Part shown: piece by piece, positions 1 to 13,975 of the stretch | Layout: each line of letters starts with the position of its first letter | How positions within the stretch are numbered: position 1 is the first letter of the stretch | Source of the DNA: a bacterium | GTDB taxonomy: Bacteria > SM23-81 > DAOVCL01 | Assembly: GCA_029932675.1 (NCBI GenBank) | Contig: JAOZPP010000080.1 | Coordinates: forward strand, 1-13,975 | Direction of reading: 5' to 3' | DNA length: 13,975 nucleotides | Made by a program: the position numbers and the translations under genes | The notes under the pieces: generated by a model | Databases searched by the model: none | What the model was told of the DNA's origin: nothing | Seen by the model: only the letters and a program-made list of their open reading frames with translations

Positions 1-2
1 GT

Positions 3-635
3 CGCAAACGCAATAGGGGCAGAGGAGGAAAACGGCGCCTGCGTAACCGCAATGGCAACACTATCAAGTATAAGGACAGGGGCAAGAGAGGTAAGGGAAG
101 TCAAACCCATCTTTGGGTCCTGGGACTGCTCATCACCGAGAGCGGCACCCGCATTCCCTTGCCCCGGCGGAGCTATTATACCAAAGCCTATGCCAAAAGG
201 CATGGCCTAAAATACCGTAGCCAAGTTGATCTGGTAGTGGAAATGCTCTCTGAGCTCCGTGTCCCTGAAAACGTTGAGCTCATAGTTTTAGCCGATAGCT
301 TCTTTGAGGGCAAGAAGCTTGATCAACTCTGTAGCAAGGTGCTGTTGACCAATAACTGTCAACTCACAGCCAAACAGATTGTTGAGCCCTATAAGCTACG
401 GTGGGAGATAGAACTCTATTCCAAATATAGCAAATCTTTTGGGGAGGAGTCAAGTCCTTCTTACGGCTGCTACTTAACTTTAACCCGTAGCTCTCGCCTT
501 GTCGGAATTCCGCCTTGGCGGAGTCCGAGGAAGCGGAGGGACATAAACATAAATGTCCCTCCCCACGCTCGTCACTTCAATGTGGGTTTAGGGCCTTCAA
601 ACCCTATATGGGGAGCTAAAGCTCCAAAGCCTTGA
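3..635 (+). pseudogene. Degenerate IS4-type DDE transposase fragment
   Basis: Frame 3 is open from the left edge of the window. It begins with a basic Arg/Lys/Gly-rich stretch and continues into typical transposase sequence (RRSYYTKAYAKRHGLKYRSQ, then VIVLADSFFE-like LIVLADSFFEGKKLD around 276-320, where the Asp fits a DDE catalytic residue). Around 390-434 lies the IS4-family Y-(2)-R-(3)-E-(6)-K signature (YKLRWEIELYSKYSK). Only about 15 residues separate the DSFFEGKKLDQLC block from VLLTNN. Family members usually have several tens of residues there, so an internal deletion is likely. Beyond the YREK motif the frame runs into palindromic, non-transposase sequence up to a TGA at 633-635. The gene is therefore 5'-cut by the window, internally deleted and 3'-replaced, and should be inactive. 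Family membership is from motif recognition. Confidence 0.8.
503..625. repeat. Cluster of short palindromes after the transposase remnant
   Basis: Several perfect inverted repeats sit in the tail of the transposase frame: cggaattccg (503-512), ccgcc-tt-ggcgg (510-521), gggacat/atgtccc with an 8-nt loop (538-559), and ggagct-aa-agctcc (612-625). They do not look coding and are not followed by T-runs, so they are not terminators. They may be the residue of the element's end or a dispersed palindromic repeat inserted into it. The block around 510-528 (GCC..GGCGGAG..TCCGA) resembles the one at 11844-11867. Confidence 0.5.
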
Positions 636-741
636 CTGAAGTTGAGTGGAAAAGCATTGGTGCTCTCATCCGGGGGGCTGGAGATTGCCCTCCTCAACCA
701 CCCCTCTTTGAGATACCCGATGAAGTTTTTTTAAACCTTCT

Positions 742-781
742 CCTCCTTCCTGTGTCCAAGGAACAAAAGGAGGTGATAATG
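742..781 (+). promoter_or_regulatory. Strong Shine-Dalgarno with possible sequestering hairpin
   Basis: AAAGGAGGTGAT (766-777) is essentially a full anti-SD complement, 5 nt (after GGAGG) before the ATG at 779. Just upstream, cctcctt (742-748) is the exact complement of aaggagg (767-773), with an 18-nt loop that itself contains cc/gg pairs (749-750 with 760-761). In the RNA this stem would cover the ribosome binding site. The pairing is seen; a regulatory role is inference. Confidence 0.4.
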
Positions 782-1711
782 TCAGGGGTCTTCGGAAAGC
801 TCAAAAGTAGAAAACCTTCAAAGGGAGGAAAAATGGTGAAACTAAAGACCATCCCGATTGCTCTACTTTTCTTAGGTCCCCTTGTTTTAGGTGGCTGCGG
901 CCAGAAGGGCACCTCTCTGGGACCTGAGGAGATCTCGGGGGATATCTCAGAGAAAGCCGAGATCGCGGGGTTGATATCGGCTGATCCTGAACACTTTGCC
1001 TTTGATGTCAGGGTCGATTCCACAACATATCCTCTGGGAAAGGCACTGGCCGGGATAGAACCGGTCTCCTTCTTCCGGGAGATTAAACAAGTCACAAAGG
1101 ATATAGAGGTCCACATCGTTTATCCTGACAGCGGAGTGCCCTACGCTGATGTTACGGTCACCGCAGAGCTTATTGGCCAATTTCATACCGTAACCATGGA
1201 TTCCACCTATCTCAAGCCCATCGACGATACGGCGGTGAGATTTGCATATTTTGAGAGAACGGGTAGGCCTCGGAATCCCCGTCATCGGAGAGGCTGGGAG
1301 CTGAAGAAGATCTCCGGGGTGGAGATACATTCTAATCCCTGTACCAAAGTAATAAAGAGAATCCATATTAGCTCTGACCAGGGTAGTGTGGATACAACCA
1401 TTACTGATGTTTCTACCCTTGTGGATAAGGAGGAGATATTCACCTTCAAACCAGGGGAGGTTGTTACCTTAGAGGTGGAGACGGATAGTCCTGAGGACAT
1501 CGTCTTCCTCCATGCCCACCATAGAAGGATGCCCTTCCATCATATAGGGGGTGGGCTCTATGTCGGCTCTTGGAGGACAACCACCGATCCCCGGTGCTTC
1601 GGCCGGCCAAGGCATGCCGCAGTGGATGTCATCGACCATGGAACGATATTCGACGACCAAGCCCCTTATGACTCCCGCGCTTGGGGAATGTGTTACCGGG
1701 TGAAGAGATAG
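779..1711 (+). CDS. Secreted lipoprotein of unknown function, His-rich C-terminal domain
   Basis: Two in-frame ATGs are plausible. The one at 779 has a near-perfect Shine-Dalgarno 5 nt away (310 aa). The one at 833, after GGGAGGAAAA, gives 292 aa and a shorter, more typical signal peptide. I list 779 for its ribosome site; with it the n-region is long but lysine/arginine-rich. Counting from 833, residues 1-22 are a lipoprotein signal (MVKLK, hydrophobic stretch, lipobox LGGC, Cys22). The mature part looks beta-rich: an Ig-like segment (IEVHIVYPDSGVPYADVTVT, 91-110), then TFKPGEVVTLEVETDSPEDI (203-222). Next comes a His-rich run HAHHRRMPFHH (227-237) and a C-terminus with FDDQAPYDSRAWG (273-285). 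The histidines could bind metal, but no enzyme family is recognised. It is probably anchored in the outer membrane or on the outer face of the inner membrane. It is a single-gene unit closed by the terminator at 1728. An upstream TTG at 632 is not used here because it lacks a ribosome site. Confidence 0.75.
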   Translation: MSGVFGKLKSRKPSKGGKMVKLKTIPIALLFLGPLVLGGCGQKGTSLGPEEISGDISEKAEIAGLISADPEHFAFDVRVDSTTYPLGKALAGIEPVSFFREIKQVTKDIEVHIVYPDSGVPYADVTVTAELIGQFHTVTMDSTYLKPIDDTAVRFAYFERTGRPRNPRHRRGWELKKISGVEIHSNPCTKVIKRIHISSDQGSVDTTITDVSTLVDKEEIFTFKPGEVVTLEVETDSPEDIVFLHAHHRRMPFHHIGGGLYVGSWRTTTDPRCFGRPRHAAVDVIDHGTIFDDQAPYDSRAWGMCYRVKR

Positions 1712-1727
1712 ACAAATCTCTTCGGTG

Positions 1728-1763
1728 AAAGGGCCCTTGTTTAAGCAAGGGCCCTTTTTGTTT
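1728..1763 (+). terminator. Strong intrinsic terminator
   Basis: A perfect 12-bp stem, aaagggcccttg (1728-1739) and caagggcccttt (1746-1757), encloses the 6-nt loop tttaag. It is followed by ttgttt. It lies 17 nt after the stop codon of the lipoprotein gene and separates it from recJ. Confidence 0.9.
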
Positions 1764-1862
1764 CCGCTAAGGAACTTGGCTAATTTTTCTACCCTCTCAA
1801 TCCATCCAGAACTGAGCTCAACCCCCAAATATTGCCAACAACAAAAAATCTGGAAAATCCAA

Positions 1863-1891
1863 TTGATTTTCCCCACCCCATTCCTTATAAT
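1863..1891 (+). promoter_or_regulatory. Sigma70-type promoter of recJ
   Basis: TTGATT (1863-1868, four of six consensus bases), a 17-nt spacer, and a perfect TATAAT (1886-1891). The expected start point, about 7 nt after the -10 box, is around 1898-1901, which is at or next to the recJ ATG at 1901. The gap between TATAAT and ATG has only a weak GAG and no convincing Shine-Dalgarno, so the mRNA may be leaderless. Confidence 0.65.
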
Positions 1892-1900
1892 TGAGCAACG

Positions 1901-3637
1901 ATGAGGTATCGCTGGAGAGTAGAAAAAAAATATAGGGATGAGGAAGTAAAAGAATTTTCGGAAAGGCTTAATATGCCCATTCCCTTAACCGAGGTGATGC
2001 TCAACCGGGGGGTGAAGGATATCGATCAGGCTCGAGCCTATCTCAAACCCCAGTGGTCTGACCTGAGGGACCCCTTTCTTCTCCCTGGGGTAGAGGAGGC
2101 TGCAGAAAGGATTAGCTCCGCTCTGAGGGAGAAGAAGAAAATAATGATCTTTGGGGATTACGATGTGGATGGCCTCACTGCCACTGCCCTTCTCTCCTAT
2201 GTGCTCAGGGACTTAGGTGGGAATGTCACTACCTACATCCCCAATAGATTAGTAGAGGGTTATGGCCTCTCCTTAGAGGGGATTCGCCTAGCCAAGGAGA
2301 AAGGGGTTGATCTCTTGATCACCGTTGACTGTGGAATTACAGCTTTTCATGAAGTGATGGTGGCCAAAGACCTGGGAATTGAGGTAATTATCACGGATCA
2401 TCACTATCCCCAAGATGTATTCCCCCCCGCTTTTGCCGTCATTGACCCTAAAGCCGGAGAAGAACCTTATCCGGGTGGAGAACTTGCCGGGGTAGGGGTA
2501 GCCTTTAAATTGGCTCAAGGGCTGTATAAAAGGCTGGGAGAAACCGACAATTCTCTCGAAGAACACCTCGATCTGGTCGCCTTGGGAACGGTAACTGATA
2601 TGGTCCCTTTGACTTTAGAGAATAGAATCCTGGCGAAACAAGGGCTGAAGAGATTGGCTCATACAGGAAAACCTGGGCTAAAAAGCCTTATCCAGGGCGC
2701 TGGCCTATCGGTGAGGACAAAATTAACTGCTTGGGATGTGGGGTTTGTGCTGGGCCCCAGAATAAACGCCGCGGGAAGGCTTGGCGATGCCCAAAGGGCT
2801 CTAAACCTCCTCACCCTTCAAGATGAGGAAGAAGCAAAGGAGGTGGCTCAGCTATTAGAGGAGGAGAACAACCAAAGGAGGAAGATAGAGGAAGAAACTT
2901 TAGGGGAAGCCAGGGAATTGGTAAATAAGGAGTATGACCTCTCCCAAACGAAAGGTTTAGTTTTAGCCTCTGCGAGGTGGCATCCCGGGGTTCTCGGTAT
3001 TGTGGCCTCTAAACTGGTGGAGGAATTCGGCAGACCCACTGTTCTATTAGCCTGGGATGGGGATAAGTGGAAGGGCTCAGCCCGGAGTATCCCTCACTTC
3101 CATCTGTTTCAAGCCCTAAAAAGGTGTGGGGATTTGCTCCTCTCCTTTGGAGGACATCGCTATGCCGGCGGACTTTCCTTGGAGGAAAGGAAACTTCCCA
3201 GGTTTAAGGAGAAATTCCTTTGGCTCACAGATAGGTTAATCTCCTCAGAGGACCTCATACCTCTTCTTAAGATTGACACAGAGATAAACCTGGCAGAGGT
3301 GGACGAAAGATGGATTAAGCTCCTTAGGTATATGGAACCCTTCGGGCCGGAGAACCCTCAGCCGCTCTTCCTGAGTAGGGGATTAGAGATCGTTGGTTAT
3401 CCAAAGATCGTGGGGGGAAACCATCTAAAGTTCAAGGTTAGATCGGGCCAAAAAGTCTTTGAGGTACTGGCTTTTGGTCAAGGGGAGTATTTAAAGTTCC
3501 TGGAAACAGGCCGTAGGGATTTGAGTATTGCATTTTCCTTATCAGAAGATGTGTGGAATGATAGGACGAAGATCCAGTTGAGGGCCAAAGATATGCAAAT
3601 CGGTAGAGAAGAGCGGTTTTCTCCCACAGGGTATTAG
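1901..3637 (+). CDS. recJ: Single-stranded-DNA-specific exonuclease RecJ
   Basis: 578 aa, the usual length for bacterial RecJ. This DHH-family nuclease degrades ssDNA 5'->3' in RecFOR recombination, mismatch repair and base-excision repair, in the cytoplasm and with Mn2+/Mg2+. Visible motifs: FGDYDVDGLTA (residues 84-94, metal-binding Asp86, Asp88 and Asp90), TVDCGI (141-146), the name-giving DHH (166-168) and ALGTVTDMVPL (227-237). GPRINAAGRLGDA (285-297) follows, and the helix 303-340 is rich in Glu/Lys. The DHHA1 part has SARS (393-396) and GGHRYAGG (417-424). The OB-fold part has MEPFGPENPQPLF (478-490). All catalytic motifs look intact. The start at ATG 1901 is the first in-frame ATG, and MRYRW resembles other RecJ N-termini. 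The gene stands alone between a terminator and the buk promoter. Confidence 0.97.
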   Translation: MRYRWRVEKKYRDEEVKEFSERLNMPIPLTEVMLNRGVKDIDQARAYLKPQWSDLRDPFLLPGVEEAAERISSALREKKKIMIFGDYDVDGLTATALLSYVLRDLGGNVTTYIPNRLVEGYGLSLEGIRLAKEKGVDLLITVDCGITAFHEVMVAKDLGIEVIITDHHYPQDVFPPAFAVIDPKAGEEPYPGGELAGVGVAFKLAQGLYKRLGETDNSLEEHLDLVALGTVTDMVPLTLENRILAKQGLKRLAHTGKPGLKSLIQGAGLSVRTKLTAWDVGFVLGPRINAAGRLGDAQRALNLLTLQDEEEAKEVAQLLEEENNQRRKIEEETLGEARELVNKEYDLSQTKGLVLASARWHPGVLGIVASKLVEEFGRPTVLLAWDGDKWKGSARSIPHFHLFQALKRCGDLLLSFGGHRYAGGLSLEERKLPRFKEKFLWLTDRLISSEDLIPLLKIDTEINLAEVDERWIKLLRYMEPFGPENPQPLFLSRGLEIVGYPKIVGGNHLKFKVRSGQKVFEVLAFGQGEYLKFLETGRRDLSIAFSLSEDVWNDRTKIQLRAKDMQIGREERFSPTGY

Positions 3638-3730
3638 CTACCAAAAACTACTCTGAATGATTAAAACTTTGTCAGGAGCCAACAAAAACCTTTCGGTTTG
3701 CCTTTGAGTGGAAATATCCCCTTGTTTCCC

Positions 3731-3770
3731 TTCGGAATTTCTGAAAAATTCCGAAAGAATAGATTATAAG
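3731..3770 (+). promoter_or_regulatory. 10-bp palindrome and -10 element in front of buk
   Basis: ttcggaattt (3731-3740) and aaattccgaa (3746-3755) form a perfect inverted repeat with a 5-nt loop. It is not followed by a T-run on either strand. TATAAG (3765-3770, five of six bases) lies 10 nt downstream and 7 nt before the buk ATG. The start point would fall at about 3777, leaving almost no leader. The palindrome then occupies the place of the -35 region, where no good TTGACA-like box is seen. This fits an operator or activator site for the buk-hisC-ptb-rpiB operon. Confidence 0.45.
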
Positions 3771-3777
3771 GGCAGCT

Positions 3778-4848
3778 ATGTGCTATAGGATCTTAGTAAT
3801 AAATCCCGGTGCTACCTCTACCAAAGTAGCCTTATATGAAGGTGAAAATCCCCTCTTCAATGAGGTCGTCAGGCACTCTGGCGAGGAGTTGAGCAAATTC
3901 AAAACCTATTTAGAACAACACAGTTTCAGAAGAGGGGTCATCCTCAAGCTACTTGCTCAAAAGGGGGTAAGGCTTGAAGAGTTAGATGCAGTGGTGGGTA
4001 GAGGGGGACCCTTTAAACCCTTGGTAAGTGGCACCTATCAGGTGAATAAACCTATGTTGGACGATATAAAGGGGGGAAGGGTACAGGCAGAACATGTCTC
4101 CAATATTGGGGCGATCCTTGCCGATGAGATCGCTAAATCCCAGGATATTCCAGCCTTCATCGTTGATCCAGTATCTGTTGATGAGTTTGAACCAGTGGCC
4201 CGCCTCTCTGGTCTACCCGAACTGGAGCGGAAATGTCTCTCCCATGCCCTAAACCTAAAGATGGTGGCCAAAAAGTACTCTCGATCCATTGGAAAGCCCT
4301 ATGAAGAGCTTCACCTGATAGTCGTCCACCTGGGTGGAGGTATCTCCGTTAGCGCACATAAGAGGGGAAAGATGGTTGATGTGAACAATGCCAACGATGG
4401 AGGTCCCTTCTCGCCCCAGCGAACGGGCAGCCTGCCGGTGACTGGACTGGTCAAACTCTGTTATGAGGGGAAATATAACCTCCAAGAGATGATCGCCAAA
4501 TTGATCAAGAAAGGCGGCCTTCTGGCTTATTTAGGGACAGATAACTTGAAGGAGGTAATCGAAAGGATTAAAAATGGGGACTCTCGGGCAAAGTTATGCT
4601 TGGAAGCTATGGCCTACCAAATTGCCAAGGAAATTGGGGCCATGGCCACAGTGTTAAGGGGAAAGGTGGACGCCATAATCATCACCGGGGGAATGGCCAA
4701 TTCTCAGCTTCTCCTCGATTGGATCAAGGAAAGGGTTAAATTTATCTCCCAGATAGTAGTTTACCCAGGGGAGGATGAAATGGAAGCACTGGCTATGGGT
4801 GCCTTGCGGGTGCTCCGCGGGGAAGAGGAAGCCAAGGAGTATAGCTGA
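3778..4848 (+). CDS. buk: Butyrate kinase (or branched-chain fatty acid kinase)
   Basis: 356 aa, typical for Buk, an ASKHA-fold acyl kinase related to acetate kinase. It transfers phosphate from butyryl-phosphate (or isobutyryl/isovaleryl-phosphate) to ADP, giving ATP and the free acid, in the cytosol. Motifs: VINPGATSTKVALYE (7-21, phosphate 1), AVVGRGGPFKP (71-81), IVDPVS (128-133), VVHLGGGISVSAH (182-194, phosphate 2), GPFSPQRTGSLP (209-220), IITGGMANS (301-309, adenosine) and YPGEDEMEALAMGALRVL (329-346). Ptb, its partner for making the acyl-phosphate, is encoded two genes downstream. The stop codon overlaps the ATG of the next gene by one base (TGATG at 4846-4850). There is no clear Shine-Dalgarno, and a -10 element ends 7 nt before the ATG. 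Butyrate and branched-chain substrates cannot be told apart from sequence. Confidence 0.95.
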   Translation: MCYRILVINPGATSTKVALYEGENPLFNEVVRHSGEELSKFKTYLEQHSFRRGVILKLLAQKGVRLEELDAVVGRGGPFKPLVSGTYQVNKPMLDDIKGGRVQAEHVSNIGAILADEIAKSQDIPAFIVDPVSVDEFEPVARLSGLPELERKCLSHALNLKMVAKKYSRSIGKPYEELHLIVVHLGGGISVSAHKRGKMVDVNNANDGGPFSPQRTGSLPVTGLVKLCYEGKYNLQEMIAKLIKKGGLLAYLGTDNLKEVIERIKNGDSRAKLCLEAMAYQIAKEIGAMATVLRGKVDAIIITGGMANSQLLLDWIKERVKFISQIVVYPGEDEMEALAMGALRVLRGEEEAKEYS

Positions 4849-5948
4849 TGATAAGGAATTTAGCCAAGAAGGGGGTCGCCTCCCTTCAGCGATATCTCCC
4901 TGGTAAGCCAATTGAGCAGGTAAAGAGGGAACTTGGCCTCAAGGAGGTAATTAAGTTGGCCTCCAATGAAAACCCCTTGGGCCCATCTCCCTTGGCTGTG
5001 CAGGCTTTGAGAGAAGCCATCTCCCAGGTCCACCTCTACCCAGAGGATGGAGGACCCCAGCTCAGGGAGGCTGTTGCCCAGAGGTTAGGGGTCTCACCCG
5101 AAGAGGTTATCCTGGGTAATGGATCGGTGGAGATAATCCAAGCCATAGAAATGGCCTTCCTCAACCCAGGGGAGAAGGCGGTAATTTCCCATCCGTCCTT
5201 TGCGCTCTATCGGATAACAACCCAGGCCGCCGGGGGGAAAGAGGTCTTGATCCCTCTGAAAAATTGGAGGCACGACTTGGAAGCTATGGCTAAGGTTGTC
5301 GATGAACACACGAAGCTCCTCTTCATAGACAACCCCATAAATCCAGTGGGAACGATGGTGACTCAAGAGGAACTGCAACCCCTTATTGAGAGAATGCCTG
5401 AGAACACCATTGTGATCTTAGATGAGGCTTACTATGAGTTTCAGGATAAGGCCAATTATCCGAACTCCCTCCAGTGGGTGCGCCAAGGGGTAAATGTGGT
5501 CATCCTCCGAACGTTCTCCAAGATCTATGGGCTGGCTGGGTTGAGGTTGGGCTATGGGATAGCCAAGAAGGAGATAGTGGAACTCCTCAATCAGGTGAGG
5601 CTCCCCTTCAATGTAAACCTGCTGGCCCTAAAGGCTGCCATGGCCTGCCTTAATGATGAAGAACATATCCAACGCACCAGAAAGCTCAACCAAGAGGGGA
5701 AGAAGTACCTCTATGAAGAACTTGACCGTTTGGGGGTAGAATATCTTCCCTCGGAGACGAACTTTATAATGATCGAGTTAGGTCAGGATGCTCAATCCAC
5801 CTATCAGGAGTTCCTTAGACAGGGGGTAATTGTAAGGCCTCTCCATGCCTACGGGCTCCCCACGAAGATTAGACTTACCGTGGGCAAAAGGGAGGAGAAT
5901 GAGGCTTTTATCAGGTCATTGAAGAAGATAATTCGTAAAAGGAGTTAG
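4848..5948 (+). CDS. hisC: HisC-type class I/II aminotransferase (histidinol-phosphate aminotransferase family)
   Basis: 366 aa, a PLP-dependent fold-type I enzyme of the HisC family. The family reaction is histidinol-phosphate + 2-oxoglutarate to imidazole-acetol phosphate + Glu, written in reverse in biosynthesis. Motifs: KLASNENPLGPSP (36-48), YPEDGGPQLREAVA (64-77), GNGSVEII (90-97), DNPINPVGT (161-169, a variant of NPNNPTG), ILDEAYYEF (190-198, Asp192 and Tyr195 for the PLP ring), RTFSKIYGLAGLRLGYG (221-237, Schiff-base Lys225 and phosphate-binding Arg233) and KIRLTVGKREENEAF near the C-terminus. AAGGAG precedes the ATG by 9 nt, within the end of buk. No other his genes are present. Its place between buk and ptb suggests that it may instead transaminate branched-chain or aromatic amino acids feeding those enzymes. 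Family assignment is firm; the substrate, and so the symbol, is uncertain. Confidence 0.85.
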   Translation: MIRNLAKKGVASLQRYLPGKPIEQVKRELGLKEVIKLASNENPLGPSPLAVQALREAISQVHLYPEDGGPQLREAVAQRLGVSPEEVILGNGSVEIIQAIEMAFLNPGEKAVISHPSFALYRITTQAAGGKEVLIPLKNWRHDLEAMAKVVDEHTKLLFIDNPINPVGTMVTQEELQPLIERMPENTIVILDEAYYEFQDKANYPNSLQWVRQGVNVVILRTFSKIYGLAGLRLGYGIAKKEIVELLNQVRLPFNVNLLALKAAMACLNDEEHIQRTRKLNQEGKKYLYEELDRLGVEYLPSETNFIMIELGQDAQSTYQEFLRQGVIVRPLHAYGLPTKIRLTVGKREENEAFIRSLKKIIRKRS

Positions 5949-5949
5949 G

Positions 5950-6861
5950 ATGCCCATTACCAGTTTTCAAGGTATCTTTTCCAAAGCCAAGCAGATGGGG
6001 AGAAAAAGGTTAGCTGTAGCTGGAGCAGACGGGGAAGAGATCCTGGAGGCGGTGAGGAATGCTTACGAAGAGGGAGTAATTCAACCCATACTCATCGGGA
6101 ACAAAAGCAGGATACAACTACTGGCCTCCCGCAGGAGGATAGACATCTCTCCCTTTGAACTAGTGGAGGCAAAGGACCCCCTAAATTCCTGTCAAAAGGC
6201 AGTGGAGCTGGTGCAAGGGGGAAGGGCAGATATTCTGATGAAGGGGGGGGTAGGGACAGCGGTTCTGCTGAAGGTCGTCTTGGATAAGGAATCTGGCCTG
6301 AGGAAGGGGAAGCTCCTTTCCCATGTGGTGGTAATGGAGGCCAAGGCCTATCCCAAGCTAATGATCGTTACCGATGGAGGGATGAACATCTCCCCCGATC
6401 TGCAAACTAAAGTTGAGCTGATCAAAAACGCCTTATGGGTAGCCCATAAGCTGGAGATAAAGCTTCCCAAGGTGGCCCTGTTGGCTGCCGTGGAGACTGT
6501 AAATCCGGATATGCAGGAAACTATCGATGCAGCAATCTTGGCGAAGATGGCCCAAAGGGGACAGTTAGGAAATCTGATCGCCGATGGTCCAGTTGCTTTT
6601 GACCTGGCCATCTCCTCCCAGGCCGCTGAGATAAAGGGGGTGGAAAGCCCCATAGCAGGGGAGGCAGATATCCTCCTTGTCCCCGATATCGCTACGGGAA
6701 ACATTATGGTTAAGGCCCTTATCTGGTTGGGAGAGGTAGAGGTGGGGGGAATAGTGGTGGGGGCAAAGATCCCCATAGTTCTACTTTCCCGGTCAGATAC
6801 GGCCAAGATAAAGCTTAACTCCATTGCCTTAGGCGCAATCATCTGCGAGGAGGGGGGATGA
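5950..6861 (+). CDS. ptb: Phosphate butyryltransferase
   Basis: 303 aa, matching Ptb, a member of the phosphate acetyl/butyryltransferase fold. It converts butyryl-CoA (or a branched acyl-CoA) plus phosphate into acyl-phosphate and CoA, which Buk then uses to make ATP. Recognisable blocks: RKRLAVAGADGEEILEAV (18-35), ADILMKGGVGTAVLL (93-107), LSHVVVME (123-130), TDGGMNISPDL (141-151), DGPVAFDLAIS (212-222), SPIAGEADILLVPDIATGN (233-251) and VGAKIPIVLLSRSD (270-283). AAAGGAG lies about 6 nt before the ATG, which starts one base after the hisC stop codon. The last four bases overlap rpiB (ATGA). The order buk-hisC-ptb is unusual: in clostridia ptb directly precedes buk. Confidence 0.95.
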   Translation: MPITSFQGIFSKAKQMGRKRLAVAGADGEEILEAVRNAYEEGVIQPILIGNKSRIQLLASRRRIDISPFELVEAKDPLNSCQKAVELVQGGRADILMKGGVGTAVLLKVVLDKESGLRKGKLLSHVVVMEAKAYPKLMIVTDGGMNISPDLQTKVELIKNALWVAHKLEIKLPKVALLAAVETVNPDMQETIDAAILAKMAQRGQLGNLIADGPVAFDLAISSQAAEIKGVESPIAGEADILLVPDIATGNIMVKALIWLGEVEVGGIVVGAKIPIVLLSRSDTAKIKLNSIALGAIICEEGG

Positions 6862-7298
6862 AAATAGCCATAGGTTCGGACCATCGAGGATATCGGCTGA
6901 AGGAGGAGATAAAATCATTTCTCTCCAGCAAGGGATATGAGGTAGATGATCAGGGAACCAATTCGGAGGAGTCAGTTGACTATCCAGATTTCGGCTTTCG
7001 GGTCGCCCAAGCAGTGGCCAAGGGTGAGGTAGAGAGGGGTATCGCTATCTGCGGCACGGGTATAGGGATGTCCATCGTGGGAAACAAGGTGAAGGGGGTG
7101 AGGGCAACCCTCTGCACCAGCGAGAGGATGGCCGAGCTTTGTCGGGCCCACAACGACTCCAACCTCCTTGCCTTGGGGGCAGGGAATCAATCCCTTGAGC
7201 TTTCCCTAAGGATCGTAGAAATCTGGCTAGACACCCCATTTGCGGGGGGAAGGCATCAGAGAAGGTTGGAAAAGATAGAGAAGTATGAAAGGGAGTAG
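6858..7298 (+). CDS. rpiB: Ribose-5-phosphate isomerase B
   Basis: 146 aa, the standard RpiB length (RpiB/LacA family). It interconverts ribose-5-phosphate and ribulose-5-phosphate in the non-oxidative pentose phosphate pathway. Motifs: IAIGSDHRGYRLK (3-15, substrate-binding Asp8-His9), DYPDFG (41-46), GIAICGTGIGMSI (61-73, with Cys65 as the catalytic base), GVRATLC (80-86), AHNDSNLLALG (97-107, His98 aiding ring opening). The gene starts in the ATGA overlap with ptb, with GAGGAGG upstream, so it is translationally coupled. Position 10 is Arg where many relatives have Ala; otherwise it is canonical. It is the last gene of the tight operon. No clear terminator follows before the branching-enzyme gene. 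Confidence 0.96.
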   Translation: MKIAIGSDHRGYRLKEEIKSFLSSKGYEVDDQGTNSEESVDYPDFGFRVAQAVAKGEVERGIAICGTGIGMSIVGNKVKGVRATLCTSERMAELCRAHNDSNLLALGAGNQSLELSLRIVEIWLDTPFAGGRHQRRLEKIEKYERE

Positions 7299-7351
7299 TC
7301 TAAAAGTCATTGTGAGATCAGGGATAGATTGTTACCAAAAGGAGCAAACAA

Positions 7352-9085
7352 ATGCCTAAGGGGAAAATAGGAAACGTTGCCTTTGTCCTCCACTCCCACC
7401 TCCCCTATGTCTTAGACCATGGAAGATGGCCCCATGGGATGGATTGGCTCAACGAGGCAATGGCAGAGACATATATCCCCCTAATTGATCTCCTCTATCG
7501 CCTGCTCGAAGAGGGTTATTCCCCTCGGATAACCATAGGGGTTACCCCGGTTCTGGCCGAACAGCTCTCCGACAGCTCATTCCCCGGTGAGTTCTCCTCT
7601 TATTTGGATAACAAAATCGAATCGGCGGAGACGGATTCTAAGCAATTTTCTGGCTGGAGCAGACCCCATCTGGCCCAACTGGCCATTTTCTGGAAGGAGC
7701 ATTACACCGGGATAAAGGCCAGATTTGATGAGAAGTATAAGCGGGATCTGATCGCCCCTCTGCGGGATCTGCAAGAAAAGGGGGTTGTAGAGTTAATTAC
7801 CTCGGCGGCGACCCATGCCTATCTCCCTCTCTTAGGCGAGGATACAGCTATCCAAGCCCAGATTAAAGGAGGCATCTCCAGCCATAGGAGGATCTTTGGA
7901 GTAATCCCCCGGGGTATGTGGCTCCCCGAATGTGCTTACCGTCCCCGGTATGAGTGGACCCCCCCCATAGGAGACGAAAGGGGTAAATCACTCCGTAAGG
8001 GGATAGAGGAGTTTCTCAGCGAAAATGGGATCGAATACTTCATCGTTGACTCGGTATTGCTCAAAGGGGGAAGATCCATTGGGGTCTATATCGACCGATT
8101 TGAGGTCCTGAAGAGGCTTTGGGGAAGGTTTGAAAAACAGTATCGCCCCCAGAAAGAGGATGAGGAGAAAAGCCCATATGAAGTCCATTTGGTGGGCTCA
8201 ATTGAAGGGAAGAAACCGGTGGCCATCTTCACCCGGGATCCGGAGACCGGACTCCAGGTATGGAGTGGAGAGTGGGGTTATCCTGGGGATGGCTGGTATC
8301 TGGACTTTCACAAGAAACACTTCCCTGGCGGCCACAGGTATTGGAGGGTGACTAGCGCGAAGAGCGATTTAGCAGACAAGCTTGAATATGAACCGGAGAG
8401 AGCAGAGGAAAGGGTGAGGGAAAATGCCCACCATTTTCATAAAATGGTGAGGGAAATCTTGACCAATCATCTCCACCGAAGCGGCAAGGGCGGCATCCTC
8501 TGTGCCCCCTTCGACTCCGAACTATTTGGCCACTGGTGGTTTGAGGGCCCCCACTGGCTCTATCAGGTAATGAAACTGATCGAGGAGGATGAAGGGGTTG
8601 AGCTCACCACCTGTGGAGAGTACCTCAGTCGGGTCCAGCCATATAAGGTGGTCTCCCTTCCAGAGGGCTCCTGGGGAAAGGGGGGGTATCACTATATCTG
8701 GCTGAACGAGTGGACCCAATGGACCTGGAAACACATCTATGAAGATGAAAGGAAGATGAAGGAGCTTGCCCAGAGGTTTGGGGGCACTAAGGATGAGAAC
8801 CTAATGAAGATCCTTAAACAATTGGCCAGAGAGCTAATGTTACTTGAATCCTCTGATTGGCAGTTTTTGATCAGTACCTGGTCTGCCAGGGACTATGCCG
8901 AGCTCAGGCTCTCTGAGCACCATCAGAACTTCCGAAGGCTGGCAGATATGGCCGAAAGATATGGAGAGGGAAGATGGGTTGACCCAGGGGAATGGAACTT
9001 CTTGGGGGCCTGTGAAGAGCGAGACCGCATCTTTCCGGATATAAAGGTAGAGTGGTTCAAGGCGGTGGAGTATCCGCCTAAATAG
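7352..9085 (+). CDS. GH57 1,4-alpha-glucan branching enzyme
   Basis: 577 aa, within the range of GH57 branching enzymes. It cleaves an alpha-1,4-glucan chain and reattaches it by an alpha-1,6 bond, making glycogen-like storage polymer in the cytoplasm. GH57 conserved regions in order: HSHLPYV (14-20), GVTPVLAEQL (63-72), THAYLPLL (154-161), GMWLPECAYRP (188-198, with the nucleophile Glu193), and APFDSELFGHWWFEGPHW (385-402, with the acid/base Asp388). The C-terminal ~170 residues (around 430-577, including WTWKHIYEDE and a Trp-rich QFLISTWSARDYAE) match the helical DUF1957-type domain of this subfamily. The AAAAGGAG site ends 7 nt before the ATG. The gene is 53 nt after rpiB on the same strand and may be co-transcribed. 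No glgA, glgC or glgP lies nearby. Specificity is assigned by subfamily resemblance; amylopullulanase-type GH57s lack this C-terminal region. Confidence 0.93.
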   Translation: MPKGKIGNVAFVLHSHLPYVLDHGRWPHGMDWLNEAMAETYIPLIDLLYRLLEEGYSPRITIGVTPVLAEQLSDSSFPGEFSSYLDNKIESAETDSKQFSGWSRPHLAQLAIFWKEHYTGIKARFDEKYKRDLIAPLRDLQEKGVVELITSAATHAYLPLLGEDTAIQAQIKGGISSHRRIFGVIPRGMWLPECAYRPRYEWTPPIGDERGKSLRKGIEEFLSENGIEYFIVDSVLLKGGRSIGVYIDRFEVLKRLWGRFEKQYRPQKEDEEKSPYEVHLVGSIEGKKPVAIFTRDPETGLQVWSGEWGYPGDGWYLDFHKKHFPGGHRYWRVTSAKSDLADKLEYEPERAEERVRENAHHFHKMVREILTNHLHRSGKGGILCAPFDSELFGHWWFEGPHWLYQVMKLIEEDEGVELTTCGEYLSRVQPYKVVSLPEGSWGKGGYHYIWLNEWTQWTWKHIYEDERKMKELAQRFGGTKDENLMKILKQLARELMLLESSDWQFLISTWSARDYAELRLSEHHQNFRRLADMAERYGEGRWVDPGEWNFLGACEERDRIFPDIKVEWFKAVEYPPK

Positions 9086-9357
9086 CTTACTCATTAGCTA
9101 CTTGGGTTTGCTTTTTGACCTGTAAGCCTTTCCTTCAAAGATATAACCCGAAATACGGACGTCAAGGCTTCATTATTTCCAAGAAATATTTACCTTTTCT
9201 GAGGAAAAGTTTCATTTTAGGTAGGTTTTTTTATTGCGAAAGGACCTCCTAAAGTAGCAGGAAAAATCGCTTGTTTTTTTAAGGTTTGGGGTTAATTTTA
9301 TAAACTGAAACCTTTACCTTTAGCAGTGCAAAGAATCCATGGAGATCAAATTATGAC
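9086..9357. other. AT-rich intergenic region with weak hairpins
   Basis: No convincing gene. It holds a 6-bp AT-rich hairpin, cttttc-tgag-gaaaag (9194-9209), followed by tttcatttt. This is a possible weak terminator for the branching-enzyme gene. A 7-bp inverted repeat aagcctt/aaggctt (9124-9130, 9164-9170) has a 33-nt gap. TCGCTTGTT (9267-9275) is the exact inverse of AACAAGCGA (9363-9371) inside the downstream promoter. Several T-runs (9225-9231, 9274-9280) are not attached to strong stems. Confidence 0.4.
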
Positions 9358-9386
9358 TTGACAACAAGCGACTTTTTTAGTAGAAT
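9358..9386 (+). promoter_or_regulatory. Near-consensus sigma70 promoter of the three-gene cassette
   Basis: A perfect TTGACA (9358-9363), a 17-nt spacer and TAGAAT (9381-9386, five of six). Expected start is about 9393, giving a leader of roughly 135 nt before ATG 9528. The leader contains a small hairpin, aacca-tatcc-tggtt (9413-9427). The spacer carries AACAAGCGA (9363-9371), whose inverse copy lies at 9267-9275, so a regulator could bind both sites. Confidence 0.7.
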
Positions 9387-9527
9387 ATTAGTTAATACTG
9401 AGTGACAAAAAGAACCATATCCTGGTTTTCTGGATGTTAATGACACTGGGGAAAACCATTTGAGTTTTTACGAAGCGGTAGATTGTTGTATAGAAAAGTA
9501 CCTCTTGAATGCGTAGAGAACAAACTT

Positions 9528-10193
9528 ATGGATAAATCAAAGTTCTTAACGAAGAGAGCCGCCTGCGAAATCAGATTTCCTCCGACGCCCGTCTATTATG
9601 AGAAGAAGACAGGTGTTTGGAAGAAATTTTCGCAGCACTTTCCACATTGGAATGTAAGTTATGTCGAATTGGAGCTATCAAACAAACAGAAGGAGATGGG
9701 TTTTAAGGCTACTTCGCGGAATGCTGTGTTTGTCTGCGATAACCTCTCTACATTGTCCAATTTTACAGACCTCGGATACAGGTTGTTAAGAGATTACACT
9801 AAAGAGTTAGGAATAACATCGCTGAACCGCATCGGTGTTAGAATATTCTATTTATGCGAAGCGGAGGGCTCCTTTGAAGATTTGAACAAGCTTATGATAG
9901 ATAAAATGTTCTCATTTCTTCCAGCCAAATCAAAGCCGACCGATATGGCTTACGTGCTAAATTTCGATCAAGGTAATTATCATTTCCATGTAGCTTTAGG
10001 GCCAGTTACCGACGAGGAGAGCAAGCGGCGATTAGATATGGAAGAGGGAACATTTCCCAAACTGTCTGTCTTTTTCGATGTAGATATATTTCAGAACAGC
10101 CTTTCTTGTGATGGGATTGAAACCTTTCTGCAGAAGTCCTGTAAAAAAAGCAGAGAAATTGCTCAGCAATTCGGAAACCAAATATTTGGATAG
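9528..10193 (+). CDS. TIGR04255-like family protein, function unknown
   Basis: 221 aa from ATG 9528, which has AGAG 9 nt upstream. An in-frame TTG at 9483 would add 15 residues but has no ribosome site. Layout resembles the sporadically distributed TIGR04255 family: an N-terminal strand CEIRFPP (13-19) after a short lead, a central part with RIGVRIFYLCEAEGSFEDL, and a late beta segment KLSVFFDVDIF, typical of that family's closing D-x-D-x-F strand. No signal peptide, membrane segment or catalytic motif is seen. It is first in a same-strand cassette: the next ATG is 12 nt after its stop, and that gene's AGGAGG overlaps the stop codon, so the two are probably translationally coupled. Base composition is more A+T-rich than in the metabolic operon. 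The family match is from memory of its pattern and is moderate. Confidence 0.7.
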   Translation: MDKSKFLTKRAACEIRFPPTPVYYEKKTGVWKKFSQHFPHWNVSYVELELSNKQKEMGFKATSRNAVFVCDNLSTLSNFTDLGYRLLRDYTKELGITSLNRIGVRIFYLCEAEGSFEDLNKLMIDKMFSFLPAKSKPTDMAYVLNFDQGNYHFHVALGPVTDEESKRRLDMEEGTFPKLSVFFDVDIFQNSLSCDGIETFLQKSCKKSREIAQQFGNQIFG

Positions 10194-10205
10194 GAGGCCT
10201 TAGAG

Positions 10206-10859
10206 ATGGCTGCTTTGCTCGATACTATTGATACAACCACTCAAAGAGATGGAAAAAGAGAGGCTGGCGCCATTTCCTCCCTAACCGTTACTACATGGCA
10301 ACTGGAAACAGAAGTCGATAAAGGGTTACGGGAAACCTCGCAAAAACCTGAGGTCAGTCGTTTAGGCCCTTTGGCCAGTGACTTGACATATCCAGAGCAG
10401 GAGTCTATGGCCGTGAGAGATCCGCAGACGCCCATGCTCCCACCGGTTACGGCTTTGGTGAGAGATGAATCGTTCGATTCTCTGGTATCTTCGATAGCAA
10501 CGTATGCTCGGGAAGAAGTTCTTGCTCATCTGGAGAGCGTGACAAAGCTTTTGACAGGGGTCAAGGAATCTTTCGAGGATGAAATGGATCGGCAGATATT
10601 GTTTTTTGAGGTAAAGGAACACCTGGGCAAGCTGTGGGAGATAGACTTTCCGAGAAACGACTATTTCCTTCAAGCTGTGTCCCTGCTGGAAGACTCCCTT
10701 GCCTATACTAAGTCCGAGGATCTGTCGAAGGAGCAAGTTGAAGGGCTTCTGGAGGTAGTTGAGATATGCAAAAGGGTAGATCTCTCAATAAATGATGTCC
10801 GCAGATGTGGAAGGATCTTGCGAAACAGAAGGATAGCCACAGTTCCAACTTTGAGTTAA
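10206..10859 (+). CDS. Hypothetical protein, disordered N-terminus and helical C-terminus
   Basis: 217 aa, not recognised. ATG 10206 follows AGGAGG by 8 nt, and the Shine-Dalgarno overlaps the stop of the preceding gene (TAGGAGG). Residues 1-90 are rich in Thr, Ser, Pro, Asp and Glu with few hydrophobic clusters, suggesting a flexible region. Residues 90-217 have a regular helical pattern (AREEVLAHLESVTKLL, QILFFEVKEHLGKLWEI, EQVEGLLEVVEICKR) ending in a basic tail (RRCGRILRNRRI). No catalytic motif, membrane segment or nucleic-acid-binding fold was found. Sitting directly before a PIN-like nuclease gene, it could be an adaptor or an inhibitor; this is inference. The stop TAA at 10857 is followed in the same frame, with no further stop, by the next gene's ATG at 10875. 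Confidence 0.7.
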   Translation: MAALLDTIDTTTQRDGKREAGAISSLTVTTWQLETEVDKGLRETSQKPEVSRLGPLASDLTYPEQESMAVRDPQTPMLPPVTALVRDESFDSLVSSIATYAREEVLAHLESVTKLLTGVKESFEDEMDRQILFFEVKEHLGKLWEIDFPRNDYFLQAVSLLEDSLAYTKSEDLSKEQVEGLLEVVEICKRVDLSINDVRRCGRILRNRRIATVPTLS

Positions 10860-10874
10860 GACAAACCTACCTTT

Positions 10875-11672
10875 ATGGAGAAGAAAGTTCAGCTTGATAC
10901 TACCATCCAGATATACAGAGCGTTTTCACATTCTTCAGTCAAGCGAGTTCTGGTAAAAATTCTTTCGCAATGCCAAGTTTTCGTCTCCCGATATGTTCTG
11001 TATGAGTTCAAGCGAACCCTGATAAAAGCTGTTATAACATTTTATACCTATGTTCGTGAGGAGCAAACTATAGATGACGCTTTAGATCGGGCAAGCAGAA
11101 CATTCAGCAGTCGCCAGAAGACGCATTTCATAAGCATTTTTCGAGAATTAGTTAAGAATCCGGGTATTGCCAAGGGGAACAAGGAACAGCTTCTCATTTG
11201 CCTTCAGAGGATGTTTGAGTGGGAGCTCTTGGATATCTTTGAGGAGGGCGTTTCCTATATTCCCGATCATATCCAGTGCACTCCCTCCAAAGCCGATCCA
11301 ACAGAGGGCATAACGCAATTTATTAAGCAGTTGCGGTGTCAAAAAGATTGGGATCAATGCAGCCTTCCCAGGTTCTTGAGATTAAAGCAGAAGCGACTCA
11401 GACGTTTGATGGACTTAAGTAAGTCTCCCGAATATCAGGGGAATAAGGGGTTTCAAACTCTTGCCTCTCTTTGTGGAAAGATTCTGGACGATTTCAACGA
11501 GTGTAAGGGCAACAACTGCAAGATATTGGGAGATATGATCATCGCTCTCGAAGTTCTACCAGAGAATATCCTTCTAACGAGCAATATTAGCGATTTCGAG
11601 CCGCCTTGTAAGGCCGTTAAGACATCGGTAAGGTTCATAAAGTACAGCGACCCCAAGGTGCCCAAGCTTTGA
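10875..11672 (+). CDS. Large PIN-like putative ribonuclease
   Basis: 265 aa. The N-terminal strand VQLDTTIQIYR (5-15) matches the PIN opening with metal-binding Asp8. VSRYVLYEFKRTL (37-49) supplies the expected Glu44. Near the C-terminus, ILGDMIIALEVLPENILLTSNISDF (217-241) matches the PIN block with Asp220 and the TxNxxDF-type Asp240. So four acidic residues of a Mg2+/Mn2+ RNase site appear in the right order. The protein is about twice the length of VapC toxins because of a long helical insert (about 60-200). It also has many cysteines (135, 155, 162, 200, 210, 215, 245) that could bind a metal. No Shine-Dalgarno precedes the ATG, 15 nt after the previous stop, so coupled translation is likely. 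An RNA-cleaving toxin or defence effector is a reasonable inference, not shown. Confidence 0.7.
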   Translation: MEKKVQLDTTIQIYRAFSHSSVKRVLVKILSQCQVFVSRYVLYEFKRTLIKAVITFYTYVREEQTIDDALDRASRTFSSRQKTHFISIFRELVKNPGIAKGNKEQLLICLQRMFEWELLDIFEEGVSYIPDHIQCTPSKADPTEGITQFIKQLRCQKDWDQCSLPRFLRLKQKRLRRLMDLSKSPEYQGNKGFQTLASLCGKILDDFNECKGNNCKILGDMIIALEVLPENILLTSNISDFEPPCKAVKTSVRFIKYSDPKVPKL

Positions 11673-11757
11673 AGGGGTTAAAGACGGTGACAAAAATAAC
11701 CGTTAAAGCCTACAAAGAGCTCGCACCCTCGCTATTCGCTAATTCTTTTCTTTTACT

Positions 11758-11838
11758 TCAGATATCCGGATGCTCCAGCGATTCCAGTCTCTTCCGCAAA
11801 TACAGCTCTCTGTCCTTATTTCCGATATGCAAGTGAAC
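11758..11838 (-). pseudogene. Possible 3' remnant of an unidentified gene
   Basis: Read on the minus strand, this segment gives a 26-residue protein-like tail: VHLHIGNKDRELYLRKRLES then LEHPDI, ending in TGA at 11760-11758. Alternating charged and aliphatic residues look like an amphipathic helix. The frame has no start codon and runs upstream into GC-rich palindromes. It may be the end of a gene destroyed by repeat insertion. Chance cannot be excluded for so short a stretch. Confidence 0.2.
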
Positions 11839-11843
11839 CTCCC

Positions 11844-11963
11844 CCGCCCACAGGGCGGAGCATCCGAAACAGTTTCCTCCCCCTTGATGGGGGAGGACTA
11901 AGGGGGGTGAAAATTATATCCGTCTCCCCCCTCACCCTAACCCTTTCCCACCAGGGAAGAGGG
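11844..11963. repeat. Cluster of GC-rich palindromic repeats
   Basis: In order: ccgccc-aca-gggcgg (11844-11858); tcctccccc-ttgat-gggggagga (11875-11897, perfect 9-bp stem); agggggg/cccccct (11901-11907 with 11926-11932); and ccctttccc/gggaagaggg (11941-11949 with 11954-11963, imperfect). None is followed by a T-run, and they are packed head to tail. This is the look of dispersed palindromic repeats that accumulate between genes in many bacteria, rather than of a single terminator. Confidence 0.7.
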
Positions 11964-12036
11964 AACTAAAAGGATGTCATTCATCCCCGTTCACAGAACT
12001 GGGTATCCTGACATGTTTGCATAAATGGAAAATTTA

Positions 12037-12061
12037 AAGCACTCTCTGCACCACCGTTCCC
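12037..12061 (+). repeat. Half-copy of the palindromic element found at 13846-13892
   Basis: Positions 12037-12061 match 13869-13893 at 23 of 25 bases (core ctgcaccaccgt). Here only the right arm and loop edge are present; no matching left arm (gggacggtggtg) is seen upstream. It lies 40 nt before the start of the lipoprotein gene. Confidence 0.75.
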
Positions 12062-12100
12062 TATTTTACCGCGGGAAGGGAAAGGAAGGAGGGAAAAAGA

Positions 12101-13648
12101 ATGAAGCACAAAATTATACCAGTAAACTTCGCAGTCCCAATCTTGGGATGCCTTCTAATTCTTGGCTGTGCAACCATGCAATCCAGGTACAAGAAGGCGA
12201 AGCGAATCGATACAATTCCTGCTTACAAAGAATTCCTCAATAAGCACCCAGATAGTCCTTACAGCGCTGAAATAAACGCAAGAATTAAACAGCTAAATGA
12301 TGAAGCAATTTTTAAGGAAGTCGAATCTAAAAATACCACCTCTGCCTATAAAACCTTTATCGATCAATATCCCAATAATATATTCATAGAAGAGGCTCAA
12401 AGAAGGATTACCCAATCAGATCTAGAAGCATATATAAGAACATGGAGGCTGGGCGCAGTTCAGCCATTTCGAGGTTTCATAGAGAGTTACCCAACTAGCA
12501 AGTACATTCCAGAAGCAAAAGCCCGTATACACTTTCTCGAGATGGTAACTCAATCTACTATAGGGGCTTATAGGAAGTTTATTGAACACTGTCCACACAG
12601 TCCGTTTATTTCTGAAGCAAAATCAACTTTTCCAATACTCTGGTTATGTGGTGACACTGCTGCAGTTGTGATAGACATTTATAAAGCGTACTCTGCAAAC
12701 TCTGATACCGTTCGTAAAGAACTCTGGCATCAGGTTCAAAATGGATTGGAAAAGATAGGCTTACAAGGAATTCTTGTAGATATGGACTATCTGAAAGGAG
12801 CCAACTATCCAAGGAGGTATCCGATATCAGCAGGACAGAAGAGGTACATCATCCATCGTCTTGCGGAGGCCTTTAACGATAAGAAAGTATCAGCTTTGCT
12901 TGTTATTGACTATACAGAGGAACCCTTACGGAGGAGGCGCGAGCCTTATAGTCTATCTCCGACACAGTATAATATAGAGAAAGCGCAAGAGAATATTTTA
13001 ACACTGCTTTATGGCCCCAGACTTTATATCGATTTTACAGTCTCTATCAAGGATGCAGAAACGCTCGAAGACTATTATTCCAGACGTTTCGTTACCATAA
13101 GAGAGCATTGGATATATGGGGGTAAAGAATTTGATTTAGGAGAATTTCTCCAAGTTAAAGCTTCTCTCCCTGAGCTTATCACAGCGCTGGGGCAGAGCCG
13201 AGATGCTCAAGCTACAATGTTTCTAATTACAGCCTTGAGCAATGACAATTTATACTATGATCTTTTCTCGCAGATTTATAGATGCCCTCATTGTGGGAGA
13301 CGCATAACAGACGTAATATGTGAACCGGACATAATACATAACCCGAACGGATGGCCTAAGTGCCCTTACTGTGACGGTCCCCTCGCATGGCTTGGGGATA
13401 CTTATAAAACGCCTCAAAAATGTGCAATAAATGCTTTAAAAAAGATAGAAAAACCCCCCGTAGAGCTGCTAATTACGCTCTTAAAAGATAAGAGCCCACA
13501 AGTTCGAATTGGCGTTATAGATGCTCTAGAAACTGTGGGAGGTGAACAAGTGAGAGAACATCTGGAGGAGGTCTTTCAAAATGACTCAGATCTTAATGTG
13601 CGTAAAGCAGCTAAAGAAGCATTGGAGAAGATCTCGCAGTCCAGATAA
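12101..13648 (+). CDS. Lipoprotein with TPR-like repeats, zinc ribbon and HEAT-like repeats
   Basis: 515 aa; ATG 12101 follows AAGGAGG with good spacing. Residues 1-23 form a lipoprotein signal (MKHK, hydrophobic core, LLILGC, Cys23; ILGC at 14-17 is an alternative). Four degenerate ~35-residue repeats follow, each with an AYKxFIxxYPxSxYxxEAxxRI pattern (about 40-64, 82-104, 122-146, 156-176). They resemble tetratricopeptide-like repeats of outer-membrane lipoproteins such as BamD. Residues 180-350 are unrecognised, mixed alpha/beta. A likely zinc ribbon has Cys395, Cys398, Cys421 and Cys424 (CPHC...CPYC). It appears inserted between helical repeats, since 355-390 and 440-513 look like HEAT repeats (PPVELLITLLKDKSPQVRIG, then a second copy after 485). 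A reduced CxxC zinc ribbon in an exported protein is unusual. It is probably a scaffold for protein contacts at the envelope. The partner is unknown. Confidence 0.8.
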   Translation: MKHKIIPVNFAVPILGCLLILGCATMQSRYKKAKRIDTIPAYKEFLNKHPDSPYSAEINARIKQLNDEAIFKEVESKNTTSAYKTFIDQYPNNIFIEEAQRRITQSDLEAYIRTWRLGAVQPFRGFIESYPTSKYIPEAKARIHFLEMVTQSTIGAYRKFIEHCPHSPFISEAKSTFPILWLCGDTAAVVIDIYKAYSANSDTVRKELWHQVQNGLEKIGLQGILVDMDYLKGANYPRRYPISAGQKRYIIHRLAEAFNDKKVSALLVIDYTEEPLRRRREPYSLSPTQYNIEKAQENILTLLYGPRLYIDFTVSIKDAETLEDYYSRRFVTIREHWIYGGKEFDLGEFLQVKASLPELITALGQSRDAQATMFLITALSNDNLYYDLFSQIYRCPHCGRRITDVICEPDIIHNPNGWPKCPYCDGPLAWLGDTYKTPQKCAINALKKIEKPPVELLITLLKDKSPQVRIGVIDALETVGGEQVREHLEEVFQNDSDLNVRKAAKEALEKISQSR

Positions 13649-13845
13649 ATTTTCATGTATCTCGAAAGAAGCAGAAATAAAGGTGTTCCCATTTAAAACT
13701 TTAAAGCCTGGAACTAGCTTCTTACTAATTCTTAGGCAGCAAGCGGACCGGGCCTTAAATTGAACTTTGGCCAAAGATATTTATTGCTATTATGCAGTGC
13801 ATTGTGAAACTTCCTACTTTGGGTAATGTGGGAAGGGGGAAATAA
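13649..13845. other. Intergenic sequence with nothing recognised
   Basis: AT-rich sequence after the lipoprotein stop codon. No terminator-like stem with a T-run, no gene and no good promoter pair was seen. An open frame at 13581-13763 overlaps the end of the lipoprotein gene and looks non-coding. Confidence 0.5.
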
Positions 13846-13892
13846 GGGACGGTGGTGTAGAAATTGCCAAGCACTTTCTGCACCACCGTCCC
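13846..13892. repeat. 18-bp palindromic element (REP-like)
   Basis: gggacggtggtgtagaaa (13846-13863) and tttctgcaccaccgtccc (13875-13892) pair over 18 bp with one T/C difference (a G:U pair in RNA). The loop is 11 nt (ttgccaagcac). No T-run follows. The right arm plus part of the loop recurs at 12037-12061. The form fits a REP-type or miniature transposable element. A link to a Y1 REP transposase is inference; no such gene is in the window. Confidence 0.75.
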
Positions 13893-13975
13893 CGTGTGCC
13901 CCTTATAATTAAAAAAGCTCTGGGGTCACCTATGAAAAAGTTGCCATTCACCCCTGGGTATTATGGTAATATCTT

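Follow-up and report, generated by a model that had tools for sequence, protein, structure and literature searches.

A bacterial three-gene cassette with a TIGR04255-like first gene as a candidate tripartite toxin-antitoxin unit

Introduction

In the two-gene VapBC module, a PIN toxin is paired with an antitoxin that carries a DNA-binding domain. Three-part modules are represented by TAC (such as Mtb HigBA-SecB(TA) and CmdTAC), in which a SecB-like chaperone protects the antitoxin via a transferable segment and several toxin families are used (PMC5105189, PMC11618068). In CmdTAC, a phage capsid protein draws the chaperone off, and the antitoxin is then degraded (PMC5105189, PMC11618068).

Here, a three-gene cassette is compared with these systems. 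It lies in a stretch of 13,975 bases (hereafter the window), which is one whole contig of a 3.03-Mb bacterial genome assembled in 116 contigs. The source group is sparsely sequenced: the 193 relatives taken include one from the same genus and two more from the same phylum. A first-pass annotation, made from the letters of the window, had proposed that the cassette is a movable defence or toxin-antitoxin-type unit. Our analysis indicates that it is probably a tripartite toxin-antitoxin unit with a TAC-like build, in which a TIGR04255-like protein would be the constant partner. It looks like a divergent member of an apparently undescribed group of such cassettes, whose antitoxin and toxin genes would be exchanged around the constant protein.

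Organization and Genomic Setting of the Cassette

The cassette follows a metabolic operon, which on reading extends from recJ to a GH57-like gene, and the two are separated by an AT-rich intergenic gap of approximately 440-445 nt. The main features of the locus are listed in Table 1. No second promoter with an 11/12 match could be found on either strand of the window, and 0.0095 such sites would be expected in the 445-nt intergenic region, which agrees with the strong dedicated promoter that had been noticed at first pass. The three closely spaced same-strand genes were recovered with exactly the coordinates given before, with gaps of 12 nt and 15 nt between the open reading frames (ORFs). Gene 2 is preceded by an AGGAGG motif located 8 nt upstream of its ATG, and the frames of 217 and 265 aa are both longer than the longest frame (202 aa) in 300 shuffles of the region. 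For gene 1, the ATG at 9528 is the most likely start rather than the TTG at 9483, because its relatives align from this ATG. The 14-nt arm of the inverted repeat has 2 matches in the window versus 0.34 expected, and the repeat, one arm of which lies in the promoter, may be an operator. Searches for Rfam families, tRNAs, and leader-RNA structures returned nothing.

Table 1. Positions of the cassette features in the window
Feature	Position	Strand	Basis or remark
Inverted repeat (14 nt), left arm, AAAAATCGCTTGTT	9262..9275	+	Candidate operator half-site, suggestive
Inverted repeat, right arm	9363..9376	-	Overlaps the -35 end and spacer of the promoter
Sigma-70-type promoter, TTGACA-17-TAGAAT	9358..9386	+	11/12 match
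Gene 1, TIGR04255-like putative constant partner, 221 aa	9528..10193	+	Homologues, profile match, model, fold search
Ribosome-binding site AGGAGG of gene 2	10192..10197	+	Sequence; overlaps the gene 1 stop codon
Gene 2, middle protein, proposed antitoxin/adaptor, 217 aa	10206..10859	+	Operon position, two-part composition
Gene 3, PIN-like, proposed ribonuclease toxin, 265 aa, ~145-residue insertion	10875..11672	+	Four acids, weak PIN HMM score
Codon of D8 (PIN acid 1)	10896..10898	+	Sequence
Codon of E44 (PIN acid 2)	11004..11006	+	Sequence
Codon of D220 (PIN acid 3)	11532..11534	+	Sequence
Codon of D240 (PIN acid 4, in LLTSNISDF)	11592..11594	+	Sequence

The distinct composition that had been ascribed to the trio was confirmed in part. 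Its GC content (0.41-0.48) is lower than that of the upstream genes (0.49-0.53), but other loci of the same genome have values of 0.43-0.49, which suggests that the upstream operon is GC-rich and that the trio is not clearly foreign. Likewise, repeats are present, but no pair of them brackets the trio; the clear ones (12037-12061 and 13846-13892) flank the next gene. The mobility of the unit received no support, as neither a mobile gene nor a bracketing repeat marks the window copy.

Several other features were observed in the window. A C/G-rich, repeat-like intergenic stretch (11838-11960) that contains a hairpin (CCTCCCCCTTGATGGGGGAGG, approximately 11880-11900) is located downstream of gene 3, and it was not found in the other loci compared; a genome search ruled out that the terminal hairpin is a genome-wide repeat. 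The repeats around the next gene consist of a hairpin with 22-nt arms and a partial copy, and few copies occur elsewhere in the genome. The ORF between them (12101-13648) is lipoprotein-like and unites BamD/TPR-like repeats, a zinc-ribbon CxxC pair, and a C-terminal HEAT domain, which is an unusual combination. A fragment of a DDE transposase (PF01609) is present at the start of the contig (3-635).

Gene 1 and Its Relatives

No match was found between gene 1 and the models of Pfam, NCBIfam, PHROG, and PADLOC, or, up to an E-value of 10, the curated TIGR04255 HMM (cut-off 30 bits), and gene 1 is absent from the matches of this HMM in its own genome. By contrast, profile-profile comparison (hhalign) aligned gene 1 with TIGR04255 over 181 columns (probability 93.9%, E 1.6e-7) and the gene 1 subfamily with TIGR04255 at 96% (E 4.3e-9), and a PIN alignment used as negative control remained under 1%. 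Gene 1 is closer to its own subfamily (E 2.4e-15 by profile comparison), which is present in several other phyla, than to TIGR04255. Judged by these profiles, gene 1 is a member of the TIGR04255 kin but lies outside the curated family, so the TIGR04255-like label given at first pass holds with this restriction.

Relatives of gene 1 were identified in 2 genomes by a whole-genome search, and then in 8 genomes from the phylum of the first of these. A contig scan that used a closer subset of sequences (alignment A3 being too divergent) added 9 contigs, which are labelled Zixibacteria, Planctomycetales, Omnitrophota, Aminicenantes, Syntrophales, Parcubacteria, and one unnamed bacterium. None was found in phages, plasmids, and viral contigs.

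A structural model of gene 1 built from nine sequences (pLDDT 80.7, pTM 0.80) has a duplicated beta-alpha arrangement, and its best structural matches are TATA-binding proteins (TBP; Foldseek probability 0.99, E ~1e-3). Comparison with TBP by VIA gave Z-scores of 7.0-7.6 over 155-159 residues, and according to the tool values below 8 may reflect merely a common arrangement. The model is thus suggestive of a duplicated TBP-like saddle, a weak resemblance that proves neither kinship nor DNA binding. A SecB-like identity of gene 1 obtained no support in the fold search, as SecB is not among the matches listed, which excludes nothing.

The untruncated relatives of gene 1 are immediately followed by a gene encoding a protein of 140-160 residues. 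By eye, this partner has a polar N-terminus and usually two hydrophobic segments near the C-terminus, with one clear segment in L097/L098. Most close relatives of gene 1 have a small membrane protein as partner and no PIN gene, and gene 2 of the window occupies the same slot but lacks such hydrophobic segments. Reading of the neighbouring proteins placed the pair after HsdM and HsdS in one locus (L092), next to DNA methylases or restriction genes in others (L021, L022, L096, and L097/L098), and next to a reverse transcriptase in L095. The subfamily gene together with the small membrane protein in such restriction-modification, methylase, and reverse-transcriptase loci is a candidate two-gene defence add-on.

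TIGR04255 Loci in Other Genomes

The TIGR04255 model was run against 60 genomes and then against 290, and 33 of the 290 carry the family. Nearly all of the 35 loci that were read have a touching middle gene followed by a variable third gene. Among the cleanly called loci, the next gene lies within 25 nt of the TIGR04255 gene in 29/29 and touches or overlaps it in 25/29; the short middle genes of L062 and L064, which the automatic ORF choice had missed, were read by eye. The three-gene architecture of a TIGR04255 gene, a middle gene, and a variable third gene is therefore recurrent. The literal trio of the window was not met again in unrelated genomes, as gene 2 had no relatives in 332 genomes and gene 3 none in 386.

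Different types of third genes could be distinguished. A PIN protein was identified by Pfam in L062, L068, L070, and L073 and by a local PIN HMM in L066 (E 8.5e-8). PIN third genes in 5 of approximately 33 loci would correspond to p ~1e-6 at a chance of 0.6% and 1e-4 at 1.5%, both background rates being assumed and informed by the 11 PIN genes of the window's 3.03-Mb genome. Five homologous third genes form a HEPN-like cluster, the one tested of which matched Pfam HEPN slightly under the cut-off (E 5.7e-4). A group labelled by eye as 'SQSCDL' comprises 5 third genes by sequence clustering and others by eye, and there are two further groups of small proteins. The third gene of L057 encodes a DUF7689 protein. 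HicB/HicA-like and MazF-like pairs were also labelled by eye, and Pfam gave no match for the tested third genes of the 'SQSCDL', HicB/HicA-like, and MazF-like types.

The window's own genome contains another TIGR04255 trio, a canonical one (contig C36, L083:5055-6569), in which the partners look HicB/HicA-like by eye, and the sister species carries the same trio (L084). Thermus, Crinalium, Methylocystis, and Rhizobium plasmids (L124, L125, L126, and L127) also carry TIGR04255 genes, and VapC, Cas6, an abortive-infection protein, and multiubiquitin with ThiF genes are among the neighbours annotated there. Defence surroundings, for which the first-pass annotation had proposed a check, were encountered both here and in the restriction-modification loci of the gene 1 subfamily. 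None of the TIGR04255 proteins tested matched the PADLOC 2023 models.

Middle Genes and Gene 2

Gene 2 consists of a polar N-terminal region of approximately 80 residues and a helical-looking C-terminal part. Pfam identified no domain in it, and it resembles none of the middle genes read. For genes 2 and 3, the plasmids, phages, viral and genome contigs, and the PDB yielded only chance-level matches; the best match of gene 2 (L130) was rejected as a membrane transporter.

The middle genes of other loci are more informative. That of L074 is a SocA/Panacea antitoxin (E 3.4e-16). In L062 and L070, both of them PIN loci, the middle gene closes like a VapB-type antitoxin: its last part reads '..GLG.EIWRGVDP..YV..LRDEW', and the ordinary antitoxin ahead of PIN gene L101 in the window's genome has the related ending GLGKGLWEGENAQEYINRLRE. 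The middle genes beside PIN genes have no obvious DNA-binding head.

One middle protein (L059:854-1543) is chimeric. Residues 5-92 correspond to the middle protein of L088 (E 1e-8), a locus with an SQSCDL-type third gene, and residues 89-227 correspond to the middle proteins of L075 and L077 (E 1e-26), two loci with third genes of the same type as that of L059. This gene is a natural domain swap between two TIGR04255 partner types, which implies that middle proteins can exchange their N-half and that the C-half travels with the third gene. Most simply, the N-half would be the part that works with the constant first protein, and the C-half the part that works with the third. Across the middle proteins, the N-termini contain fewer hydrophobic residues than the rest (p 1.2e-4) but are only marginally disorder-like (p 0.045), and the polar, disorder-like stretch of gene 2 is also N-terminal.

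Gene 3 as a PIN-Like Protein

The four acidic PIN residues of gene 3 (D8, E44, D220, and D240) were found exactly as described at first pass, and the order LDTT...YEF...LGDMIIAL...LLTSNISDF parallels the strands and acids of PIN domains. Pfam PIN (PF01850) did not match gene 3, either whole or without the insertion. A local PIN HMM, which was built from 13 proteins (9 from the window's genome and 4 from TIGR04255 loci), gave the N-terminal part of gene 3 a score of 13.2 bits, compared with a best score of 7.2 among approximately 2,200 shuffles, and this score also exceeds that of every other non-PIN ORF in the set; the C-terminal part adds no score. A single-sequence structural model of gene 3 was helical (pLDDT 52.6, with most of both ends below 40) and was discarded as uninformative. 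Despite the failure of Pfam, gene 3 is therefore likely to be a PIN protein on account of its acid order and N-terminal HMM score. The large PIN-like nuclease of the first-pass annotation accordingly retains its motif and a weak HMM score, but not a Pfam match or an informative model.

Proposed Function and Alternative Explanations

A toxin-antitoxin reading of the cassette, which had been put forward before as part of a broader guess, is well supported by analogy with the antitoxin-like middle genes and the PIN and HEPN-like third genes of other loci. It builds on several observations, namely the operon, the relationship of gene 1 to TIGR04255, the TIGR04255/middle/third architecture that recurs in other genomes, the antitoxin domain, and the chimeric middle gene; the second trio in the same genome and the defence surroundings also speak for it. 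As relatives of genes 2 and 3 could not be detected, the roles assigned to these genes rest on position and motif. Further points against the reading are the missing Pfam PIN match of gene 3, the C-terminal piece that gains no PIN score, the dissimilarity of gene 2 to the middle genes read, and the membrane-protein partners, with no PIN gene, of most close gene 1 relatives. In the tripartite unit that we regard as probable, gene 3 would be a PIN-type ribonuclease toxin that cuts RNA, and gene 2 would be the antitoxin that inhibits it, with the C-terminal part holding the toxin and the polar N-terminal part docking on gene 1. Gene 1 may stabilise the antitoxin or sense trouble, and its loss or capture, perhaps during phage infection, would free the nuclease and stop growth. 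The cassette might also regulate its own expression.

An unlikely alternative is that gene 1 is a TBP-fold DNA-binding regulator of a toxin-antitoxin pair formed by genes 2 and 3, which would act on the promoter and not on the antitoxin. The first rank of TATA-binding proteins in the fold search, the inverted repeat overlapping the promoter, and the middle genes beside PIN genes without an obvious DNA-binding head are all compatible with such a regulator. However, VIA scores below 8 may reflect no more than a common arrangement, the chimeric middle gene suggests protein-protein docking via the N-half, and the membrane-partner subfamily has no obvious need for a dedicated repressor. A somewhat smaller probability is given to the view that the four acids are a coincidence and that gene 3 is a helical protein unrelated to PIN. 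The N-terminal HMM score above all shuffles and other non-PIN ORFs argues against it, as do the D..E..D..TxNxxDF order, which runs along the PIN strands just as it does in PIN proteins from the other loci, and the recurrence of PIN in the third slot, although the lack of a Pfam match, the low-confidence helical model, and the C-terminal piece without score speak in its favour.

It is very unlikely that genes 1 and 2 are the sensor and effector of a two-part unit, on the model of the TIGR04255-like plus membrane-protein pairs in restriction loci, with gene 3 as an unrelated chance neighbour. Gene 2 lacks membrane helices, gene 3 lies on the same strand only 15 nt downstream, and PIN recurs as third gene in TIGR04255 operons, whereas the close relatives of gene 1, being two-gene units of which several are in defence loci, point in the other direction.

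If the cassette is a tripartite toxin-antitoxin unit, as preferred here, the link would provide the first testable role for TIGR04255, a family that is widespread and owes its name solely to its patchy occurrence. It is further suggested that the 'constant partner, swappable toxin' design has arisen with a non-SecB partner, and the chimeric middle gene pinpoints the segment of interest. More tentatively, TIGR04255 and its relatives could be the TBP-like-fold hub of a large, undescribed class of modular three-part toxin-antitoxin or phage-defence systems. The antitoxin would dock on this hub through an exchangeable segment at its N-terminus, and effectors of the PIN, HEPN, membrane, and other types would be swapped behind it; the window version would combine a large-insert PIN toxin with an antitoxin that has no assigned family. 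If the partner senses phage, the cassette would be a modular defence platform.

Comparison with Known Systems

The cassette shares features with several described groups. SocA/Panacea (PanAT) is connected with it through the Panacea antitoxin that serves as middle gene in one TIGR04255 locus, but the window cassette contains no Panacea domain. VapBC resembles it in the PIN-type third gene and in the middle genes of two PIN loci that end like an ordinary PIN-gene antitoxin. The differences are that the cassette has three genes, that the middle genes have no obvious DNA-binding head, and that gene 3 has approximately twice the usual size and carries a large insertion.

With the TIGR04255 family (NCBIfam TIGR04255.1, 'sporadically distributed'), the cassette has in common the place of gene 1 in the operon, ahead of a middle gene and a third one. 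It differs in that gene 1 falls below the family HMM and is nearer to the subfamily paired with small membrane proteins. The 5.39 million papers searched, which do not include subscription-only papers and preprints, contain no mention of TIGR04255 or IPR026349, and no experiment on these operons came to light; the group appears to be undescribed, although an earlier report is possible.

The likeness to TAC lies in the three genes and in one constant partner for several toxin families. The constant partner is SecB-like in TAC, whereas it is TIGR04255-like with a TBP-like model here. A transferable partner-recognition segment in the antitoxin has been demonstrated for TAC, where it is C-terminal (ChAD), and in TIGR04255 cassettes we infer a corresponding segment, which is proposed to be N-terminal. 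The cassette may therefore work like TAC, of which it is not claimed to be a member, and it is probably a three-part toxin-antitoxin system built around another constant partner.
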